A stretch of 64,000 bases of DNA from an uncultured Clostridia bacterium (GTDB lineage: Bacteria > Bacillota > Clostridia > Lachnospirales > CAG-274): the NCBI GenBank assembly GCA_947627425.1, contig CANQVZ010000001.1, positions 1 through 64,000 on the forward strand, in the 5' to 3' direction. The notes below the pieces were generated by a model. The model was not told where the DNA came from, did not search any database, and saw only the letters and a program-made list of their open reading frames with translations. The position numbers were made by a program, and so were the translations under genes. Of the stretch, positions 1 to 64,000 are shown piece after piece. How positions within the stretch are numbered: position 1 is the first letter of the stretch; each line of letters begins with the position of its first letter.

Positions 1-1
1 A

Positions 2-1186
2 TACAGCTTCAAGATAACCGTCAATGACGACGATGACGATGATGATAACAGCAGTTCAAAAAGCAGCTCCTCAAAGGTAGCCGCTAAGCTTTCGTGGGAT
101 ATATATCTCGGCACGGGAGATAAGCTGGATATAAGCGACCTTTTGGAGGACGATCCCGACGAGTACGACTGGACTGTGGACGATGACGATATAGTTACCG
201 TTGACGAGAACAGCGGCGTTATAAGAGGCAGGGACGAGGGCAAGACCACCGTTACCGCAAAGGGCGACGACAGATATAAGTTCTCCGTTCGTGTGGACGA
301 CAAATATTCCACGGACGAAATGTCCATAAAAGGCAAGCAGTCAAAGGATCTGGACGACTACCTTGACGAGGATGTGGACGAATACAGCTTCACAAGCGAC
401 CGCAAGGCAGTTGCAACAGTCAATTCAAGCGGCAGGGTAACAGGCGTTGCAAATGGCGTTGCCTCTATCATATGCGAGCATGAGGACGGCGACATAATAC
501 AGATTTTTGTTACCGTATCGGGCGTAAGCTCCTCATCCACTACCGAAAGGACTACGGAGGCGACCACGGCATCCGTTCAGAGAGCAACACAGTCTCAGGT
601 TCAGACTCCCAAACCCGCAGCTACACAGAACACAGTGAATTTCAGCGACATTTCGCACAGAGCATGGGCAGTTAACGCCATTAAGGCTATGGCTTCAAAG
701 GGTTATATAGTGGGCGTTGGCGGCAGCAGATTTTCACCCGATGCCAACTGCAAGAGATGTGACTTTACCATCGTGCTTGCAAAGATGCTCAAGCTTAACG
801 ACAGCAATGTAAATGCCGAGTACAACGACATTTCATCAAAGAACTATTACTACAGCTATGTTATGGCTGCCCTTGCAAACGGCATTGAGGCAGGCGTAAA
901 TAACAACAACTTCCGTCCCAACGACTACATAACAAGGGAAGAAGTTATGGTAATGGTATACAAGGGACTCGCAAAGGTAAAGGGCGGTCTTAATACCGAC
1001 ACATCGGTGCTTTCAAAGTATACCGATGCAGGTCAGATATCCGCGGAAAATAAGGCTGCCGTAGCGGCGCTTATAAACAGCGGCGCCATAAGCGGAACCT
1101 CCGCCACCACTCTTGAACCCACGGCTAAGATAACAAGAGCACAGATGGCAGTTATAATGCAGAAGGTAGACGAAAGCGTAAATTAA
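2..1186 (+). CDS. Cell-surface protein with BIG2-like Ig domains and three C-terminal SLH repeats (5' end missing)
   Basis: The reading frame is already open at the left edge, so the N-terminus lies outside the window. The visible part has an Asp/Ser-rich stretch, two BIG2-like Ig modules (the pattern V-T-V-D-x-N-S-G-V-I-x-G, then S-S-G-R-V-T-G-V-A-N-G), a Thr/Ser/Gln/Pro-rich linker, and three SLH repeats. The repeats start near DISHRAW, DISSKNY and DAGQIS, and each ends in an ITREE- or ITRAQ-like helix. SLH triplets usually anchor proteins to pyruvylated secondary cell-wall polymer, so this is probably a surface structural or adhesive protein. It is strongly acidic. It ends at an intrinsic terminator. 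What the missing N-terminus does is unknown. Confidence 0.85.
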   Translation, partial: YSFKITVNDDDDDDDNSSSKSSSSKVAAKLSWDIYLGTGDKLDISDLLEDDPDEYDWTVDDDDIVTVDENSGVIRGRDEGKTTVTAKGDDRYKFSVRVDDKYSTDEMSIKGKQSKDLDDYLDEDVDEYSFTSDRKAVATVNSSGRVTGVANGVASIICEHEDGDIIQIFVTVSGVSSSSTTERTTEATTASVQRATQSQVQTPKPAATQNTVNFSDISHRAWAVNAIKAMASKGYIVGVGGSRFSPDANCKRCDFTIVLAKMLKLNDSNVNAEYNDISSKNYYYSYVMAALANGIEAGVNNNNFRPNDYITREEVMVMVYKGLAKVKGGLNTDTSVLSKYTDAGQISAENKAAVAALINSGAISGTSATTLEPTAKITRAQMAVIMQKVDESVN

Positions 1187-1195
1187 ATTTGCAAT

Positions 1196-1225
1196 AAAAA
1201 ATTGCCCCAAAAGGGGCAATTTTTG
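1196..1225. terminator. Bidirectional intrinsic terminator
   Basis: A perfect stem (aattgcccc / ggggcaatt) with a 4-nt loop has an A-run on the left and a T-run on the right, so it can work in both directions. It ends the SLH gene. In the other direction it closes the repeat element that abuts it. Confidence 0.85.
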
Positions 1226-1536
1226 CGTGTCGATAAAATATATTTTGACATTTCATTTGTTTTGCAGGTGCTTGGTAAGCCTCCCTCTACTCAGCACTTT
1301 TGCCTCGCAAAAGCAAGGCTGCGCCTTGGCGAATAAGTCTTTTCGCTGCAATGAGGGAGGGGGACCTTTGCGCCGAAAGAAGTCGGTCAGTCCTTTAGGA
1401 CTGACTTTGCCGAAGGCAAAGCGCTGATAAGAAGGCGGTGGAAGGAGTATAATATTGTTAGTTACGCATTCTCCCTCAGTCGCCCTACGGACGACAGCTC
1501 CCTCCCGGAGGGAGCCTTTCATACTGTTCTTTAGTC
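1220..1536 (-). repeat. ~317-bp palindrome-rich intergenic repeat, copy 1
   Basis: Almost the same sequence recurs in the opposite orientation at 36242-36557. A core of about 200 bp appears identical by eye, with scattered differences near the ends. Inside are several short palindromes (ggctccctc/gagggagc, cagtcct/aggactg, tttgcc/ggcaaa). One end has the shared border gactaaag; the other has tgtcgataaaatatatt next to a terminator T-run. No transposase or plausible protein was found. An ORF spanning it is conserved only because the DNA is. It resembles a non-autonomous, MITE- or REP-like element. The strand given is that of the orientation matching copy 2. Confidence 0.85.
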
Positions 1537-1570
1537 CTCTAAAACCAAGGGACGGTTACAGAAAGTTTTT

Positions 1571-3466
1571 TTATTGCATGATCTCCTCCTGCTCTTCATA
1601 AAGCGCCATGAGCCTTTCCTCCAGCGCTTCCTTTTCCTCGTACACCTCTCGGGAGCGCACGGAGTTTGTATATACCTCCTCGCTTTCCAAAAGCTTGTCC
1701 AGCTCGTCTATTTTTTCCTCCGTATCCTTTATTTCCGCCTCAAGCCTTTTTATGCGGTTTTCTCGTTTCCTCTGCTGAGCCTGTATTTCCTTCTGCTTTT
1801 TCCAGTCCAACTTGTTCTCGGTCTCCTCCTTGTATTCCCGTGCGCTGCTTTTTTCATCCGTCGAAGCCTTCTTCTCCATATAATAGTCGTAGTTTCCAAG
1901 ATATGTTACAGTCCCGTCCTTGTTAAGCTCTATCACCTTGTCCGCCGTGGCGTTTATAAAATATCTGTCGTGCGATATATAGAGCACCGTACCTTCGTAA
2001 TCTCTCAGAGCATCCTCCAATATTTCCTTTGAATTGATATCCAGATGATTTGTAGGCTCGTCCAGAAGCAGAAAATTGGCGTTTGAGAGCATAATTTTGG
2101 CAAGAGCCACCCTGCCTTTTTCGCCTCCGCTGAGAGTATCTATGGTCTTGAAGACATCGTCACCCCTGAACACAAAGGCGGCAAGAGTGTTTCGTATGAC
2201 GGTGTTCGTAAGCTTGGGATAAGCGTCCGATATCTCGTCAAATATGGGCTTGTTAAGGTTCAGATCCGTTTGCTCCTGGTCATAGTAGCCGGTTATAACA
2301 TTTGCGCCGGTTGCTGCGCTGCCGCCCACAGGCTCCAGCCTTCCGAGTATTATTCTGAAAAGCGTTGTCTTTCCTATGCCGTTAGGTCCTATGAGAGCGA
2401 CCTTTTCGCCTTTTTTTATTTCAAAAGATACATTTTTAAAAAGCGGAACACCGTCAAATGACATTTCAAGCCCCTTTATGCTCAGCACATCGTTTCCGCT
2501 CGGCTTTGACGGAGTAATTTTAAAGCGTATGTTCTCCGGCAGAGAGTCGGGCGCTGAAAGCCTTTCGGTTTTGTTAAGCAGCTTTTCACGGCTCTCGGCG
2601 CGCTTTATGGATTTCTCCCTGTTGAATTCCTTAAGCTTTTTTATTACCTCCTCCTGCCTTTTTATCTCCCTTTGCTGATTTATATATCTGCGGTATTCGT
2701 TTTCCCTGTCCGCCTGCTTTTTTTGGGCATAATAGGTGTAGTTTCCGAAGTATTCGCGCGCCCTTGTGTTTTCTATCTCTACTATTTTGTTCACTATCCT
2801 GTCCAGAAAATATCTGTCGTGCGAAACTATAACGACAGCCTTATTATAGCCCTTGAGGAAGTCCTCAAGCCAGCTCACCGACTCTATGTCAAGGTGGTTT
2901 GTGGGCTCGTCCAGAAGCAGTATGTCGGGGCTTAAAAGCAGAAGCTTGCCAAGCGCCGCCCTTGTTTTCTGTCCGCCCGAAAGCTCGTTTATTTTCTGCC
3001 CGCTTTCCTCCTCGCTGAAGCCAAGACCCTTTATAACTCCCCTAAGCCTGCTTTTATAGCTGTAGGCGTCGTTTTCCTCCAGAGCGTGAGAAAGCTCCGA
3101 ATACCTCGACATGAGCGCCTTAAGCTTATCGCCCTCCGTGTGCGACATAAGCTTTTCCAGCTCTCTCTGCTCTTTTTCCATAGCCATTATAGGCTCAAAA
3201 ACGCTCATAAGCTCGTCGTATACCGTCTTTTCGCTGTCCAGCTCCAGGCTCTGTGAAAAATAGCCCACGCTAACATTTTTGGGCATTATCACCTGCCCCG
3301 AGTCAAGCGAAAGCTCGCCCGTTATAAGCTTCAAAAGGGTGGACTTACCCGCTCCGTTTACGCCCACAATACCTATTTTTTCCTTTTCCTCTATGTGGAA
3401 TGAAACATTATCAAGTACAATATCCGTGCCAAATGCCTTTGACACATTGCCGAGTGCAAGTATCAT
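1571..3466 (-). CDS. ABC-F family ATPase (Uup/YdiF-like)
   Basis: This soluble twin-ATPase protein of 631 aa lacks membrane segments. Cassette 1 has Walker A GVNGAGKST (~35-43), signature LSGGQ (~162) and Walker B with DEPTNHLD. A charged linker follows at ~240-300. Cassette 2 has Walker A GPNGIGKTT, LSGGEKGR and a second DEPTNHLD. The C-terminal ~75 residues are a Lys/Glu-rich coiled coil like Uup and YdiF. ABC-F proteins act on the ribosome, either as housekeeping translation factors or as antibiotic protection factors. The C-terminal coiled coil favours the housekeeping type, but the sequence does not settle this. The start follows a good GGAGG site. It is monocistronic and divergent from rex. 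Confidence 0.93.
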   Translation of the reverse strand: MILALGNVSKAFGTDIVLDNVSFHIEEKEKIGIVGVNGAGKSTLLKLITGELSLDSGQVIMPKNVSVGYFSQSLELDSEKTVYDELMSVFEPIMAMEKEQRELEKLMSHTEGDKLKALMSRYSELSHALEENDAYSYKSRLRGVIKGLGFSEEESGQKINELSGGQKTRAALGKLLLLSPDILLLDEPTNHLDIESVSWLEDFLKGYNKAVVIVSHDRYFLDRIVNKIVEIENTRAREYFGNYTYYAQKKQADRENEYRRYINQQREIKRQEEVIKKLKEFNREKSIKRAESREKLLNKTERLSAPDSLPENIRFKITPSKPSGNDVLSIKGLEMSFDGVPLFKNVSFEIKKGEKVALIGPNGIGKTTLFRIILGRLEPVGGSAATGANVITGYYDQEQTDLNLNKPIFDEISDAYPKLTNTVIRNTLAAFVFRGDDVFKTIDTLSGGEKGRVALAKIMLSNANFLLLDEPTNHLDINSKEILEDALRDYEGTVLYISHDRYFINATADKVIELNKDGTVTYLGNYDYYMEKKASTDEKSSAREYKEETENKLDWKKQKEIQAQQRKRENRIKRLEAEIKDTEEKIDELDKLLESEEVYTNSVRSREVYEEKEALEERLMALYEEQEEIMQ

Positions 3467-3540
3467 ATTCTGTCCTCCGTTTTCAGATTATTATTATTTT
3501 AACAGAAAAACTTTACAAATAAAAGACCAAAAAGTAAAGA

Positions 3541-3586
3541 TTGACAAAAAAAGCTAATTATTTTATAATATAAAAAAGCTAATTAA
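3541..3586 (+). promoter_or_regulatory. rex promoter with a repeated AAAAGCTAATTA motif
   Basis: The -35 box TTGACA (3541-3546) and -10 box TATAAT (3564-3569) are separated by exactly 17 bp. The motif AAAAGCTAATTA occurs in the spacer and again just downstream of the -10 box, about 26 bp apart. A regulator bound to both would cover the promoter. The motif is not the usual Rex operator (TTGTGAA-type dyad), so simple Rex autoregulation is not obvious. Confidence 0.8.
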
Positions 3587-3600
3587 AAAGGTGGTAAGCT

Positions 3601-4254
3601 ATGAGTAAAGACGAGAACGAAAAAATATCCCTTGCCGTTGTAAAAAGGCTTCCCAGATACTACAGATATCTGGGCGATCTGCTGGAGCACGGCATAACCA
3701 GGATATCCTCCGGAGACCTCAGCAAAAAAATGGGCGTCACAGCCTCGCAGATAAGGCAGGACCTCAATAAATTCGGATGCTTCGGTCAGAGAGGCTACGG
3801 CTACAATGTGGAAATGCTCTATGCCGAAATTAAAAAAATATTAGGACTTGACAGAGAATATAATATGATAATAATAGGAGCGGGCAATCTGGGTCAGGCT
3901 CTCGCCAACTATCCCAACTTCAGGAAAAGGGGCTTCAAGTTCATAGGCGCCTTCGACAAAAACCCCGACATCGTGGGCAAGACGGCAGGCGACATCGTTA
4001 TAATGGACATATCGGAGCTGGAGCCTTTTTTGAAGGAAAACAGGGTCGACATTGCGGTGCTTTCAATACCCAAGTACAACGCCCCCAAGATATCCCCCAT
4101 ACTCGTTGAAAACGGCGTGAGAGGAATATGGAATTTTTCGCATATCGACCTCAATACCCCCGACAATGTGGTGGTGGAAAACGCTCACCTCACCGAAAGC
4201 GTAATGACACTTTCGTATAAATTGAGCGAGCTAGAAAAGAATAATAAGGAATGA
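3601..4254 (+). CDS. rex: Redox-sensing transcriptional repressor Rex
   Basis: This 217-aa protein has the Rex architecture: an N-terminal winged helix (RLPRYYRYL start, SSGDLSKKMGVTASQIRQDL recognition region, FGCFGQRGYGY) and a Rossmann NAD(H) domain starting at IIIGAGNLGQAL (~90-101). The domain-swapped C-terminal helix lies in the last ~25 residues. Rex senses NADH/NAD+ and represses fermentation and NADH-reoxidation genes in anaerobic Gram-positives. Its length matches the family. It has its own sigma-A promoter and a terminator directly behind it, so it looks monocistronic. Confidence 0.96.
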   Translation: MSKDENEKISLAVVKRLPRYYRYLGDLLEHGITRISSGDLSKKMGVTASQIRQDLNKFGCFGQRGYGYNVEMLYAEIKKILGLDREYNMIIIGAGNLGQALANYPNFRKRGFKFIGAFDKNPDIVGKTAGDIVIMDISELEPFLKENRVDIAVLSIPKYNAPKISPILVENGVRGIWNFSHIDLNTPDNVVVENAHLTESVMTLSYKLSELEKNNKE

Positions 4255-4281
4255 TAAAAGGGTACCGAGGTACCCTTTTTA
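4255..4281 (+). terminator. Intrinsic terminator after rex
   Basis: The inverted repeat aaaagggtacc / ggtaccctttt has a very short loop and ends in a T-run right after the rex stop codon. Confidence 0.9.
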
Positions 4282-4298
4282 TATAAAATAATAACAGC

Positions 4299-4352
4299 AT
4301 CAACATAATTTCATTATAAAATGTTGACAACATCAATATATTTGCTTATAAT
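4299..4352 (+). promoter_or_regulatory. Promoter and probable autoregulatory operator of the toxin-antitoxin pair
   Basis: TTGACA (4324-4329) and TATAAT (4347-4352) are 17 bp apart. The -35 box sits in the perfect dyad ATGTTG-A-CAACAT (4321-4333). A related half-site, TCAACAT, lies upstream at 4300-4306. Antitoxins of the RelB/DinJ ribbon-helix-helix type usually bind such dyads to repress their own operon, which fits the position. Confidence 0.75.
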
Positions 4353-4372
4353 TATATAAGGAGGCGATATAA

Positions 4373-4645
4373 ATGGAGGTTACAAATCTCAATATCAGGA
4401 TAAACAAGGATATAAAAGAAACGGCAGAGAAAATATTCGGGGAGCTGGGTATAAATATGACTACCGCAATAAATGTTTTTCTGAGGCAAACTATAAGAGA
4501 AAACGGCATTCCTTTTGAACTTAAGCTGGACACACCCAATAAAATAACTATGGACTCTATATCGGAAGGCAGAAAAATTGCCGAGGATACAAGTATAAAG
4601 GGATATACCAGCATTGCGGATTTAAAGGCGGCTCTTGAAGAATGA
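4373..4645 (+). CDS. RelB/DinJ family antitoxin
   Basis: This 90-aa protein begins with a ribbon-helix-helix region (TNLNIRINKDIKETAEKIF, then MTTAINVFLRQTI), which in the RelB/DinJ family dimerises and binds operator DNA. The acidic C-terminal half (SIADLKAALEE) would wrap the toxin. It starts 7 nt after a GGAGG site and overlaps the toxin start by 4 nt (ATGA), which implies translational coupling. A type II module is inferred from this order and from the toxin family downstream. Confidence 0.9.
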   Translation: MEVTNLNIRINKDIKETAEKIFGELGINMTTAINVFLRQTIRENGIPFELKLDTPNKITMDSISEGRKIAEDTSIKGYTSIADLKAALEE

Positions 4646-4911
4646 AATATGAAATAAAATTTACAACACAGTTCAAGAAAGATATAAAACAATCGAAAAA
4701 GCAGGGGAAGGACACCGAAAAGCTGTTTGCTTTAATAGAAAAGCTTGCAATGGGTGAACAGCTCGATATAAGGTATAAAGACCATTCTCTTGTCGGTGAT
4801 TACAAAGGCTGCAGGGAATGTCATATTGAACCAGATTGGCTCTTGATATATGAAGTCATAAACTCAACTCTTGTACTTTTCAGAACGGGAAGTCATTCGG
4901 AGTTATTCTGA
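4642..4911 (+). CDS. YafQ family toxin (RelE-superfamily mRNA interferase)
   Basis: This 89-aa protein matches YafQ: a Lys-rich start, then the family block DHSLVGDYKGCRECHIEPDW with the catalytic-type His/Asp residues, LLIYEV, and the C-terminal FRTGSHSELF containing the conserved His. YafQ toxins cleave mRNA at the ribosomal A site and are neutralised by DinJ. All the conserved residues I know are present, so the toxin looks intact. The gene overlaps its antitoxin and ends just before a terminator. Confidence 0.92.
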   Translation: MKYEIKFTTQFKKDIKQSKKQGKDTEKLFALIEKLAMGEQLDIRYKDHSLVGDYKGCRECHIEPDWLLIYEVINSTLVLFRTGSHSELF

Positions 4912-4920
4912 AATTTTTAT

Positions 4921-4957
4921 ATCCGGAAGTTGGCATAGCCGACATCCGGATTTTTTA
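4921..4957 (+). terminator. Intrinsic terminator of the toxin-antitoxin operon
   Basis: The outer stem atccgga/tccggat and an imperfect inner stem gttggc/gccgac are followed by a T6 run, a few bases past the toxin stop codon. Confidence 0.85.
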
Positions 4958-5028
4958 TTGCGCACAGCATTTATAATAATTAAATTTACGCATTGTTTCC
5001 GCCTCCCCCAACCTTAATAGTTTTGTTA

Positions 5029-5057
5029 TTGTAAAACAGGTCATATTATGGTATACT
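5029..5057 (+). promoter_or_regulatory. Likely promoter of the polysaccharide operon
   Basis: TTGTAA (5029-5034), a 17-bp gap, then TATACT (5052-5057), 35 bp upstream of the first gene. The -35 box matches consensus only in part. Confidence 0.5.
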
Positions 5058-5091
5058 TAGTATAGATTACTATGCAAAGGCGGGTTTATAT

Positions 5092-6915
5092 ATGAATAAG
5101 TCAAAAAAAGGTGCGCTCACCGGCTCGGACAAGCTTATGGGCATATTTCTTATAATAGTTGTCGCACTCATCCCCTTTATATGCAAGCTAAATGTTGTAG
5201 GCGTGAGTGCGGAGGAATACGGCGTTATACGCTCGGCTCAGTCCGTAAACGATATTTTTTCCTACTGCAAGTCGGTGTTTATATTGACTATGGGCGTTGT
5301 TATAGCCATATTTATGGCATTCCAGATATTGGGAGAGGACGGCTTTAGCATAGATTTCAAGTCAAAGCCTGTCATCATGGCGGGCGTATTGCTTTTGCTC
5401 TCACTCATATCCTGCATATTTTCGTCCGAAAAGCATACGGCATTCTTCGGTGTTTCCGAAAGATATGAAGGCTTCTTTGTGTGGGTATGCTATATGGTGT
5501 TCATGATAGTGGCTATGGCGTTTTCATCCGACCGCAAGAGGCTTGATTTCATGCTGTGGGGTTTTGTGCTCTCCGCAGTGCTTTTGGGCGCCGTGGGCAT
5601 AATGCAGTTTTTTGGCTATAATATATTTTCTGCGGAATGGTTCAGCAAGCTCATTATGGGGAGCAAATACAGCGGCACGCCCCTTAAGATAAGGTTTGAT
5701 TCTGTATTTGCAACGCTCTATAATCCCAACTGTGCGGGTATGTACTTCGGTATGATGTTTTCGTTCTTTGCCGCTTCGGCAGCGCTCATGCCGCTTAAAA
5801 GCAAGCTCAAGTGGCTCTTTGCCGTTTTGGCGGTCATACTTTGCGTATGCGTCATAGGCTCGGATTCGGTGGGCGGACTTATGGGCGTTATTTTCGGCAT
5901 AGGCTTTTCGGCTGTTTTGTGCATCGTTTATTATATATTTGCGCTCAAAAGCAAAAAAGCGGCTGTCATAAGCCTTTGCGCCATAGCTGCGGCTGCTGTC
6001 GGGCTTGTTGTGCTCCTTAGTTCAAATGCCGTTGTTGTGCAGAAAATAAATATAATATATAACGCCGTAAAAAATGGCGAAGGACTTGATCAAACCGCAA
6101 GCTTTTATGAGGATGTAAGGATAGACGGCATGAAGGGAATAATAGTCACAAAGGACGGCGAATTTGCTGTGGACTGCACGGGAGAGGTCCCTCGGTTCAT
6201 GCATAACGGCAGGGTGCTGGAGCCTATGGAGGAAAACACGGCAGAAAACGGCACAGGCTATGTATATGACGAATCGGGTGTAAAGTGGACAATGCTCATA
6301 GCCAATGACGACAATATGCCTTATGTAAACATAAAGGGCGCCGACGCTCAGGGCACTGAAACCTCATTCATATTCGGCGAATATGAGGGCAAGCTCACAT
6401 TTATGGACAAATTCAGAGATCCCGTGGATATATCCGTTCCCGCCGAAAGCTGGGGCTTTGAGGGCATTGAAAGGCTCGGCTCCAACAGAGGCTATATTTG
6501 GTCAAGGAGCATACCGCTTTTAAAGAGGAATATAATAATAGGCGCGGGCGCGGACAACTTTGTGTTTGAGTTTCCGCAGGATGATGTTATAAGTAAGCTG
6601 AGATTTTTGGGCAATCCCTATGTGATAGTGGACAAGCCTCACAATATGTTTTTGCAGACGGGCATAAACACGGGCGTTTTGTCGCTTGTAGTCATGCTGT
6701 CGCTTTTTGCTCTCTATTTTGTGACTACCGTAAAGGCTGTTATGCGCGGAGGCGATCAAAGCCTTAATGCCTTGAGATTTGCGTTTTTGGCTGGCATAAC
6801 GGCTTATATCGCCGCAGGACTGACTACCGACAGCGTGGTTTCGGTGGCTCCCGTTTTCTGGACTATGCTCGGCGCAGGCTTCGGAGCCAACGCCATAGGC
6901 GGCAGGGGAGAGTAA
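5092..6915 (+). CDS. O-antigen ligase/Wzy-like polysaccharide polymerase, membrane protein
   Basis: This 607-aa polytopic membrane protein has about eight or nine hydrophobic segments before residue ~325, a soluble region of ~150 residues (~325-485), and further segments to the C-terminus. After the soluble region comes a Wzy_C-like stretch (GAGADNFVFEFPQDD, then PHNMFLQTGINTGVLSL), typical of O-antigen ligase and polymerase families. In a Gram-positive such proteins probably polymerise or attach a surface glycan. It is the first gene of a four-gene glycan cluster, which supports the call. The RBS is poor (AAGGCGGG). The large soluble insert is noteworthy. Confidence 0.8.
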   Translation: MNKSKKGALTGSDKLMGIFLIIVVALIPFICKLNVVGVSAEEYGVIRSAQSVNDIFSYCKSVFILTMGVVIAIFMAFQILGEDGFSIDFKSKPVIMAGVLLLLSLISCIFSSEKHTAFFGVSERYEGFFVWVCYMVFMIVAMAFSSDRKRLDFMLWGFVLSAVLLGAVGIMQFFGYNIFSAEWFSKLIMGSKYSGTPLKIRFDSVFATLYNPNCAGMYFGMMFSFFAASAALMPLKSKLKWLFAVLAVILCVCVIGSDSVGGLMGVIFGIGFSAVLCIVYYIFALKSKKAAVISLCAIAAAAVGLVVLLSSNAVVVQKINIIYNAVKNGEGLDQTASFYEDVRIDGMKGIIVTKDGEFAVDCTGEVPRFMHNGRVLEPMEENTAENGTGYVYDESGVKWTMLIANDDNMPYVNIKGADAQGTETSFIFGEYEGKLTFMDKFRDPVDISVPAESWGFEGIERLGSNRGYIWSRSIPLLKRNIIIGAGADNFVFEFPQDDVISKLRFLGNPYVIVDKPHNMFLQTGINTGVLSLVVMLSLFALYFVTTVKAVMRGGDQSLNALRFAFLAGITAYIAAGLTTDSVVSVAPVFWTMLGAGFGANAIGGRGE

Positions 6916-6948
6916 AAATAACGGACGAATTTTTTTCGGAGGTAAATC

Positions 6949-8871
6949 ATGGTTAAGCTTTCGGCAATGGCAAGAGAACAGCGCAACAAAATGTTTCTTT
7001 ATGTACTGCTTGACATAGTTCTCATAAACATTTCCATAATAATGGCTGTGTGCCTTTGGTACGGCGGCAGCATTCCCGGCATACCCGGAGGTAAGGGAGT
7101 GCTCATACCGTCCGAGGTGTGGAAATGGTACAAGTATACCTTCATATTTGTGTCGCCTCTTTGCCTTATAGTGTACGGTCTTTTCAGGTTCTATTCCAAT
7201 CTGTGGAAATATGCCACAATAGACGATATGTACAAGATAATTGTGGCAAATACGCTCATTTTCACCGCAGTATACGGTTATTATTACTATATAGTTTCAA
7301 ATATAGTGGATATAGAGCTCCCCAGAAGAATGTTGATTGTGGCTTGGATAATAAGCATAATATTCTTCATATTCTCGCGTTCGGGCTATCGCTTTGTGAA
7401 AAGGCTTTTTATAAACATAGAGCATACGCTTGTGAAAAAGAGCGGCAGAAAGCGCGTGCTTGTCATAGGCGCGGGTTATGCGGGCTATAATGTTGTCAGG
7501 AGCATAATAAACAGCGAACGAGGCTATGAAAACAGACAGGCAGTCATAGTGGTGGATGACGACTACAGCAAGAACAACACCAATATTATGGGCATAAGAG
7601 TCACGCACAATATAGAAAATGTACCGAGGCTCTGCAAGGAATATGAGATAGAGGAGATAATAGTTGCCATACCCTCCGCGTCAAATGCGCAGATGAACAG
7701 GATAATGGACTGCTGCACAAGTACGGACTGTGTGCTCAAGATGATACCGCCCATGAGCGATGTTTCTGACGGCGGATATCAGAGACTGAGGAATGTGAAT
7801 ATAACGGATCTCCTGTTCAGAGATGAGGTAACCATAGATATAAACAGCATTTCGGAATATATAAAGAACAGGACGGTACTGGTCACGGGCGGCGGAGGCT
7901 CCATAGGCTCGGAGCTTTGCAGGCAGATAGTGAAGTTTGAACCAAAGCGCCTTGTCATATTCGATGTGTATGAAAACAACGCCTATGAGCTTTACAACGA
8001 GCTTAAGGACAGATATGCCAATACGGACATAATGGTGCGCATAGGCTCCGTTAGGGATATGAACTGCGTTGAAAGACTGTTTGAGGAATATAAGCCCCAT
8101 GTCGTTTTCCACGCTGCGGCGCATAAACACGTCCCTCTCATGGAATATGTGCCCGCGGAGGCTGTCAAGAACAATGTGTTCGGCACTCTCAATGTGGCAA
8201 TGTGCGCAGATAAATACGGCGCGGAGCGCTTCGTTCTTCTCTCTACGGACAAGGCTGTCAATCCCCAGAATGTAATGGGCGCAACAAAGCGCATAACCGA
8301 GCTTATAATACAGGAGCTTTCTACTCACAGCAAGACCACGTTTGTGGCTGTGCGCTTCGGCAATGTGCTTGGCAGCAACGGCAGCGTTATCTCTATATTC
8401 AAAAATCAGATAAAGGCGGGAGGTCCCGTCACAGTTACCGATAAGGATATAACCAGATTTTTTATGACCATTCCCGAGGCTGCAAGGCTTGTGCTCCAGG
8501 CTGCGGCGCTTCATGACGGCGGCCGCATATATGTGCTGGATATGGGCAAGCCCGTTAAGATAGATGAGCTTGCGCGCAATCTTATAAAGCTTTCGGGCTA
8601 TGTTCCCGACAAGGACATCAAAATAGTTTATACGGGTCTGAGACCCGGCGACAAGCTCTACGAGGAGCTTATAATGTCCGAGGAAAAGGAGAATATGAAG
8701 CTTGCCTTCGGCAAAAAAATATTTGTGACCGCTCCCGTCGATATGGACTACGACAAGTTCAGGAGCGACCTGAAGAGGCTTTACAAGGCGGCATATGACG
8801 AGCCCGAGAAGGTGCGCTCCATAATAAAGGAGATAGTGCCAAATTTCAATGACGAGAGCGAAAAGGCTTAA
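6949..8871 (+). CDS. Membrane-bound NDP-sugar 4,6-dehydratase/epimerase (FlaA1/CapD/PglF type)
   Basis: Four N-terminal transmembrane helices (within ~15-150) precede a first Rossmann-like domain (VLVIGAGYAGYNVV, ~165) and a catalytic extended SDR domain beginning TGGGGSIGSELCRQI (~308). The motif STDKAVNPQNVMGATKR has Met in place of the usual catalytic Tyr of YxxxK, as in UDP-GlcNAc 4,6-dehydratases of the WbpM/PglF/CapD group. The product would be a UDP-4-keto-6-deoxy sugar used to start surface glycan synthesis. The 640-aa length suits the long membrane form. It is followed 18 nt later by the sugar transferase. Confidence 0.93.
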   Translation: MVKLSAMAREQRNKMFLYVLLDIVLINISIIMAVCLWYGGSIPGIPGGKGVLIPSEVWKWYKYTFIFVSPLCLIVYGLFRFYSNLWKYATIDDMYKIIVANTLIFTAVYGYYYYIVSNIVDIELPRRMLIVAWIISIIFFIFSRSGYRFVKRLFINIEHTLVKKSGRKRVLVIGAGYAGYNVVRSIINSERGYENRQAVIVVDDDYSKNNTNIMGIRVTHNIENVPRLCKEYEIEEIIVAIPSASNAQMNRIMDCCTSTDCVLKMIPPMSDVSDGGYQRLRNVNITDLLFRDEVTIDINSISEYIKNRTVLVTGGGGSIGSELCRQIVKFEPKRLVIFDVYENNAYELYNELKDRYANTDIMVRIGSVRDMNCVERLFEEYKPHVVFHAAAHKHVPLMEYVPAEAVKNNVFGTLNVAMCADKYGAERFVLLSTDKAVNPQNVMGATKRITELIIQELSTHSKTTFVAVRFGNVLGSNGSVISIFKNQIKAGGPVTVTDKDITRFFMTIPEAARLVLQAAALHDGGRIYVLDMGKPVKIDELARNLIKLSGYVPDKDIKIVYTGLRPGDKLYEELIMSEEKENMKLAFGKKIFVTAPVDMDYDKFRSDLKRLYKAAYDEPEKVRSIIKEIVPNFNDESEKA

Positions 8872-8889
8872 AGAGGGAGAACAGAGCTT

Positions 8890-9498
8890 ATGTACAGGGC
8901 TTTAAAGAGAATTCTGGATATTTTGCTCAGTCTTATGGCAATATGCGGGCTGAGCTGGCTTTTTGTTATAATTGCGCTGTGCATAAAGCTTGAGGACGGC
9001 GGAAGTATACTCTTTAAGCAGAGGAGGATAGGCAGGGACAAAAAGGAATTTTATATCTACAAATTCCGCACCATGCGCCTTGATACTCCCAAGGATGTGC
9101 CAACTCATCTGCTTGAGGATCCTCAGAGCTATATTACAAGGGTGGGAAAGCTTTTGAGGAAGTCGAGCCTTGACGAGATACCTCAGCTTTTCAACATATT
9201 AAGGGGCGAAATGAGCCTTGTTGGTCCAAGACCCGCCCTGTGGAACCAGTACGACCTCATTGCCGAGCGCGATAAAAACGGCGCAAATGCGCTTACTCCG
9301 GGACTTACGGGCTGGGCGCAGGTAAACGGCAGAGATGAGCTCCCCATAGAGGTGAAGGCACGCTATGACGGAGAATATGTAAAGAGAATAAGTCTTTTTT
9401 TCGATATATATATCATTCTTAAGACCGTAGTGTCGGTATTTAAAGCCGACGGTGTTAAGGAGGGCGCGGATGAAAATAATATTGACGGGAAAAAATAG
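8890..9498 (+). CDS. Undecaprenyl-phosphate sugar-1-phosphate transferase (monotopic PGT, PglC-like)
   Basis: This 202-aa protein has one N-terminal membrane helix and the phosphoglycosyl-transferase core: FKQRRIGRDKKEF, YKFRTM, the SSLDEIPQLFNILRGEMSLVGPRP block containing the catalytic Asp-Glu pair, and TPGLTGWAQVNGR. It transfers a sugar phosphate to the lipid carrier as the first committed step of glycan assembly. The length matches the short bacterial form. Its last 29 nt overlap the next gene. Confidence 0.94.
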   Translation: MYRALKRILDILLSLMAICGLSWLFVIIALCIKLEDGGSILFKQRRIGRDKKEFYIYKFRTMRLDTPKDVPTHLLEDPQSYITRVGKLLRKSSLDEIPQLFNILRGEMSLVGPRPALWNQYDLIAERDKNGANALTPGLTGWAQVNGRDELPIEVKARYDGEYVKRISLFFDIYIILKTVVSVFKADGVKEGADENNIDGKK

Positions 9499-10279
9499 CT
9501 ATATTGCGTCAAATGTCTGCAAAATGCTTCTGTCGAAAGGGCACAGCGCCCGCTGTGTTTCGGTCAGGAACGGCATTGACGCGCTGGAATTCAAGGGCAT
9601 TGATGCAGTCATACACTGCGCGGCTATTGTGCATAAAAAAGAAAAAAAATATGCGGATAAATATGACGCCGTGAACTGCGAGCTGACAGCCGAGCTTGCA
9701 AGGAAGGCAAAGAGCGAGGGCGTGAAGCACTTTATTTTCCTCTCCACAATGGCTGTCTACGGCGTTAAGGAGGGCGAGATAAGCTCGGCTACCCTCTTGT
9801 CGCCCGTCACGCTCTACGGCAAAAGTAAGCTTAAGGCTGAAAATATGCTGAGAGAGCTTGAGGACGAGAGCTTTGGCGTAAGCATTGTCCGCCCGCCTAT
9901 GGTATACGGCAGGGGATGTCCCGGAAATTACGGAAGATTGTCAAGGCTTTCACGCCTTTTGCCTGTTATACCGCTCATTTATGGCAAAAAAAGCTTTATT
10001 TATATCGAAAATCTGGCGCATTTTATCACTGATTTGACCGAAAAAAGCAATTTTGGCACATTTATGCCCATGGACGGCAGGTATACGTCCACATCCGAGT
10101 TTATGAAGCTCATATCGGGCAGGGCGTATTCCAAGCTTTTGGGAAGGCTTGTGAGCCTCATACCCCTTGCGGTGCTTAAAAAGATGTTCGCTCCGCTGTG
10201 GTATTCGGAGGATGTGGCGAGCATGTGCGGTCATGTCAGCGTTGAGGAGGCTGTGGAAAGAAGCGAGGGCAGAAAATGA
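9470..10279 (+). CDS. NAD-dependent epimerase/dehydratase (extended SDR)
   Basis: This is a roughly 269-aa extended SDR. I start it at the ATG at 9470 because AAGGAGG lies 7 nt upstream, inside the end of the sugar-transferase gene. An in-frame GTG 18 nt earlier has no better site. VIHCAAIV, FLSTMAVYG and YGKSK (catalytic Tyr/Lys) are intact. The dinucleotide loop is unusual: TGKNSYIASN lacks the regular TGxxGxxG glycines. The C-terminus is hydrophobic. It probably acts on a nucleotide- or lipid-linked sugar in this pathway, but the substrate cannot be read. Confidence 0.85.
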   Translation: MKIILTGKNSYIASNVCKMLLSKGHSARCVSVRNGIDALEFKGIDAVIHCAAIVHKKEKKYADKYDAVNCELTAELARKAKSEGVKHFIFLSTMAVYGVKEGEISSATLLSPVTLYGKSKLKAENMLRELEDESFGVSIVRPPMVYGRGCPGNYGRLSRLSRLLPVIPLIYGKKSFIYIENLAHFITDLTEKSNFGTFMPMDGRYTSTSEFMKLISGRAYSKLLGRLVSLIPLAVLKKMFAPLWYSEDVASMCGHVSVEEAVERSEGRK

Positions 10280-10752
10280 AAATTTATGTAGACGCGGACG
10301 CCTGTCCCGTGGTGAGGCAGACAGAGAAAACAGCGCAAAAATATTCAGTGCCCGTTGTGCTCATATGCGATACCAACCATATGCTGACTTCAGATTACAG
10401 CGATATAATAACGGTCGATAAGGGAGCGGACTCCGCGGATTTTGTGCTTGTGAATCTCTGCTCTAAGGGCGATATCGTTGTAAGTCAGGACTACGGCGTG
10501 GCAGCCATGGCGCTTGGCAAGGGAGCATATCCCATTCACCAGAGCGGACGGCTCTATACGGATGAAAATATAGACGAGCTGCTTTTGAAAAGGCATATAG
10601 CCAAAACGGCGCGAAGAAGCGGCAAAAGGGCGCATTTAAAGGGACCAAAAAAGCGCACGCCGCAGGACGACGAGAGATTTTCACAAAGCCTCGAAAAGCT
10701 GATATTAAGGCTTTTACAGGATAAAGAATATATTGATATAAATTTAAGTTGA
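10276..10752 (+). CDS. YaiI/YqxD family protein (UPF0178, DUF188)
   Basis: This 158-aa protein starts with the family signature MKIYVDADACPV and has DKGADSADF and SQDYGVAAMAL, an acidic pattern like PIN-domain nucleases. The C-terminus is Lys/Arg-rich. The family is conserved but has no firmly assigned function. It overlaps the epimerase by 4 nt (ATGA) and so is co-translated with the glycan operon, although a role in glycan synthesis is not implied. Confidence 0.9.
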   Translation: MKIYVDADACPVVRQTEKTAQKYSVPVVLICDTNHMLTSDYSDIITVDKGADSADFVLVNLCSKGDIVVSQDYGVAAMALGKGAYPIHQSGRLYTDENIDELLLKRHIAKTARRSGKRAHLKGPKKRTPQDDERFSQSLEKLILRLLQDKEYIDINLS

Positions 10753-10815
10753 TAATAAATTTATTCGTAAATACTGCCCGCCCATGCAAGTGATTAGCTC
10801 ACATAGTGGTTTGTA

Positions 10816-10840
10816 GGGGCGTGCATTGCACGCCCGTTTT
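10816..10840 (+). terminator. GC-rich palindrome, probably the terminator of the glycan operon
   Basis: The 9-bp perfect stem gggcgtgca/tgcacgccc with a 1-nt centre is followed by gtttt. A related GC palindrome after GAGGGGCGGGC stands at 19353, so this may be one member of a short dispersed repeat family that doubles as a terminator. Confidence 0.65.
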
Positions 10841-10851
10841 AAATGTATTTA

Positions 10852-11235
10852 TCAATACGATTTTTTCGTTTGTCCAGAGGGCTTTTTGAAGCCCTTTTTT
10901 ATTTCGGCTATTCCCAGCGCAAAAAGGAAAATGCCGAAAGCCTTTCTGAGTATATCCGCCTTCACCATGCACATAAGCGCTCCGCCCGCGAGCGCACCCA
11001 GAAGCCCCGAAAGTATTATGGGCTTTAGCATGTCCTTTTCTATCCTGCCGTGCTTTGCGTGAGTTATGACTGCCACGATCGCAGTGGGTATGAAGTACAC
11101 AAGATTTATAAGCTGAGCGCTTTTCTGCTCCACGCCCATAAATATCGTGAGCGCGGGTATGAGCAGAGTGCCTCCTCCTATGCCCATACCGCTTATTATT
11201 CCCGACAAAAAGCCTATTACAGTCAATATTATCAT
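10852..11235 (-). CDS. Half-length TauE/SafE family membrane protein (second of pair)
   Basis: This 127-aa protein has about four hydrophobic helices and the family half-repeat motif GxxSGxxxGMGIGGGTLLIPALTIFMGV near the N-terminus. Full-length TauE/SafE permeases, associated with export of sulfite, sulfoacetate and other organic anions, are ~250 aa with two such halves. This gene and its neighbour each encode one half. It begins one nucleotide after the neighbour's stop codon and must be translationally coupled. Together they probably form a heterodimeric transporter. The substrate is not readable. Confidence 0.85.
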   Translation of the reverse strand: MIILTVIGFLSGIISGMGIGGGTLLIPALTIFMGVEQKSAQLINLVYFIPTAIVAVITHAKHGRIEKDMLKPIILSGLLGALAGGALMCMVKADILRKAFGIFLFALGIAEIKKGFKKPSGQTKKSY

Positions 11236-11236
11236 A

Positions 11237-11581
11237 CTACATCACCATTCTTATGCCCGCCGCCAGCATGGAGGCGCCGAATATTATGTGGAGCCATTTT
11301 CCCGAAAATCTGCTCAAAAGCTTTGCTCCCACAAAGCCGCCCGCCACTCCGCCTATGCTCACCCACAGTACCGTGCTCCAATCTATGTCTATGCTGAAAA
11401 GATAGACTGCGGCGCTTGCCAAGGACAGCGGCAATATCACGGCTATGGCGGTTGCGTGCGCCTTGTGCTCCTCCACATTCAACAGCCTTTCCAGAGCGGG
11501 CACAAGCAGAGTGCCGCCTCCCGCGCCGAAGAAGCCGTTTGCTATGCCTGTTGCAAGTCCCGTTATCCATGTTTTTTTCAT
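11237..11581 (-). CDS. Half-length TauE/SafE family membrane protein (first of pair)
   Basis: This protein of about 114 aa is started at the ATG encoding MKKTW (11581), with AGGGGTG upstream. An upstream in-frame start would add 12 hydrophilic residues with no better site. The N-terminal motif GIANGFFGAGGGTLLVPAL mirrors its neighbour's GMGIGGGTLLIPAL. About four membrane helices are visible, and the sequence ends GASMLAAGIRMVM. It forms a two-gene minus-strand operon with the other half. Confidence 0.85.
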   Translation of the reverse strand: MKKTWITGLATGIANGFFGAGGGTLLVPALERLLNVEEHKAHATAIAVILPLSLASAAVYLFSIDIDWSTVLWVSIGGVAGGFVGAKLLSRFSGKWLHIIFGASMLAAGIRMVM

Positions 11582-11629
11582 TTTATCACCCCTTTTATTT
11601 TCCCCCGAAAGCAACAAATATACTTTAAC

Positions 11630-11658
11630 TTGACTTGATATTTATTTTAATTTATAAT
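11630..11658 (+). promoter_or_regulatory. Promoter of the giant dockerin protein gene
   Basis: TTGACT (11630-11635) and TATAAT (11653-11658) with 17-bp spacing lie ~40 bp before the start codon. The RBS is GAGGAGG. Confidence 0.8.
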
Positions 11659-11699
11659 TATAATATGAATTTATTATCAATTTTTGAGGAGGCGGACAG

Positions 11700-14600
11700 A
11701 TGAGAAGATTTTTGGCATTTTTTATGACGGCAATCATGCTTGTCATGAATGTAAATGTGTATGGGGCAGAAACGGCGAACACCGACAGCGAAATGCAGAA
11801 GGCGCTCGGGCAGAAGGCCGAAGAAATAAGAAAAAATGCGCAGGTTGCCGTTGAAGATGCAGAGGTCTCGGGAAGCAGTATCGACATAAAGGCGCTCTCG
11901 GCGGAATACAATGATGTCGTATATATCTATGATAAAGAACAGCTCAAGGCTATAAACGGTATGAGTCATTGCCGTTTTGAGCTTATGAAGGATATAGATA
12001 TTTCGGGCGAGGAATGGACACCGCTCGATATTCCGTATTGTATATTCAACGGAAACGGACATACCATAAGCGGACTTACCATGAGTAATTTTGCAAGTAA
12101 AGAATATGAATACAGTAACGCATATGCGGGCTTTCTTTATGGTGAGGACAACGGCGTCACCACAAAGCTTAATTTAACGAATATCAATATCGATATTACG
12201 GCAAGCTCTCTTCCTATCAATTCTCGTGTAGATATATTGTCCAAAGATTATTTTAATGAGAATTCGGCTGTATTGGACTGTAAGGTACAGGGACGTATAA
12301 AAATCGATACCGAAGCTCCTCTTTATACCACAAGCCTCTATGTCAGCGGTATTACAGGAGGCACAAACTGCGATATTGATATGGACTTTGAATTGTCCGG
12401 AACATTCGGATATGTGTGGGCATACGGTCTGTATGACTGTAATGACTGCACAGGCAATATAAACATGGATCTCAGCAATATTCATAACCACTCCGTCGGA
12501 ATATACGGTATGACAGAATGTGTTAACTGCCGTTCCGATATAAACTTTGATGTTAAAAACAATGCCGAACTGGATAGCATAGGAGCTATGGAATATTGCA
12601 GCAACTGCAGTGCGAATGTGTCTTTAAACGCTATTTCAAATAACTACATTAAATTTACAGGCATGGGGTATTGCCAGAAGAGCAAATTCGACGGTGATGT
12701 TCATTTCAACGGCGGAAGCTTGGATATGACGGCGATCTTATATTGCCAAGACTGTGTGTATGACGGCGATATAGACTGTGAATATACCTTGGAGGGTGAA
12801 AACAAATATGCCGAATTATCTGTATGCGGTATTCAGTCATCTCAGCGTTCAAGCTGTAAAAGCAATATAAGCTGTAAAAACAATACATCGTGTGATGATC
12901 TTGATCCGTCTGTGACGGGAATTTCAGGGTCAGCGGATTCCTCCTTTGAGGGAAACATAGATATTAATTCGCCGAGCAAAGTGTGGGTAAGCGGTATAAA
13001 ATACTCTGAAAGCAAAAATTGCTATATGAAGGGCAATATAAACGTAACATCCATGGACGCAGGTGTAACAGGTATCTCCGGATGTGAAAACAGTTATATG
13101 GAGGGCGATATAAATGTTGTGACATCAAGCCCTGCCGACCTAACAAGCTCTGTCGGCATAACAGGCGTCTCTGGCGAATACAGCAAACGAAAGGGCAACA
13201 TAAGCGTTGTAAACCGTTCTGCCGGAGGCACCACCGATATAACGGGAATATACGGCGAGAACTGCTATAACTGGGGCAATATGAATGTCAAGAGCTACAC
13301 CGGAACTATATGGGGCATCCATGCCTCCGAAAGCGGAAACTACTATGCAGGCAACATAAATGCCGACATATCGGCCTTTTACGAGGTGGGAGCAATTAAC
13401 AATGCCAGCCGTGACTCCGGATTTGCCGATTGCTTTGTAGGAAATATAAATACTTCTATAGACACAATTACTGATGGTAAAGTTGATGTCAGGGGTGTAG
13501 GTGACTACTCTGCCGAAGGTCCGGCTGTTTTTAACGGCGTTTACACGATGAACTATAGGGGCAGGAGATATTCCGTTTCCAACTCAGACGAAGTACTGTA
13601 TTTTTATGACTGTAAGTACAAGAAGTTTAAATTAAGCAGAAAACCCAAAAATGAATATGAATGTCCTTATGAGGATAAAGAAAATTTTGATAGGGATCAT
13701 TATGAAACTGTGGTACTCAGGCTCGTGCACGGTCCGGCGGGATATTCGTCAAAGCCTCCGACAACAGACCCATCCTCGGGAGACGAGGGCGCAGACGGGA
13801 ATGAAAAGACAAGCTACAGCATATTTGTGTTTGACACACGCACGAACGGACCGCTTGCCGGCGCTTCGATAAATCTGGACGGAAAGGCATTTGTGACCGA
13901 TGAAGAGGGAATTGCAAATGTTGAGGCGGCTCAATATATATCCAAGGTCACGGTGTCCTATGACGGCAAGGTCGTATATGATGATGAGGACCGTTGGTTT
14001 TTAAAGGACAGGGTCAACGATCTGTACATAGAGGATTTCACCTTCAATAAAGAGGATATAGATTTCGGAAATTCGGGCTCCGCCAATATAAAGGGTCCGA
14101 CATTAAAAATAATGGGCAAGGAATTCAGCGTCTTCGACCTGCCGTTCAATCTGGATCTGTGCTTTGATACGGAAGTGAATAAGAAGCGCAAAAATAAGGT
14201 CTTTAAGTATATAAAAGTAGCATACGACAGAGAAAAGCAAGAGTATCAGGCTGTTGTGACAACAGGTCAGGCAGAAAAGGACTTTATGAGCGACGCAAGC
14301 GAAGACGGACAGGGCAAAACAGAGGACGCCACCACTCCCGAGTGGAAGAAAAGCTTTAATGAGCTTGTAAGTGCTTATCGCTCGAAGGATTCTAAGAAGG
14401 TCAAAAATCTTTTCAAGGCGGAAAACTCCAAATTCGGCTTTGAGGGCGAAATGACGGGCGCCGCATATTTTACATTTGGCTTGGACGGACAAGGCGGCTG
14501 GATGCTTAAAGAGGGCGGAGGTATATTTACTGTCTCCGCAGAGGCATCGGGAAGCGTGCCGCTTCCTCCCGCGCCTTATGTATTCGTTTCTTATGGCGCA

Positions 14601-17150
14601 AGCGGAGAGGCAGACGCAAAGTTCGGCTGTGAATTTTCAAAGAATAAGGACGACAGTATCAATATACAGGCAACGGGCAATATAGATCTGTCCGCATCTC
14701 TGTACGGCGGTATAGGCATAGGCATGAGAAAGGTTCTTTCCGCAGAAGCAGGCGCGGAGGGCACTCTTGATGCGGGTATAAAATTCCCCGTTACCACCAT
14801 GCCCGAAAGTGTGGAGGCAAGCCTGACTGCCAAAATTTATGTTGCGGTGACATTGCTTTGCTTCGGAGGAAAGGTAGACCGTGAATTTTATAAATATCAG
14901 ATGTATCCCAATTCTCCCACAAATGCTATAATCATGTCTTTGGCGGATGATGAGGACGATCTCAAGCTTATAGGAAGAAGCTATCAGGACGGCATAATGC
15001 CGTTGTCGACAGATGACATCACATTCAAAAGCTCCGTATATCCCTACGGCGGCGTTGAAACCGTGTATCTTGATGACGGCTCTATGCTTATGGTATGGCT
15101 TGACGACGATGCCGACAGAAGTCTTATAAACAAGACGGCGCTTTACTATGCTGTTTATAAGGACGGCGCATGGTCAGAGCCTCAGCAGGTGTGCGACGAC
15201 GGCACGGCGGATTTTGATTTCAGCCTCTGCAGATGTGAAAACAGCGTATTTATGGTATGGCAGAATGAAAAAACACAGCTTTCCGACAATGCGGATATAG
15301 ATACGGTCGCTCACAATATTGATATATATTATTCTGTTTTCAAGAACGGCAGTTGGAAAGAGCCTATCAATATAACCCCCGCAGGAAACAGTGATTACGA
15401 ATATATGCCCGTTGTAAACTACAGCAACTATGGCAGTCATGTGATGGCAGGCTGGCTCAGTAATGACGCCGACAGTGTCTTTGTATCGGATGACATACCG
15501 GAGAGCATATATAAGGCAGAATTGGAACATGATTACGATAGAGATATTTACACGGTCGAAACAGTAACGGAGGCAGTAGGCTCACTGCCCGTTGTGAATG
15601 AGCTTGCCATAGACTCAAAAGGAAAAGCCGTATACATTACGGATGCCGACACGGAGCCCAAGCTTTATTCCGACGGCTCTCCGGTTGAGACCTCGGGCGC
15701 CTCGATAGGCGGTCTTTATGTAGACAATGACGGAAAGCTTATGTATACCCAGGACGGCATGGCTATGAATGAAAAGGGCTTGCCATGTTCGACTAAGGAG
15801 TATAATTCCGACAGATTAAAATATGTATCGTCAAATAATAACAAGGCAGTTATATATGAGGTGCAGGAGGGCATAACAAAGTCAAATCTCTACGGCGCGG
15901 TATGTTATGGTACAAACAAATGGTGCGAGGCGGTAAAATTGACCGATTTTGATGAAAAAATACGCTCATGGGACGCCGACACGGATGCCGACGGAAACAT
16001 AAAGATAAGCGCCGTGCTTGCAAATATAAATCTCAGCAACGGCGATAAGGAGCTCAACGATACCGCAAGACTTGTGACATTTGACGCTAATTTTAAGGAG
16101 GACATCATTGTGAATTCCGCCGATGTCGATGAAAGCGATGCCGTAAGAGGCGGAAGTGCGGATATAGACATTAATGTCACAAACAATTCTTCACAGAGCA
16201 TAGCCGAGTGGAATGTGATCGTAAAGGGAGATAAGGCGGGCGAACTGTATAACGGCACGGCAGTAGGTTATGCAGATCCCGGCGAGACCGCCGATATAAG
16301 CCTGAGTGTAAATATACCGGAGGACTTTGTAAGACAGAATGTGAACATAAGCGTTACGCCCGTGACGACCGTAGATGAAGACACCTCCGACAACAGCTGT
16401 GACATTGTTATGGGCGAGGCAAAGCTTGATGTTTCCGCGGAGTATAAAAGCGACAGCGGTCTTGTGACCGTTACCGTCAAGAATACGGGCTTTGCTCCTC
16501 TGAACGCTCTGAAGCTCAACATAACAGATGAAACGGAAAAGGCACTCAAAACGGAAAATATAGCGTCACTTGATGCGGGTGCCGAAAAGAGCTTTGATAT
16601 AAAGCTCGACCCAAGCTATACAAGTTTTGGCAGCATATACGATCACCATGCAATAATCGCCGATGTCGAAAGCAATACGGACGGACAGATATTAACGGCA
16701 AGCGACAGCTGCGTGCTGGAGCCTGAGCCCGTTGACTTTATCACAAGCGATACTTCGGATATTCTGCTCTTTGTGGGAGAAAAGTTCACACCCGAATTAA
16801 AGCTTTATCCCGAAAATGCTTTTGTCACAAAGATGTATAATACAAGCAGCGCTCCGTCGGTAGCCGAGGTAGGAGAGGATAATGCCATAACGGCTATGTC
16901 ACCGGGCAGCGCCGTTATATCCTATATGCCCCTAGGCTCGGACTTCATATACCGTATAAATGTAGAGACGGCTTATAAGGGTGATGTGACGGGAGATGGC
17001 AAAACCGACAAAGCCGATGCCGCCGCAATATTGAGATATACGGGCAGGCTTATGAATTTTGATGAAAGACAGCGTGAAATAGGCGATGTCAACAATGACG
17101 GCAATGTTGACACGGCTGACGCCGTAGCGATATTGAGAGGTCTTTCGTAA
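11700..17150 (+). CDS. Giant secreted protein with CxxC-rich repeats, CARDB/Ig modules and a C-terminal dockerin
   Basis: This 1816-aa protein has a signal peptide (cleavage near VYGAE). Residues ~60-110 resemble the strand before GLUG-type repeats (FNGNGHTISGLTMSNF). From ~200 to ~640 there are repeats of ~26 residues of the form CxxCxxxGNI-hydrophobic, with CNDC, CVNC, CSNC and CQDC about 26 residues apart, suggesting a beta-solenoid. At ~700 a carboxypeptidase-regulatory-like domain follows (GPLAGASINLDG). At ~1120-1250 there are propeller-like segments with repeated MVW(L/Q). At ~1480-1680 lie two CARDB-like modules, then a BIG2-like Ig. Residues ~1758-1816 form a dockerin: DVTGDGKTDKAD and DVNNDGNVDTAD, each followed by AxAIL. 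No catalytic domain was recognised. It is probably a surface or substrate-binding protein. A cohesin partner was not seen here. Confidence 0.8.
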   Translation: MRRFLAFFMTAIMLVMNVNVYGAETANTDSEMQKALGQKAEEIRKNAQVAVEDAEVSGSSIDIKALSAEYNDVVYIYDKEQLKAINGMSHCRFELMKDIDISGEEWTPLDIPYCIFNGNGHTISGLTMSNFASKEYEYSNAYAGFLYGEDNGVTTKLNLTNINIDITASSLPINSRVDILSKDYFNENSAVLDCKVQGRIKIDTEAPLYTTSLYVSGITGGTNCDIDMDFELSGTFGYVWAYGLYDCNDCTGNINMDLSNIHNHSVGIYGMTECVNCRSDINFDVKNNAELDSIGAMEYCSNCSANVSLNAISNNYIKFTGMGYCQKSKFDGDVHFNGGSLDMTAILYCQDCVYDGDIDCEYTLEGENKYAELSVCGIQSSQRSSCKSNISCKNNTSCDDLDPSVTGISGSADSSFEGNIDINSPSKVWVSGIKYSESKNCYMKGNINVTSMDAGVTGISGCENSYMEGDINVVTSSPADLTSSVGITGVSGEYSKRKGNISVVNRSAGGTTDITGIYGENCYNWGNMNVKSYTGTIWGIHASESGNYYAGNINADISAFYEVGAINNASRDSGFADCFVGNINTSIDTITDGKVDVRGVGDYSAEGPAVFNGVYTMNYRGRRYSVSNSDEVLYFYDCKYKKFKLSRKPKNEYECPYEDKENFDRDHYETVVLRLVHGPAGYSSKPPTTDPSSGDEGADGNEKTSYSIFVFDTRTNGPLAGASINLDGKAFVTDEEGIANVEAAQYISKVTVSYDGKVVYDDEDRWFLKDRVNDLYIEDFTFNKEDIDFGNSGSANIKGPTLKIMGKEFSVFDLPFNLDLCFDTEVNKKRKNKVFKYIKVAYDREKQEYQAVVTTGQAEKDFMSDASEDGQGKTEDATTPEWKKSFNELVSAYRSKDSKKVKNLFKAENSKFGFEGEMTGAAYFTFGLDGQGGWMLKEGGGIFTVSAEASGSVPLPPAPYVFVSYGASGEADAKFGCEFSKNKDDSINIQATGNIDLSASLYGGIGIGMRKVLSAEAGAEGTLDAGIKFPVTTMPESVEASLTAKIYVAVTLLCFGGKVDREFYKYQMYPNSPTNAIIMSLADDEDDLKLIGRSYQDGIMPLSTDDITFKSSVYPYGGVETVYLDDGSMLMVWLDDDADRSLINKTALYYAVYKDGAWSEPQQVCDDGTADFDFSLCRCENSVFMVWQNEKTQLSDNADIDTVAHNIDIYYSVFKNGSWKEPINITPAGNSDYEYMPVVNYSNYGSHVMAGWLSNDADSVFVSDDIPESIYKAELEHDYDRDIYTVETVTEAVGSLPVVNELAIDSKGKAVYITDADTEPKLYSDGSPVETSGASIGGLYVDNDGKLMYTQDGMAMNEKGLPCSTKEYNSDRLKYVSSNNNKAVIYEVQEGITKSNLYGAVCYGTNKWCEAVKLTDFDEKIRSWDADTDADGNIKISAVLANINLSNGDKELNDTARLVTFDANFKEDIIVNSADVDESDAVRGGSADIDINVTNNSSQSIAEWNVIVKGDKAGELYNGTAVGYADPGETADISLSVNIPEDFVRQNVNISVTPVTTVDEDTSDNSCDIVMGEAKLDVSAEYKSDSGLVTVTVKNTGFAPLNALKLNITDETEKALKTENIASLDAGAEKSFDIKLDPSYTSFGSIYDHHAIIADVESNTDGQILTASDSCVLEPEPVDFITSDTSDILLFVGEKFTPELKLYPENAFVTKMYNTSSAPSVAEVGEDNAITAMSPGSAVISYMPLGSDFIYRINVETAYKGDVTGDGKTDKADAAAILRYTGRLMNFDERQREIGDVNNDGNVDTADAVAILRGLS

Positions 17151-17160
17151 TATATGAGGA

Positions 17161-17223
17161 TAAAGCGTATAGGGCAGTAATTTTTTAATAAAATGAAATT
17201 ATGTATTGACAATATACGCTTTA
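17161..17223. repeat. Spaced 10-bp inverted repeat over the ilv promoter
   Basis: TAAAGCGTAT (17161-17170) and its exact complement ATACGCTTTA (17214-17223) flank 43 bp. The right arm lies inside the -35/-10 spacer of the ilv promoter, so the repeat could be an operator bridged by a DNA-looping regulator. A T-run follows the left arm, but the geometry is poor for a terminator. Confidence 0.4.
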
Positions 17224-17234
17224 TCTGCTAAAAT
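17206..17234 (+). promoter_or_regulatory. Main promoter of the branched-chain amino acid operon
   Basis: TTGACA (17206-17211) and TAAAAT (17229-17234) with a 17-bp spacer are placed ~30 bp before Stem I of the T-box leader. Confidence 0.8.
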
Positions 17235-17261
17235 AAATGATAATTGATATTAGGAATTAAA

Positions 17262-17516
17262 TGTGTTGATCGAGACACGGGCAATTCTTTAATGATCTTT
17301 CAGAGAGCCGCTGTTGGCTGTGAGGCGGCAGATCGTCGGTTTTGCCCATCACTCGGGAGCTTTCCCTCTGAATTTTCAGTAAGAGCGGAACGGTTTGCCC
17401 CGTTACAGGTGTAAGGTTTGATTGAACCTGCTGAGGAGCGTACAGCGATGTGCGCTTGAACCGGGGTGGTAACACGGATTTTTCGTCCCTGACTTTTTAA
17501 AGTCAGGGATTTTTTG
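17262..17516 (+). promoter_or_regulatory. T-box leader, isoleucine-type specifier (AUC)
   Basis: Stem I starts with the basal helix cgag (17271-17274) / ctcg (17352-17355), an internal loop, then gggcaa (17279-17284) / ttgccc (17342-17347). The 3' side of the loop reads ATC (17348-17350) followed by A, as expected for a specifier codon, hence Ile. The distal part has gccgc/ggcgg with the usual loop. The T-box core ggggtggtaacacgg (from 17463) holds the UGGU that pairs with a tRNA ACCA end. A strong terminator follows. Uncharged tRNA-Ile would favour antitermination and turn on the operon. The fold was drawn by eye. Confidence 0.9.
17486..17516 (+). terminator. T-box-controlled attenuator terminator
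   Basis: The 10-bp perfect stem tccctgactt/aagtcaggga is followed by T6. The left arm directly follows the T-box core, so an antiterminator would compete with it. Confidence 0.92.
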
Positions 17517-17569
17517 AATTTATATTTAACTTTTTATGCCATATGCTATAAAAGTTCACAATTACTGCA

Positions 17570-17598
17570 TTGAATTGACGGCAGATTTGAGTTATAAT
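17570..17598 (+). promoter_or_regulatory. Possible second ilv promoter downstream of the attenuator
   Basis: TTGAAT (17570-17575), 17 bp, then TATAAT (17593-17598), between the attenuator and ilvN. If used, it gives a basal level independent of the T-box. Confidence 0.5.
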
Positions 17599-17632
17599 AA
17601 AAAGATAAATAATAAGGAAAGGACGGATAAAA

Positions 17633-18139
17633 TTGAAAAGACATATCATATCGATACTTGTAGACAATCAGGCAGGCGTACTTAACAGAGTGTGCAGTCT
17701 CTTTTCAAGGAGAGGCTACAACATTGAAACACTCAGCGTAGGCGTCACGGAGGACCCCGCCGTTTCCAGAATTACCGTTCAGGTAGACTGCGACGACTCC
17801 ACGGCAGACCAGATAATAAAGCAGGTGGACAAGCTCGTGGATGTTATAAGGGTGGTCGAACTTCATGAAAACCACGGAGTTTTCAGAGAGCTTGCTCTCA
17901 TAAAGGTAAAGGCTCAGCCCAAGCAGCGCTCCGAGATAGCCAGCATGGTGGATATATACAGAGCCAACATAATAGATGTCGCAAGCGAGACCATCACCAT
18001 AGAGATAACGGGCAAGCCCTCCAAGATAGAGGCTTTTGAGGCTCTTATGGAGCCTTACGGCATAAAGGAGGTCGTAAGAACGGGTCTTACGGGTCTTTGC
18101 AGAGGCAACAATCCCATAAAGAAGGAAAGGGATATATAA
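17633..18139 (+). CDS. ilvN: Acetolactate synthase small (regulatory) subunit
   Basis: This 168-aa protein has an N-terminal ACT domain (ISILVDNQAGVLNRV, then FSRRGYNIETLSVG) and the C-terminal half typical of IlvN/IlvH (LALIKVKAQPKQRSEI). The small subunit activates IlvB and confers valine feedback. The start appears to be TTG, with AAGGAAAGG upstream; no ATG fits the conserved N-terminus. It is the first gene after the T-box. Its partner ilvB is the last gene of the cluster, ~10 kb away, an unusual separation. Confidence 0.94.
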   Translation: MKRHIISILVDNQAGVLNRVCSLFSRRGYNIETLSVGVTEDPAVSRITVQVDCDDSTADQIIKQVDKLVDVIRVVELHENHGVFRELALIKVKAQPKQRSEIASMVDIYRANIIDVASETITIEITGKPSKIEAFEALMEPYGIKEVVRTGLTGLCRGNNPIKKERDI

Positions 18140-18206
18140 TTTATTAAATACTGCGGGACACACCGCAATATATAAATTTATTTTATTAATCAATTTATTT
18201 TTTTAG

Positions 18207-19241
<1,035 letters not shown>

Positions 19242-19352
19242 TTATAGAAAAAGGACGAGAGTTTTTGAAAAAAACTCGAGTGCGATAAGCGGTAAAATTT
19301 TTGAAACTGCTTAAAAGCGAAAAGCTTTAACATTATAATTTGCAATTTTTGA

Positions 19353-19373
19353 GGGGCGGGCGCTGCCCGCCCC
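19353..19373. repeat. Short GC palindrome in the ilvC-cimA gap
   Basis: ggggcgggc/gcccgcccc with a 3-nt loop stands alone in an AT-rich gap and resembles the palindrome at 10816. It is followed by gaatttgtttttt, so it might reduce read-through from ilvC to cimA. A second weak hairpin (gagttttt/aaaaactc) lies near 19258-19277. Confidence 0.6.
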
Positions 19374-19419
19374 GAATTTGTTTTTTACAACGAGAGTTTA
19401 TATTTAATGGAGGAAAGCT

Positions 19420-21009
19420 GTGAAAAAGGTAACCATTTTTGACTCTACATTAAGGGATGGAGCGCAGGCTGAGGGTGTATCCTTTAGTGTAGAGGACAAA
19501 ATCAAAATAGCCAAAGCGCTTGACAATCTGGGCGTATCCTATGTGGAGGCGGGCAATCCCGGCTCAAACCCCAAGGATCTGGAGTTCTTTGAGAGGATAA
19601 GCTCCGTCAGGCTTAAAAATACAAGAGTCGTTGCCTTTGGCAGCACAAGACGGAGAGGCATTTCACCCTCGGAGGACGGAAATGTTCAGGCTCTCATAGG
19701 CGCGGGCGTAAAGACCGTCGCCATTTTCGGCAAGTCATGGGATTTTCATGTCACCGATATAATCAATGCCACGCTCCACGAAAACATAGAAATGATATAT
19801 GACACCATACTCTACCTTAAGGAACAGGGCAAGGAGGTCATATTTGACGCCGAGCACTTCTTCGACGGCTACAAGGCAAATCCCGACTATGCCATAAAGA
19901 CGCTTGACGCGGCTTTGCAGGCGGGAGCGGATTGCCTGTGCCTTTGCGATACCAACGGCGGAACATTTCCGCACGAAATATACGACATCACAAAGACTGT
20001 GACCGAAAGGTTCGATACGGTAATAGGAATACACGCGCATAACGACTGCGGTATGGCTGCGGCAAACACCATAATGGCTGTGCGCGCGGGCGCAGCCCAT
20101 GTTCAGGGCACTATGACGGGCTTCGGCGAGAGATGCGGAAATACGAGCCTCTCCACCGTTATACCCGACCTTCAGCTGAAGCTTGACTACGAATGTATAC
20201 CGCCCGAAAATATGGCGCTTCTCACACACACGGCAAGAGAGGTCAGCGAGATAGCCAACCTTAAGCTTAACGAGAGAGACCCCTTTGTGGGCAAGACGGC
20301 TTTTGCGCACAAGGGCGGAATGCACATTGACGGCGTGAGCAAAAACAGCAAAAGCTTTGAACACATAGATCCCGCTCTTGTGGGAAACGAAAGAAAATTC
20401 CTCACAAGCGAGGTCGCAGGCAGGACTACCATTCTTTCAATGATACAGAGGATAGCTCCCGACATAGAGAAAAATTCCCCCGAGACCATAAGGATAATAG
20501 ACAGGCTGAAGGAGCTTGAATATGAGGGCTATCAGTTTGAGGGCGCAGAGGGCGGTTTTGAGCTTCTCATAAGAAAGGAGCTTGGCAAGTACAAGCCGTT
20601 CTTTGAGCTTGAGACCTTCAAGATAATAGGCGAGCACCCCGTAATGGGAGATACTCAGACAGCCACGGCTATGATAAATCTCTCCGTGGACGGCAAAACG
20701 GAGATAACCGCAGCCGAGGGCGACGGTCCCGTAAATGCTCTTGACAAGGCTCTGAGAAAGGCGCTTGAGGTCTTCTATCCCAGCCTTTCACAGGTGCATC
20801 TTACCGACTACAAGGTTAGAGTGCTGGACAGCACATCAGCCACGGCGTCAAAGGTAAGAGTGCTTATAGAGTCGTCCGACGGCGATGAGAGCTGGACAAC
20901 CGTAGGCGTTTCAAAGGATATTATAGAAGCCAGCTGGAAGGCGCTTGTGGACTCTATAGAGTACAAGCTTATAAAGGACATTGAAAAGAAGTTCAAGGAC
21001 TTTCTTTAA
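19420..21009 (+). CDS. cimA: (R)-citramalate synthase
   Basis: This 529-aa protein is an HMGL-like TIM barrel with DSTLRDGAQAEGVSFS at the N-terminus, the CimA-type DAEHFFDGYK motif and the metal-site HAHNDCGMA block. A C-terminal LeuA_dimer-type allosteric domain follows (~400-529, DYKVRVLDSTSATASKVRVL). It condenses pyruvate and acetyl-CoA to citramalate, the threonine-independent route to 2-oxobutyrate. It starts at GTG with GGAGGAAAG 5 nt upstream. It occupies the place where leuA would usually stand, and no isopropylmalate synthase is seen. Relaxed activity towards 2-oxoisovalerate cannot be excluded. Confidence 0.93.
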   Translation: MKKVTIFDSTLRDGAQAEGVSFSVEDKIKIAKALDNLGVSYVEAGNPGSNPKDLEFFERISSVRLKNTRVVAFGSTRRRGISPSEDGNVQALIGAGVKTVAIFGKSWDFHVTDIINATLHENIEMIYDTILYLKEQGKEVIFDAEHFFDGYKANPDYAIKTLDAALQAGADCLCLCDTNGGTFPHEIYDITKTVTERFDTVIGIHAHNDCGMAAANTIMAVRAGAAHVQGTMTGFGERCGNTSLSTVIPDLQLKLDYECIPPENMALLTHTAREVSEIANLKLNERDPFVGKTAFAHKGGMHIDGVSKNSKSFEHIDPALVGNERKFLTSEVAGRTTILSMIQRIAPDIEKNSPETIRIIDRLKELEYEGYQFEGAEGGFELLIRKELGKYKPFFELETFKIIGEHPVMGDTQTATAMINLSVDGKTEITAAEGDGPVNALDKALRKALEVFYPSLSQVHLTDYKVRVLDSTSATASKVRVLIESSDGDESWTTVGVSKDIIEASWKALVDSIEYKLIKDIEKKFKDFL

Positions 21010-21044
21010 GTAATAAAAAGTAAATTTTTCAGGAGGACAAAACT

Positions 21045-22307
21045 ATGGGTATGACTATGACTCAAAAAATTTTAGCGGCTCATGCAGGTCTTGAGTCCGT
21101 TAAAGCAGGTCAGCTTATTGAAGCAAAGCTCGACCTTGTACTCGGCAATGACGTTACAACTCCCGTTGCCGTTACAGAATTCAATAAAATAGGCGTTGAC
21201 AAGGTGTTCGACAAGGACAAGGTGGCTATCGTTCCCGACCACTTCACTCCCAATAAGGACATAAAGTCGGCTGAGCACTGCAAATATATAAGAGATTTTG
21301 CTCACGACAAGGAGGTTACAAACTACTTCGAGGTAGGTCAGATGGGTATAGAGCACTGCCTTATACCCGAAACGGGTCTTGCCGTGGCAGGCGATGTTAT
21401 TATAGGCGCAGATTCTCACACCTGTACATACGGCGCTCTTGGCGCATTTTCAACAGGCGTAGGCTCTACGGATATGGCAGTGGGCATGGCAAGAGGCGTT
21501 GCATGGTTCAAGGTTCCCGGCGCTCTTAAGTTCGTGCTTAAGAATAAGCCTGCAAAGTGGGTAAGCGGTAAGGACATCATACTTCATATCATTGGTATGA
21601 TAGGCGTTGACGGCGCTTTATACAAGTCTATGGAGTTTGCGGGCGAGGGCTTACGGTATCTTTCAATGGACGACCGCTTCACTATTGCCAACATGGCTAT
21701 AGAGGCGGGCGGCAAGAATGGCATATTCCCCGTAGACGAAAAGACTATGGAATATATAAAGGAGCATTCAAGCAAGACTCCCGTTGTTTACGAGGCGGAC
21801 GAGGACGCAGAGTATGACGCCGTGTATGAGATAGATCTTTCTACATTAAGACCTACAATAGCATTCCCGCATCTTCCCGAAAACACAAAGACCGTTGACG
21901 AGGCAAAGGGTCTTGAAATGGATCAGGTAGTAATAGGCTCATGCACAAACGGCAGAATAAGCGACATGAGGGCGGCAGCCTCTATATTGAAGGGTCATAA
22001 GATCAATCCCAAGCTGAGAGTTATAATTCTCCCGGGCACACAGAAGATATGGCTCCAATGCGTTGAAGAAGGTCTTGCAAAGACATTTGTCGAGGCGGGC
22101 TGCGTATTCTCAACTCCCACCTGCGGTCCCTGCTTAGGCGGACACATGGGCATACTTGCAAAGGGCGAGAGAGCCTTATCAACTACCAACAGAAACTTTA
22201 TAGGCCGTATGGGTCATCCCGAATCGGAGGTTTACCTCTGCTCACCCGCCGTTGCCGCAGCTTCGGCAATAACAGGCGTTATAACCGACCCCGAGGACAT
22301 CAAATAA
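21045..22307 (+). CDS. leuC: 3-isopropylmalate/citramalate dehydratase large subunit
   Basis: This 420-aa aconitase-family subunit has [15 protein letters not shown], the first cluster Cys in [12 protein letters not shown], and the second and third Cys in [14 protein letters not shown]. These three Cys hold the [4Fe-4S] cluster. The length fits the short LeuC/HacA type of Clostridia and archaea. With LeuD it isomerises citramalate to 3-methylmalate, or 2- to 3-isopropylmalate. The RBS is AGGAGG; leuD follows after 14 nt. Confidence 0.96.
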
Positions 22308-22321
22308 GGAGGATATGAATA

Positions 22322-22828
22322 ATGAAAGCTTGTGGTACAGTTTTTAAATATGGCGACAATATAGATACGGATGTTATTATTCCCGCAAGGTATCTCAATT
22401 CGTCCGACCCCAAGGAGCTTGCAAAGCACTGTATGGAGGACGCTATTCATTCGACCGTCAAATTTGTGGACAATGTAAAGGACGGCGACATAATAGTAGC
22501 CGAAAAGAACTTCGGCTGCGGTTCATCCAGAGAGCACGCGCCCATAGCCATAAAGGCGAGCGGTATATCCTGCGTTATAGCAAAGACATTTGCAAGGATA
22601 TTCTACAGGAACGCTATAAATATCGGTTTGCCCATACTTGAATGCGATGAGGCGGCTGAAAAAATTGAGATGGGCGATACGGTTGAAGTGGATTTCAACA
22701 CGGGCGTTATAACAAACAAGACAAAGAACGAGACTTATCAGGCAGAGCCCTTCCCCGAATTTATGCAGGAAATGTTCAAGGTCGGCGGACTTGTGGAGCA
22801 GACAAAGGTAAAGCTTGGTTTAAAGTAA
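22322..22828 (+). CDS. leuD: 3-isopropylmalate/citramalate dehydratase small subunit
   Basis: This 168-aa swivel-domain subunit has the start region [17 protein letters not shown] and the substrate loop [11 protein letters not shown], followed by [20 protein letters not shown]. The length fits the short LeuD type that pairs with the short LeuC. It begins after AAGGAGG in the leuC-leuD gap. Confidence 0.96.
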
Positions 22829-22856
22829 AATAATTATTTGAAAAGAGGTAAATGAA

Positions 22857-23927
22857 ATGAACTTTAAAATTGCAGTCGTAGCAGGTGACGGTATAGGTCC
22901 CGAGGTAATGGAACAGAATATAGCTGTGCTGAATGCCGTTGGCAAAAAATTCGGTCATTCATTTGAATATACTCACGTTTTGGGCGGTGGCTGCGCCATA
23001 GATAAATACGGCGAGCCTCTTCCGCAGGAGACAATAGATGTCTGCAAGGCAAGCGATTCCGTGCTTCTGGGCGCGGTAGGCGGCTGGCAGTGGGACACTC
23101 TCCCCGGCGACAAGAGACCCGAAAGAGCGCTCTTGGGCTTGAGAGGCGCGCTCGGTCTTTATGCCAATTTAAGACCCGCAACACTTCACAATGCTTTGAA
23201 GGACGCTTGTCCCTTAAAGCCCGAGCTTGTGGCTGACGGCGTTGACATAATGGTGGTAAGAGAGCTTACGGGCGGTATGTACTTCGGCGAGAAGGGCAGA
23301 AAGCAGACAGAGCTCGGCGAGGCTGCCTATGATGTGGAGCAGTACGCCGTAAAGGAAGTTGAGAGGATCACAAGGACTGCTTTTGAAATAGCAAGAAAGA
23401 GGAAAAAGCACGTAACAAATGTGGACAAGCAGAACGTTCTGGAGTCCTCGAGGCTCTGGAGAAGCGTTGTGCTTGAGGTAGCAAAGGACTATCCCGATGT
23501 AGAGCTCGATCATCTCTATGTTGACAATGCTTCTATGCAGCTTATAATGCGTCCCACCACATTCGATGTTATCGTTACGGGCAATATCTTCGGCGATATA
23601 CTTTCCGATGAGGCTTCTCAGATGACGGGTTCAATAGGTATGCTTCCTTCGGCAAGCCTCGGTGAGGGCAGTCTCGGTATGTACGAGCCTGTTCACGGCT
23701 CTGCTCCCGACATTGCGGGCAAGGACATCGCAAACCCCATAGCTACCATACTTTCGGGCGCTATGATGCTCAAGTACAGCTTCGGTCTGCTTGATGAAGC
23801 CAAGTGCATAGAGGATGCCGTTACAAAGGTGCTCGACATGGGCTACAGAACAGGCGACATAATGAGCGAGGGCATGAAGCAGGTAGGCTGCAAGGAAATG
23901 GGCAGACTTATTATTGAAAATCTTTGA
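22857..23927 (+). CDS. leuB: 3-isopropylmalate (3-methylmalate) dehydrogenase
   Basis: This 356-aa decarboxylating dehydrogenase has [11 protein letters not shown], the substrate region [19 protein letters not shown], the catalytic Lys/Tyr blocks ([28 protein letters not shown]) and the NAD site [16 protein letters not shown]. It oxidises 3-methylmalate to 2-oxobutyrate for isoleucine or 3-isopropylmalate for leucine. In this operon both are possible. The gene ends 62 nt before the start of the SLH protein. Confidence 0.96.
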
Positions 23928-23941
23928 TAAATAAACGGACT

Positions 23942-23961
23942 TTCGGGGATATCTCCCCGAA
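23942..23961. other. Perfect 20-bp palindrome between leuB and the SLH gene
   Basis: TTCGGGGATATCTCCCCGAA is self-complementary over all 20 bases and lies 15 nt after leuB. No T-run follows, so it is not a standard terminator. It might stabilise the upstream mRNA or mark a processing site. Confidence 0.6.
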
Positions 23962-23989
23962 GGTTCACTATAAAAGAGAGGGAAACGCT

Positions 23990-25786
23990 ATGAAAAGATA
24001 TGTTGCTTTGCTGCTGGCGTTATTTATGCTTTCAAATACTGTGTATGCCTACGAATCCCCTTCGGACTGGGCTCTGGACGACATCAACAGGGCAAGAGAA
24101 GAGGGTATCGTTCCCGATTTCCTCATGGACGGCTACAGCTATGCCACTATAAGGCAGGAGTTCTGTAAGCTTTGTGCAAACACACTGCGCGCATGGGGCA
24201 TAACCGAAAAGGGCGGTATCTCCGTAAGCTTCAACGACCTTACGAACGATAACGACATAGATCCCGACATTCTTTTCTGCGCCTCTCTGGGCATAGTTTC
24301 CGGAATGGGAAACGGAAAATTTGAGCCTACAAGGTTTATAACAAGGCAGGAAGCGGCAAAGATGCTTTGCAATACCTATAGGGTGCTTCTTGAAAGCCAA
24401 AATAAGCACATGGAATATCAGCTCACCTATCCCCATGTGTTCAAGGACGGCGACAAAATTTCCCTCTGGGCAAGAAACGATATATATGCCATGTATCACT
24501 GCGGAGTAATGATGGGCGATACAAGGGGCAATTTCGACCCCTTGGGCACCTACACGAGAGAGCAGTCCATATGCACATTCTTAAGACTGTATGAGCTTAA
24601 GGATGCTCAAAAGACAATTCCCGAATACTATGCAGTCGGCGAGCTTGAAAAAATATTATATTCAAATTATGACGGAAGCTGTTATATGGATGTGGCAGGC
24701 TATGATTTTAATTATATTAAAGAACTCAAGCCCGAATATATAAACAGCTATTCGGAGCATTTTACATCCGATGACCTTGGCTTCGTATATCCCATAGGCG
24801 AAAAATATATGCCTATCACGGTGTCTGTGGGCGCAGGCGTGGGCAAAGAAATAATAATAAATAAGGACGGCGAGGATGTTACATCCGGTTCGGGCGTCGG
24901 CATTGTCTACGGCATAGACGGCGACATTGCGAGAGTGGAAAATTACGGATTTAAATTGTTTGACCTTAAATCGAGAAAAGAAATATCCGTGAATGATACG
25001 ACGGATATCAATGATATAGGCTGCGGTATGTACACGGCTTTGTATGAGGATAATGACGGCGTTATTTTTGCCTTTTTGGATAAGGACCTTAAACCCATAA
25101 CGCCCAAGAAATACAGATACTGCGGCACAGCCCTTAACAATATGACTGTGGGCATTGACAAAAACGGCAATGCGGACATCGTGGACAACAAGGGCAATGT
25201 TTTGAAAACGCGAAAAATTGACTTTAATACCTACAATATCAGCAGTATTTTCGGCACAAATGTTATCCTGGGAAACATAAAAACATCACACTCGGAAATA
25301 CTTCGCGTAGGAAGCGGAGAATATATAAAAAAATATGACACTGTGGAATTTATGGATAATGGTGAAATGCGTGCAGACGGCGAAATCCTTGATATAAACG
25401 GAAAGCCTAAGTTCAGCATCAAAGCCAAGGGCTATGAATTTGTGGTGCCGAGCTATGCCTATGACGACCTTTGGTTCGGCTACGACCCGGAAAGCGAAAC
25501 ATACGATGTCATAGACACAAATGGCAATGTTATGGCAAAGGGTATTGCCGAAAGATTCATAGTATCCGACGGCGGAGGCATATTCTGCGGCAAAACGGGC
25601 AATTACTCTCTTGTGCTTTTCGATGCCTTCGGCAAAGAAATAGGCACCGTAAAAACAGGGCACAGCATAGAGAGGTTCTGCTTTATAAACGGACTTTTGA
25701 GAGTAACCTCCGATAACGGCGTAAACACATATTATTTGCCCAACGGGGATGACGCGTCCTTCATTAATGCGGAAATACAAAATTAA
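23990..25786 (+). CDS. SLH-domain surface protein with a WG-repeat-like C-terminal region
   Basis: I start this at the ATG at 23990 (GAGAGGG upstream), which gives a clean signal peptide ending VYAYE. The 22 residues in front of it in the longer frame are hydrophilic. The roughly 598-aa protein has three N-terminal SLH repeats within ~25-210 (SDWALDDINRA; FNDLTNDND...FITRQEAAKML; FKDGDKISLWARNDI...YTREQSICTF). From ~280 on are repeated short units like D-I-N-G-K/D-T-N-G-N-V, resembling WG or propeller repeats. It would sit on the cell wall. Its location inside the amino acid operon, between leuB and ilvD, is odd; no metabolic role is apparent. Confidence 0.85.
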   Translation: MKRYVALLLALFMLSNTVYAYESPSDWALDDINRAREEGIVPDFLMDGYSYATIRQEFCKLCANTLRAWGITEKGGISVSFNDLTNDNDIDPDILFCASLGIVSGMGNGKFEPTRFITRQEAAKMLCNTYRVLLESQNKHMEYQLTYPHVFKDGDKISLWARNDIYAMYHCGVMMGDTRGNFDPLGTYTREQSICTFLRLYELKDAQKTIPEYYAVGELEKILYSNYDGSCYMDVAGYDFNYIKELKPEYINSYSEHFTSDDLGFVYPIGEKYMPITVSVGAGVGKEIIINKDGEDVTSGSGVGIVYGIDGDIARVENYGFKLFDLKSRKEISVNDTTDINDIGCGMYTALYEDNDGVIFAFLDKDLKPITPKKYRYCGTALNNMTVGIDKNGNADIVDNKGNVLKTRKIDFNTYNISSIFGTNVILGNIKTSHSEILRVGSGEYIKKYDTVEFMDNGEMRADGEILDINGKPKFSIKAKGYEFVVPSYAYDDLWFGYDPESETYDVIDTNGNVMAKGIAERFIVSDGGGIFCGKTGNYSLVLFDAFGKEIGTVKTGHSIERFCFINGLLRVTSDNGVNTYYLPNGDDASFINAEIQN

Positions 25787-25802
25787 TTGAACGAGTAAAT
25801 AA

Positions 25803-25822
25803 ATTGGAAAATTTATTCCAAT
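25803..25822. promoter_or_regulatory. Inverted repeat upstream of ilvD
   Basis: ATTGGAA-N6-TTCCAAT lies ~65 bp before ilvD, next to AT-rich sequence containing GATAAT and TATAAA-like boxes. It could be an operator or part of an internal promoter. Confidence 0.4.
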
Positions 25823-25886
25823 ATGATAATATAAAGACAGAAAAATATTTTTGGCTGTCAAAAGCATAGAACAGGAGGAATACAAA

Positions 25887-27545
25887 ATGATAAGCGACAG
25901 AGTTAAAATCGGTCCCGACAAAACACCGCACCGCTCGTTGTTCAAGGCAATGGGCTACACGGACGAGGAGCTTTCAAGACCCCTCATAGGCGTTGTGAAT
26001 GCTCAGAATGAGATAATACCCGGACATATCCACCTTGATAACATTGCTAAGGCCGTTAAGGCAGGCGTGCTTGCGGCAGGCGGCACTCCCATAGAAGTGC
26101 CCGCAATAGGCGTGTGCGACGGCATAGCTATGGGACATATAGGTATGCACTATTCTCTGCCCACAAGAGAGCTCATTGCGGACTCTATAGAGTGTCAGGC
26201 TATAGCTCATGCCTTTGACGGACTTGTGCTCATACCCAACTGTGATAAGATAGTCCCCGGTATGCTTATGGCTGCCGCAAGGCTCAATATTCCCGCCATA
26301 GTCTGCTCGGGCGGACCTATGCTTGCAGGTCACAAGGGCTGTGAAAAGCTGTCCCTTTCAAAGACCTTCGAGGCAGTCGGCGCTTATGAAGCGGGCATCA
26401 TAGATGATGCGGAGCTTAAGGAATTTGAAAATAAGTCCTGCCCCAGCTGCGGTTCATGCTCGGGTATGTACACAGCCAATTCCATGAACTGTCTTTCCGA
26501 GGTAATAGGCATGGCGCTCCCCGGCAACGGTACCATACCCGCTGTTTACGGCGACAGAATAGGTCTTGCAAAGCGCGCGGGAATGCAGATAATGAAGCTT
26601 GTTGAAAAGGATGTAAAGCCAAGGGACATCATGAACGAAAAGGCGTTCAGAAACGCTCTTACAATGGATATGGCTCTCGGCTGCTCCACAAATTCCATGC
26701 TTCACCTCCCCGCCATAGCTCATGAAGCGGGCGTTGAAATAAATCTGGACATGGCAAACGAAATAAGCTCTAAGACACCTAATCTCTGCCACCTTGCTCC
26801 CGCAGGTCCCAACTATATCGAGGAGCTCAACGAGGCAGGCGGTATACCCGCAGTTATGGCTGAAATAAATAAGCTCGGACTTCTTGCAACGGATAATATG
26901 ACCTGCACCTTAAAGACGGTCGGCGAGAATATTTCGGGCTTGAGCGGCGCTGACGGCAAAATCATAAGGACAGTTGAGGAGCCTTATTCCACAACGGGCG
27001 GTATTGCCGTTCTGAGAGGAAACATAGCTCCCGACGGCTGTGTTGTAAAGAGGAGCGCAGTTGCGCCCGAAATGCTCAAGCACAGCGGTCCTGCAAGAGT
27101 GTTCAACTCCGAGGAGGAGGCTATTTCGGCTATATTCGGCGGCAAGATAGTAAAGGGTGATGTAGTCGTTATTGTCTACGAGGGACCGAAGGGTGGTCCC
27201 GGCATGAGAGAAATGCTTTCTCCCACATCGGCTCTTGCAGGCATGAAGCTTGATAAGGATGTTGCTCTTATAACCGACGGCAGATTCAGCGGCGCTTCAA
27301 GAGGCGCCAGCATAGGTCATGTATCTCCCGAGGCTGCCGCAGGCGGAAACATCGGTCTTGTGAGAGAGGGCGACATAATAGATATAGATATAAACGCAGG
27401 CAAAATAAATGTTAAGGTCAGCGACGAGGAGCTTGCTGAGAGAAGAAAGACATGGGTGATACCCGAGCCCAAGATAAAGACAGGCTATCTTTCGAGATAT
27501 GCAAGGCTTGTAAGCTCTGCGGACAAGGGCGCTGTCCTCAACTGA
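25887..27545 (+). CDS. ilvD: Dihydroxy-acid dehydratase
   Basis: This protein of about 552 aa is started at the ATG at 25887, with AGGAGG 8 nt upstream. Cluster cysteines are visible in NCDKIVPGM and [19 protein letters not shown]. Other IlvD marks are [28 protein letters not shown] and the C-terminal [21 protein letters not shown]. It dehydrates dihydroxyisovalerate and dihydroxymethylvalerate to the oxo acids. It sits between two secreted proteins in the ilv cluster. Confidence 0.97.
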
Positions 27546-27569
27546 TCTTTATAAAAAGGGGAGATATCT

Positions 27570-28106
27570 ATGAAAAGAATTATAGGAATACTATTGTCGG
27601 TATTTATCGTTACGGGGCTTATGGCATCGCCCGCCTTTGCTATTCAGGATGATGTTAAGGTGGTTTATACAAATGAGCTGGAATGGCTCAAAAAGATAAA
27701 CAATTATAACCCCGAGGATATATTCGGCTATCAGATAGAATACTGCGTCTATGATATAGACAAGGACGGCATAAAGGAATTGCTCGTAAAAATGGGCACC
27801 TGCGAGGCGGACTATATAATAAGGGTGTATGGCTGCGAATACGGCAAGATAGTTTCGCTTGCCACTCTTGACGGCGGACATACCTATCCCTATGAGTGCG
27901 ATACCAACGGAATATTTATGTATTGGAGCCATATGGGCTGCGAAACATTGATGAGGGTATCAAAGCACGGACACGACCTCGTATCGGAAACTGTTTTTTC
28001 AAACGATCTCAATCCGCTTTTTGAAAAGGGCGTTGAAGACCCGTGGCACCAGCCCAAAAAGCCTATTGTTCTTTGCGCCGCCTATGACTACTCGGAATTG
28101 AAATAA
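27570..28106 (+). CDS. Small secreted protein of unknown function
   Basis: This 178-aa protein has a signal peptide with cleavage near AFAIQ. The mature part includes YDIDKDGIKELLVKMG, a calcium-binding-like pattern often seen in small secreted Firmicutes proteins that monitor or bind extracellular ligands. It also has three Cys. I do not recognise the family. It lies 24 nt after ilvD and 27 nt before ilvB and is probably co-transcribed with them. Confidence 0.75.
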   Translation: MKRIIGILLSVFIVTGLMASPAFAIQDDVKVVYTNELEWLKKINNYNPEDIFGYQIEYCVYDIDKDGIKELLVKMGTCEADYIIRVYGCEYGKIVSLATLDGGHTYPYECDTNGIFMYWSHMGCETLMRVSKHGHDLVSETVFSNDLNPLFEKGVEDPWHQPKKPIVLCAAYDYSELK

Positions 28107-28133
28107 TTTTTTTAACACATCAGGAGGTAATAT

Positions 28134-29825
28134 ATGATATTGAACGGTTCTGAAATTCTGGTTGAATGTCTTAAGGAACAGGGCGTTGATACCGTATTCG
28201 GCTATCCCGGAGGCGCTGTGCTCAATATTTACGATGCTCTCTATAAGCATCAGCACGAGATAAAGCACTATCTCACATCGCACGAGCAGGGCGCAGCTCA
28301 CGCTGCGGACGGCTATGCCCGCTCAACGGGCAAGGTGGGCGTATGCATTGCCACAAGCGGTCCCGGAGCCTGCAACCTTGTTACGGGCATAGCTACGGCT
28401 TATATGGACAGCATACCCATAGTTGCCATAACGGGCAACGTAGGACTTCCGCTTCTCGGCAAGGACAGCTTCCAGGAGGTAGACATAACGGGCGTTACAA
28501 TGCCCATAACAAAGCACAATTACATCGTAAAGGATGTCACAAAGCTTGCGGAGACCGTAAGAAAGGCATTCTATATCGCAAGAAAGGGCCGTCCCGGTCC
28601 CGTACTTATAGACATAACAAAGGATGTCACCGCGGCGGAGTGCGAGTATACTCCCGCCGAGCCCTATAAGATCGAAAAGAGGGTAAAGACAATAACCGAC
28701 GAGGACATAAACGCAGCTATAGAGCTTATACGCTCGGCTAAAAAGCCCTTTATGTACTGCGGAGGCGGCTGCATAAATGCAGAGGCATCGGCAGAGATAA
28801 TAAAGCTTGTCGAAAGTCAGGATATGCCTGTTTCAAGCTCCGCCATGGGTCTTGGCGTTATACCCTCCGACCATCCCAACTATACGGGCATGATAGGTAT
28901 GCACGGCACAAAGACTTCAAACCTTCTCACAAATGAGTGCGACCTTTTCATAGCCATGGGCGCACGCTTCAGCGACAGAGTTGCAACCAACTTCAATAAG
29001 TTTGCGCCCAATGCAAAGGTACTGCATATAGACATAGACCCCGCAGAAATAAACAAGAACATAGTTACCACTCAGTCCGTTATTGGCGATGTAAATGAAA
29101 TATGCAAGCGCCTTAACGCAGGTCTTGAGAGAATAGAGCGCAAGGAGTGGATAGGCGAGGTAGAGAAGTACAAGAAGGAATTTCCGCTTAAGTATGCCGA
29201 CGACGGCAAGCTGAAGCCCCAGTACATCATGGAGAGAATAAACGCCATATGCAAGGGCGAGGAAATAATTGTTACAGAGGTAGGTCAGCACCAGATGTGG
29301 GCTTGCCAGTTCATAGAAACAAAGTACCCCAGACACTTTCTCACATCGGGCGGACTCGGCACCATGGGCTATGGCTTGGGCGCCGCTATTGGCGCAAAGG
29401 TAGCCAATCCCGACAAGGTGGTGTTCAACATTGCGGGCGACGGCTGTTTCTATATGAACCATATCGAAATGGCAACCGCCGTTGCAAATGATGTGCCCAT
29501 AATAGAGATAGTCATAAATAATCATGTTTTGGGCATGGTAAGACAGTGGCAGGATCTTTTCTATGATGCGCGCTATTCGCAGACCAATCTGGACAAGGCT
29601 ACGGACTTCATAAAGCTCGGCGAGGCTTACAAGGCAGTCACATTCAATGTAACAAAGCCCGAGGAGGTTGACGACGCCATAAAGCAGGCAATAGCAGCCA
29701 ATAAACCCGCACTCATAGTCTGCGAGATAGACAGGGACGAAAAGGTATTCCCCATGATACCCGCAGGCAAGAGCAGCGAAGACATGATAACATTAGACGA
29801 TTACGAAACAATGCAGAACAGCTAA
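28134..29825 (+). CDS. ilvB: Acetolactate synthase large (catalytic) subunit
   Basis: This 563-aa ThDP enzyme has GYPGGAVLNIYDAL, the catalytic Glu in SHEQGAAHAADGYAR, ATSGPGACNLVTG, the FAD-domain region MGARFSDRVA and the ThDP motif GDGCF...NNHVLGM. It makes acetolactate for valine and acetohydroxybutyrate for isoleucine. The RBS is AGGAGG. It ends the operon at a strong terminator; its regulatory subunit IlvN is encoded at the other end. Confidence 0.97.
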   Translation: MILNGSEILVECLKEQGVDTVFGYPGGAVLNIYDALYKHQHEIKHYLTSHEQGAAHAADGYARSTGKVGVCIATSGPGACNLVTGIATAYMDSIPIVAITGNVGLPLLGKDSFQEVDITGVTMPITKHNYIVKDVTKLAETVRKAFYIARKGRPGPVLIDITKDVTAAECEYTPAEPYKIEKRVKTITDEDINAAIELIRSAKKPFMYCGGGCINAEASAEIIKLVESQDMPVSSSAMGLGVIPSDHPNYTGMIGMHGTKTSNLLTNECDLFIAMGARFSDRVATNFNKFAPNAKVLHIDIDPAEINKNIVTTQSVIGDVNEICKRLNAGLERIERKEWIGEVEKYKKEFPLKYADDGKLKPQYIMERINAICKGEEIIVTEVGQHQMWACQFIETKYPRHFLTSGGLGTMGYGLGAAIGAKVANPDKVVFNIAGDGCFYMNHIEMATAVANDVPIIEIVINNHVLGMVRQWQDLFYDARYSQTNLDKATDFIKLGEAYKAVTFNVTKPEEVDDAIKQAIAANKPALIVCEIDRDEKVFPMIPAGKSSEDMITLDDYETMQNS

Positions 29826-29838
29826 GCGCAAATGAGTT

Positions 29839-29868
29839 AAAAATCGCTCCTTTTGGGGCGATTTTTTG
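29839..29868 (+). terminator. Terminator of the branched-chain amino acid operon
   Basis: aaaatcgctcc/ggggcgatttt with a TTTT loop (one G-U pair) and a T6 tail lies 14 nt after the ilvB stop codon. Confidence 0.9.
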
Positions 29869-29960
29869 CTTATATCTACAGTAGGTTTATATTTTTTGGT
29901 CCATAAAAAAGATAAAATGGCATAAACAGCAAAAAAAACGGCATAAATAAACTTTATTTG

Positions 29961-29979
29961 TGTATCAAAGTATGATACA
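29961..29979. promoter_or_regulatory. Candidate operator TGTATCA-N5-TGATACA
   Basis: A perfect 7+7 bp dyad with a 5-bp spacer lies ~85 bp upstream of an unknown gene and overlaps AT-rich promoter-like sequence (TACAATAATAAT). Its size and symmetry fit a dimeric regulator. Confidence 0.55.
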
Positions 29980-30064
29980 ATAATAATAGAATACTATATT
30001 CGTAAAAAAATACGGGAATTTATAAAAAAATGCCGAGGGGCATTCGGCTCCGAGAGAAGGTGAT

Positions 30065-30799
30065 ATGTTGTTGGATGTTCGTTTCAGTGTGGATGATATG
30101 GCGTCGAGCCATACCATTATGCTGGCTATAAGGGCTAAGGAGCCCGAAATAAATGTGGATAATCTCTTTATATCGGGAAGGTCTGTTAGGGAGATAACGG
30201 GCTTCAAGGGTGAAAGCTTAAGCGATTATTCGCCCGATGAGCTTAAAAATTCGAGAGCTATACCCGATTTTGACGCTATATCATATTCCTTTAACCGTCT
30301 TACGGACACCAAGCAGTGGGGAAGGGACAGCTCCGGCAAGACTGTCATACCCGCCATAGTCATAAAGACGGAGAACGGTTTTGTGGCGCCCATAATAACG
30401 GAAGGAAAGCTCCCGGAGCTTGCGCCGGAGGCAAAGCCCTTGTCGGGACTTAGGAGGATATTTGCCAACAGGGACGCTATCGAGGAAAATCAGATAGCCA
30501 TGATAGAGTATGAGAAAAGCGTGAGCGAAAGAGAAAAAATGATTGCCGTTAACAGAGGACTGGAGTATATAAACGAGGCGTCCAGGATATATGCAAAGTC
30601 GGCAAACAAGGTCGAGCTTACTGCCGAAGAAAAGGAGTTTATAAATAAGGGCAACATAAATATGCCGAGCGCAGCCGTGCGCCGCATAAACTTATCCGAG
30701 CTTAGCAGCAACAGGCAGTCCGCAAATAATGACATAGGTCTTACGGCAAGAAGTCCCGAAGCCGATAAAAAAGCACAGCAAAAAGATATGGGAATGTAA
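30065..30799 (+). CDS. Protein of unknown function, 244 aa
   Basis: The ATG follows GAGAAGGTG. There is no signal peptide or membrane helix. The N-terminal half looks globular and mixed alpha/beta (LLDVRFSVDDM; NLFISGRSVREITGF; DAISYSFNRLTDT). Residues ~140-190 look helical and charged (IEENQIAMIEYEKSVSEREKM). The C-terminus is polar, Gln/Ser/Lys-rich and probably disordered. I do not recognise a family. It is a single-gene unit with a dyad upstream and a terminator downstream. Confidence 0.7.
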   Translation: MLLDVRFSVDDMASSHTIMLAIRAKEPEINVDNLFISGRSVREITGFKGESLSDYSPDELKNSRAIPDFDAISYSFNRLTDTKQWGRDSSGKTVIPAIVIKTENGFVAPIITEGKLPELAPEAKPLSGLRRIFANRDAIEENQIAMIEYEKSVSEREKMIAVNRGLEYINEASRIYAKSANKVELTAEEKEFINKGNINMPSAAVRRINLSELSSNRQSANNDIGLTARSPEADKKAQQKDMGM

Positions 30800-30836
30800 A
30801 AAGCACCGATATCAAATTATCGGTGCTTTTAATTTA
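30797..30836. terminator. Bidirectional terminator between convergent genes
   Basis: aaaagcaccgat/atcggtgctttt separates the converging unknown gene and the lipoprotein gene, with A- and T-runs on both sides. It overlaps both stop codons closely. Confidence 0.9.
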
Positions 30837-32798
30837 CATAGTGGTGTTTTCCGTGGGCATATTGCCTCTTGGCATCCTGTTCCTGCCCATTCCTCCGTTC
30901 GGTCTTCCGACGCTGTTTGAAGTGACAACGGAGTTAAGAGTGAGCTTTGCGCTTTGTCCGCCTGCGCTTAAGGTATAGGTCTTGCCCTGCTTAAGATTAG
31001 GTGAGGTCACAACCACGGATTGATACGCCTTTGCGGGCGTAAATTGAGCTATAACCGTGCCGTTTTCATCCGTCAGGGTTATGCCTTCGCCGCCGTTTAT
31101 AACACTGTCAAAGCTATGGAGCACGGAGCACTGCTTTGAGCTTTCAGAAAATCCCTGAGCCATTCCCGCGCTGCCTGCCGCTATGACCGTTCCGCCCGTC
31201 ACGATAGCCTCTCTTTCGCAATCCAGAGCGGAGTTGCCGTTCTGCTCCGTTCCGCTTACATATACCGTTCCGCCGTCAACATATATATACCCGTTCGAGT
31301 CTATGCCGTCGCCTCCCGCGTCTACAGTTACATTTCCGCCCTTTATGCTTATGGTTACGCTTTCGGGCGCTGCGGTGTCGCTGCTTGCGTTTATGCCGTC
31401 ATCGGAGGAAACAACGCTTATGCTGCCGTCGCTTAAGGTTATATTTTCGCCCTCTATTCCCTCATATGAGCTTGCAACGGTTATATTTCCCGCGCTTATA
31501 TCTACAGCCTTGTCTGCGTGTATGGCGTCGTCGCCCGAATTGATCTCAAGGCTGCCTCCGCTTATGGATATATTTCCGCTGCTGTGCAGTGAGTCGTCCT
31601 CTGTGTCAAGCTTGAATGTACCGTCCTTTATTATGATGTCATTTCCGCTTTTAAGTCCCTTTTTGCTGTCGCTCTGCTCCTCGGATGTCATTTCGGATGC
31701 CGTTTCGTTTGTGTTTTGGGTCGTATTTTCCGATAAGGCTTCCCTTGGCTGTGCCGTCATTTTCTCCCCTGCATGTCTGCCAAAGCCTCCATTTGGCATA
31801 TCGGGTCTGCCGTTTTGCATATTTCCTCTGTCAAAGCCCTCGGGAGGAGCGGACGGAACACTGCCGTCAAAGTTCTTGGGCATAGCGCTGTCGTCAAAGC
31901 CTTCGGGCGGTGTGCCGTTGTGTACGCGGAAACCCATGTCGGGCATTGTCTGAGCTTTGTTTTTCTTGGCATTTTCACTTGTGCTGCCTTCGCCTGTTTT
32001 TACATTCACATTTCCGCCATCTGCAAGCAGTATATTTTCGCTCTGTATTCCGTCATTTCCCGAAGCTATATTTATATTTCCGCTCTTTATATAAACATAA
32101 CCTCTGTTTTCCTCTGTGCTGTCCGACTTTATGCCGTCCTCGCCCGCGGTTATGTCAATGCTGCCGCCGCCTATCTTAACGCAGTCCTTTCCTTCCATTC
32201 CCGTGTCGGGCGCGGATATTTTTATATTGCCTCCCGCTATAACAAGGTCGTCCTTTGACACTATGCCGTGCTTATAGTCCGTCTTTATGTCAAGAGCGCC
32301 CTCGCCGTTTAAAGTGAGGTCAGCCTTGCTGAATATAACTCCGTCCTCCTCGCCCGTATTGCTGCCCGATGAAAGTATGTTATTGCTGTTTTTTGCAAGC
32401 GTTATGAATACCTTGTCGGCATCCTTTATATCTATGGGAGCCATACTCTCGTTTTCTATTGTAACTCCCTCCAGCACTATCTGTACCTTTTTGTCGGGAG
32501 CGTTCACCGTTATCTGCGTGCCGCTCGCCTTTCCGTTCACAACATAACAGCCCTCGTCCGATATGGTCACTATACCGTCCTTAACAGCTGCGCCCTCCGC
32601 GCTTATGTTGCTGCCAAGAGTTATTATTTTTGATGTGCTTCTGTCATAGCTCCCGTCCGTATCTCTCTGTGTAAATTCCGTGTCTATATTTATATTCTTG
32701 GTCGTTTCAGCCTGCGCCGATGTGCCCGTGCAGCCCGAAAGAGGCATTGAAAGCACAAGCACCGTCAAAGGCACAGCCGCAATAATTTTAAACCTCAT
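30834..32798 (-). CDS. Cthe_2159-like (carbohydrate-binding-type) beta-helix lipoprotein
   Basis: I start this at the ATG at 32798, which has AAGGAG 8 nt upstream; a GTG three codons earlier is less likely. The product of about 654 aa has a lipoprotein signal with lipobox LSGC. The body is a run of short repeats (GGNIKISAPDTGMEGKD, GGSIDITAGEDGIKSD, GSLEINSGDDAIHADKA) typical of the Cthe_2159/PF14262 beta-helix family, which binds polysaccharide and calcium. A Pro/Gly/Met-rich insert occurs at ~290-360. The C-terminus is Gly/Asn/Arg/Met-rich. It is the last gene of a three-gene unit with DUF4956 and VTC proteins. Confidence 0.88.
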   Translation of the reverse strand: MRFKIIAAVPLTVLVLSMPLSGCTGTSAQAETTKNINIDTEFTQRDTDGSYDRSTSKIITLGSNISAEGAAVKDGIVTISDEGCYVVNGKASGTQITVNAPDKKVQIVLEGVTIENESMAPIDIKDADKVFITLAKNSNNILSSGSNTGEEDGVIFSKADLTLNGEGALDIKTDYKHGIVSKDDLVIAGGNIKISAPDTGMEGKDCVKIGGGSIDITAGEDGIKSDSTEENRGYVYIKSGNINIASGNDGIQSENILLADGGNVNVKTGEGSTSENAKKNKAQTMPDMGFRVHNGTPPEGFDDSAMPKNFDGSVPSAPPEGFDRGNMQNGRPDMPNGGFGRHAGEKMTAQPREALSENTTQNTNETASEMTSEEQSDSKKGLKSGNDIIIKDGTFKLDTEDDSLHSSGNISISGGSLEINSGDDAIHADKAVDISAGNITVASSYEGIEGENITLSDGSISVVSSDDGINASSDTAAPESVTISIKGGNVTVDAGGDGIDSNGYIYVDGGTVYVSGTEQNGNSALDCEREAIVTGGTVIAAGSAGMAQGFSESSKQCSVLHSFDSVINGGEGITLTDENGTVIAQFTPAKAYQSVVVTSPNLKQGKTYTLSAGGQSAKLTLNSVVTSNSVGRPNGGMGRNRMPRGNMPTENTTM

Positions 32799-32813
32799 AT
32801 TATTCACTCCTTT

Positions 32814-33503
32814 TTAAAGCTCCTCGCCCACGGCAGTTATCATACCGCAGGATATTTCAAGATTGCCGTTTCTGCATCTTAATTTGTCTATAAATTCCTT
32901 TTCCCTTGCGTTGTCCTTAAGCTCTATTTCATAGTTGAGAGAAAAAAGCGCGCCCATGTTGGTAGTCTTTACACTCATAAGCCTGTTTTTGGTAGTGTAT
33001 TCGCTCATAATATCGTCGAATACATCGGTATAGTCGAGGCTTTCGGGTATTGTTATCTTAAGATGCCTTATTCTGGGATTTTCCTCTCCGAAGCCCGTCA
33101 ACGCAAGCAACACGGAGAATAAGCCCGTAACAGCCACAAAAAGCAGCGCTATTGCTATATAGCCCGTTCCCGAAGCAAGCCCCGCTGTCATTGCCAAGAA
33201 TACGGAGGCTATATCCCTCGCGTTTCCCGGCACAGAACGGAACCGCACAAGACTGAAGGCGCCCATTATGGCTATTCCCGTGCCCATGTTTCCGTTCACC
33301 AGCATTATGACCACCTGGACCATAACGGGCAGAAGCGCAAGAGTACAGGCAAAGCCCCTTGAGCAGTGGTTTCTGAACCTATGTATAAAAGATATTGCAA
33401 CTCCCATAAAAAGAGAGCACAGCGTACACAGCATAAAATTGACCGTGCTGAAATCGGTATTGTTTATGCTTGCAAAGGATGTTGTAAATATATTGTCAAG
33501 CAC
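32814..33503 (-). CDS. DUF4956 family membrane protein
   Basis: This 229-aa protein has about four hydrophobic segments in residues ~20-140, including the family motif AIMGAFSLVRFRSVPGNARDIA, and a soluble C-terminal domain of ~85 residues (LKITIPESLDYTDVFDDI). DUF4956 has no assigned activity but repeatedly occurs beside VTC-type polyphosphate polymerase domains and CotH or Cthe_2159 proteins. It starts inside the end of the VTC gene with an 8-nt overlap. Confidence 0.9.
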   Translation of the reverse strand: MLDNIFTTSFASINNTDFSTVNFMLCTLCSLFMGVAISFIHRFRNHCSRGFACTLALLPVMVQVVIMLVNGNMGTGIAIMGAFSLVRFRSVPGNARDIASVFLAMTAGLASGTGYIAIALLFVAVTGLFSVLLALTGFGEENPRIRHLKITIPESLDYTDVFDDIMSEYTTKNRLMSVKTTNMGALFSLNYEIELKDNAREKEFIDKLRCRNGNLEISCGMITAVGEEL

Positions 33504-34218
33504 AGCAGAACACTTCCTTTCCTTTTCTGTTCATAAGCTCGGTATATGCCATACCGTATTTTGAAAATGAGCATTGCCTTATTTCCAGCTCGTCAAGAGC
33601 ACGGCAGAGATAATAGGGCAAGGCGTGGGGTATTTTTATTTCCATGAGAATGGTGCCGTCATCCATGAGCCTTTCGCCGAAACGCCCGTCGCTCAGTGAT
33701 GTCATATCGCTTCGCCAGGTGATGTTGCTGTCAAACGTTATCCTGAGTCCGCTGTCCTCTCTGCTGTCTATGGCTGTTCTGTCGTAGCCTATATACATTG
33801 CGGGATAAAGTCTGCCGTAAAACTCCATGAAATAGTCCAGCTCGTTTTTTATCTGCGAATCAATGGATATTTCCTTACCCTTGTATAGGTAATCGTAAGC
33901 CTCTGCGTAGCTTAAGTCTATGCGCCTTTTGTACACTATGCCGCGGTATTTCTTTTTAAGCTCTATGAATACCTCGCTGTCGGGCTCCGGAAGGGAATAG
34001 GAGCGAAGCCTGAGCTTTTCTTTGTATACGGGCTTTTCCAGCGACTGCCTTATGAGCCTGTAGTCCTCGGTGTCAAAATAGATGTTGTTTATTGAGGTTT
34101 TGGCGTATCTGTCGGGCACAAATCTGTCGCCTATTGCCTTTTTCAGTTCTTTATATTGCTCGGTATCGAGCATATATTTCTTTTCGTATCGCTCGAAAAC
34201 CTCTTGATTTATGAGCAT
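33496..34218 (-). CDS. VTC-domain (polyphosphate polymerase-like) protein
   Basis: This 240-aa soluble tunnel-fold (CYTH/VTC superfamily) protein shows RYEKKYMLD, SINNIYFDTED, YKEKLRLRSY, VFIELKKKYRGIVYKRR, IGYDRTA, LRITFDSNITWR and the late acidic site ILMEIKIP. These basic and acidic residues match the substrate and metal sites in yeast Vtc4. Yeast VTC makes polyphosphate, but bacterial relatives in this context are not characterised, so the activity is inferred. The RBS AAGGAG is good. It is the first gene of the minus-strand unit. Confidence 0.9.
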   Translation of the reverse strand: MLINQEVFERYEKKYMLDTEQYKELKKAIGDRFVPDRYAKTSINNIYFDTEDYRLIRQSLEKPVYKEKLRLRSYSLPEPDSEVFIELKKKYRGIVYKRRIDLSYAEAYDYLYKGKEISIDSQIKNELDYFMEFYGRLYPAMYIGYDRTAIDSREDSGLRITFDSNITWRSDMTSLSDGRFGERLMDDGTILMEIKIPHALPYYLCRALDELEIRQCSFSKYGMAYTELMNRKGKEVFCCA

Positions 34219-34280
34219 TTTTTATCATCTCCTTTTTCGCCTGTGACAAATACTCTAATGCATGAAAATTAAATGCGCTT

Positions 34281-34315
34281 TAATCAAAAATAAGAATTTG
34301 ATTAAAATTTGATTA
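34281..34315. promoter_or_regulatory. Three TTTGATTA sites in the VTC-pyk divergent region
   Basis: TAATCAAA (34281-34288) is followed by two direct TTTGATTA copies (34297-34304 and 34308-34315). The direct copies are spaced 11 bp apart, one helical turn, as expected for cooperative binding on one face of DNA. They could control either divergent gene. Confidence 0.45.
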
Positions 34316-34439
34316 TTTTCATAAAAATATATACAGGTATAAATTTTGTAAAAACATAAAAAAAGTGTAGAAATTTATATTGGTATATGTTAAAATATCA
34401 GTAATAGAACTATCGTGAATAAAAAAAGGAGAAGATATT

Positions 34440-36209
34440 ATGCGCAAAACAAAAATCGTTTCAACACTTGGTCCCGCGTCCAACTCCGTTGAGGAGATAA
34501 AGGCGCTCATCAAAGCAGGCATAAGCGCTGCCAGACTTAATTTTTCTCATGGCGACCATGAGGAGCACGGCACCAGAATAGCCAACCTCAAGCAGGCAAG
34601 AGCAGAGCTCAACGCCTTCATTCCCATCATACTCGATACAAAGGGTCCCGAAATAAGGACAAAGGGCTTGAAGGATGGCAAGAAGGTACAGCTCAAAACA
34701 GGTCAGACCTTTACGCTCACCACGGATGATATTGTGGGAGACGAAACAAGAGTTGCCGTAACATACGAGGATATCACAAAGGATCTCGATGTGGGTTCAA
34801 CGGTGCTCATAGACGACGGACTTATAGAGCTCAGAGTAAACGAGATAAAGGGCAATGATGTCATCTGTACCGTTATCAATTCGGGCATTCTGGGCACAAA
34901 GAAGGGCGTCAACCTTCCCAACGTTCACCTCAACCTTCCCGCACTCACCGATAAGGACATAGACGACATAAAGTTCGGTGTCAGCGTAGGCATAGACTAT
35001 ATTGCGGCTTCATTCATACGCACGGCAAGGGATGTGCTTGAAATAAGACGCGTGCTCGAGGACTGCGGCGGAACGGATGTTCACATCATAGCCAAGATAG
35101 AAAACAGAGACGGCGTAGACAACATAGACGAGATACTCGAAGTAACGGACGGCATAATGGTAGCAAGAGGCGACCTCGGCGTTGAGATACCCTTTGAGGA
35201 GGTGCCCCTTGTTCAGAAGATGCTCATAGACAAGTGCGTTGAAAAGGGCAAGCCCGTTATAACGGCTACACAGATGCTCAACTCCATGATAGAAAATCCC
35301 AGACCCACAAGAGCCGAGGTAAACGATGTTGCAAACGCCATATTCGACCATACGGACGCCATAATGCTTTCGGGCGAGACGGCACAGGGCAGCTATCCCG
35401 TAGAGGCAGTAAAGGCTATGGACAGAATAGCCAGAAAGATAGAGTCCTCCATAAACTATGCGGAGAGATTCAACAAGGCGTTTTCAAAGAGCCTCAGCGT
35501 GAGAAATATAACAAGCGCTGTGAGCCATTCAGCCTGCACAACGGCAAACGACCTGAATGCGGCTCTTATTTCCACCATCACTCTTTCGGGCAGGGCTGTA
35601 AAGGAAGTTTCAAAGTACAGACCCGGCACAACTATTTTAGGCTGTTCTCCCATTGAGAGGACCTGTCGCCAGTTAAACCTCATATGGGGTACAATACCCA
35701 TGCTCACGGGCTTTGAGCAGTCCAGTATGTCAGACCTCTTCGACGACATCGCAGCTCAGGCAATAAAGCTTGGACACGCAAATAACGGCGAACTCATGGT
35801 ATTCACGGGCGGTACGCCTCTCGGAACGACAGGCTCTACCAACTCCATAAAGGTCGGCATTGTAGGCGATACGCTCATAAAGGGCAAGAGCATGAACAAG
35901 GTGGCAGACTGCACCGCTCACACCAACATATGCACAAGCTGTGAGGAGGCTAAGCTCCACTTCAAGACGGGCGATATATTCGTAACCTCCAATCCCGACA
36001 AGGGACTTATACCCTATATGATGAAGGCAAGCGCCATAATCGTGGGCGCAGAGGACGACAGGATAGACTTCACTCATGCAATAGACCTTGCAAGAGTTAT
36101 GAATGTGCCTTGCATTCTCTGTGATGTGGATGTGGCTTCAATCATACCCGATAAGATACTTGTAACAATAAGAACGAGCGACGGTTCGGTGCTTATAAAG
36201 AAGATGTAA
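34440..36209 (+). CDS. pyk: Pyruvate kinase with C-terminal PEP-utiliser-like domain
   Basis: This 589-aa enzyme has STLGPASNS, DTKGPEIRT, the catalytic block IIAKIENRDGVDNIDEIL, MVARGDLGVEIPFE and ATQMLNSMIENPRPTRAEV...DAIMLSGETAQG. Residues ~475-589 form the extra domain found in long pyruvate kinases of Bacillus and relatives. That domain's usual TGG-xx-SHA-type His motif is not seen; it reads GLIPYMMKASAIIVG. It makes pyruvate and ATP at the end of glycolysis. It is monocistronic, with repeat copy 2 directly downstream. Confidence 0.96.
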   Translation: MRKTKIVSTLGPASNSVEEIKALIKAGISAARLNFSHGDHEEHGTRIANLKQARAELNAFIPIILDTKGPEIRTKGLKDGKKVQLKTGQTFTLTTDDIVGDETRVAVTYEDITKDLDVGSTVLIDDGLIELRVNEIKGNDVICTVINSGILGTKKGVNLPNVHLNLPALTDKDIDDIKFGVSVGIDYIAASFIRTARDVLEIRRVLEDCGGTDVHIIAKIENRDGVDNIDEILEVTDGIMVARGDLGVEIPFEEVPLVQKMLIDKCVEKGKPVITATQMLNSMIENPRPTRAEVNDVANAIFDHTDAIMLSGETAQGSYPVEAVKAMDRIARKIESSINYAERFNKAFSKSLSVRNITSAVSHSACTTANDLNAALISTITLSGRAVKEVSKYRPGTTILGCSPIERTCRQLNLIWGTIPMLTGFEQSSMSDLFDDIAAQAIKLGHANNGELMVFTGGTPLGTTGSTNSIKVGIVGDTLIKGKSMNKVADCTAHTNICTSCEEAKLHFKTGDIFVTSNPDKGLIPYMMKASAIIVGAEDDRIDFTHAIDLARVMNVPCILCDVDVASIIPDKILVTIRTSDGSVLIKKM

Positions 36210-36241
36210 AACTTTTCTATAACCATCACTTAGCCTTAGTA

Positions 36242-36557
36242 GACTAAAGAACAACATGAATGGCTCCCTCCGGGAGGGAGCTGGCGCCCTTAGGGCGACT
36301 GAGGGAGAATGCGTAACTAACAATATTATACTCCTTCCACCGCCTTCTTATCAGCGCTTTGCCTTCGGCAAAGTCAGTCCTAAAGGACTGACCGACTTCT
36401 TTCGGCGCAAAGGTCCCCCTCCCTCATTGCAGCGAAAAGACTTATTCGCCAAGGCGCAGCCTTGCTTTTGCGAGGCAAAAGTGCTGAGTAGAGGGAGGCT
36501 TACCGAGCGCCCACAAAACAACTGAAAGGTCAAAATATATTTTATCGACACGCAAAA
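36242..36557 (+). repeat. ~316-bp palindrome-rich intergenic repeat, copy 2
   Basis: This is the reverse complement of the element at 1220-1536, with the same borders (gactaaag at one end, ttatcgacacgc plus an A/T-run and terminator hairpin at the other). The interior, from the shared gagggagaatgcg to gagggaggctta, appears unchanged. Differences cluster in the outer ~40 bp at each end. The two copies bracket 34.7 kb in opposite orientation. No protein is likely within it. Confidence 0.85.
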
Positions 36558-36582
36558 AAACGGGATTTTCCCGTTTTTATTT
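36552..36582 (+). terminator. Intrinsic terminator abutting repeat copy 2
   Basis: aaaacggga/tcccgtttt with a TTT loop and a T-rich tail. The stem sequence differs from the terminator next to copy 1, yet its position relative to the element is the same. Confidence 0.85.
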
Positions 36583-36652
36583 TTGTTGTACAAATATTTT
36601 AAATATGATATAATTAATTTAAGAATATTTTTTAATCGGGAGAGGGTATATT

Positions 36653-37828
36653 ATGAAAAAAATCACAGCTTTTGTATTTATGCTTTTGATAATGCTTTGT
36701 TCTCTGTCTGCTTTTGCATATGCGGACGATTTGACCACGGTCATTTTCACTCTTGACAGAGCATCGGTAACGGTCAACGGAGTGGAAAAAAAGCTAGACA
36801 CTCCCGCGGTCGCCATAGAGGGCAGGACATATGTTCCCGTGAGAGGACTTGCGGAGGCTCTCGGAGGCACGGCAGGCTGGAACGAAGCCACAAGAACGGT
36901 AAATTTAAAGCACGGAAACGATGAAATAAGGCTTACAATAGACAGCATCATAGCTTTTTTAAACGGCGAGGAAAAGGACTTGGACGCTCCTCCCCTCATC
37001 ATTGACGGCAGAACTCTGCTCCCCGCCAGATTCATAGCGGAGGGCTTCGGCTATAGGGTCATATGGAATGCTAACAGAAAGACCGTGACCGTTACAAACG
37101 GCAGTTCGGATATAGTTATAGAGCCCACCACAGTTCAGACTACGGCAAAGCCTGTTGCCCAGCCAACGACTGTTAAAGCTGCCGAGCCTACGACGGCAAA
37201 GCCCGTTGCACAGCCAACGACCGTTAAGGCTGCCGAGCCTACGACTGTAAAGCCAACACAGCCTGCGACCGTGAAGGAGCCTGCCGCAGAGATCACAACA
37301 AGCTCTGCTCCGCTTAGGGACAAGCTCATATTCGGTCCGGGTCCCGTAATTAATCCCAATGCGCCCAAGAGCGGTACTCTGGTGCTCTATTTTTCAAAGA
37401 CGGGCACTACACAGAGGATAGCCGAAATAATAGGCAGACTTACGGGCGCCGATGTCATAAAGCTTGAAACCGTACTTCCTTATCCGTCGGATTATAATAT
37501 GCTGATGGATATGGCGCAGAAGGAAAAAATATCGGGCGCGCGTCCCGAGCTCAAAACCAACATAAAAAATCTGGCGTATTACGACACTGTATACATAGGC
37601 TATCCCATATGGCTTGAAACAATGCCCATGGCTATGTTTACATTCATAGAAAACAACGACCTTAGCGGCAAAACAATAATACCGTTCTGCACTCACATGG
37701 GCTCGGGGCTTGGCAGCAGTGTCAAGGATATAAAGGCAGCGCTCCCCGACAGCGATGTAAAGGACGGCTTTGCGTGCAATGCTTCCACCACGGAGCAGGA
37801 AATAAAAAATCTCATAGGAAATTATTAA
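36653..37828 (+). CDS. Exported protein: two copper-amine-oxidase-N-like repeats fused to a flavodoxin domain
   Basis: This 391-aa protein has a signal peptide ending AFAYADD. Two tandem Cu_amine_oxidN1-like stalk units follow: VNGVEKKLDTPAVAIEGRTYVPVRGLAEALG and LNGEEKDLDAPPLIIDGRTLLPARFIAEGFG, about 30-145. Then comes a Thr/Pro/Ala-rich linker with a 14-residue repeat (~160-220). The C-terminal ~155 residues are a flavodoxin: LVLYFSKTGTTQRIAE (phosphate loop), PYPSDYNMLMDMAQKE, IGYPIWLETMPM and FCTHMGSGLGSS. The domain is complete. Flavodoxins normally act in the cytoplasm, so export is unusual; extracytoplasmic electron transfer is an inference. It is monocistronic. Confidence 0.9.
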   Translation: MKKITAFVFMLLIMLCSLSAFAYADDLTTVIFTLDRASVTVNGVEKKLDTPAVAIEGRTYVPVRGLAEALGGTAGWNEATRTVNLKHGNDEIRLTIDSIIAFLNGEEKDLDAPPLIIDGRTLLPARFIAEGFGYRVIWNANRKTVTVTNGSSDIVIEPTTVQTTAKPVAQPTTVKAAEPTTAKPVAQPTTVKAAEPTTVKPTQPATVKEPAAEITTSSAPLRDKLIFGPGPVINPNAPKSGTLVLYFSKTGTTQRIAEIIGRLTGADVIKLETVLPYPSDYNMLMDMAQKEKISGARPELKTNIKNLAYYDTVYIGYPIWLETMPMAMFTFIENNDLSGKTIIPFCTHMGSGLGSSVKDIKAALPDSDVKDGFACNASTTEQEIKNLIGNY

Positions 37829-37850
37829 AGAAATTTTAATAAATAGGCTA

Positions 37851-37881
37851 TTGACTTTGAGTCTACTCAAAGGATTATACT
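37851..37881 (+). promoter_or_regulatory. MerR-type promoter with 19-bp spacer and centred dyad
   Basis: TTGACT (37851-37856) and TATACT (37876-37881) are 19 bp apart. The spacer region holds the 18-bp palindrome CTTTGAGT-CT-ACTCAAAG (37855-37872). A long spacer with a dyad between the boxes is the hallmark of promoters that MerR-family activators untwist. No MerR gene is in the window. The first start downstream is a possible 9-codon ORF (GTG at 37909, with CCGGAGG just upstream, TAG at 37936-37938). Confidence 0.75.
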
Positions 37882-37978
37882 GGAAATGTATATAAATCCG
37901 GAGGCGCCGTGATTTCATTTTTCCTCCCCTCTTTTTAGGAAAATTCGGCGTTTCCGCATTTATTACACACATGGCATA

Positions 37979-38007
37979 TTTACAAATATGCACGGATATG
38001 TTATAAT
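37979..38007 (+). promoter_or_regulatory. Promoter of the small membrane protein pair
   Basis: TTTACA (37979-37984), 17 bp, TATAAT (38002-38007), 34 bp before the ATG. AGGAGG precedes the start codon. Confidence 0.75.
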
Positions 38008-38040
38008 AATATAATATCAGAAAAACAGGAGGTATACATT

Positions 38041-38406
38041 ATGGCATGTTTCATAGTACCCGCGGCAGAGGCTGTCGTAACGACCGTAGTTACAAAAGCT
38101 GCCGAAAAGAAAGAGAGCAAAGCCGAGGTAAAGACGGGCTTTGCATCAAAGCTTAAATATCTCAACAATATGTTGTGGGGAGGTTCGGCTCTCCTTGCCT
38201 TCGAGCACATATGGCACGGCGAGGTAGTACCCTTCTTCCCGTTCCTTACAAACGCCATAGATTCCGTTTCAAGGGCGGAAATGCTCCACGAAATGGCAAC
38301 GGCAGGCGTATCTATGGCTGTTCTTGTGACAGCAGTATGGGCAGCAGGCGTGGCAGTGGTAAGTGCAATGGAGAAGAGAACGGCGGACGAAAAGGAGGAA
38401 GCATAA
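38041..38406 (+). CDS. Small membrane protein of unknown function (pair member 1)
   Basis: This 121-aa protein has an amphipathic Val/Thr/Ala-rich N-terminus (IVPAAEAVVTTVVTKAAEKK), a hydrophobic segment near NNMLWGGSALLAFEHIWHGE and a strong C-terminal helix (VSMAVLVTAVWAAGVAVVSAM). His and Glu occur near the membrane. I do not recognise the family. It ends 1 nt before the next start codon, so the two are probably partners. Confidence 0.75.
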   Translation: MACFIVPAAEAVVTTVVTKAAEKKESKAEVKTGFASKLKYLNNMLWGGSALLAFEHIWHGEVVPFFPFLTNAIDSVSRAEMLHEMATAGVSMAVLVTAVWAAGVAVVSAMEKRTADEKEEA

Positions 38407-38407
38407 A

Positions 38408-38719
38408 ATGACGCTTCTTATAACTGTTTTTGCGGCTGTCATTTCAACCGTGCTTTGGTATTTTAAGGACAGTGACAGCAAAAAAATGCTAAGAGTGCTC
38501 TCGCTCATGTTCTGGGGCGCGTCGCTCATGTGGCTTATAGACGCCGTGTTTGAATACATAGAGCTTGGAGCGGAGTTTTTTGCTCCCGCTCCCTCGGATA
38601 TGCTCAACGATGCGTTTCTGGGACTTTCAGTCACGGCTCTGGGGCTTGTGATATGGCTTATAGTCCTGTTTGTGAAGGATCCCGAAAATGTGATAAAGAA
38701 TGCATTGTCAAAAAAATAA
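38408..38719 (+). CDS. Small membrane protein of unknown function (pair member 2)
   Basis: I start this at the ATG at 38408 (AAGGAGG upstream, inside the end of pair member 1). The protein of about 103 aa has three hydrophobic segments: TLLITVFAAVISTVLWYF, the LSLMFWGASLMWLIDAVFEY stretch and LGLVIWLIVLFV. It shares the pattern LxxMxWGxSLM/LLAFE with its neighbour, hinting at common ancestry or a heteromer. The role is unknown. A terminator separates the pair from larB. Confidence 0.75.
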   Translation: MTLLITVFAAVISTVLWYFKDSDSKKMLRVLSLMFWGASLMWLIDAVFEYIELGAEFFAPAPSDMLNDAFLGLSVTALGLVIWLIVLFVKDPENVIKNALSKK

Positions 38720-38736
38720 CACGGAAAAAATTATAT

Positions 38737-38761
38737 GGGAGACCTGTGGTCTCCCGCTTTT
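38737..38761 (+). terminator. Terminator between the membrane pair and larB
   Basis: gggagacc/ggtctccc with a TGT loop, followed by GCTTTT. Confidence 0.75.
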
Positions 38762-38790
38762 AATGATTTCCTGTTGCGAGAGGTGAGGCT

Positions 38791-39549
38791 ATGGATAAGA
38801 ATGAATTGAAAACACTTCTTAAAAATGTTGCCGACGGCGTTATAAGCCCCGAAGAAGCCGAACTTAAATTCAGGACGGAGCCGTTTGATGATCTGGGTTT
38901 TGCCAAAACGGACAATCACAGGGCTTTGAGGCAGGGCGCCGGCGAGGTGATATACGGCGCAGGCAAAACGCCGGAACAGATAGTCGGCATAACGGAAAGC
39001 CTTATGAAAAACGGACAAAGAACCGTCATAATAACGAGGCTTTCGGCAGAGGCGGCAGACTTCATAAAAAAACATATAGACATCACATATTACGAAATGG
39101 GCAGGATAGCCATAGCGGGCGAAATGCTTAAGCCCGACACGGAAGGCAGTATACTCATAGTGAGCGCAGGCACGAGCGATATGCCCGTTGCCGAGGAGGC
39201 GGCTGTCACCTGCGAGGCTCTCGGCAACAATGTCAAAAGACTTTATGATGTGGGAGTTGCGGGCATACACAGGCTTTTGGCTCATTCGGAGGATATAATG
39301 AACGCAAGCGTCATAATAGCCATAGCGGGAATGGAGGGCGCTCTTGCAAGCGTTGTGGGCGGTCTTGCGGACTGTCCCGTAATAGCCGTTCCCACGAGCG
39401 TGGGCTACGGTGCGGCGTTCGGCGGTGTTTCGGCTCTTTTGTCAATGCTCAATTCCTGCGCAAGCGGAGTGAGCGTAGTTAATATAGACAATGGCTTCGG
39501 AGCCGCTTATACCGCAAGTATGATAAATCACAGGGGAGGAAAACAATAA
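38791..39549 (+). CDS. larB: Nickel-pincer cofactor biosynthesis protein LarB
   Basis: This 252-aa protein has a LarB N-terminus and a C-terminal AIR-carboxylase (PurE)-like domain with VSAGTSDMPVAEEA, YDVGVAGIHRLL and GMEGALASVVGGLADCPVIAVPTS. LarB carboxylates and hydrolyses nicotinic acid adenine dinucleotide in the first step to the Ni-pincer nucleotide used by lactate racemase and related enzymes. It overlaps larC by one base (TAATG). larE and larA are not in the window. Confidence 0.95.
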   Translation: MDKNELKTLLKNVADGVISPEEAELKFRTEPFDDLGFAKTDNHRALRQGAGEVIYGAGKTPEQIVGITESLMKNGQRTVIITRLSAEAADFIKKHIDITYYEMGRIAIAGEMLKPDTEGSILIVSAGTSDMPVAEEAAVTCEALGNNVKRLYDVGVAGIHRLLAHSEDIMNASVIIAIAGMEGALASVVGGLADCPVIAVPTSVGYGAAFGGVSALLSMLNSCASGVSVVNIDNGFGAAYTASMINHRGGKQ

Positions 39550-40775
39550 TGAAAACTTTGTACATCGAGTGCAACATGGGAGCGGCGGGCGATATGCTCA
39601 TGTCCGCACTTCTGGAGCTTTGTCCGGAGCCGGAAAGGTTTATTGAAAGGCTCAACTCTCTGGGCATACCCGGAGTGAATGTCAGCATGGAAAAGGCTGT
39701 TAAGTGTGGTATAACGGGCACTCATGTGAGCGTGAGCGTCAACGGCGTTGATGAGGGCGAGCTTATGCATCATCACGAGCACCACCATCACCATCATGAA
39801 CATCACCATGAGCACCACGAGCATCACGAGCACCATGAACATAATCACCATTCGCACAGGAGCCTTTCCGACATAGAGGAAATAATAACGGGGCTTAAGC
39901 TGGATGAAAAGGTCGAAAGAGATATACTCGATGTATATGCGCTCATTGCAGGCGCAGAAGCAAGGGCGCACAACTGTGACATAGATGACATACACTTCCA
40001 CGAGGTGGGCACAATGGACGCCATCGTGGATATAACGGGCGTTTGTATGCTCATAAATGAGCTTGGCGCCGAAAGGATAATAGCTTCGCCCATAAACACA
40101 GGCAGAGGACAGGTGGAGTGCGCTCACGGCATACTTCCCGTTCCCGCTCCCGCAACGGCGTATATTTTAAGGGATATACCCATATACAGCAACGAAATAG
40201 AGGGCGAGCTTTGCACGCCTACGGGTGCGGCACTTTTAAAGCACTTTGCGGATAAGTTTTCGTCAATGCCCATAATGCAGGTGGAAAACACGGGCTACGG
40301 CATGGGCGCCAAGGACTTTGACTGTGCAAACTGCGTGAGAGTTTTTCTGGGAGAAACAGACGACGAGCGTGAAAGAGTGGCAGAGCTCATATGCAACATT
40401 GACGATATGACGGGCGAGGCTGTGGGCTTTGCCGTGAACAGGATATTTGAGGCGGGCGCTCTTGAAGTGTTTACAACTCCCGTGGGCATGAAGAAAAACC
40501 GCCCCGGTATACTTCTTACCGTTATTTGTCCGGAGAACAAGAGAGAGGAAATGCTTAAGGTCATATTCAAGCATACCTCCACCATAGGCATAAGGGAAAA
40601 TATGACGGCAAGATACACTCTTAAGAGAGAGTTTATAAATATTGATACAAATTACGGTGCCGTAAAGGCTAAAAAGTCGAGCGGTTACGGAGTTGTGAAA
40701 ACCAAGGCGGAGTATGACGAGCTTGAAAGGATAGCGCTTGAAAACGACATACCGCTTTCGGATATAAAGCTCTGA
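39549..40775 (+). CDS. larC: Nickel-pincer cofactor nickel insertase LarC (single-ORF form)
   Basis: This 408-aa protein covers both halves that in Lactiplantibacillus are made as LarC1/LarC2 by frameshifting; here one continuous frame is seen. Landmarks are ECNMGAAGDMLMSALLEL at the start, HFHEVGTMDAIVDITG, CTPTGAALL and the C-terminal IDDMTGEAVGF region. Residues ~72-103 form a His/Glu-rich loop dominated by HHEH units, expected to hold nickel. LarC inserts Ni using CTP. An aldo/keto reductase follows after 20 nt. Confidence 0.95.
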   Translation: MKTLYIECNMGAAGDMLMSALLELCPEPERFIERLNSLGIPGVNVSMEKAVKCGITGTHVSVSVNGVDEGELMHHHEHHHHHHEHHHEHHEHHEHHEHNHHSHRSLSDIEEIITGLKLDEKVERDILDVYALIAGAEARAHNCDIDDIHFHEVGTMDAIVDITGVCMLINELGAERIIASPINTGRGQVECAHGILPVPAPATAYILRDIPIYSNEIEGELCTPTGAALLKHFADKFSSMPIMQVENTGYGMGAKDFDCANCVRVFLGETDDERERVAELICNIDDMTGEAVGFAVNRIFEAGALEVFTTPVGMKKNRPGILLTVICPENKREEMLKVIFKHTSTIGIRENMTARYTLKREFINIDTNYGAVKAKKSSGYGVVKTKAEYDELERIALENDIPLSDIKL

Positions 40776-40795
40776 TATGTAAAACGGAGGTTTTT

Positions 40796-41947
40796 ATGCA
40801 ATACAGAGAATTGAAAAGATGCGACAATATAAAGGTGAGCGAGATCGCTCTGGGCTGCGAGGGCTTTATAGGCAAGAGCAGGGAGCAGTACGCTTCAATG
40901 ACGGACAAGGCGTTTGAGCTGGGCATAAACTTCATAGATATGTACACCTCCGACCCATCGTTCAGGGATAATTTCGGCGCAGCCATAAAGGGCAGAAGGG
41001 ACAGAATAGTCCTCCAGGGGCATATATGCTCCACCTGGGAAAACGGTCAGTACCTCAGATCGCGCGATATCTCAAAGACAAAAAAAGCCTTTGAGGATCA
41101 GCTCAGAAGGCTGGGCACGGACTACATAGACATTGGTATGATACACTATGTTGACGGTATGTCCGACCTTGACGAGGTGCTCGGAGGAGATATAATAAAA
41201 TACTGTACGGAGCTTAAGCAAAAGGGCGTTATAAGGGCTATAGGCATGAGTTCGCATAATCCCGTCACGGCTATAAAGGCTGTGGAAACGGGGCTTATAG
41301 ATGTGCTTATGTTCTCCGTGAACGCCGCCTATGATATGCAGCCGCCTACAGAAAATGTGGACGACCTTTTCGAGCCCGAGAACTACAAGCAGGGCTTTGT
41401 AAATGCCGACCCCTTGAGGACAAAGCTCTATGAGCTCTGCGCAAGGGAAAATGTGGCTATAGATGTTATGAAGGCATTTGGCGGCGGCGATATGCTGAGC
41501 GAGGAATATTCGCCTTTCGGAGTGGCATTCAATGAATATCAATGCCTGGAATACTGCCTCACAAGACCCGCCGTAGCAGCTGTAATGGCAGGCTGTCATT
41601 CCGAGGAGGAAATGGAGAAGCTTGCGGGCTATTACGGCGCATCAAGGGAGCAGAAGGACTATTCCTCCGTGCTCTCGCGCATGGAGAAATTCAAGTTCAA
41701 GGGCAACTGTATGTACTGCGGACATTGCGCGCCCTGTCCCGTGGGAATAAATGTGGCTGATGTCAACAAGTATCTCAATCTTGCCATAGCGCAGGGCGGA
41801 GTGCCCGAAACGGTGCGCGAGCATTATAAGCTTCTTCCTCACCATGCAGGCGAGTGTATAGCCTGCGGCAGCTGCGAAAGAAACTGCCCCTTTGAGGTGG
41901 AGGTAATAGAAAAGATGAAAAAGGCAAAGGAAGTATTCGGATATTAA
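40796..41947 (+). CDS. Aldo/keto reductase with C-terminal 2[4Fe-4S] ferredoxin-like domain
   Basis: This 383-aa protein begins as an AKR TIM barrel (RELKRCDNIKVSEIALGCEGF; FIDMYTSD with candidate Asp/Tyr; the usual Lys and His positions are present). Its C-terminal ~85 residues carry two clusters of Cys: CMYCGHCAPCP and CIACGSCERNCPF. Such ferredoxin-fused AKRs are common in anaerobes; their substrates are mostly unknown. Proximity to larBC suggests co-transcription but does not prove a link. The RBS is CGGAGG. It ends at a terminator. Confidence 0.9.
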   Translation: MQYRELKRCDNIKVSEIALGCEGFIGKSREQYASMTDKAFELGINFIDMYTSDPSFRDNFGAAIKGRRDRIVLQGHICSTWENGQYLRSRDISKTKKAFEDQLRRLGTDYIDIGMIHYVDGMSDLDEVLGGDIIKYCTELKQKGVIRAIGMSSHNPVTAIKAVETGLIDVLMFSVNAAYDMQPPTENVDDLFEPENYKQGFVNADPLRTKLYELCARENVAIDVMKAFGGGDMLSEEYSPFGVAFNEYQCLEYCLTRPAVAAVMAGCHSEEEMEKLAGYYGASREQKDYSSVLSRMEKFKFKGNCMYCGHCAPCPVGINVADVNKYLNLAIAQGGVPETVREHYKLLPHHAGECIACGSCERNCPFEVEVIEKMKKAKEVFGY

Positions 41948-41953
41948 AAAAAT

Positions 41954-41994
41954 AGCTGACGGATGCATAAAACATTCGTCAGCTTTATTTTTTT
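41954..41994. terminator. Bidirectional terminator between the reductase and thyX
   Basis: agctgacggatg/cattcgtcagct (one G-U pair) with A- and T-runs on both sides lies between convergent genes. Confidence 0.85.
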
Positions 41995-42622
41995 ACAGGT
42001 CTCCGAACAATACGGGGAGCTTTTCCTTGAATTCCTCAAGCAGGGCATTTGCGACCTGTCTTATCTGGGGATGAGCATTGGGCGCTGTCCTCATTCTGAA
42101 AAAGTGGCGCCACGACCGCATATTCATGGTTACGACTATTTCTGTCTTAAGGCTGTTGGGAAGTATGCTCCTTGCCTCCTCCGGCTTTGCGCCCAGAGCT
42201 ATCAGCTCGTTGTACTCTTTTTCTATGTTCTGCATAGCCTTTTCCCATATGTCGTATTTTGCCTTGTCCTCGGGGTCGTTTTTGTCCCAGAAGCAGGGAT
42301 CTATGAATGTAAGCTCGTTGCCGAATTTGTCGTTGGCATAGTTGCAGTAGCGTGTGCTCTCCTGCGAGTAGCTGGCTATTCTGTGCCTTACCATTTCGTG
42401 AGTGACGCCTCTGTCGCATATGAACCTGACGGTTATTTTTTCGTGCTCTATTACGGACTCATGACCTCTTTTGAGTATGTTCGTTATAAATTTTTCGGCG
42501 CTGCCGTCGGCAATGTTCTGTTCGCTCTTGTAACAGGTCCTGCCTGCGCGCTCTATGGTTTTCATTATTTTTTGAGCGTCTATTTCCTCTTCTATAACAT
42601 AGTATGGTTCAATGACTTTCAT
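41993..42622 (-). CDS. thyX: FAD-dependent thymidylate synthase
   Basis: This 209-aa protein carries the ThyX motif RHRIASYSQESTRY (RHRxxSxxxxSxRY type) plus HESVIEHEKITVRF and the C-terminal substrate region SWRHFFRMRTAPNAHPQIR. It makes dTMP from dUMP with methylene-tetrahydrofolate and reduced FAD. It is the third gene of a minus-strand ybaB-recR-thyX unit, 18 nt after recR. Confidence 0.97.
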   Translation of the reverse strand: MKVIEPYYVIEEEIDAQKIMKTIERAGRTCYKSEQNIADGSAEKFITNILKRGHESVIEHEKITVRFICDRGVTHEMVRHRIASYSQESTRYCNYANDKFGNELTFIDPCFWDKNDPEDKAKYDIWEKAMQNIEKEYNELIALGAKPEEARSILPNSLKTEIVVTMNMRSWRHFFRMRTAPNAHPQIRQVANALLEEFKEKLPVLFGDL

Positions 42623-42640
42623 TTTGTTTTCCTTTCGTGT

Positions 42641-43237
42641 CTACATCTCGCTTCTGCCCTCGAGCGCCCTTGAAAGAGTCACCTCGTCTATGTATTCAAG
42701 GTCGCTGCCCACGGGCACACCGTTAGCTATCCTCGTCACCTTTATGCCGAGAGGCTTTAATAGCTTGCTTATATATACCGCGGTCACATCGCCCTCCACC
42801 GTTGGGTTGGTGGCTATTATGACCTCCTTCACGCTCTCGTCTATACGGCGCACAAGCTCTCTTATTTTTATATCCTCGGGACCTATGCCCTTTGTCATGG
42901 CTATTGCGCCGTGAAGTATGTGATAAAGTCCGTCATAGCCCTTTGTTTTTTCATATGCCGCCATATCTCTGGGATCCTCCACCACCATTATGGTGTCGCG
43001 TCTGCGCTTTGTGCTTGAACATATGGCGCAGGGGTCGCTGTCGGTGAGGTTGCAGCATACGGAGCAGTATTTCACTTCTTTTTTTGCCGTTGTTATGCTC
43101 TCGGCAAGCGCCTCGGCTTCTTCACTCGGCATATTTATTATGTGGAAGGCAAGCCTCTGTGCGGATTTACCGCCTATGCCCGGCAGCCTTGAAAGATGTT
43201 CTATAAGCTTTTCGACAGATCCACCGTAGTAATTCAT
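42641..43237 (-). CDS. recR: Recombination mediator RecR
   Basis: This 198-aa protein has the order helix-hairpin-helix ([18 protein letters not shown]), C4 zinc finger ([16 protein letters not shown]) and Toprim domain ([31 protein letters not shown]). RecR works with RecO and RecF in loading RecA at gaps. The start follows AGGAGAT. It lies 12 nt after ybaB, as in many bacteria, but dnaX, the usual third partner, is on the other strand at 47150. Confidence 0.97.
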
Positions 43238-43249
43238 AGCCTATATCTC

Positions 43250-43597
43250 CTAGAAAAGTCCTCCGCCAAGTCCGCCTGCTATGCCGCCCATAGCGCTTGT
43301 TGCCGCCTCGTCCGCCTGGCGTATCGCCTCGTTCACAGCTGCCATAACAAGATCCTGGAGCATTTCAACATCGTCGGGGTCCACAACATCGGGGCTTATC
43401 TCTATCGACTTTATTACCTTCTTGCCCGTTATGACCACCTTTATTGCTCCGCCGCCGCTTGTTACTTCAAATTCCTTTGCTTCAAGGTCCTGCTGAGCCT
43501 GTTCCATCTGCTTCTGCATCTTCTGAGCCTGCTTCATGATGTTGTTCATATTCATTCCGCCGAAGCCGCCCATACCGCCGTATCCGCCTTTTGCCAT
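43250..43597 (-). CDS. YbaB/EbfC family nucleoid-associated protein
   Basis: This protein of about 115 aa is started at the ATG of [14 protein letters not shown] (43597), with GGAGG 8 nt upstream. The core [31 protein letters not shown] is the tweezers-like helix pair of YbaB; a Gly-rich tail closes it. These proteins bind DNA as dimers. It is the first gene of the ybaB-recR-thyX unit. Confidence 0.95.
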
Positions 43598-43691
43598 ATT
43601 TCTGTCCTCCAAATCTGAATTCATTTGATTATTATTATACAATAATATGTTAAAAATATCAATAGATTTAACAAAATAAGCTTTATGCTAT

Positions 43692-43719
43692 TTTACTTTT
43701 GGCAAAAATGTGATAAAAT
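43692..43719 (+). promoter_or_regulatory. Probable queG operon promoter
   Basis: TTTACT (43692-43697), 16 bp, TAAAAT (43714-43719), 31 bp before the queG start. Confidence 0.55.
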
Positions 43720-43750
43720 TAAATAAATATGGTATGCAAGAGGAAAAGCT

Positions 43751-44728
43751 ATGGGTTTATACGAGGATATGCAAGCCTTTGCAAAAAAAGAGAATATAAT
43801 AGCGGGCGCGGGAGACGCGGGAAGCTTTACGGAGCTTAAAGCCAAGCTTGAAGGCAGGAGCGTACCCTTTGTGGACTACAGCGTTGAAATGCGCACAGAG
43901 CCTCTCCTCACAATGCCCGACGCCAAAAGCATAGTCTGTATAGGGCTTTCTTACAACACGGTATATAAGCCTATAAACGACGGCAGAGCAAGAGGAAAAA
44001 TATCTTCGGGCGCCGTGGGTACGGACTATCATATACTTGTAAGAGAAAAGCTCGAAAAGCTCCGCGCCGAGCTCATACCCTCTCACAATGCCATGATATT
44101 CACGGACACGGGACCTCTTTCGGACAGGGCTGTCGCAGAGAGGTGTGCCCTCGGCGGAAGGGGCAGAAACGGAAGTATAATAAACAAGGATATAGGCGGT
44201 ATGTTTTTTATAGGCTATATGCTCACGGATGCGGACTTCACGGCGGGGCATAAAAATAAGGAATGTTCCGATATGTGCGGGGAGTGTGACAAATGCGTCA
44301 AGGCCTGCCCAAATTCCGCGCTTGATAACGGCGAGTGCGATTATAAAAAATGTATTTCTTATATCACTCAGAAGAAGGGCGCGCTTACATATGAGGAATA
44401 TTCGGCGATAGGGAGCTCTGTATACGGCTGTGATGTGTGCCAGAGGGTATGCCCCTATAACGGCGGATATGCCGAGGCTGAAAGCGAATACGCCTATCCC
44501 GATATAGAAAGGCTCCTCGATATGTCGGAAAAGGAATTCGGGGCGACCTACGGCAGAACTGCTGCGGGCTGGAGAGGCAAGAGCATACTCAAAAGAAATG
44601 CTCTTGCCGTCCTCGGAAATATGGGAGATGAAAGAGGCATTGAGCTTGCTTCGCGCTTTCTTAAAGGTCCGTCGGAGCAGCTTAGATCGGCGGCGGAGTA
44701 TGCCGTATCAAAAATAAGGGAGAAATAG
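43751..44728 (+). CDS. queG: Epoxyqueuosine reductase (QueG-like)
   Basis: This 325-aa protein has the QueG N-terminal region (AKSIVCIGLSYN; FTDTGPLSDRAVAERCALG-type active block) and two [4Fe-4S] motifs (CSDMCGECDKCVKACP; CISYITQKKG followed by YGCDVCQRVCPYN). A C-terminal HEAT-like pair of helices closes it. It reduces epoxyqueuosine to queuosine in tRNA with cobalamin. It is divergent from ybaB and starts a five-gene run through dnaX. Confidence 0.93.
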   Translation: MGLYEDMQAFAKKENIIAGAGDAGSFTELKAKLEGRSVPFVDYSVEMRTEPLLTMPDAKSIVCIGLSYNTVYKPINDGRARGKISSGAVGTDYHILVREKLEKLRAELIPSHNAMIFTDTGPLSDRAVAERCALGGRGRNGSIINKDIGGMFFIGYMLTDADFTAGHKNKECSDMCGECDKCVKACPNSALDNGECDYKKCISYITQKKGALTYEEYSAIGSSVYGCDVCQRVCPYNGGYAEAESEYAYPDIERLLDMSEKEFGATYGRTAAGWRGKSILKRNALAVLGNMGDERGIELASRFLKGPSEQLRSAAEYAVSKIREK

Positions 44729-44730
44729 TT

Positions 44731-45267
44731 ATGGGCTATTGGAATTCAAGAGGACTGCGGGGCAGCAGCTTCGAGGAAATGATAAATATGACAAACAATG
44801 TATATAAGGAGAGGGGTCTGGCAATAATACAGAAGATACCGACTCCGATAACGCCTATAAATCTGGACAAGGGCAAAAATGTCATCACTCTTGCCTACTT
44901 CGACCAGAAGTCTACAATAGACTACATAGGCGCCGCACAGGGCATACCCATTTGTTTTGACGCCAAGGAAACAAAGCAGGGCAGGCTGCCTTTGCAAAAT
45001 ATACACGCTCATCAGGTGGAATTTATGGAGCATTTCCAAAGACAGGGCGGCATAGCGTTTCTGCTGGTACACTGCGCCGATGAGGAGGAATATTATTTTC
45101 TTCCCTTTGAGGTGATGGAAAAATACTGGAGGGACGCGCAGAACGGCGGGCGAAAGTCCGTGCCGTATTCTGCCTTTGAAAAAAGATATATGGTGAGCAA
45201 TAAAAACGGGTGTCCAGTGCACTATCTGGAGGCGATAAATACTTATCTCAGGGAGGAAAAGAATTGA
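44731..45267 (+). CDS. recU: Holliday junction resolvase RecU
   Basis: This 178-aa protein matches RecU: RGLRGSSFEEMINMTNNVY, IQKIPTPITPI, and the nuclease core QKSTIDYIGAAQGIPICFDAKET with the conserved Asp/Asp/Glu/Lys residues, then LPLQNIHAHQVEFM. It cleaves Holliday junctions in Firmicutes. It starts 2 nt after queG. Often recU neighbours a penicillin-binding protein gene, which is not the case here. Confidence 0.97.
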   Translation: MGYWNSRGLRGSSFEEMINMTNNVYKERGLAIIQKIPTPITPINLDKGKNVITLAYFDQKSTIDYIGAAQGIPICFDAKETKQGRLPLQNIHAHQVEFMEHFQRQGGIAFLLVHCADEEEYYFLPFEVMEKYWRDAQNGGRKSVPYSAFEKRYMVSNKNGCPVHYLEAINTYLREEKN

Positions 45268-46313
45268 AGCTTATTGTCCTTGCGCTTTTGTTCGGTCTTT
45301 TTGGCTCTGCCGATAAAGCCGAGCCGATAAAGCCTAAGCCCGTATATGAGCCTTATCAGATATATATACGCACCGAAAGGCAGAAAGCCCCTCTGGAGGG
45401 TGACAAATGCATGAAGGGAGCGTATATACACGAGGAAACTCTGTATTCGGATATAGATGTTTTCGAGAAAAAAACAGGCATACAAAACGATATTTATATA
45501 AGCCTTGTTCCGCTCGAGGGCGACTTCCCCTCATCCGAGGTCATACAGACCTATGCCAAGGGCAAGCTGCCGTTTATAATAACGGAGGACGGCTGCGACA
45601 TAAGCCGTGCGCGCGACATAGCCAAGGTCTGCGGAGATCTGGACATACCTATGCTTGTGGAGCTTAAGGGCGAGGATAAGTTCACATATGAGTTCTGCGC
45701 AAAGACATTCAGGGAGCTTGCGCCCAAAACAGCCCTTGTATACGGCATAGAATCGGACGATATGAGCTTTGATTTTCCCGATGAAAAGCTTGTGGACTGG
45801 GTTGCAATAGATATAAAGGAGAGCGCAAAAAACAACAATATATTGTCCGAATATGAAAATGCGGCGGGCAAATGCGCCTACTTCAAGGACAAGGCGGTAA
45901 TGCTCAATATAAGCGTTCCCAACTTTACTATAGACGGATGCAGCTATATATATAAAGAAGCTTCGGACGAGATAAGGAGGCTTTATTCGCTTGCGGCGGA
46001 TCACAGCAATGTGGGCGCTATAAACTATATAAGCCGCATAGAAAAACATGACGGCGTGGTGAGCTGCAATTACAGGATAACCGAAAACGGTATGCTCGCA
46101 AATACCCTGTGCGAGTGCGTCAATATGCTTTACGGCGACAGATATTGGAGCAGAACGCCCTATATAGCCTACGCTTCAAACGACGATGTGCTTGTGTCCA
46201 ACGACATTGCGGAAAGGCTATCACTGGAGCGCAGCTATGTCAACAGCGGTTTCTGCAAAATAAAAGCGGGAGGATTTAATAAATCCGAAAGAAAGGTATT
46301 TGTAAAATATTAA
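45264..46313 (+). CDS. Predicted exported or membrane-anchored protein, unknown fold
   Basis: I start this at TTG 45264, which has GGGAGG 8 nt upstream, overlaps recU by 4 nt and gives a hydrophobic leader (KLIVLALLFGLFGSADKAE). The protein of about 349 aa is acidic, with alternating alpha/beta segments (IYISLVPLEGDF; LPFIITEDG; IPMLVELKGED; KTALVYGIESDD; DWVAIDIKESA; VMLNISVPNF), which could be a TIM-barrel-like domain of a glycoside hydrolase or polysaccharide-processing type. I cannot assign a family or catalytic residues. It lies between recU and a DUF1189 protein. Confidence 0.7.
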   Translation: MKLIVLALLFGLFGSADKAEPIKPKPVYEPYQIYIRTERQKAPLEGDKCMKGAYIHEETLYSDIDVFEKKTGIQNDIYISLVPLEGDFPSSEVIQTYAKGKLPFIITEDGCDISRARDIAKVCGDLDIPMLVELKGEDKFTYEFCAKTFRELAPKTALVYGIESDDMSFDFPDEKLVDWVAIDIKESAKNNNILSEYENAAGKCAYFKDKAVMLNISVPNFTIDGCSYIYKEASDEIRRLYSLAADHSNVGAINYISRIEKHDGVVSCNYRITENGMLANTLCECVNMLYGDRYWSRTPYIAYASNDDVLVSNDIAERLSLERSYVNSGFCKIKAGGFNKSERKVFVKY

Positions 46314-46367
46314 AAAATATGATATATTATTTATATATAAGGCAAAGTGTTTTTTACGGAGGGTAAT

Positions 46368-47138
46368 ATGAGCTTTTTTAAACAGATGATAACGGCTATA
46401 TACAAATTCAAGGAATATCCGAGGCTTATGCTCCTAAGCGCAGGCAAAACGGCGGGATATATAGTTATATTCTCGCTTATTGTTATGATACTTTCTCAGG
46501 TGCCTATGGCTGTGGGATATTACAAAATAGGGGGCATATCGGGACTTATACGCGACCATGTGCCGGAGTTTTCAATAAAGAACGGAAAGCTGAGCTGCGA
46601 GAGCATAGATTTTTCCGACGATATGATGGGAGTCAAAATATTCATCGACAACAACGAGGATGTAAACAACATAGATACTACGGGACTTACAAGCTATCTT
46701 CTTGCCGACAGCGACAAGATGATATTCGGCAACAACCTACAGAAAAGCGTTATAGAGTTTGCGCAGTTCGGCGACAAGAGCTTTGACAAGCAGGGTCTTA
46801 TAAATTTGTTTGCGGGTAGAAAAATGAAGCTTGCTCTTTTTATAATTTATGCCGTGACCGCGCTCATAGGCTTATGCATGAGCACACTTTTCTCGCTTGC
46901 CGCGCTTGCTATGATAGCCATGTGCGTAAATTCCATATTCATACATACCAATATGGGCTTCGGCGGCGCCCTGAAGCTTTCGATATATGCCAGAACATTT
47001 CCCGTACTGCTCACGCTTTTATTCGGGCTTGCGGGCATGAGCAATTTTATAGTGTATTGGGCGCTCCAGATCACATATATCTATCTTGGACTTAAGAACA
47101 TCAAAAAGCAGGAGGCAATAATACTTGCCGAGCTGTAG
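46368..47138 (+). CDS. DUF1189 family membrane protein
   Basis: I start this at the ATG at 46368 (CGGAGGG upstream). The protein of about 256 aa starts with the family-like MSFFKQMITAIYKFKEYPRL, has one helix near 30-50, an outside domain of ~110 residues and three more helices at the C-terminus. The function is unknown. It ends 11 nt before dnaX. Confidence 0.8.
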   Translation: MSFFKQMITAIYKFKEYPRLMLLSAGKTAGYIVIFSLIVMILSQVPMAVGYYKIGGISGLIRDHVPEFSIKNGKLSCESIDFSDDMMGVKIFIDNNEDVNNIDTTGLTSYLLADSDKMIFGNNLQKSVIEFAQFGDKSFDKQGLINLFAGRKMKLALFIIYAVTALIGLCMSTLFSLAALAMIAMCVNSIFIHTNMGFGGALKLSIYARTFPVLLTLLFGLAGMSNFIVYWALQITYIYLGLKNIKKQEAIILAEL

Positions 47139-47149
47139 GAGGAAATAAT

Positions 47150-48769
47150 ATGGCTTATCAGGCGCTTTACAGACGATTAAGACCTCAGCGCTTCGAGGAT
47201 GTGGCAGGACAGGACCATATCATAAGGACTCTGCGCAATCAGATCGAAAACAACAGAATAAATCACGCCTATCTTTTCTGCGGCACAAGAGGTACGGGCA
47301 AGACCACCACGGCAAAGATATTCGCAAGAGCCATAAACTGCGTGGGCGAGGGTGTGAAGCCCTGTAATTCCTGTGATGTCTGCACTTCCATAATGCAGGG
47401 CAGGAATGTGAATGTGATAGAGATAGACGCTGCCAGCAACAACGGCGTGGACAATGTGAGGGATATTATAGAGGAAGTAAAATATCCCCCCACCGACTGC
47501 CGTTATAAGGTCTACATAATAGACGAGGTGCATATGCTCTCGTCGGGCGCCTTCAACGCTCTTTTAAAGACGCTTGAAGAACCGCCCGAATATGTTGTGT
47601 TCATACTTGCCACCACAGACCCGCAGAAAATGCCCGTCACCGTGCTTTCAAGGTGCCAGCGCTTTGATTTCCACAGGATAGACAAGGATACTATGGTAAA
47701 GGTACTCAAGGACTATATGGCTGAGGAGGGCGCGGATGTTGCCGACGATGCCATAGAGTACATTGCCGAGATATCAGACGGCGCCATGAGAGACGCCCTG
47801 AGCATACTCGACCAGTGCATAAGCTTCTACACGGACAGCAGGGTAACTCTTGAAAGAGTGACGGAAATAACAGGCTCCGTAGACCGTTCGGTTTTCTTCG
47901 AGCTTACGGATGCCATGAACAATAACGACGGCGGAAGATGCATGGATATAATAGACAGAGTTGTTTTGCAGGGCAGGGACATAAGCAGATTTACCGCCGA
48001 TATGATAATGCATCTTCGCAATATTCTTTTGGCTGTGTCCACGGACGGCGACACAAAGGCTCTGGATTATTCAAAGGCTTATGTGGATAAGCTTAGACTT
48101 CAGGGAAAATCTGTGGGCTATGATTATGCCCTGAGCCTCATTTCCTCATTTTCGGAGCTTGCAAACAGCATAAAGTTCAGCGCCAATCCGCGCATACTTC
48201 TGGAGGTGTGCGTATTAAAGGGCTGTTCTCCCACCACATCCTATGATTTGGGAAGTGTGGACAAGAGGCTCAAAAACATTGAAAACAAGATAGAGGAGGG
48301 TATTCCCGTAAGAACGGAGGCAGCTATAAAGCTGCCGAACATCGAGGAAAGAGCGGAAGAGGTAGAAAAGCCCAAGGAGAGCGAAAAGCCCATTGTCATA
48401 GACAAGGCGGTGCCGGAGGATATCAAGAAGGTGATCGCGGGCTGGAATAAATTTGTAAAGAGCATAGACGCGGGAGTGATAAGGTCTGTCGTTGCCGTGC
48501 TGACAAGGCCTGCCTATCTGGAGGACGGCTTTTTGACGCTTGTCACGGTCAACAACGGCGCTTTGCTCGTCATGGAAAAATATTCGGACGATATAAAGTC
48601 GCAGCTTGAAAAGTATTTTGAAAAGCAGTTTGACATCAATATCATGACGGAGGAAAGGTACAACAAGCGCCATGCCGAGAAATACGGCGCTAAGGATCCC
48701 GAAATAGTGAGCTTTACAAAGGAGGACTATGTGAAGGTGTTCGGGGATATAGTTGAATTTGAAGATTAG
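47150..48769 (+). CDS. dnaX: DNA polymerase III subunit gamma/tau
   Basis: This 539-aa AAA+ clamp-loader protein has QALYRRLRPQRFEDVAGQ, Walker A GTRGTGKTT, a zinc module of four Cys (INCVGEG...CNSCDVC), Walker B YIIDEVHMLS and sensor 1 LATTDPQKMPVTVLSRCQRF. The C-terminal ~170 residues are the tau-specific part. It is the last gene of the queG-recU run. Unusually it is separated from ybaB-recR, which lie 3.5 kb away on the other strand. Confidence 0.97.
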   Translation: MAYQALYRRLRPQRFEDVAGQDHIIRTLRNQIENNRINHAYLFCGTRGTGKTTTAKIFARAINCVGEGVKPCNSCDVCTSIMQGRNVNVIEIDAASNNGVDNVRDIIEEVKYPPTDCRYKVYIIDEVHMLSSGAFNALLKTLEEPPEYVVFILATTDPQKMPVTVLSRCQRFDFHRIDKDTMVKVLKDYMAEEGADVADDAIEYIAEISDGAMRDALSILDQCISFYTDSRVTLERVTEITGSVDRSVFFELTDAMNNNDGGRCMDIIDRVVLQGRDISRFTADMIMHLRNILLAVSTDGDTKALDYSKAYVDKLRLQGKSVGYDYALSLISSFSELANSIKFSANPRILLEVCVLKGCSPTTSYDLGSVDKRLKNIENKIEEGIPVRTEAAIKLPNIEERAEEVEKPKESEKPIVIDKAVPEDIKKVIAGWNKFVKSIDAGVIRSVVAVLTRPAYLEDGFLTLVTVNNGALLVMEKYSDDIKSQLEKYFEKQFDINIMTEERYNKRHAEKYGAKDPEIVSFTKEDYVKVFGDIVEFED

Positions 48770-48808
48770 TTAATTAATTTGTAATTATTTTATGCTTGCT
48801 TTTGGCTG

Positions 48809-48845
48809 TGATTTCATTTATACTTTTACTGAACGAATGAAATCA
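48809..48845. repeat. 10-bp inverted repeat after dnaX
   Basis: TGATTTCATT (48809-48818) and AATGAAATCA (48836-48845) flank 17 bp and are followed by TCTTTTAAA. It could be a weak dnaX terminator or an operator of the next gene. Confidence 0.5.
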
Positions 48846-48873
48846 TCTTTTAAATATAGATAGGAGTGGTACT

Positions 48874-49983
48874 GTGCCTCCGAGGAACAACAGACAACTC
48901 AGGATAAGGGAAAAAAGCTCCAAGCCTATGCTCTTTCCTCTTCATCCGAGCAACATGAGAGACAACAGCGTTTATATGAAGAAACGCAGAAGAAGATATG
49001 ATCCCAAGCCGATCATAATAATATTGCTGGTGCTTGCGCTTTTGTGCGCGGCGGTGCTCTTCCTTGCCAATCAGAAGGTGCTTGCCGTCATGGTGAATGA
49101 CGAGACGGTAGGCTATATAAAGGACACCTCGGCTACGGAAACGGAGCTTAACAACATGGTGCTTGCAAAGCTCAAGCAGGAGGTCGGCAACAACATAGAG
49201 ATAGTGGACAAGCTCAGCCTAAAGAGCGCATCGGGGATTTTCAAAAAGACTGAAAATTCCGAACAGGTGGTAGCCAAGGTGTGCGGTATAGTCAGCTATA
49301 ATCAGGAGGCTGTCACCATACTTGTGGAGGGCAAGGAGTTCTGCACGCTCGCCAATCTGGAATCGGCAAGGCAGGCTTTGCAGACGGTGCTGGATCAATA
49401 TAAGGTGCCCGAGGGCACGGCACAGCCCGAATTTGCCATAAAGATAAATACGGATACTGTGTTTGTGGAAAACAGTCAGGTAAGCACTGTTGAGGAGGCT
49501 GTCAAGCTTCTTAGCGCAACACAGGATGTCGAAAAGGAATACACGGTCGTTTCGGGCGATACCTTCGGACTTATAGCTTCAAGGGCAGGCATGACGGAGG
49601 ACGAGCTTTTAAAGGCAAATCCGTCCGTGACGGAGCAGACAAAGACTAACCTCCAGCCGGGGCAGAAGCTCAAGCTCATAGTAAACGAGCCTATCCTCCC
49701 CATAAGGACCTACAGCTGGGAAACCGTCAAGGAGGATATACCCTATAAGACCGTAACAAGGAACAATTCTTCACAGCCCGAATCCTACAGCAGGGAGATA
49801 CAAGAGGGCGTAAACGGCACCAAGGAAATAATAAAGAAGATACCCTATGTGAACGGAATACAGCAGGGCGAGCCTCAGCTTACGGAAAAGGTCACAAAAG
49901 AAGCCGTAAACAGGATAATAGAGGTTGGCACATATGTCCCGTCCTCCAATGATGATGAGGATGAGGAAGAACAAGAGGAATAA
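48874..49983 (+). CDS. Membrane-anchored LysM and G5 domain protein
   Basis: The GTG start has AGGAGTGG upstream. The 369-aa protein has an Arg-rich cytoplasmic N-terminus, one membrane helix (~48-68), a region of ~150 residues like the stem of Firmicutes cell-wall proteins, a LysM motif (YTVVSGDTFGLIASRAGMTEDELLKANP) and a G5 domain (EDIPYKTVT...EIIKKIPYVNGIQQGEP). LysM and G5 bind peptidoglycan or GlcNAc polymers. No peptidase domain follows. The tail is acidic. It ends at a strong terminator. Confidence 0.92.
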   Translation: MPPRNNRQLRIREKSSKPMLFPLHPSNMRDNSVYMKKRRRRYDPKPIIIILLVLALLCAAVLFLANQKVLAVMVNDETVGYIKDTSATETELNNMVLAKLKQEVGNNIEIVDKLSLKSASGIFKKTENSEQVVAKVCGIVSYNQEAVTILVEGKEFCTLANLESARQALQTVLDQYKVPEGTAQPEFAIKINTDTVFVENSQVSTVEEAVKLLSATQDVEKEYTVVSGDTFGLIASRAGMTEDELLKANPSVTEQTKTNLQPGQKLKLIVNEPILPIRTYSWETVKEDIPYKTVTRNNSSQPESYSREIQEGVNGTKEIIKKIPYVNGIQQGEPQLTEKVTKEAVNRIIEVGTYVPSSNDDEDEEEQEE

Positions 49984-50001
49984 ATGAACGAATCATAATG
50001 A

Positions 50002-50040
50002 CAAAAAAGCTCTCGGAAAGCGCTCTGAGAGCTTTTTTTG
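50002..50040 (+). terminator. Terminator after the LysM/G5 gene
   Basis: aaaaaagctctc/gagagctttttt with a T7 tail. Confidence 0.92.
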
Positions 50041-50088
50041 TACTAAATGAAAATGGAGTAAACTATTTGTGAATTATTTTTTTATTGA

Positions 50089-50117
50089 TTGACTGTCTTT
50101 GTAAATACTGTTATAAT
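50089..50117 (+). promoter_or_regulatory. Promoter of the M60 peptidase operon
   Basis: TTGACT (50089-50094), 17 bp, TATAAT (50112-50117), ~80 bp before the start codon. Confidence 0.85.
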
Positions 50118-50195
50118 TTAATCAAGCGATGCCGATTTTTCTGTATAAATTGCCTATACACTACGGCATCAAATAAACCGAAGGGAGTTAGAACA

Positions 50196-53100
50196 ATGAG
50201 ACACAGACAAAAAAAACCAAAGAGAATTTTTGCCTTTGCTCTTGCACTTTCATTTGCGGCGCAGTCAGGCATAAGCACGGCATATGCGGGCGAGTATGAT
50301 ATCATGCCCTTAAGTATGTCGGATTTCAGCAGCTTCGGTGTGGATATCGACATGGATTTCCAAGCGCCCGGAGATGTGTTTAATGTTGTGCTCGATCCCG
50401 TGGACGAATTTGATACGGGCGTATACAGCGTGGACGCTGTGAGCAATGAACAGGGTAATGCGGCGGCAGGCGTCATAACGGGAGTACCTGTCGGCGAATA
50501 TAACCTTACGATAACATCCGACGGATATATTCCTTATACCCAGAAGGTGAATATACAAAAAGGCGTTACGGCTAAAATAGAGCTTAACAACAGCCGTCAG
50601 AAGAACGAAAAGTATAACGCGAAGTACGGCGTAATCGCCGTAGGTGATGTAAACGGCGACAGCATAGTTGACGATGCTGATATAGCGGAGCTCACGGAGG
50701 CGTCAGCGCTCGGTACATATTCCGATACGGATGACCTCAACAACGACGGAGTTGTAAACATTGCCGATATCACATATGCCGTTTTAAACAAGGGCGGAAA
50801 TGTTGAGACAAAGCAGCTCAATATAATAGCTCCCGAAAACATAGTTCCCGAAACGGGCGAAAACACGGAGGTAGTGGGAAGTATAAGCGACCTTACCGAG
50901 AGCATTGAAAGCTTTGTACAGCTCAAGCCCTCGGACGGAGCGCAGATCACTCCCGACAATCCCATAGAGCTTTCGCTCAATATCAATACGGAGACTATAC
51001 CCGAGGAGCACAAGAAGTCGGAGGGTATAGTTATAAAGCCTCCCGTTAATTCCGAAAACACTATCACCGACGGTACGGTCCTGGTTGAGGATGAGGAAGG
51101 CAATGAATATGAATATGTTATAGGCTCCGCCGAGCAGAGCGCAGCCATAGAGCCTGTAAGGGGCGGACTTTTCACCGTTCCCGTTTATGCGGCAGGCGAA
51201 AACAGGGCAAAGATAGAAAGCGACGGTACCGTTGTTATAGATCTCGGCAAGCAGATAGCCATAAAGAGGATAACAATAAAGGTAACGGGCGCAAGCACTA
51301 GCCTTGTTGATATAGCAGAGGTAGAATTTGTAAACAACATGGAGAGCCGTGTGCCCGAGCCCGAGCTCAACATTCCTCAGAATGTAAGGGTAGTTCAGAC
51401 TGCAGCCGGCGACGATCCCGCTTTTGAGGTAAGCTGGGACGCTCAGGTGAACATAACGGGCTATGAGGTGCTTATAAGCTCAAACGGCAAGGAGGCTACC
51501 ATAGTTACAAAGGATACAAAGGTAAATGTAACTCAGCTCGGAAGTGACAAGCTCAAGACATATGTGCCTTATACGGTGCGTGTGCGCTCTACAAGCGGCA
51601 ATAACTGGAAGAGCCCCTATTCCGAGAAGGCGGAGATAACAATGACCGCCTCGGAGGTTCCTCCCGCTCCCGAGTATGTTCAGGCAAACGGACTTGTGGA
51701 GAGCATAAAGGTATCATGGCGCGATATGCGCGACACCACGCATTACAGCCTTTTCTACAAGGAGAAGGAAGCGTCCGACAGCGCATATACGGAGATAGAG
51801 GACATAAAGGCAACAAGCTACACCATACCCGGACTTAAGGCAAGAGTTACTTATCAGGTATATGTAGTGGGACACAATGAGCACGGCGCAAGTGCTCCTT
51901 CGGACATAAACGAGGCGACGACCACAGCGTCGGCAAATGTTGAAATGCCCAAGTATAAGCTCATCAACACTCTTGGCGAAAGAGGCGAGCTTACGGCTCA
52001 TATAGCATCCGTAAGCGTTGATGAAAGCTATATTGTAAGCGGTGACAAGAACGCCCCCGTGGATAACGATCAGGATACATATACATTTGTATCCGACTGG
52101 GACACGGGTGAGGTTTATTCAAATTTTGCCAACCCCATAGTCACTCTTGACAAAAAGTATACTATAGACACCATATGCTTCTCGCCCAGCGGCAGCCAGC
52201 AGAACGGCTTTGCTGCGGCAAGGATACGCTATAAGGACGAAAACGGCAATATGGTCAAATCGGAGAGCTGTAGGATAACGAGAAAGTTTGATGTTGACAA
52301 CAACGTTTACTATTCCGTTACGGCAAATGAACCCATCACCTCCGATACCTTCCAGCTCTGCCTCAACACAGGCTGGACAAGAGTGGTAACAATAGCCGAG
52401 ATGCGTTTCTACGACTATGACGACATAGAGCATAAAATAGACGAGCTCTATGAGGACACAATGCATCTTAAGCTTAAGAGCGATGTTACGGAAGATAGCA
52501 TAAAGGCTCTTGAGGACAGACTTGAAATAAAGGACGAGGTAAGCGGCGAGCTTCACCCCGAATACAGCAATTTAAAGAAGGAACTGGATTACGCAAGAAC
52601 ACTTCTCAACACGGAGGGACTTGCGGACATAGTAACCGTGGACACGGGCGTTACGGCGCACGCAGACGGTCATAACGACTTTGCTATGGCTCTTTCGGAC
52701 TATCAGCCTCTCGGCATAGTTGCAAAGGCAGGCGAGGAGCTTATAGTTTATGTAGGCAGCCCCACAGAGGCTGAGGGCGTGAACACAAGCCTCAGACTCA
52801 TAGCAACGCAGAACCACGGCGAGGCAGCCAACTGGCAGAAGGACCTCGGTCAGCTTAGGATAGGACGAAACATTATAAAGGTACCGTCCATAGCCACATC
52901 GGCAGTTGCCGAAAACGGCGGCTCGCTCTATGTGGAGTGGCCCGGCGCGGCAAATTCAAGACAGTATGCTGTTCGCGTAAGCGGAGGTCAGAGCATACCC
53001 GTATTGAATGTTGCCAAGATAAAGGGCGCAGATCGTACGGCTGCAATAAAGGCGTATGTGGATGAGCTTAAGGCTTATTGCGACACCATAAAGGACATAC

Positions 53101-56100
53101 ACGACAAGGATCACGACGGCAAGGAATACCGCAGCGACTGTATAGCCAACTATACGGAGATCGTTATGGACAATATGATGTATTCCGTACCCGCAACGCA
53201 GGTATTGAGCGGTATACAGTCAAGCGCCGAAAATCTTGAAAAGGCGATAGAGGCTATGGAACAGCAGATAGATATATTCTATCAGCACAAGGGTCTCAAC
53301 AAGAACGAGCCTTCGGACAGCACAAACAGATATCCCACTCAGAGGCTCAACATAAGATATCACACAATGTTTACGGGCGCATTCATGTATGCGGGCGGTA
53401 AGCATATAGGTATCGAGTTTGACAGCGTTCCCGGACTCTTCGGCATGAGGCCCTACACCGTTGACGAAAACGGCAAGGGTATGGGCGGACAGTTCGCAGG
53501 CTGGGGCATAGCTCACGAAATAGGTCATGTTATAAACAACAAGCGCTATGTTCATGCAGAGGTAACAAATAACTACTTCTCGATGATAGCCACTCAGGAC
53601 AAGCGCCCCGACTTCCTCAAGGTATACGAGCATGTTACAAACGGTACGCCCGGTACGATAGGCGGAGCGACGGGTCTTGGTATGTATTGGCAGCTCCATC
53701 TTTTCTATGATGATTGCTACGACTTCAAGACCTTTGAAAAGAACGACGAACAGCTTGCAAGTATGTTCTATGCAAGAATGGACAGCTACACAAGAAAGCC
53801 CGAGACCGCTCCACAGGCGGAGACTGACGGAATACCGCTTACACTTACGGAAAGTATTCCCGACAATCTCATCCGTCTTGCTTCTGCGGCAGCAGAGAGA
53901 AACCTTGTGCCTTTCTTTGAGGCATGGGGCTATGTTCCCAGCGCAGACACGGTGAAGTACGCTTCGCAGTTTGCACCCGAGGAACATAAGATACAGTATA
54001 TAGACTACGATTCAAGAGATTATCGTCTTTCGGGCGGACAGGGTATGTCGGATGATACAGCCGTTACGGCAGAGATAACCACTCCGCACGAAAACAACAC
54101 GATCTACAGCAACAAGGTGGATATATCCCTTTCAAACAACGGCGACAGCGAGGCTATGCTGGGCTACGAGATATTGAGAAACGGCGATGCGGTTGCCTTT
54201 GTTCCCGCTTCGCAGACAACCTATACGGATGTCATCACAACGGGCAACAACATGGTATATGACTACACCGTAATAGGCTATGACAAGCTTCTCAATACAA
54301 CGGCTCCCGTTGAGCTTGACACTGTGAAGGTTAAGCATCAGGGCGATATAGACCGTGAGAAGTGGGTCGCTTCAACAAATATGCATTCGGATGCGGATGA
54401 ATTTGTAAAGGCAGACGGCGAGAGCGAATACTGCGAGGACACTTATATTTCAGCCATAACCAATGCCATCGGCAAGGGCAGCGCCGAGGGTTATGAGGGT
54501 TCCGTGGACGAGGGTGCTCCGGAGATAGTTATAGATCTTGGCAACCCCGAACAGGTAACGGCTATCAAGTATAAGGGCTCAGCAGCCGACTTCACCGTAT
54601 TCGTAAGCGAGGACAACTCAAACTGGACTCAGGCAAAGGCAATAAGCTATAACGGCAGCGGCGAGCAGGTTATCTACTTCAACCAGCCCGACAAGGCGGA
54701 AGAGGACGGCGAGGGTTATATGTACATCTACAAGGCTTCTTATGTAAAGCTTGTTTACAGCGACAAGGAAGTAAGCGTAGACGACATTAACATATTAGGT
54801 CCCACCAGCGATGATGTAGAGCTTATAACAAGCGGAATAGGCAAGCTTAAGGACGACTTCGTATACGACAAGGAAAAGAACTACAGCATACCCGCAGATT
54901 CGCTTGTATTCACGGGCGTTTACAAGGGCAGTCCTTCCTACAATGTTGTTAAGCTTTGCGATCAGAACAGAGCTATAATAAACGGCAGCCAGATAATAAT
55001 GGCTGATGTTCCCGCACAGGGCGAGCTTGGTAATGTATCCGAGGGTATCTGGGTATACTGGATCACTCCCGACGAGCTTAAGGAAACTACCGTTCCCGCA
55101 AGCGTATATGCAGAGCTTTACAGAGTTGACGACGCATTCACTCTTGAAAACGAGCGTCTTGTAAGCAATACCCTTAAGGTGGCTGTACCCGCAGAGCTTC
55201 CCAACATAGTGCTCGACAGCAAGGCAGATGCGGCAAACGCATTGAGCTTTGGCTCGGACGATGTGACGGAAATCACGGAATACAGCGCAGAGGTAAAGGC
55301 TGAAAGCGCAAACTCCGGCGCTCTTGCTCTCATTGAGGAGGAGCCTGCAGAGCCTTCAACAGACAGCAGCGTCATATTCACAAGGGCAGAGGATATGAGG
55401 AGCGCGCTTGTACAGCTCAATATTCCCGAGGATGAAAATTCACCTCGTACAATAGCATTCCAGACTATTTTAAACCTCACAGGCACGGTGAGCGCGGATG
55501 ATGTGAATATTGCATGGTCGCAGGCTATGGATTCCAGAACGCTCTATAAGGAATATTACTACAGCCCGCAGTCAGGCAGAGTTTACATATTTGCTGTTGC
55601 AAATGCGGACATACTCGACGACGGACTTATAACAATAGGCGACATAAGCTTCACATCGGAGTCGGAAGCAGGAAATATTTTGGTCAATGTTCAGGATGGT
55701 TCTACCGCAACGGTACATGAAGACCTCACATGGACAGGATGGGCAACAGGCGGCAGCGCCGTTATAAGAGCGGGCATTGAACCTGAGACATCCACAGAGC
55801 CTGAGTCATCCACAGAGCCTGAGTCGTCCACAGAGCCTGAGTCATCTACAGAGCCTGAGTCGTCTACAGAGTCCGAACCATCTACAGAGCCGGAGACATC
55901 CGATGTTATGGCAGAGCTTGTAGGCGCAAATGCCATCAACTTTGCAGCAGGCGTAGACAGACTTGATTATAAGGAAGTAGGCTTCATTTTTGAGGCGAAG
56001 GGCGTTGAGGCAGAGAGAAAGACAAGCGTTGTATATAACTCTCTTGCGAACTCGACCATAACGAACGATGCTCTCGGCAAGAAATACATCTACGCATTCA

Positions 56101-56417
56101 CCGTTACGGATATTCCCGACGCTTCGGAGGAAATAAAGGTAACTCCGTTCATAGTTACTCTTGACGGCGAGACTGTAACCTCACCTACAAAGACATTCTC
56201 TCTTGCGGATTTCCCGCAGAACGTAATGCTGTTATCAGATGATATAATAAGCGGAGGCGCTGTCGAGGCTGTTGACAATATGTATTCGTCAGAGGATGCT
56301 TCAATTGAGAATATTGCGGCGGAAGACGGAGCGGACGACTATGTAAGCGAGGAGCAGAGCCTTTGGGCGGAATTGGTCAGCTCGGTAAAGAATTTCTTTG
56401 ATAAGGAGGCGGCATAA
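50196..56417 (+). CDS. Large secreted M60-family (enhancin/mucinase-like) metallopeptidase
   Basis: I start this at the ATG at 50196 (GAAGGGAG upstream); the longer frame would put 37 non-signal residues in front of the signal peptide (cleavage near AYAGE). The 2073-aa protein has a carboxypeptidase-regulatory-like domain (~50-125), a dockerin-like pair (DVNGDSIVDDAD, DLNNDGVVNIAD, ~148-200) and two fibronectin III modules (~395-577). An F5/8-type lectin domain (~605-745) and the M60 domain (~820-1265) follow; the latter holds the zinc site HEIGH near 1106 followed by HAEVTNN. After it are another F5/8-like module and a Ser/Thr/Glu/Pro linker (~1865-1900) of repeated STEPES. M60 enzymes cleave O-glycosylated mucin-type proteins. 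The gene overlaps a tiny downstream ORF by 1 nt. Confidence 0.9.
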   Translation: MRHRQKKPKRIFAFALALSFAAQSGISTAYAGEYDIMPLSMSDFSSFGVDIDMDFQAPGDVFNVVLDPVDEFDTGVYSVDAVSNEQGNAAAGVITGVPVGEYNLTITSDGYIPYTQKVNIQKGVTAKIELNNSRQKNEKYNAKYGVIAVGDVNGDSIVDDADIAELTEASALGTYSDTDDLNNDGVVNIADITYAVLNKGGNVETKQLNIIAPENIVPETGENTEVVGSISDLTESIESFVQLKPSDGAQITPDNPIELSLNINTETIPEEHKKSEGIVIKPPVNSENTITDGTVLVEDEEGNEYEYVIGSAEQSAAIEPVRGGLFTVPVYAAGENRAKIESDGTVVIDLGKQIAIKRITIKVTGASTSLVDIAEVEFVNNMESRVPEPELNIPQNVRVVQTAAGDDPAFEVSWDAQVNITGYEVLISSNGKEATIVTKDTKVNVTQLGSDKLKTYVPYTVRVRSTSGNNWKSPYSEKAEITMTASEVPPAPEYVQANGLVESIKVSWRDMRDTTHYSLFYKEKEASDSAYTEIEDIKATSYTIPGLKARVTYQVYVVGHNEHGASAPSDINEATTTASANVEMPKYKLINTLGERGELTAHIASVSVDESYIVSGDKNAPVDNDQDTYTFVSDWDTGEVYSNFANPIVTLDKKYTIDTICFSPSGSQQNGFAAARIRYKDENGNMVKSESCRITRKFDVDNNVYYSVTANEPITSDTFQLCLNTGWTRVVTIAEMRFYDYDDIEHKIDELYEDTMHLKLKSDVTEDSIKALEDRLEIKDEVSGELHPEYSNLKKELDYARTLLNTEGLADIVTVDTGVTAHADGHNDFAMALSDYQPLGIVAKAGEELIVYVGSPTEAEGVNTSLRLIATQNHGEAANWQKDLGQLRIGRNIIKVPSIATSAVAENGGSLYVEWPGAANSRQYAVRVSGGQSIPVLNVAKIKGADRTAAIKAYVDELKAYCDTIKDIHDKDHDGKEYRSDCIANYTEIVMDNMMYSVPATQVLSGIQSSAENLEKAIEAMEQQIDIFYQHKGLNKNEPSDSTNRYPTQRLNIRYHTMFTGAFMYAGGKHIGIEFDSVPGLFGMRPYTVDENGKGMGGQFAGWGIAHEIGHVINNKRYVHAEVTNNYFSMIATQDKRPDFLKVYEHVTNGTPGTIGGATGLGMYWQLHLFYDDCYDFKTFEKNDEQLASMFYARMDSYTRKPETAPQAETDGIPLTLTESIPDNLIRLASAAAERNLVPFFEAWGYVPSADTVKYASQFAPEEHKIQYIDYDSRDYRLSGGQGMSDDTAVTAEITTPHENNTIYSNKVDISLSNNGDSEAMLGYEILRNGDAVAFVPASQTTYTDVITTGNNMVYDYTVIGYDKLLNTTAPVELDTVKVKHQGDIDREKWVASTNMHSDADEFVKADGESEYCEDTYISAITNAIGKGSAEGYEGSVDEGAPEIVIDLGNPEQVTAIKYKGSAADFTVFVSEDNSNWTQAKAISYNGSGEQVIYFNQPDKAEEDGEGYMYIYKASYVKLVYSDKEVSVDDINILGPTSDDVELITSGIGKLKDDFVYDKEKNYSIPADSLVFTGVYKGSPSYNVVKLCDQNRAIINGSQIIMADVPAQGELGNVSEGIWVYWITPDELKETTVPASVYAELYRVDDAFTLENERLVSNTLKVAVPAELPNIVLDSKADAANALSFGSDDVTEITEYSAEVKAESANSGALALIEEEPAEPSTDSSVIFTRAEDMRSALVQLNIPEDENSPRTIAFQTILNLTGTVSADDVNIAWSQAMDSRTLYKEYYYSPQSGRVYIFAVANADILDDGLITIGDISFTSESEAGNILVNVQDGSTATVHEDLTWTGWATGGSAVIRAGIEPETSTEPESSTEPESSTEPESSTEPESSTESEPSTEPETSDVMAELVGANAINFAAGVDRLDYKEVGFIFEAKGVEAERKTSVVYNSLANSTITNDALGKKYIYAFTVTDIPDASEEIKVTPFIVTLDGETVTSPTKTFSLADFPQNVMLLSDDIISGGAVEAVDNMYSSEDASIENIAAEDGADDYVSEEQSLWAELVSSVKNFFDKEAA

Positions 56418-56566
56418 TGAAAAATTATATAAGACCCGAAATAGACATATGTTTGTTAAATGTAAACGACATTATAACGCTAAGCGGCGCCAACGGACTT
56501 ATCAACAAGGGAGAGAACGGACAGCCCGCAACCGAGAGCTTCAGCTCACTGTTTGATGCTAAGTAA
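56417..56566 (+). CDS. 49-aa peptide translationally coupled to the M60 protease gene
   Basis: The ATG overlaps the upstream TAA stop (TAATG), with AAGGAGG 9 nt before it, inside the protease gene. The 49 residues start KNYIRPEIDICLLNVNDIIT, then LSGANGLINKGENGQP and ATESFSSLFDAK. It has one Cys. No signal peptide or membrane segment is obvious. The order 'x-RPEIDICxLNVNDIITxSG' resembles short peptides I associate with Clostridia and Bacteroides genomes (PExxxxxLxxxDIITxSG), but I have no family name. Its function is unknown; a partner or tag for the secreted protein is a guess. Confidence 0.8.
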   Translation: MKNYIRPEIDICLLNVNDIITLSGANGLINKGENGQPATESFSSLFDAK

Positions 56567-56573
56567 AAACAAA

Positions 56574-56610
56574 TTAAGAGACCGCCATTATCGGCGGTCT
56601 CTTCTTTTCT
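56574..56610. terminator. Terminator overlapping the 3' end of the transglutaminase gene
   Basis: aagagaccgcc/ggcggtctctt with a pyrimidine-rich tail ends the M60 operon. The same bases encode the last codons (KRRDRR, stop) of the convergent gene. Confidence 0.85.
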
Positions 56611-57952
56611 TTATTTTTCGGTTTATTATAAGCAGCAGTATCAGCACGATGCACGCACCCAGATAGTATTCCTTGTGATCTCTTATATGCTCTGTAACTA
56701 TAAATATTATCTCATGCGCCTTGTCCGTTTTTGGCGTGTTGTCCTCATTGTAGAAGAACTTATCCGTGAATATATCCATATTGTCGGAGCTTTGCTCGCT
56801 TTGAACGGGCTTTTTGTTGGGATTTTCGCTTTCGCCAAGCTCGGGATATTTTCCGAATACCGAGGGGAAAGACTTATATCTTGCGTTATAGCTGTTGCCG
56901 TCGTTTCTTATGAGCTTTTCTGTGTTGGCAAGCGTATATGTGCCTCCCATAGCTTTGGGGTATTTTTGCAGCTCCCATATATGATCCCTAGATATCTCGC
57001 CGTCATTCATATTGTAGTATTCGTGAGTGTGGTGGTCAAGTCCGTCAAAGCTCACGGGATCGTCCCATGTTGTGTCCATATGATAATAGGCGTCGTCCAG
57101 CTTGACTATGTTCCACGCGTGACCTATACCCTTGCTCGTGCCTGTTATTATGCTGTTTTCTATTCCGCATAGATCCAAAAGCAGCTTTGCCGCATAGGCA
57201 TAGCCGTTGCACACTGCCTTTCCCCCTATAAGAGCGCCGTAGGCGGTGTAATAGTCGGGGTTTGGGTTGGTGTCGTAGTCGGTGGCATATTGGCAGTTTT
57301 CCACGATATAGTCGTGTATAATGTATTCTTTCATGTACGGCGGCATATTTTCGCATATATTCGTCGAAACTATTTCAGCCGCCTTCTGCTCCGTCAGCTT
57401 CTTCATCTGAAGCAGTATATCGGGCTGATAGTCATATTCCAGATCTATCACATAACAGGTATATGCTCCCTGCTTGCTGTCTATGGTGGTGGTGCGGTGT
57501 CCTCTGTAGCCCATGTACGCCAGAGGGCAGCTCTCGCTCACCTCTTCTATGTAGTCGTTCAAGGGAGTGGAGGACACGGGCATATTTATACCCACAACGC
57601 AGAGCCTTGTTCTCCCGTAGAGCATTGCCCTTGTTATGAGATCCGTAAATTCCTCCTTGCTCTTTGCCGTGTATATATCGGTCAGAGCCACATCCGTATT
57701 CGTGTATACGGGCTTTATTGTCGCTATAAAGCTGTTGTACACGCTGTTGTAGCCCTTGTAGTACATCACAAGCCTTGGATCGTATTCAAATATATCCGCT
57801 ATCACTTGATCTATGTCCTTGCTCACGACCGTTATTTCGGGACTGAATTCGGCAAAAAGCTCGGCAGTGTTTTTTATGTCGTAGGCGTATGTGCATACGC
57901 ATATGCTCAGCGCCGCAAAAAGTGTAGTTATAAATAAAGCTATTCTTTTCAT
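56588..57952 (-). CDS. Secreted or membrane-anchored transglutaminase-like protein
   Basis: This 454-aa protein has a signal peptide (cleavage near TYAYD), an ~170-residue N-terminal region, and a transglutaminase-core domain at ~220-330 with the Cys (GGKAVCNGYAYA), His (GIGHAWNIV) and Asp (YHMDTTWDD) triad. A linker follows, then a C-terminal membrane helix (YYLGACIVLILLLIINRK) and an Arg/Lys tail. Such proteins may be proteases or cross-linking enzymes; the substrate is unknown. The RBS GGAGGG is good. It converges on the M60 operon. Confidence 0.92.
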   Translation of the reverse strand: MKRIALFITTLFAALSICVCTYAYDIKNTAELFAEFSPEITVVSKDIDQVIADIFEYDPRLVMYYKGYNSVYNSFIATIKPVYTNTDVALTDIYTAKSKEEFTDLITRAMLYGRTRLCVVGINMPVSSTPLNDYIEEVSESCPLAYMGYRGHRTTTIDSKQGAYTCYVIDLEYDYQPDILLQMKKLTEQKAAEIVSTNICENMPPYMKEYIIHDYIVENCQYATDYDTNPNPDYYTAYGALIGGKAVCNGYAYAAKLLLDLCGIENSIITGTSKGIGHAWNIVKLDDAYYHMDTTWDDPVSFDGLDHHTHEYYNMNDGEISRDHIWELQKYPKAMGGTYTLANTEKLIRNDGNSYNARYKSFPSVFGKYPELGESENPNKKPVQSEQSSDNMDIFTDKFFYNEDNTPKTDKAHEIIFIVTEHIRDHKEYYLGACIVLILLLIINRKIKKRRDRR

Positions 57953-58087
57953 TATATCCCTCCGAGATACTTTAAAGCTTATATATTAATTATCTCATTT
58001 TTTTGATATAAATACAAGTGCTATGTTCTTGTAAAAAATATTATTTTATGTTATTATTTATATGTGATATAAATAGGAGGAAATGCT

Positions 58088-59065
58088 ATGGAGTGGACAG
58101 AAGTAAAGATATACACAACTACCGAGGGCATAGAGCCTGTCACGGCGGTGCTCATGGACTGCGGTATAAACGGCATACAGGTAGAGGACGACAGCGAGAT
58201 GAAGCAATTTCTCTCCGAAAGCTCGACCTATTGGGACTATGTTGACGAGGAGCTTTTGTCAAAGCCAGAGGGCGAAACAAAAATAACCGTCTATGTCAGC
58301 GACAATCCCTACGGCGATGAAATGCTCGCCAATATAAGAAATGCCATAGAGCACTTAAAGACGGTCGATACGGGTCTTAATATGGGAAGGCTTGCCATAG
58401 AGACCACATCGGAGCTTAACGACGAGGAGTGGCTCAACAAATGGCGGGATTACTACAAGCCCTTTAAGATAGGCGAAAGGATATTTATAAAGCCCGTGTG
58501 GGAGGACTGCGATATTCCCGACGGCAGAGTGGTGTTCAACATAAATCCGGGTCATGTGTTCGGTACGGGACTGCATCAGACAACACAGCTCTGTATGCTG
58601 GAGCTTGAAAAATACATAGATGAAAATTCCGTAGTGGCGGATCTGGGCTGCGGCAGCGGTATTCTTTCCGTGGTTGCGCTTCTTTTGGGCGCAAAGAGCG
58701 CTTTTGCCGTGGATATAGACGCAAATGCAATAAAGACGGCTTATGAAAACGCCGAGCTGAGCGGTGTGGACAGGTCGCGCTATTATGTTACTAGCGGCAA
58801 TGTGATAGATGATGAAGAGCTGAGGGATGAAATAGGCTATGAAAAATATGACGTCGTGGTGGCAAATATTATAGCCGATGTCATATGCGCCATATCTCCC
58901 TTTGTGCCCAAGCAGCTCAAAAAGGGAGGCATATTCATAGCCTCCGGCATAATAAAGGATAGAATACAGGATGTATATTCAGCCCTTGCCGAGAACGGGC
59001 TTAAGGTCATAAGCACCAATATAAAGGATGAATGGGTATGCATTACCTCTGTAAAGGATAAGTGA
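58088..59065 (+). CDS. prmA: Ribosomal protein L11 methyltransferase
   Basis: This 325-aa class I methyltransferase has an N-terminal PrmA domain and the SAM site VADLGCGSGILSVVALLLGAK (~185). FGTGLHQTTQLCM and VVANIIADVI are typical PrmA blocks. It trimethylates ribosomal protein L11. The RBS is AGGAGG. rsmE follows after 4 nt. Confidence 0.97.
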   Translation: MEWTEVKIYTTTEGIEPVTAVLMDCGINGIQVEDDSEMKQFLSESSTYWDYVDEELLSKPEGETKITVYVSDNPYGDEMLANIRNAIEHLKTVDTGLNMGRLAIETTSELNDEEWLNKWRDYYKPFKIGERIFIKPVWEDCDIPDGRVVFNINPGHVFGTGLHQTTQLCMLELEKYIDENSVVADLGCGSGILSVVALLLGAKSAFAVDIDANAIKTAYENAELSGVDRSRYYVTSGNVIDDEELRDEIGYEKYDVVVANIIADVICAISPFVPKQLKKGGIFIASGIIKDRIQDVYSALAENGLKVISTNIKDEWVCITSVKDK

Positions 59066-59069
59066 TAAT

Positions 59070-59804
59070 ATGCCTAAGTTTTTTGTGAAAAAAGAAAGCA
59101 TAGACGACCATACCATAACGCTTGACGGCGACAACGCAAGGCATATAGGCAATGTGCTTAGGGCGCGCGTGGGAGATAGCATAACGGTGTGTGACGGCGA
59201 GGGCATGGACTACGAGTGCCGCATATCGAGCATAACAAAGGACAGAGTCACCGCCGAAATAACGGACATTTCCACAAACGGCAGCGAGCCGTCCGTGAGC
59301 ATAACTCTCTATCAGGGCTTGCCAAAGGCGGACAAAATGGAGCTTGTCATACAAAAGTGCATAGAGATAGGAGTTGACGGCATAATACCCGTCAGCACGG
59401 AGCACAGTGTTGTAAAGCTTGAGGGCAAGGAGGACAAAAAGCTTGCCCGCTGGAACAAAATTGCCGAGGCTGCCGCAAAGCAGTGCGGCAGAGGGAAAAT
59501 ACCCGCCGTAGGCAGGGTTATGAGCTTTGACGAGGCCGTAAAGCACGCAATGAGCCTTGACAGCGCCGTCATACCCTATGAGAGGGAGAGAGAAAGAGGA
59601 CTCAGACAATTTACGGACGGCTTCAAGGGCAGGAGCATAGGCGTGTTCATAGGACCCGAGGGCGGCTTTTCGCAGAGTGAGATAGAGCTTGCAAGGGCAT
59701 CGGGCATTATTCCCGTAACGCTTGGCAGGCGCATACTCAGGACGGAAACGGCAGGGCTTGTCGCTGCCGTAATACTTCTTCACGAACTGGAGGACTTGAT
59801 GTGA
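59070..59804 (+). CDS. rsmE: 16S rRNA (uracil-1498-N3)-methyltransferase
   Basis: This 244-aa SPOUT enzyme has an N-terminal PUA-like part, QGLPKADKMELVIQKCIEIG, and the knot motif FIGPEGGFSQSEIELA with GRRILRTETAGLVA. It methylates U1498 of 16S rRNA. It is the second gene of the prmA operon and overlaps the next by 4 nt. Confidence 0.97.
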   Translation: MPKFFVKKESIDDHTITLDGDNARHIGNVLRARVGDSITVCDGEGMDYECRISSITKDRVTAEITDISTNGSEPSVSITLYQGLPKADKMELVIQKCIEIGVDGIIPVSTEHSVVKLEGKEDKKLARWNKIAEAAAKQCGRGKIPAVGRVMSFDEAVKHAMSLDSAVIPYERERERGLRQFTDGFKGRSIGVFIGPEGGFSQSEIELARASGIIPVTLGRRILRTETAGLVAAVILLHELEDLM

Positions 59805-60937
59805 TCTATTTTGACAATGCCTCGACTACCCGTATGTCGGACGAGGTATTTGAATATATGTGCTCATTTATAAAGAAAAATTATGCCAATCCTTCGTCCT
59901 TACATTCCTTCGGCTTTGAGGCTGAAAAGGAGCTTGATAAGGCAAGAAAGGCGGTCGCTGCCGTCATAGGCGCGGATGCCGATGAAATATATTTCACAAG
60001 CGGAGGAACGGAGGCAAACAATACAGCTGTTCTGGGCGTGGCTTCGGCTTACGGCAGGCTTGGCAGGAGGGTCATAACGAGCAGTATAGAGCACCCCTCC
60101 GTTGCGGACAGCTTTAAGGAGCTTGAAAAAAGAGGCTTTGAGGTCATCACTCTGAATGTTGACGGCAAGGGTTATATAGATATTGACGAGCTTTCACGCG
60201 CTGTCAACGAGGATACCATACTTGTGAGCATAATGTGTGTGAACAATGAATTCGGTACCGTTCAGGATATAGAAAAAATATACTCCGTTATAAAGGAAAA
60301 AAATAAGAACTGCATTTTCCATACGGACTGCGTTCAGGCATTCTGCAAGCACGACATAAGCTGTAAAAATGCCGATATTATCACAATGAGCGCACACAAG
60401 ATAAACGCCTCAAAGGGCGTGGGAGCTATGTATATCAAAAGGGGCGTGAGAGTGAACAATCTGCACTTCGGCGGAGGTCAGGAAAGGGGCTTTCGCCCCG
60501 GCACGGAAAATACCTATGCCATAGCCTCAATGGGAAGGGCGGCGGAGCTTGCGCTTGAAAACATGGCGGATAATTTCAAGCGTGTAGGCGAGGTCAGAAA
60601 AACGCTGCTGCGCATAACGGATGAGCTTGACAATGTTTATGTGAACGGAGATGTTGAAAACGGCAGTCCTTACATACTCAATTTAAGCTTTGAGGATGTC
60701 AAGGGCGAGGTGCTTCTGCACGCTCTCGAAAGCGAGGGCATATATGCCGCTACGGGCGCAGCCTGTTCTTCGAGAACAAAGGAAAAGAAAAAGATTGTAG
60801 ACCGCCTCAATGACGGCAGGGGCAAAAGCGCCGTGCGTTTCAGCTTTTCTGCCGAGAACTCGGTCGAGGAGGCGGAAATGACAGTCGAATGTCTTAAAAG
60901 GCTTGTGCCAAAGCTTAGGCGTTTTGTGCCAAGATGA
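59801..60937 (+). CDS. Cysteine desulfurase, probably ThiI partner (NifZ-like)
   Basis: This 378-aa class V aminotransferase has YFDNASTTRMSDEV, the PLP Lys in MSAHKINASKGVGAMYIKRG and the catalytic Cys in ATGAACSSRTKE. Its length and its place immediately before thiI fit NifZ of Bacillus, which supplies sulfur to ThiI for 4-thiouridine. An IscS-type role in Fe-S assembly is also possible, but no iscU/sufU gene is near. It begins within the end of rsmE (GTG start, 4-nt overlap). Confidence 0.94.
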   Translation: MIYFDNASTTRMSDEVFEYMCSFIKKNYANPSSLHSFGFEAEKELDKARKAVAAVIGADADEIYFTSGGTEANNTAVLGVASAYGRLGRRVITSSIEHPSVADSFKELEKRGFEVITLNVDGKGYIDIDELSRAVNEDTILVSIMCVNNEFGTVQDIEKIYSVIKEKNKNCIFHTDCVQAFCKHDISCKNADIITMSAHKINASKGVGAMYIKRGVRVNNLHFGGGQERGFRPGTENTYAIASMGRAAELALENMADNFKRVGEVRKTLLRITDELDNVYVNGDVENGSPYILNLSFEDVKGEVLLHALESEGIYAATGAACSSRTKEKKKIVDRLNDGRGKSAVRFSFSAENSVEEAEMTVECLKRLVPKLRRFVPR

Positions 60938-60956
60938 TGTTAATATGGGAGAGAAT

Positions 60957-62129
60957 ATGAGAAATATACTTTTGGTGAAATACGGCGAAATTGCCACAAG
61001 GGGCAAAAACCGTTATTTAATAGAAAACAGACTTATTTGGACAATTATAAAAAGGCTTGAGCTATACGAGGGCTACAGGGTGTATAAGGAGCAGGGACGG
61101 CTTTTGATAGTCAATGAAAAAAAGGACTTTGACTATGAAACGGTCATACCCATTGTGCTCAATGTACTCGGCGTTACGGCGGTATGTCCCGGCATAGAGA
61201 TAACCGACCAGAGCATAGAGAGCCTTAGAGAGCACGCTCTCATACATTTCAAGGAGCACTATCCCGATGGCGGAGTTTCCTTCAAGGTCATCACAAAGCG
61301 CGCCGACAAGAGATATCCCCTCACGGGCAACGAGGTCAGCGCAGATGTGGGAGGCTATGTTCTCCACAATATACCAAACCTCACCGTGGATGTGCACAAT
61401 CCCGATGTTAAGCTTATGGTGGAGCTTCGCAATAATGCTTACATATACAGCCGTGTCATAATGGGACAGGGCGGTCTGCCCTACGGCACGAGCGGCAAGG
61501 CTACCGTGCTCATGTCGGGCGGTATAGACAGTCCCGTTGCGGCTTATCTTGTGGCAAAGAGGGGCGTAGAGATAGAAGCCTGCTATTTTGATTCTCCGCC
61601 CTATACCTCCGAGAGAGCCAAGCAGAAGGTCATCGATCTTGCTTCAAGGCTTGCGGATTTCACGGGCGGTATAAGGCTTCACATAGTGCCCTTTACGGAG
61701 GTACAGCTCAGGATATACGAGAGCACCCCTCCCGAAAAAATGACTATACTTTTAAAAAGGGCTATGCTCAAAACAGCGGAAAAAATTGCAGGCTCTAACG
61801 GCTCTGTGGCTCTTGTTACGGGCGACAGCATAGCGCAGGTGGCAAGCCAGACAATGGAGGCGATAAACGCCATAGATCCTGCGGCAGGCTTGCCCGTTTT
61901 AAGACCGCTCTGCGCCATGGATAAGCAGGAGATAATAGATATTGCGCTTAAAATAGGTACATACGACATTTCCGTAAGACCCTATGAGGACTGCTGTACG
62001 GTATTTGTGGCAAAGCATCCCGAAACAAAGCCCAAGAGGTCTATAATAGAGTCCATAGAGAGCAAAATAAGCGACCTTGACAGCCTTATAGACGAGGCTG
62101 TGCAAAATACGGAAATTATGGAGCTTTAA
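60957..62129 (+). CDS. thiI: tRNA 4-thiouridine synthase ThiI
   Basis: I start this at the ATG at 60957 (GGGAGAG upstream). The protein of about 390 aa has an N-terminal NFLD/THUMP region, a PP-loop (VLMSGGIDSPVAAYLVAKRG, ~180) and a C-terminal part with SIAQVASQTMEAINAI. The rhodanese domain of the E. coli protein is absent, as in Bacillus, where the desulfurase passes sulfur directly. It makes s4U8 in tRNA and may take part in thiazole synthesis. It lies 19 nt after the desulfurase. Confidence 0.96.
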   Translation: MRNILLVKYGEIATRGKNRYLIENRLIWTIIKRLELYEGYRVYKEQGRLLIVNEKKDFDYETVIPIVLNVLGVTAVCPGIEITDQSIESLREHALIHFKEHYPDGGVSFKVITKRADKRYPLTGNEVSADVGGYVLHNIPNLTVDVHNPDVKLMVELRNNAYIYSRVIMGQGGLPYGTSGKATVLMSGGIDSPVAAYLVAKRGVEIEACYFDSPPYTSERAKQKVIDLASRLADFTGGIRLHIVPFTEVQLRIYESTPPEKMTILLKRAMLKTAEKIAGSNGSVALVTGDSIAQVASQTMEAINAIDPAAGLPVLRPLCAMDKQEIIDIALKIGTYDISVRPYEDCCTVFVAKHPETKPKRSIIESIESKISDLDSLIDEAVQNTEIMEL

Positions 62130-62168
62130 CAACATATAATTTATAAATATTTAAGGAGGTAATAAAAT

Positions 62169-62792
62169 ATGAGAGTTTTATTGTTCAACGGAAGTCCCAA
62201 GCCGAGAGGCTGTACATTTACGGTGCTGGGAGAGATAGCGTCCGCGCTCAACGAGGCGGGCATAGACACGGAGTTCATACAGGTAGGCGGCAAGGTCATG
62301 GGCGGCTGCCGAGGCTGCGGCTTTTGCAGCGCCACAAAGAGATGTACCATCAACAGCGATGTTTTAAACGAGGTATTGGACAAGGTGAGAAAAGCCGACG
62401 GCTATGTTTTCGGTTCTCCCGTACACTATGCGGGCGCCAGCGGCGACATAATATCCTTTATGGACAGACTTTTCTATTCGTCATCGGCGTCAATGGCTTA
62501 TAAGCCCGCCTGCGCGGTATTCACCTGTAGACGAGGCGGAGCAACGGCGTCCTTCGATCAGCTCATAAAGTATTTTACAATAAACAATATGCCCGTTGTT
62601 TCCTCGAATTATTGGAACATGGCTCACGGCAACATACCGGAGGAGATAGTTCAGGACAAGGAGGGACTGCAAATAATGCGCGGGCTGGGCAGAAATATGG
62701 CTTGGCTTTTAAAGTGCATAGAGGCGGGCAAGGCAAACGGTATACCCGTACCCACGCCCGAGCCTAAGGAGTATACAAATTTCATAAGATAA
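62169..62792 (+). CDS. Iron-sulfur flavoprotein-like (NADPH-dependent FMN reductase family)
   Basis: This 207-aa flavodoxin-like protein has LFNGSPKPRGCTFTVL (FMN phosphate loop) and the compact Cys motif C-x2-C-x2-C-x5-C (GGCRGCGFCSATKRC), as in methanogen iron-sulfur flavoproteins, which hold a [4Fe-4S] cluster and FMN. FGSPVHYAGASGDI and RRGGATASFDQL complete the fold. It probably transfers electrons or reduces oxidants in anaerobes. The RBS is AAGGAGG. It has its own small gap from thiI. Confidence 0.88.
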   Translation: MRVLLFNGSPKPRGCTFTVLGEIASALNEAGIDTEFIQVGGKVMGGCRGCGFCSATKRCTINSDVLNEVLDKVRKADGYVFGSPVHYAGASGDIISFMDRLFYSSSASMAYKPACAVFTCRRGGATASFDQLIKYFTINNMPVVSSNYWNMAHGNIPEEIVQDKEGLQIMRGLGRNMAWLLKCIEAGKANGIPVPTPEPKEYTNFIR

Positions 62793-62860
62793 ACTGTAAC
62801 ATAACATCTCATCTTTTTATATTATAAGTTAAGATAATAAATAGGTGAGGTGTATGACAG

Positions 62861-63103
62861 ATGTGCAAAACAATGGTTCTGTCTGAGCTTACCGAGGGTA
62901 GCTCAGGCAGAATTTTTAAAATAATGACCTGTCCGCTTAAGGCAAGACTTACGGAGCTGGGCTTTACGCACGGCACAAGGATAGCGGTGCTTCATGACAA
63001 TATAGGCAGGAGCCTGAGCGCTTATTATGTAAGGGGCGCCGTTATAGCTCTCAGAAAAGAAGACAGCTGTAATATACTCGTCATGGAGGATAACTATGTA
63101 TGA
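62861..63103 (+). CDS. feoA: FeoA family protein
   Basis: This 80-aa SH3-like protein has the FeoA order: LSELTEGSSGRIFKI, LKARLTELGFTHGTRIAVLH and YYVRGAVIALRKEDSCNI. FeoA assists ferrous iron uptake by FeoB. It overlaps feoB by 8 nt, so the two are coupled. Confidence 0.95.
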   Translation: MCKTMVLSELTEGSSGRIFKIMTCPLKARLTELGFTHGTRIAVLHDNIGRSLSAYYVRGAVIALRKEDSCNILVMEDNYV

Positions 63104-64000
63104 TAAGACAGTCCTCCTTGTAGGAAACCCAAACACGGGCAAGAGCACCATATTCAACGCTCTCACGGGCAGTCATCAGCACACGGGCAACTGGTCGGGC
63201 AAGACTGTGGGCAACGCCTCGGGCATAATGAAGTACAGGGGCGAGGTATACAGGATAATAGATTTGCCCGGCATATATTCCACCGAGCCGGTATCGGAGG
63301 ATGAACGGCAGGCTATAGAGTGCATACGCTCCGATATAGCGGATATAGTCGTCATAGTGCTGGATGCCACCTGTCTTGAAAGAAATCTCATTCTTGCTCT
63401 TGAAATATCAAAGCTTTCGTGCAATGTCATAGTCTGCGTCAATCTTATGGACGAGGCAAGGAAAAAGGGTATCATAGTCAATATCGACAAATTAAGCGAC
63501 CTTCTGGGACTTCCCGTCGTTTCCGCAGCCGCAGGCAGGGGAAAGGGAATAGACAGCCTCAAAAGGAGCATACACAGCCACAGAGGAGAAAGGGTAAGCT
63601 GTAATTGCAGCGTGGAGCATATATATGAAAGCTGTGTTGAAAACAACTGCAATATATTCGACAACAGGGACAGGAGGATAGACAGCATACTTACGAGCCG
63701 TCTCTGGGGCATACCCGTTATGCTTGCGCTTTTGTTCGCGCTTTTGTGGCTCACCATAGCGGGTACGAATTATCCCTCGGCGTATCTCAGCTCTGTTTTC
63801 AGTCATATAGAAGATAAGCTCATGTTTATTTTTGCCGACAGCGGTTTTGTTGTGAGGGGAGTGCTCATAGAGGGCGTTTTCAGGACTCTTTGTTGGGTGG
63901 TCGCCGTCATGCTCCCGCCTATGGCAATATTTTTTCCTCTTTTCACATTTTTGGAGGATCTGGGCTACCTGCCCCGCCTTGCCTTCAATGCGGATAAGCT
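63096..64000 (+). CDS. feoB: Ferrous iron transporter FeoB (3' end missing)
   Basis: The frame is open from the ATG at 63096 to the right edge, ~301 codons. A G-domain is visible: G1 GNPNTGKST (~9-17), the G2 Thr in SGKTVGNASG, G3 DLPGIYS, G4 NLMDEARKKG, and a G5-like VVSAAAGRGKGI. After a Cys-rich linker (SCNCSVEHIYESCVENNCN) come the first membrane helices (PVMLALLFALLWLTIAG; LCWVVAVMLPPMAIFFPLFTF). This imports Fe2+. The remaining permease domain is outside the window. Confidence 0.96.
   Translation, partial: MYDKTVLLVGNPNTGKSTIFNALTGSHQHTGNWSGKTVGNASGIMKYRGEVYRIIDLPGIYSTEPVSEDERQAIECIRSDIADIVVIVLDATCLERNLILALEISKLSCNVIVCVNLMDEARKKGIIVNIDKLSDLLGLPVVSAAAGRGKGIDSLKRSIHSHRGERVSCNCSVEHIYESCVENNCNIFDNRDRRIDSILTSRLWGIPVMLALLFALLWLTIAGTNYPSAYLSSVFSHIEDKLMFIFADSGFVVRGVLIEGVFRTLCWVVAVMLPPMAIFFPLFTFLEDLGYLPRLAFNADK

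Follow-up and report, generated by a model that had tools for sequence, protein, structure and literature searches.

A conserved VTC-DUF4956 gene pair with an exchangeable surface-protein partner in Clostridia, and its possible role in polyphosphate synthesis

The tunnel domain of Vtc4, part of the yeast VTC complex (PDB 3G3Q/3G3R, 8I6V), is among the closest known counterparts of the bacterial VTC domain. In yeast, synthesis by Vtc4 is coupled to translocation through the membrane helices of its partners (PMC9911596), so cooperation of a tunnel enzyme with a membrane partner has a precedent. In bacteria, related genes are known from larger loci: in streptococci, clostridia and bifidobacteria, Pel loci have CotH-PPP-DUF4956 among their accessory genes (PMC7112168), and NELoc-2 of C. 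perfringens carries VTC, CotH, HEAT and GT genes (PMC2879425; PMC11677781). The VTC-DUF4956-CotH gene set has been published before, as accessory genes of Pel and NELoc-2 with no function assigned, and our literature search found no assay or biochemical study of the bacterial VTC-DUF4956 pair.

Here, the window is the whole stretch of 64,000 nucleotides that was analysed, and three of its minus-strand genes form one operon: VTC (PF09359), DUF4956 (PF16316) and a Cthe_2159 β-helix lipoprotein (PF14262). The first gene encodes a VTC-domain protein of 240 aa (33496..34218, minus strand) and has a Shine-Dalgarno sequence, AAAAAGGAG, read from the sequence at 34229..34237 on the same strand. It overlaps by 8 nt (33496-33503) the gene for a DUF4956 membrane protein of 229 aa, which has a GTG start (32814..33503, minus strand). 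The third gene, for a 654-aa right-handed beta-helix lipoprotein of the Cthe_2159 family (30834..32798, minus strand), follows after a gap of 15 nt when the ATG at 32798 is taken as its start. This ATG is preferred over the GTG at 32807, because the GTG sits on the Shine-Dalgarno sequence of the gene, AAAAGGAG (32807..32814, minus strand, also read from the sequence). The initial annotation had described three coupled genes with this overlap and a gap of about 15 nt, and all were found where it had placed them. A strong intrinsic terminator hairpin lies 3' of the third gene (30798..30830, minus strand; RNA fold -17.9 kcal/mol, z -7.8), in an orientation that also suits a convergent gene on the plus strand. 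Inspection by eye upstream of the operon revealed no convincing Pho-box, and a conserved upstream block may belong to the promoter of a divergent pyruvate kinase gene. An NCBIfam search returned zero matches.

The product of the first gene matches the Pfam VTC profile with an E-value of 3.2e-39 (135.3 bits against a cut-off of 23) and Vtc4 by profile with 3.8e-20. It is a cytoplasmic triphosphate-tunnel (Vtc4-like) domain that lacks an SPX domain and any transmembrane segment, and in this it differs from Vtc4, which has the SPX domain and fused membrane helices. Its AF2 model (pLDDT 95.3) superimposes on Vtc4 bound to AppNHp-Mn2+ (3G3R, VIA) with a Z of 19.1, an rmsd of 2.9 and 26% identity over 220 aligned residues, whereas TTM enzymes outside the VTC family reach a Z of at most 14.8. 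A Foldseek search with the model also retrieved the Vtc4-like tunnel fold (E 4.1e-13). Among 74 relatives, R10, K14, R70, R72, K88, K97, R147, R159, E193 and K195 are invariant, and these include the counterparts of R264/R266, K281, K294, R361 and R373 of Vtc4; E193 and K195 form an E-x-K motif. K220, matched to the catalytic K458 of Vtc4, is kept in 73 of the 74. This mapping was made partly by profile alignment, and E193, K195 and K220, which lie in the C-terminal part, were placed by motif. The basic and acidic tunnel residues thus correspond to those of Vtc4, in agreement with the initial annotation, which had seen a soluble polyphosphate-polymerase-like domain and had named the absence of basic tunnel residues as evidence against its reading.

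A polymerase would be expected to lack the acidic patch of the hydrolases. Tripolyphosphatases carry metal-binding glutamates at four positions (Glu-2, 4, 90 and 171 of AtTTM3; PMC4641920), and in the window's VTC protein three of these are basic (R10, K97 and K195), as in Vtc4. In addition, the equivalent of K458, catalytic in Vtc4, matters little in the hydrolase AtTTM3 (PMC4641920). The fourth position is occupied by the invariant E12; it aligns with the Glu-4 found in hydrolytic TTM enzymes, a site at which Thr198 stands in Vtc4, and the active site is therefore not purely Vtc4-like. The conservation of E12 as in TTM phosphatases would suit a reading in which VTC is a triphosphate hydrolase or sensor and DUF4956 an MgtC-like signalling protein, the two jointly tuning ATP or phosphate metabolism when a neighbouring two-component system reports surface or cation stress. 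The three basic positions argue against this reading, which we regard as unlikely, and polymerase rather than hydrolase activity is what we infer for VTC.

The second protein, which the initial annotation called a membrane protein of unknown function, is indeed a DUF4956 protein (E 4.5e-14, 53 bits against a cut-off of 30.6), and a relation that the annotation lacked can now be supplied. It has five membrane helices followed by a C-terminal ferredoxin/ACT-like domain (model pLDDT 82.9). Comparison of profiles with hhalign aligned DUF4956 to MgtC over 223 columns (prob 97, E 1.2e-10), while nine control families gave a prob of at most 0.5. The membrane part alone (E 4.9e-5, prob 68) and the C-terminal part alone (E 1.2e-4, prob 55) also aligned, and controls with swapped domain pairs and with reversed MgtC were negative. 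These profile comparisons indicate that DUF4956 is homologous to MgtC along its whole length, a relation that is new here. The two share their domain order with MgtC/SapB (PF02308; C-terminal domain 2LQJ), but DUF4956 lacks the RPAGLRT-type motif and has instead a conserved GA(FS)xVRFR motif in which G81, R87, F88 and R89 are invariant. The window's DUF4956 does not match Pfam MgtC (PF02308) at E <= 0.001 and two relatives hit that profile at about 1e-4, under the curated cut-off; DUF4956 is for this reason described as a remote relative of MgtC and not as MgtC proper. A fold search was set aside as support for this kinship, since it matched only the ferredoxin/ACT-like domain and 2LQJ (Z 8.1) was one among many unrelated proteins that score alike; the support comes from the profile comparison. 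An MgtC-like protein with an ACT-like domain would also be in keeping with the signalling role considered above.

The initial annotation had proposed a comparison of gene neighbourhoods across Clostridia and had held that a lack of co-occurrence in other genomes would count against a functional module. In 246 genomes of the order, VTC and DUF4956 occur together in 158, VTC alone in 2, DUF4956 alone in 1 and neither in 85. DUF4956 lies directly downstream on the same strand for 163 of the 169 VTC genes in related loci, and the overlap of 8 nt is the commonest spacing (58 of the 163), so that the arrangement is far beyond chance. Further support came from mirror-tree correlations with VTC, which are 0.94 for DUF4956, 0.68 for the histidine kinase, 0.50 for Cthe_2159 and 0.26 for the response regulator. 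VTC and DUF4956 are one conserved, near-obligate and co-evolving unit, and this core is present also in Bacilli and Actinomycetota. A search of viral contigs for relatives found none, leaving a viral origin unsupported. A histidine kinase and a response regulator lie near 58 of the 169 VTC genes, as the hydrolase or sensor reading would have it, but in both the covariation with VTC is far weaker than in DUF4956, and neither adjoins the trio in the window.

The third protein matches the Cthe_2159 profile in three stretches (E 1e-88, 297 bits) and carries a signal peptide with the lipobox LSGC, read from its sequence, so the surface beta-helix lipoprotein of the initial annotation is borne out. 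Its beta-helix domain aligns with Cthe_2159 of Clostridium thermocellum (PDB 4PEU/4PHB; phmmer to 4PEU, E 2.4e-28 over about 200 residues), the one member of the family with known binding, to cellulose and polygalacturonate (PMC6712302). The window protein differs in being longer, in being a predicted lipoprotein and in being split by a Met/Pro/Gly/Asp-rich segment (MPDMGFRVHNGTPPEGFDDSAMP...PPEGFDRGNMQNGRPDMPNGGFGRHAGEK; 31749..31946, minus strand). Cthe_2159 is the third gene in 47 of the 80 loci of a second set and in about a third of the first set, and it is found in Paenibacillus too. Many loci lack it, and many have no recognised third gene. In 15 of 90 loci the pair is followed by a CotHb gene, usually with genes for an exported 739-aa protein, a HEAT-repeat protein and a family-2 glycosyltransferase; this subtype forms one starred clade. 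The third slot is taken alternatively by Cthe_2159 or a CotH kinase, with several swaps, which is new here. The products of both often have a Met/Pro/Gly-rich segment in common; such a segment occurs in only 3 of 82 sensor kinases, and no claim is made from this. CotH had been described as often accompanying the trio and as absent here. Its absence holds, since the whole genome contains no CotH above the Pfam cut-off, but CotH usually replaces Cthe_2159, and the earlier picture has to be revised to one of two core genes plus an exchangeable surface protein.

The looser co-evolution of Cthe_2159 with VTC, the many loci without it and the cellulose and pectin binding of its characterised member would fit a third gene that is merely co-transcribed and has a separate job, the binding of plant polysaccharide in the gut, with VTC-DUF4956 as the only functional unit. 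The recurrence of Cthe_2159 in third position, as far as Paenibacillus, and the same-slot swaps with CotH and common segment argue for a shared role, and we consider a separate job very unlikely.

The glycosyltransferase genes that are often found in CotH-type loci point to exopolysaccharide rather than to polyphosphate storage. VTC-DUF4956 might assist in modifying surface polysaccharides or surface proteins. It would make or hydrolyse short phosphoanhydrides (tripolyphosphate, polyphosphate) that donate phosphoryl groups to, or regulate, an exported kinase (CotH) or the assembly of glycans; Cthe_2159, where it replaces CotH, would bind the modified polymer, and bulk polyphosphate would be beside the point. 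The Pel and NELoc-2 loci, which carry the pair with CotH, and the ligands of Cthe_2159 are consistent with this, as is the co-occurrence of PPK1 with VTC. The window shares only the VTC-DUF4956 core with those loci; its third gene is not CotH, and no glycosyltransferase, kinase, HEAT or Pel gene stands beside the trio. These absences and the Vtc4 tunnel residues, the K458 equivalent included, weigh against an accessory role, which we hold to be possible but doubtful.

PPK1, a polyphosphate kinase of an unrelated family with the same proposed product, is encoded elsewhere in the same genome, which thus has a route to polyphosphate in any case. VTC and PPK1 are positively associated in the order (odds ratio 5.9; 246 genomes, uncorrected for phylogeny), and we reject the idea that VTC replaces PPK1.

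The reading that we tentatively prefer, as a real possibility short of a probable one, is a membrane-coupled polyphosphate polymerase (VTC-DUF4956) that feeds a surface protein. Catalysis would fall to VTC, in whose soluble tunnel the terminal phosphate of ATP would be transferred to a lengthening chain. DUF4956, with its five MgtC-superfamily helices and cytoplasmic ACT-like domain, would contact VTC, serve as both its anchor and its regulator on the cytoplasmic side of the membrane, and perhaps also move the chain to the outside. The third gene would add an exported protein that acts on the product at the cell surface, retains it there or relies on it; in the window this would be the beta-helix lipoprotein, from a family with affinity for acidic polysaccharide, and elsewhere a CotH kinase. 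The Vtc4 fold and residues, the three basic positions, the pairing and the yeast precedent were counted for a polymerase. E12, the presence of PPK1, the glycosyltransferase genes of CotH-type loci and the missing third genes were counted against it, together with the nature of MgtC proteins, none of which is known to us to transport a polymer. The polymer-making system of the initial annotation is in this sense partly supported, through the Vtc4-like tunnel and the conserved unit. A bolder version, which we consider rather unlikely, would equate VTC-DUF4956 in bacteria with the VTC complex of eukaryotes. Both pair a tunnel enzyme with a membrane partner, which is of Vtc1-type helices in yeast and MgtC-like here; the MgtC-type protein would thread polyphosphate out, to be used by CotH as a phosphoryl donor where ATP does not reach and by Cthe_2159 as a scaffold bridged by cations.

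The VTC-DUF4956 unit, common in gut Clostridia, is present in about two thirds of the genomes sampled from this order. Should VTC and DUF4956 together produce polyphosphate and export it, bacteria would have a second system for this polymer, membrane-coupled as in yeast. This would give DUF4956 and, by kinship, MgtC a biochemical setting, and it might explain how secreted CotH-like kinases are supplied with phosphate outside the cell.

VTC and DUF4956 behave as a unit across the order. VTC is found in 160 and DUF4956 in 159 of 246 same-order genomes: 158 encode both, three just one and 85 neither. In control genomes, both were detected in the identical 3 of 14. In 163 of 169 VTC loci (one duplicate left out), DUF4956 comes immediately after VTC in the same orientation, which bears out the co-occurrence elsewhere anticipated by the initial annotation, and an 8-nt overlap is the commonest spacing (58/163). 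Among 31 loci with a full set of partners, pairwise DUF4956 distances correlate with VTC distances at r = 0.94; correlations with VTC are lower for the nearby histidine kinase (0.68), Cthe_2159 (0.50) and the response regulator (0.26). The pair also occurs in Paenibacillus, Planococcus, Enterococcus faecalis and Nonomuraea; in the last, DUF4956 and CotH were annotated by ORF calling, and the VTC match came from tblastn, just before and across the called DUF4956 start. An E. faecalis plasmid record (L183:4995-10122) carries an uninterrupted VTC-DUF4956-response regulator-histidine kinase-CotH array.

In the window, the three minus-strand genes first described from sequence were all found in place: VTC (33496-34218); DUF4956 (32814-33503), which has a GTG start and shares the 8-nt overlap; and a Cthe_2159-family lipoprotein gene (30834-32798). 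The likely start of the third is ATG 32798, as the Shine-Dalgarno sequence overlaps GTG 32807; the preceding gap is therefore 15 nt, as originally estimated. The operon ends in a strong terminator hairpin (30798-30830; -17.9 kcal/mol, z -7.8), which is shared by a convergent gene (30065-30799, plus strand) encoding a 244-residue protein with no Pfam family. Upstream lies a divergent pyruvate kinase gene. In the intervening region (34219-34439), a block of approximately 40 bp, AAATTTCTACACTTTTTTTATGTTTTTACAAAATTTATACC, is nearly identical in a related locus (L072), despite identities of only 55% for VTC and 66% for DUF4956; it is a candidate promoter or operator, of either pyruvate kinase or the VTC operon. 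Of two further plus-strand genes nearby, one (36653-37828) encodes an exported protein, apparently a secreted flavodoxin, in which a Flavodoxin_4 domain is joined to a pair of copper amine oxidase N-terminal domains. The other (27570-28106) adjoins an acetolactate-synthase-like gene, and its 178-residue product starts with a signal-peptide-like stretch and matches no Pfam family. The genome is 2.1 Mb; of the named relatives identified, the nearest is an uncultured Clostridia MAG from a 'Lapin' set (89% VTC identity).

The AF2 model of VTC (pLDDT 95.3) aligns with nucleotide- and Mn2+-bound yeast Vtc4 (Z 19.1, rmsd 2.9, 220 residues, 26% identity), whereas TTM enzymes outside the VTC family reach Z ≤ 14.8. 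The basic tunnel residues expected by the initial annotation are present; R10, E12, K14, K68, R70, R72, E86, K88, K97, R147, R159, E193 and K195 are invariant in 74 relatives, and K220 is kept in 73. Profile alignment pairs R10 with R196 of Vtc4, K14 with K200, R70/R72 with R264/R266, K88 with K281, K97 with K294, R147 with R361 and R159 with R373. E193, K195 and K220 lie past its end and were matched by motif to E426, K428 and K458; Vtc4 numbering follows the full-length chain. In the tripolyphosphatase AtTTM3, four glutamates occupy the positions of the basic residues that guide the chain out of Vtc4, and mutating the counterpart of catalytic K458 barely affects this hydrolase (PMC4641920). 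Three of these four positions are basic in the window protein and the fourth is E12, which aligns with Thr198 of Vtc4. Thus, the active site looks polymerase-like, without being identical to that of Vtc4.

DUF4956 is modelled as five membrane helices plus a ferredoxin/ACT-like domain. The Pfam MgtC model matches DUF4956 genes in two related genomes at ~1e-4, below cut-off, at the coordinates of the DUF4956 matches. An hhalign comparison of DUF4956 (75 proteins) with MgtC (six) gave probability 97 over 223 columns (E 1.2e-10); for nine unrelated families taken from these loci, the probability was ≤ 0.5. The membrane and C-terminal parts each match their counterparts (E 4.9e-5 and 1.2e-4), while swapped parts and reversed MgtC do not match. 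In the searched passages of open-access papers that name DUF4956, no MgtC link was found. The sole invariant columns are G81, R87, F88, R89 and G108; R87/R89 end the third membrane helix and would be cytoplasmic if the C-terminal domain is.

The third slot, the position after the pair, is variable. Cthe_2159 follows in 29/90 loci of one sample and 47/80 of another; in the first, CotH type a follows in 16/90 and CotH type b in 15/90. Cthe_2159 and type a alternate within well-supported VTC-tree clades (10 and 5 changes), and all third-slot labels need 19 changes versus 51.7 when shuffled. Type b forms one clade, and its downstream neighbours usually encode an exported protein, a HEAT-repeat protein and a family-2 glycosyltransferase. 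A Met/Pro/Gly/Asp-rich segment, with a threshold chosen by eye on the first sample, is common to the unrelated type a (13/17) and Cthe_2159 (32/71) proteins, compared to 1/148 other exported proteins and 0/17 of type b; the second sample gave 19/48 for Cthe_2159 and 0/373 for others. Separately, a MacB-like ABC transporter permease at a CotH-type locus (L052:3577-5115) bears the same Met/Pro/Gly-rich segment as CotH and Cthe_2159. Two loci without a third gene encode, directly upstream of VTC, a 216-residue membrane-anchored protein with no Pfam family and a weaker Pro/Met-rich stretch (L079:6526-7176; L080:9244-9894). In Acetoanaerobium (L187:4926-8048), the third gene after VTC-DUF4956 is phospholipase-D/cardiolipin-synthase-like.

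Published accounts of Pel and NELoc-2 loci include VTC-DUF4956-CotH but assign it no function (PMC7112168; PMC2879425). The open-access literature yielded no description of Cthe_2159 as an alternative to CotH, of the relation between DUF4956 and MgtC, of the order-wide, near-obligate pairing or of the common segment, which is weak evidence as only that literature was searched. The main rival explanation, that the pair serves exopolysaccharide or surface-protein modification, draws on the association of related pairs with Pel and other glycosyltransferase genes (PMC7112168; PMC2879425; PMC11677781). In the preferred reading, VTC and DUF4956 probably form a membrane-bound enzyme that would use ATP to make polyphosphate, which the surface protein would hold or act on. 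The yeast VTC complex offers a precedent: its tunnel lies above a membrane channel, and synthesis and passage are coupled (PMC9911596). Polyphosphate synthesis and surface modification are not mutually exclusive. Within this large, uncharacterised group the window copy is unexceptional; as PPK1 is also encoded in its genome, VTC-DUF4956 would serve a distinct purpose and not bulk storage.
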